Source: Clostridia bacterium | GTDB taxonomy: Bacteria > Bacillota_A > Clostridia > Oscillospirales > CAG-272 | Assembly: GCA_017414605.1 (NCBI GenBank) | Contig: JAFQLG010000007.1 | Location: 1 to 5,518 of the forward strand | Direction of reading: 5' to 3' | Length of the DNA: 5,518 bases | Shown: piece after piece, positions 1 to 5,518 of the stretch | Layout: every line of letters begins with the position of its first letter | Numbering within the stretch: the first letter of the stretch is position 1 | Notes under the pieces: generated by a model | What the model was told of the DNA's origin: nothing | The model's input: the letters and a program-made list of their open reading frames with translations, nothing else | Databases searched by the model: none | Position numbers and translations under genes: made by a program

Positions 1-262
1 CGCAACGGAGAGCCTCTTCCTTAATAGCGTCGGCTGCCTGCTTCTTTGTTCCTACGAAAAGGATGTTTCCGCCCTGAGCAGAAAGCTCACGAACGAACAT
101 ATAAGCCTCTTCAAACTTCTTAACGGTCTTCTGAAGGTCGATGATGTAGATGCCGTTTCTTTCAGTAAAGATGTACTCCTGCATCTTGGGGTTCCATCTT
201 CTTGTGTGATGTCCGAAATGGACGCCAGCTTCGAGAAGCTGCTTGATTGAGATTACAGACAT
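1..262 (-). CDS. rpsB: 30S ribosomal protein S2, N-terminal part (runs off left edge)
   Basis: S2 is a structural protein of the small ribosomal subunit, binding 16S rRNA near the head-body junction and needed for translation initiation with S1-like functions. The first 87 residues are visible. They start [20 protein letters not shown], followed by RRWNPKM, which is the hallmark N-terminal signature of the S2 family, then the conserved IIDLQKT and the [11 protein letters not shown] segment. The ATG at 262-260 is chosen because this is the family's usual N-terminus and a GGAGG lies 8 nt upstream (271-275). The gene is cut by the window edge; full S2 is usually about 230-260 residues. In most bacteria tsf (EF-Ts) follows, but that would be outside the window. 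Expression is probably from the dedicated promoter at 409-437 through a structured leader. The identification is very secure. Confidence 0.98.
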
Positions 263-403
263 TTTTATGTCCTCCTTCGGTTTTTTCCACCACAGTAGCT
301 TTGGCGATGCAATCTCCCTTCCTCTTTATCATTCCGGGAAACACCGGCACCGCAGACGTGGTACTGTGTGTGTATTGATATTTTTTGTGCAATCGCACAA
401 CAT
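263..403 (-). promoter_or_regulatory. rpsB 5' leader with nested long-range stems; possible S2 autoregulatory leader
   Basis: The untranslated leader from the predicted transcription start (about 403) to the rpsB ATG is about 140 nt, long for a simple mRNA. It can fold on itself. A CACAGUA element (transcript strand, 368-362) pairs perfectly over 7 bp with UACUGUG (297-291), extendable by 2 bp across one bulged G. Inside it, GCGGUGC (353-347) pairs over 7 bp with GCAUCGC (310-304), including one G-U. The enclosed loop holds a purine-rich stretch and a UUUCCC that can pair with GGGAGA. The closing stem ends 15 nt before the GGAGG. Autogenous repression of rpsB by S2 through its leader is known in Escherichia coli. 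That this leader does the same is inference from position and pairing only. The stems were found by eye, without energy calculation. Confidence 0.45.
385..400 (-). other. 16-bp inverted repeat at the rpsB transcription start
   Basis: TTGTGC and GCACAA are perfect 6-bp inverted arms around a 4-nt centre. The repeat begins about 3 nt after the predicted rpsB start site, so in RNA it would be a stem-loop at the extreme 5' end of the transcript, a placement known to protect bacterial mRNAs from 5'-dependent decay. In DNA it could also be an operator overlapping the start site. It is not a terminator of an upstream gene: it is followed on the transcript strand by A residues rather than U residues, and it lies after the -10 box. 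Confidence 0.45.
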
Positions 404-408
404 TGGCA

Positions 409-437
409 ATTATAGCATATTTATATATAAATTGCAA
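409..437 (-). promoter_or_regulatory. Sigma-A promoter of rpsB
   Basis: On the minus strand a perfect -10 box TATAAT (414-409) is preceded by TGC, giving an extended -10. A -35 box TTGCAA (437-432, four of six matches to TTGACA) lies at the ideal spacing of 17 bp, and the spacer is very AT-rich. Transcription would start around 402-404, about 140 nt before the rpsB ATG. Strong promoters of this form are typical of ribosomal protein genes in Firmicutes. The start site is predicted, not observed. Confidence 0.88.
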
Positions 438-448
438 TAACGCGCGAC

Positions 449-469
449 AATGTTTACAAAATATTTACA
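449..469 (-). repeat. Two direct 10-bp repeats one helical turn apart, upstream of the rpsB promoter
   Basis: On the minus strand TGTAAATATT (469-460) and TGTAAACATT (458-449) differ at one base and repeat with an 11-bp period. They lie between the ymxH stop codon and the rpsB -35 box, roughly 45-67 bp upstream of the predicted start. The position suits an AT-rich UP element contacted by the RNA polymerase alpha subunit, or a site for an activator binding on one DNA face. No known regulator consensus was recognised. Chance is possible in such AT-rich DNA. Confidence 0.35.
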
Positions 470-470
470 T

Positions 471-758
471 TTACCGCCACTTTTTCCGCGGTCTGCAGGC
501 GCAAAATGACGGTAATTCCTGCCGTTCTACCCTGACGAGAATGGCATCCTCTCCGATACATTCTATCTTGCACCAGGGGAGAATGATATCCTCTTTCTTG
601 TCAAAAAGCGACAGACCGCTCTCTGCGGTGACGGTTATTGACACGATGCTCCGACACTCAAGGTCGATCTCAATATCAGTTGGATATCCGAGCCTTTCGC
701 CACCGCACAGATTGATGACCTCAAGCGAGCAAAGCTCGCTCATTTTTATTTTTCGCAT
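471..758 (-). CDS. YlmC/YmxH family sporulation-associated PRC-barrel protein
   Basis: This 95-residue protein matches the YlmC/YmxH family of small PRC-barrel proteins found in spore-forming Firmicutes. Diagnostic segments are VINLCGGERLGYPTDIEIDL (residues 14-33), where family members usually have a VIN-x-x-x-G-x-x-LG strand followed by a DIEID-type strand, and IILPWCKIECIGEDAILVRV (58-77), matching the family's VIPW-x-x-I-x-x-IGED-x-ILV end. The molecular role is not well defined; family members are annotated as sporulation proteins, and PRC barrels commonly mediate RNA or protein contacts. The start at 758 is supported by GGAGG (766-770) 7 nt upstream; an internal Met at 743 has no comparable site. 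Seven cysteines (10, 18, 35, 63, 67, 86, 88) are many for 95 residues. After the barrel there is a short tail with CAC and a basic end (RPRKKWR). It starts 48 nt after the preceding gene, so it is probably cotranscribed. Confidence 0.88.
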   Translation of the reverse strand: MRKIKMSELCSLEVINLCGGERLGYPTDIEIDLECRSIVSITVTAESGLSLFDKKEDIILPWCKIECIGEDAILVRVERQELPSFCACRPRKKWR

Positions 759-791
759 AGCATTACCTCCAAAACAAAACTGCTTTGGGTA

Positions 792-820
792 ATTATATGC
801 CAGCCGTTATTTTTTGTTTC
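792..820 (-). promoter_or_regulatory. Weak candidate promoter for ymxH
   Basis: A perfect TATAAT (797-792, minus strand) lies about 35 nt upstream of the ymxH start, just after the preceding stop codon. At 17-bp spacing the -35 region reads GAAACA, matching only three of six consensus positions, and there is no TG extension. It could give a low-level internal start or be chance in a short AT-rich gap. No sporulation sigma-factor consensus was recognised. Confidence 0.22.
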
Positions 821-3500
821 TCTCTTTTGCTCTCGATATTAAGATCGCCGCGGCAAATGCCAAAAGATATACGGGAAGCGCGATAAATTCCACCAAATTT
901 ACGCCGCCGGTATACAGGGATTCAAGCAAGTGATCCTGCGTTGATATTCCCATCAGGCAAAGCATAAAGGCATAAGCCAACATGACGTACATCCAGCGGT
1001 TACGCCCTGCCCCTCCCTTGTCGCCAAAGTCCTTTTCTATAAAGGCAATTTCAAGGAACAACGAAAGCAGTATGGAAACGAAGGTAACGCCCATAAAGCC
1101 AATTCCCTCTCCAAGCACGCCAACGTAATGCAACACCGCCGCAAGCACGGCAACTATCGCAGAGGCAACGGCTCTTGCCACGATGCCGCCAAGTCCGCGC
1201 GAGAAGACCTCGGCAGGAGATCTGACAGTTCCCCCTTTACAACCACCCTCCGCATAGAGCAAAAACGGCAGCGTTGCCGCCATGGCGGCTATTGCAAGCA
1301 TCTGAAAAGGACTGATGAGCCAAACGCCCGACAGAGCCGTTATCACGGCAAAGGGCAAGGCAAGGCTCATAAGATTGCAAAACAGCTTGAGCGATACGTA
1401 AAGCGAAACGCTGACCTCTCTTGAAGATTTAAGGGCTTTGATTATGGATGCTATTCCACCGCCGCCCGAATGCGCGCGCTTTACTATAACACCTGCCAGC
1501 AATCTTGTCTGCGAGGAGCATCTGGGCGAGCTTTCGCATCCGCTCTTGAGGTTTTCTGCATAGGCAGAATCCTTATGGTCAGCGCTGTCGTATTTCAAGT
1601 CATCGCAGCTGATAACGACATCCGCCTTTGATAGCAGGTCATTGTTTCGGTTGTCAATTCCGAATGCAGCAACCCTTTTGCCATCTTGCTTGAGGTCATC
1701 TATTATCTGGGAGTACTGCTGGCTTGAAAAGCCTGCAAAAGCTCTGAAATCCTTATATTGAGATACAACGTCAGAAATGCTCTGATCGCCCGCCAACGCT
1801 ATCTTTTCTTTATAGAGGTCGGCAAGTCCGGCATCCGATATCAGCTCTGCCTCCTGCTCATTTTCAAGGAAAATATACGTTTCAACACCCATTGAGCCCA
1901 ACGTGGACAGCGACCATTCAAGCCCTTGCGCCACGGGTTGCTCAAGCGCGATAACGCCCTCCAGCGTGCCAACGCCGGCATCCTCCGACACGACGTACAG
2001 ACACATGCCGCCCTTTTTGCGCGTTTTATCGGACAGGCTCTTTATGTAGCCTACGTCAAGCTCGCCTATCTGCTCCGCCTCGCCCTCAAATCTCGTTTGG
2101 GTGCAATAATCAAGGATCTCATCGTCCTCGGTGAGCGCAACGCGGAACTGACGCTCTATCGCCTCAGCGCATACGTAGCCTCGGTTGCCGTCATCAACGT
2201 AATAAAGCGAGCGCAAATAAATGTCTGCCGCGGTATTGTCAAAGCCGCAGTCGGTTACGAATTTAACGAGCGTTTCGCCGACCTCGCCAAGCACCGCATC
2301 CTGCTCGTTGCCGTTCGCCTCAAGCGTTTTTACGTATGTATAAATGAGGGTAAGCAGTCTGTTATGATGCTCGTTTTGAGCGTTTAAGGTTTGCTTTAAG
2401 CCGTCAGCGGTATAGATGCCCGCAATTTTATAGCCTGATTGCGTTATTCCCGCTCTGCCGATGATCACAAGCGAATCTATATCGCAAAGCTTGTCCGCCG
2501 CAACGTAGCTTTTTACGGCGCAGGAGAGGTCACCCTCTCTTTTTGCCCGCTTCTGACTTGGCAAAAGCTTATGCACGTATGCCGAGCTGACGTAACGCAC
2601 GCCAACCGTTACAAGCTCTGCCGAGATCAAGGCTATTGCGGACAGCATCAGCATAAAGCTATCGGCAAACTCCCCTGTTCTCATTGTAAGAATGCTGATA
2701 AGCAGCAAAATGGGAACGGCGCAAAGAGAAACTATTCTGATCTTCTGAGCGATAGACTTAAGCTCTCGCTCCACAAGTCTTTCGCCCTGCGCTCTTGAAA
2801 GCTCACCGTCCTCAAGATATTCGGCAAGATAGACGTCCGGTCCGACGTTGGTAACGATAGCCTTTGCATTGCCTGACAAAATCGCAGAGCCAGCATAAAG
2901 CATATTGCATGCATCGGGCGCGCTTACGGCATCATCGGAGCAGTGCTCCGCCTCCGCCGATTTTTCAACCGTGCGGTTCTTAACTCCGCTGCGTGTGCTA
3001 ATAAGCTCTTTTACCACAAGGCTTTGGCTCTCCACGATTCTCGCATCGCAAGGCACTAGGTCGCCAACTCCGATCAGGATAACGTCACCCTCCACCAAGC
3101 TCTTGCCGTCCACAAAGAACCGATCTCCGCCGCGGACAACGCGAACGAGCGGACTTGAATAGTCACTTGCCGCCGCAGTTCTCTTTCGGGCTGCGCGGTC
3201 CATTATGACAAACACCGCCGCGCATATTAGCGAAAGGCACAAGGTGAACAAGCCCTGAAGCGAGCCGCCGAATATCACCGCCAGGAGAGATACCGCAAAA
3301 AGCAATATCATACACGGGTCGCCGAGCACCGCCAATATGCTTTCAAAAACAGAGGGGTACGGCGCGCAAAACAGCGATCTTCTCTTTGAATGCGGCAGCG
3401 CTCTTTGCCTTGCGCGGCGCATGGACAGCCCTTTTTCCGCATCGGTTTCAAGCTCTTTTTCAATTTCTGCGATACTATAGGTATGCCAGCTGTTTTTCAC
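807..3500 (-). CDS. Degenerate P2-type P-type ATPase homologue (pseudo-cation pump)
   Basis: This intact 897-residue membrane protein has the length and order of a P2-type (calcium/cation) ATPase. An N-terminal cation-ATPase domain begins WHTYSIAEIEKEL (5-17). Membrane pairs lie near 51-100 (M1-M2) and 255-305 (M3-M4), with six further segments from about 697 to 889 (M5-M10). The actuator domain keeps GDLVPCDAR (146-154) and NMLYAGSAILSG (199-210). The catalytic residues are gone. TGES is TRSG (169-172). DKTGTLT is IGRAGIT (347-353), placing Ile347 at the phosphorylated Asp. DPPR is QPVA (521-524). TGD is LEN (545-547). TGDGVND is FGIDNRN (613-619), losing both Mg-binding Asp, though the following SKAD remains. 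The M4 PEGLP is SAELV (293-297), and no KGA motif is seen. The fold is probably kept but ATP-driven transport is not expected. The GTG start has GGAGG 8 nt upstream and lies 32 nt after clpC. No stop or frameshift interrupts the frame. A diverged enzyme with relocated chemistry is a less likely alternative. Confidence 0.85.
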   Translation of the reverse strand: MKNSWHTYSIAEIEKELETDAEKGLSMRRARQRALPHSKRRSLFCAPYPSVFESILAVLGDPCMILLFAVSLLAVIFGGSLQGLFTLCLSLICAAVFVIMDRAARKRTAAASDYSSPLVRVVRGGDRFFVDGKSLVEGDVILIGVGDLVPCDARIVESQSLVVKELISTRSGVKNRTVEKSAEAEHCSDDAVSAPDACNMLYAGSAILSGNAKAIVTNVGPDVYLAEYLEDGELSRAQGERLVERELKSIAQKIRIVSLCAVPILLLISILTMRTGEFADSFMLMLSAIALISAELVTVGVRYVSSAYVHKLLPSQKRAKREGDLSCAVKSYVAADKLCDIDSLVIIGRAGITQSGYKIAGIYTADGLKQTLNAQNEHHNRLLTLIYTYVKTLEANGNEQDAVLGEVGETLVKFVTDCGFDNTAADIYLRSLYYVDDGNRGYVCAEAIERQFRVALTEDDEILDYCTQTRFEGEAEQIGELDVGYIKSLSDKTRKKGGMCLYVVSEDAGVGTLEGVIALEQPVAQGLEWSLSTLGSMGVETYIFLENEQEAELISDAGLADLYKEKIALAGDQSISDVVSQYKDFRAFAGFSSQQYSQIIDDLKQDGKRVAAFGIDNRNNDLLSKADVVISCDDLKYDSADHKDSAYAENLKSGCESSPRCSSQTRLLAGVIVKRAHSGGGGIASIIKALKSSREVSVSLYVSLKLFCNLMSLALPFAVITALSGVWLISPFQMLAIAAMAATLPFLLYAEGGCKGGTVRSPAEVFSRGLGGIVARAVASAIVAVLAAVLHYVGVLGEGIGFMGVTFVSILLSLFLEIAFIEKDFGDKGGAGRNRWMYVMLAYAFMLCLMGISTQDHLLESLYTGGVNLVEFIALPVYLLAFAAAILISRAKERNKK

Positions 3501-3508
3501 GACCTACA

Positions 3509-3513
3509 CCTCC
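3509..3513 (-). promoter_or_regulatory. Ribosome binding site fixing the GTG start of the pseudo-P-type ATPase
   Basis: GGAGG, within the longer AAGGAGGTG, is nearly fully complementary to the 16S rRNA 3' end and sits 8 nt before GTG (3500-3498). The next in-frame Met is residue 27, which would cut away most of the conserved N-terminal domain, so GTG is the real start. This shows that the catalytically degenerate protein still has strong translation signals. Confidence 0.85.
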
Positions 3514-3532
3514 TTTTTTCTTTTAATAAATC

Positions 3533-5518
3533 TTATTGGCAAGTTACTGAAAGCTCGCCGTTCTTTACCTCAACGAGAGCCTTGGTATATGACAAGAAAT
3601 AATCCGATATGATAAGCTCTGCAAGCTTGTCCTCAATCTGCTTTTGTATATACCTGCGCATATTTCTCGCGCCGTATTTCTGCGAGAAGGATTCGCGGGC
3701 GATATGTCTTGCCGCCTCGTCAGTATAAACGAGGGTTATTCCCTTTTCAATCAAAGCCTCTCCCAGCTGCGAGAGCATTATCTTTGCTATCTTTGCAAAG
3801 TCATCAGAGTCAAGACTGCGGAAGGTTATCACCTCGTCCACGCGGTTGATGAACTCGGGGCGCAAAAAGCTTGCAAGTGCCTTTTCGGTTTTTTCCTCGT
3901 CTGCGCGCGAGCTGTCGCTCGAGAAGCCTACAACGCCGTATCTTCCCTCCGAGCCCGCGTTTGTGGTCATTACGATCACCGTATTTTCAAAGTTGACCGT
4001 CTTTCCGTGCGCATCTGTGATGCGGCCGTCATCAAGTATCTGCAAAAGGATATTGAGAACGTCCGGGTGCGCCTTTTCTATCTCGTCAAACAGCACTACG
4101 GAATAGGGGCGGCGGCGTATCTTTTCGGTAAGCTGTCCTGCATCGTCATAGCCCACGTATCCGGGAGGCGAGCCGATTATTCTCGACACCGAGTGCTTTT
4201 CCATAAATTCCGACATATCAAGTCTTATAAGCGTTTCTGGCGAATCAAACAGATCTGCCGCAAGCGTTTTTACAAGCTCGGTCTTTCCAACTCCCGTGGG
4301 TCCTGCGAAAATGAAGGACACGGGCTTTCTCTTATACGAAACGCCTGCGCGGTTGCGCTTGATAGCGCGCGACACTGCATCAACCGCCTTATCCTGACCT
4401 ACAAGGCGCTCCTTTATCCTATCGGCAAGAGTATCTATTCTTACGTATTCGTTTTCGGTTATTGACGTTGCGGGGACGCCCGTCCAAAGCTCGATGACCT
4501 CCGCCACGTACTCCTCGGTAAGCTGAAGCGACTCGCACTCGCCGCTTATCTCGTCAAGGCGAGCCGAAAGGCGCATCTCCTCGGACTGCACTCTTGCTAT
4601 CTTTTCATATTTCTTCTGGCTTTCCTTATAGTCCGAGGTTATGGTTGCCTCCAGCTCCTCGCGCTCGGCTTTGAGCTTTAACAGCTTATCGCGTATCTCG
4701 AGCGACTCGTTAAGCTCGCTTGAGGACAAGGAAAGCTTGGAAGCCGCCTCGTCCAAAAGGTCGATCGCCTTATCGGGAAGGTATCTGTCAGTTATATATC
4801 TTTCCGACAGCACAACTGCGCGGTTAAGGATCCTATCGGGAATGGTGATGTTATGAAATTCCTCGTAATAATGGCTGATGCCGCGCAGCATCTCAACCGC
4901 CTCGCTTATTGAGGGCTCGTTTACCGTTACGGGCTGGAATCTGCGCTCCAGAGCCGAGTCTTTTTCAATATACTTTCTATACTCCGTAAGCGTTGTAGCA
5001 CCGATGATGCGGATCTCTCCTCTTGACAACGCGGGCTTCAGTATATTGGCGGCGTTAACGCTTCCCTCCGCGTCCCCCGTTCCAACGATATTGTGCACCT
5101 CGTCTATAACAAGGATAGCTCGTCCATGCTCCTTGACCTCAGCTAAAAGACCGAGAATTCGGGATTCAAACTGTCCGCGGAACTGCGTTCCTGCGACAAG
5201 CGCGGTGAGGTCTACCAAGAAAAGCTCTCTGTCGCGCAGCTTGTAGGGCACGTTTCCATCCGCGATTCTTATGGCGAGGCCCTCCGCGATAGCCGTTTTA
5301 CCAACGCCGGGCTCACCTATAAGGCAGGGATTGTTCTTTTGGCGGCGGCAAAGGGTCTGTATTACCCTCTCCATCTCCTTTTCTCTGCCAACTATGCGGT
5401 CCAGCTTTCCGCGGCGCGCGCTTTCGGTAAGGTTTTTACAGTAGGTAGTAAGATATTTATAATTTTTGCCGCCATCTGCCTTTTTTTCTTTGCCGCGAGC
5501 GCCGTTACCCTCTGATGC
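3533..5518 (-). CDS. clpC: ClpC-type AAA+ unfoldase of the Clp protease, 5' end outside window
   Basis: This hexameric chaperone unfolds substrates with ATP and feeds them to ClpP in the cytoplasm. The frame is open to the right edge; 661 residues are visible, beginning in a Gly/Lys-rich linker after the missing N-terminal domain. D1 (about residues 30-260) starts LTESARRGKLDRIVGREKEM and has Walker A GEPGVGKT (68-75), pore loop QFRG (112-115, usually KYRG), Walker B VIDEVH (137-142) and arginine fingers (192-193). The middle domain (about 263-333) is a short charged coiled coil with a UVR-like segment, as in ClpC and unlike the long ClpB domain. D2 has Walker A GPTGVGKT (406-413), pore loop GYVG (453-456), Walker B LFDEIEKAH (476-484), a VGF loop (530-532) that docks ClpP, and sensor 2 GARNMRR (616-622). 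All ATPase residues look intact. An internal Met at 5374 lies within D1 and is not the start. ClpE is a less likely alternative, because the N-terminus is not visible. It probably heads the unit with the downstream pseudo-ATPase gene. Confidence 0.93.
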   Translation of the reverse strand, partial: ASEGNGARGKEKKADGGKNYKYLTTYCKNLTESARRGKLDRIVGREKEMERVIQTLCRRQKNNPCLIGEPGVGKTAIAEGLAIRIADGNVPYKLRDRELFLVDLTALVAGTQFRGQFESRILGLLAEVKEHGRAILVIDEVHNIVGTGDAEGSVNAANILKPALSRGEIRIIGATTLTEYRKYIEKDSALERRFQPVTVNEPSISEAVEMLRGISHYYEEFHNITIPDRILNRAVVLSERYITDRYLPDKAIDLLDEAASKLSLSSSELNESLEIRDKLLKLKAEREELEATITSDYKESQKKYEKIARVQSEEMRLSARLDEISGECESLQLTEEYVAEVIELWTGVPATSITENEYVRIDTLADRIKERLVGQDKAVDAVSRAIKRNRAGVSYKRKPVSFIFAGPTGVGKTELVKTLAADLFDSPETLIRLDMSEFMEKHSVSRIIGSPPGYVGYDDAGQLTEKIRRRPYSVVLFDEIEKAHPDVLNILLQILDDGRITDAHGKTVNFENTVIVMTTNAGSEGRYGVVGFSSDSSRADEEKTEKALASFLRPEFINRVDEVITFRSLDSDDFAKIAKIMLSQLGEALIEKGITLVYTDEAARHIARESFSQKYGARNMRRYIQKQIEDKLAELIISDYFLSYTKALVEVKNGELSVTCQ

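Follow-up and report, generated by a model that had tools for sequence, protein, structure and literature searches.

The stretch of DNA analysed here (the window, 5518 nt) carries on its minus strand a gene for a P2-type ATPase pseudoenzyme (positions 807..3500; the assignment rests on the ORF, profile matches, an AlphaFold2 model and residue counts). A clpE-type gene for an AAA+ unfoldase (3533..5518), whose 5′ end lies beyond the window, is located 32 nt upstream on the same strand. Downstream, also on the minus strand, are a ylmC/ymxH-like PRC-barrel gene (471..758) and the 5′ part of rpsB (2..262), the latter with 87–97% identity to ORFs found behind clpE in relatives; both are in a position that is often conserved, as is the longer order truA-DUF5711-cvpA-clpE-ylmC-rpsB-tsf. 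The ORF at 807–3500 starts with GTG, has no internal stop and encodes 897 aa. A Shine–Dalgarno sequence, GGAGGT (3508..3513, minus strand), read off the sequence, is situated 7 nt 5′ of the start codon, within the 32-nt gap to clpE. The initial annotation had described an unbroken 897-codon frame with good translation signals, and both statements hold.

The protein matches profile PF00122 at 7e-16 and TIGR01524 with 70 bits (curated cut-off, 611 bits); at the sequence level, its homology to P-type ATPases is far beyond chance. The AlphaFold2 model (pLDDT 80.9, pTM 0.78) has the whole pump fold, and structure comparison also supports a full-length P-type fold; the distant member P0022 has the whole fold as well. 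The profile search and structure prediction proposed earlier as checks agree with the complete domain order of a cation P-type ATPase that had been claimed. With homology, A, N and P domains and a membrane domain, the protein belongs to the P-type ATPase superfamily; it is like the P2A Ca2+-ATPases (LMCA1, SPCA1, SERCA) and the P3B ATPase MgtA in length, domain order, fold, ten helices and A-domain core.

In P-type ATPases the Asp of DKTGT is the phosphorylated residue, TGES is the A-domain dephosphorylation loop, GDGxND is the Mg site and the Lys of KGAPD (Lys515) belongs to the nucleotide site. In contrast with the P2A and P3B pumps, the window protein has neither the phospho-Asp, the TGES Glu and GDGVND (GDGxND), by which a P-type enzyme is recognized, nor Lys515 and TGD, and its M5/M6 ion residues are changed. 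Alignment confirmed the places of five substitutions listed earlier, all on the minus strand: TRSG for TGES (residues 169–172; 2985..2996), IGRAGIT for DKTGTLT (residues 347–353; 2442..2462), with Ile347 in place of the phospho-Asp, QPVA for DPPR (residues 521–524; 1929..1940), LEN for TGD (residues 545–547; 1860..1868) and FGIDNRN for TGDGVND (residues 613–619; 1644..1664). The placement of the TRSG loop is uncertain, as the fourth TGES column falls on N175; the string TGES occurs nowhere in the whole protein sequence. KGAPD is replaced by LTEDD (residues 456–460; 2121..2135, minus strand). Judged by these residues, the protein almost certainly cannot run the P-type pump cycle.

The same losses extend through a family of relatives. 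We compared 109 ‘dead’ rows, the window included (they comprise 108 distinct sequences in 106 clusters at 90% and include P0008, whose C-terminus is altered), with 53 ordinary pumps; P0009, P0040, P0052, P0055, P0060, L144 and L179 are outside both sets, though P0052 was counted as dead in one tree. Dead rows keep 0–5 of 14 catalytic residues (35 rows keep none) vs 13–14 in the pumps; counts in divergent loops vary with the alignment. No dead row has DKTGT, and only one has Asp at the phosphorylation place; GDGxND is present in none, vs 52 of 53 pumps. The TGES Glu is aligned in seven rows, with uncertain loop alignment, the string TGES appears anywhere in four and Lys is found at the Lys515 place in two. 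A GGG motif (residues 680–682; 1455..1463, minus strand) marks the family: its last two Gly are found in 99/109 dead rows vs 0/53 pumps. In a second family, described below, the phosphorylation-place Asp is kept in 4 of 23 rows (DKEAAFP, DKDVAFP, DKTVAFP and DKEVAFP) and Lys515 in 10.

A working pump with unusual chemistry has a precedent in ERMA/TMEM94 of the animal ER, the closest known case by motif description: it has the P-type fold, TGES and GDGVND are gone as in the window protein, and it is reported to move Mg2+ (PMC13322241). The residues retained in the second family point the same way. However, this eukaryotic protein keeps Asp427 in DKQGI and, in the same text, needs it for transport (PMC13322241), whereas the window protein has Ile347 and, like nearly all first-family rows, neither the Asp nor Lys515; we regard such a pump as very improbable. 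The earlier statement that no family of this kind had been described has to be qualified in one respect, as ERMA/TMEM94 shares the loss of TGES and GDGVND while keeping the Asp. A search of open-licence PMC literature found no paper on a P-type ATPase pseudoenzyme or pseudo-ATPase.

A decaying gene, or a sequencing or assembly error, might be suspected because the family is highly divergent and because, where the source record of a member has a title, it is a metagenome bin. Against this, dN/dS is 0.095–0.118 in five pairs of close orthologues (purifying selection), more than 100 rows have open frames and family-specific residues are conserved. Reading frames of clpE-linked copies are nearly all open at full length; the exceptions noticed were two short copies (P0009 and L144), one whose C-terminus is changed (P0008) and one at a contig edge (L091), and the search flagged single stops in G252 and G238. 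No orthologue with intact DKTGT was seen in the same place among the clpE-linked copies examined. The dN/dS and conserved-residue results refute decay or error, whose probability we consider negligible. Low dN/dS, mostly open frames and lack of DKTGT together indicate, as the initial annotation had suggested, a retained pseudoenzyme: the catalytic motifs are lost and selection acts on the protein.

A single-protein search of genome contigs gave no matches; an alignment-based search gave 25 loci and nine members (L001–L007, L009, L021). Among the 15 loci examined, L008 and L013–L015 carry DKTGT, and L010 and L016 are a separate case. The first-family sample, drawn from one GTDB family, had 295 genomes, of which 169 gave a best match <1e-115 (a hand-set cut) and 126 did not; pseudoenzyme status was checked for the fetched part of the 169. 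Confinement of the gene to this family was considered, as only 20 of 394 genomes in the order sample exceeded 440 bits, all from the first family's sample, and was rejected when dead clpE-linked copies (L211–L213) were found in a second family. These scored 382–394 bits, below the intact pumps L214 and L216–L218 (402–412 bits), so that confinement judged by score was wrong; profile score is of limited use as a test for the pseudoenzyme. With its own query, the second GTDB family (61 genomes, none in the first sample) gave 46 genomes above 250 bits, the remaining matches being at 221 bits or less; all 23 copies fetched from the 46 are dead and clpE-linked. In a class-level search of 391 genomes, the seven other best loci all have DKTGT; no new member was found, and none of these loci lies by ClpE in the available flanks. 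On the tree, a single branch in each case separates the first family (32 rows), the second (13) and the pumps (25) from the remaining rows (SH-aLRT 99, 100 and 100), the second family being a sister branch of the first; dead and intact rows are on opposite sides of one branch, with one dead/live change.

The membrane ion site is also altered. In the large alignment PEGLP of M4 corresponds to A294-E295-L296-V297-T298 (AELVT; 2607..2621, minus strand), so in this register the M4 glutamate (SERCA Glu309) is kept, as in 84/109 rows including E295 of the window protein. A smaller alignment gives SAELV, the reading proposed initially, which makes the M4 register uncertain. Ala714 in M5 (1359..1361, minus strand) and Ala742 in M6 (1275..1277, minus strand) occupy the SERCA Glu771 and Asp800 positions. 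With E295, A714 and A742, the window protein has neither the full P2A Ca2+ site (Glu309, Glu771, Asp800) nor the Arg655/Asp684 pair of P3A H+-ATPases. Among the 109 rows, the M5 residue is Arg/Lys in 80 and the M6 residue is Asp/Glu in 80; the two charges are together present in 80 rows and together absent in 29, with no exceptions. On the tree this covariation amounts to one gain and one joint loss (L098 is an extra case outside the tree), and both charges are lost in the window's own branch of 28 rows.

The relatives with both charges resemble the P3A H+-ATPase AHA2, in which, according to PMC5387105, the place of SERCA Glu771 is taken by Arg655, for which a role as built-in counter-ion is discussed, and Asp684 overlaps Asp800; a Lys-Glu pair has a like role in gastric H,K-ATPase (PMC6706254). 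The window protein differs from AHA2 in having Ala at both places and in the loss of catalytic motifs. Such likeness, together with a basic M5 residue in 0/53 pumps, could speak for a sensor, or a path for ions or protons, that works without ATP and in which the M4 Glu, the M5 Arg and the M6 Asp make up a titratable site, as in plasma-membrane H+-ATPases. Yet both charges are missing from the window's branch, no basic M5 residue (and no M5/M6 pair) occurs in any of the 23 second-family rows, and a fixed positive charge is more likely to block than to open a cation path; we find this possibility improbable.

Conservation among domains differs between dead proteins and pumps. The A domain is best conserved in distant dead members (54% in the core set, 33% in the wide set) vs the P domain in distant pumps (79% and 65%); at the level of sequence, constraint over long distances has moved from P to A. 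In close dead pairs A is not the best kept domain (A 89% vs P2 92%; A 80% vs M3M4 88%), and between the window protein and P0001 identity is 79% for N and 70% for A.

ClpE lies directly upstream in 80 of 85 dead loci with room for it vs none of 19 intact paralogues (Fisher p 1.4e-16, loci not being independent), and in all 23 dead loci examined in the second family; the median distance across the family is 31.5 nt. The pseudoenzyme is probably made in step with ClpE. The clpE of the window, with AAA domains seen, has its N-terminus cut off; its L001 orthologue has the N-terminal zinc site (Cys4/7/30/33), two AAA modules and the VGF loop that define ClpE, and the corresponding features of Enterococcus faecalis ClpE are C3/C6/C29/C32 and VGF (PMC13125188). 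The name ClpC was rejected for this neighbour because of the Zn cysteines and because Clp_N is not one of the 25 Pfam families listed; its NCBIfam matches all stayed below the cut-off.

The linkage may reflect gene order only, given the conserved truA-…-tsf arrangement. The L001 pair is flanked by YlmC/YmxH (TIGR02888), CvpA (Colicin_V) and DUF5711 genes, and in many loci the order extends to rpsB and tsf-like genes, as expected if the protein had a function in the envelope or in sporulation unrelated to ClpE. The genes 3′ of the pseudoenzyme, however, vary (ylmC-rpsB, Mrp-like and others) while ClpE in front stays, which makes an unrelated function unlikely. Alternatively, the protein might regulate an intact P2-type paralogue, e.g. 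by tuning the pump as the inactive subunit of a heterodimer. This we consider quite unlikely, since among mapped loci only L174 has an intact copy near the dead one and intact pumps are common in the order's genomes with no dead copy found (absence judged by score).

ClpE does not depend on the pseudoenzyme everywhere: among 20 first-family genomes without a strong match, 11 have clpE without an adjoining P-type gene, 5 have one (L183 and L185–L188, dead in the visible part), in 3 only a ClpC-type Clp gene was found and 1 is ambiguous. We know of no Clp adaptor that is a relative of P-type ATPases. A partner gene beside a Clp ATPase is likewise seen for the ClpC adaptors MecA and McsA/B, mcsA/mcsB being kept beside clpC (PMC13125188). 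In that paper, clpE is described as typically monocistronic and autonomous, and E. faecalis ClpE as functioning without an adaptor. Among the matches listed in open-licence PMC, none by title and beginning of abstract connects a P-type ATPase with ClpE.

The clpE adjacency, the M5/M6 changes in relatives, the shift of constraint and the kept M4 Glu go beyond the initial annotation. We infer a role connected with ClpE. The gene product is a full-length P2-type pseudoenzyme with ten membrane helices and A, N and P domains, in which the residues forming and breaking the aspartyl phosphate are gone; its membrane part may serve as an anchor, and the A domain could bind ClpE, its client or another partner. 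In most first-family members a fixed Arg/Lys opposite the M6 acid would rebuild the membrane ion site, so that the cation site may be filled and the membrane domain held in one state; neither charge is present in the window's branch, which keeps the M4 Glu. That the protein serves ClpE(P) as a scaffold or receptor in the membrane, without pumping, is a tentative proposal, to which we give somewhat less than an even chance; the reading as a whole, a retained P2-type pseudoenzyme with such a role, we put at about even. It is rather doubtful that the two Clostridia families form an undescribed class of membrane pseudo-pumps, with a single catalytic loss in their ancestor, an Arg-Asp plug in one of them and a dedicated ClpE–ClpP receptor function.

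On that last reading, protein quality control would make use of a P-type fold as a docking platform or a conformational switch. The aspartyl phosphate is taken as the defining feature of P-type ATPases. A large family of bacterial proteins that retain the complete fold but little or none of the chemistry, and whose gene is tied to that of a protease, would mean that this fold has uses beyond pumping. For ClpE, whose genes PMC13125188 otherwise describes as solitary, the protein is a specific candidate for a partner in the membrane.

Two members that bear names, P0007 and P0022, are annotated as ‘cation-transporting P-type ATPase’; automatic pipelines thus credit bacteria with pumps that they probably lack.

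A protein search with the window protein produced 107 matches, 18 of which (P0001-P0018) are close relatives with 32-67% identity. The domains PF00702, PF13246 and PF00689 (precomputed Pfam annotation) are absent from all 18 and present in most ordinary pumps listed. An alignment scan of species genomes found nine members among 25 loci, and many more came from profile searches of genomes. Our alignment sets 109 pseudoenzyme rows (the window protein, 21 database proteins and 87 from loci) against 53 intact pumps. Member records that bear a title are bins assigned to Oscillospiraceae, Clostridiales or Clostridia, including four (L004-L007) from sheep or goat gut. In the first of two GTDB families with a pseudoenzyme branch, 169 of 295 sampled genomes had a strong match, and the gene was also present in 5 of 20 re-inspected genomes lacking one.

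Out of 14 catalytic residues, pseudoenzyme rows keep none (35 rows), one (31), two (20), three (14), four (7) or five (2); among the pumps, 48 rows retain all 14 and 5 retain 13. The loss of motifs that the initial annotation had described in the window gene extends across the aligned family, with neither DKTGT nor GDGxND in any of the 109 rows. Asp occupies the phosphorylation place in a single row, L166:6169-8937 (+), which reads DREGALT and has TGEA. Long forms of 1215-1302 aa occur at four loci (L137-L140). The fold is predicted to be retained, and we infer that the pseudoenzyme does not pump. The searches of open-licence PMC literature found no report of a comparable family of P-type pseudoenzymes. 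The closest precedent is ERMA/TMEM94, which likewise lacks TGES and GDGVND but, according to PMC13322241, keeps and needs the Asp. For mammalian ATP13A5, autophosphorylation is given as not detectable in PMC5837089.

The gene is under purifying selection, weaker than that on ClpE, in line with the initial reading of a retained gene: dN/dS was 0.095-0.118 in five close pairs among L003, L005, L006 and L081, with 0.035-0.197 for the intact paralogue and 0.020-0.041 for ClpE in the same set. Further pseudoenzyme pairs (L087/L089/L090 and L114/L116) gave 0.045-0.17; the window and L001 genes gave 0.25 with synonymous change near saturation, and three further pairs were too distant for a reading.

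The gene directly upstream was identified as clpE by four N-terminal cysteines and a VGF loop, hallmarks also described in PMC13125188. ClpE is directly upstream on the same strand in 80 of 85 pseudoenzyme loci (those with at least 600 nt upstream; median gap 31.5 nt, estimated by alignment to L001 ClpE) and in none of 19 intact-paralogue loci; loci entered the set on match score, irrespective of ClpE. Among the five exceptions, a ClpE ORF adjoins the gene in L118 and L148 and lies past one intervening ORF call in L111; none was seen in L099 and L119. Since clpE is typically monocistronic and its product adaptor-independent, as stated in the same paper (PMC13125188), a fixed partner gene is unexpected. 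A strict need of ClpE for the pseudoenzyme is argued against by 11 of the 20 re-inspected genomes, in which clpE is present but is not immediately followed by a P-type gene.

The order clpE, pseudoenzyme, ylmC, rpsB, tsf-like recurs at many loci; at others a Mrp-like or another gene follows. A gene of ~280 aa is often downstream (L142:9489-10331 (+), with similar ORFs in L141, L143, L145-L147, L150-L153, L157 and L159), and the L142 copy matches a Mrp/ApbC iron-sulfur carrier below cut-off. Upstream of clpE, L001:5772-7595 (+) holds DUF5711 and CvpA (Colicin_V) genes. These form a conserved membrane gene group, with ORFs of similar size at numerous other loci. All 12 genomes from which a second P-type gene was retrieved contain an intact P2 paralogue; in L174 an intact P2 ATPase lies convergent with the pseudoenzyme, an arrangement noticed at no other mapped locus.

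Mean pairwise identity in intact pumps was 79% for P1, 65% for P2, 62% for M3M4 and 57% for the A domain. In the pseudoenzymes the A domain leads, with 54% versus 33% (P1) and 40% (P2) in the core set and 33% versus 21% and 20% in the wide set (the three sets, picked by hand, have 8, 8 and 12 rows). Close pairs lack this peak, with profiles flat or highest elsewhere (A 89% and P2 92%; A 80% and M3M4 88%); the window and P0001 share 79% in N and 70% in A. The A domain is thus the part kept long-term, not the part under tightest present constraint. Of the columns kept in at least 99% of the 109 rows, most belong to the A domain (Pro117, Arg123, Gly138-Asp139, Gly146-Asp147, Asp152, Arg154, Asn199, Gly210), with Gly24 and Gly515 outside it. 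Two glycines at 681-682 mark the family (99 of 109 rows, none of 53 pumps).

The ion site is altered as well. At the place of SERCA Glu771 in M5, Arg or Lys is present in 80 of 109 rows, and no pump among the 53 has a basic residue there. All 80 rows retain an acid at the Asp800 place in M6; the remaining 29 lack both, without exception (79 with the pair and 27 without after 90% clustering). The two charges may form a salt bridge. In AHA2 these places are held by Arg655 and Asp684 (PMC5387105). On a 78-row tree the pair has one gain and one joint loss, and the covariation therefore represents few events. The joint loss lies in the branch to which the window protein belongs (28 of 28 rows); L098, outside this tree, has also lost both charges.

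The second GTDB family, which belongs to the same order and includes G398, has a related branch: of its 61 sampled genomes, 46 match the member L211 at >250 bits. ClpE linkage holds in all 23 loci examined; DKTGT, TGES and GDGVND are absent from all of them, and no row has a basic M5 residue. Erosion is less complete than in the first family: 10 of the 23 rows keep the Lys of KGAPE and four keep the Asp. The latter (L250, L251, L253 and L256, with DKEAAFP, DKDVAFP, DKTVAFP and DKEVAFP) resemble ERMA, with Asp present and TGES and GDGVND gone, and are perhaps less decayed forms.

A tree of 70 rows comprises 32 of the first family, 13 of the second and 25 pumps, and a single branch sets each group apart from the rest (SH-aLRT 99, 100 and 100, respectively). 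Activity changes once on this tree, which fits a single loss, although long branches, a quick search and unsure placement of the longest rows qualify the topology. The earlier 78-row tree concurs, separating 27 pumps from 51 other rows (SH-aLRT 93), or 28 from 50 (SH-aLRT 100) with P0052 on the pump side.

The favoured reading is a membrane scaffold or receptor role for the pseudoenzyme, with probable co-expression with ClpE and the A domain as its putative working surface. The relative likelihood of this reading and its rivals is left unchanged by three facts that point in both directions, namely the second clpE-linked family, the Asp in four of its rows and the flat close-pair profile.

Other degenerate P-type homologues were seen. 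P0052 (805 aa) is partly degenerate, with DKGGLIT, TGD kept and AGEQMTT in place of TGDGVND. A separate shorter homologue occurs at L010:9962-12127 (+) and L016:9926-12142 (+) (722 and 739 aa), with DQDTL/QQDML in place of DKTGT and TKAT/TGAT in place of TGES; clpE does not adjoin it among the ORFs shown, and its neighbours resemble, by eye, hlyIII, comM and uvrC genes.
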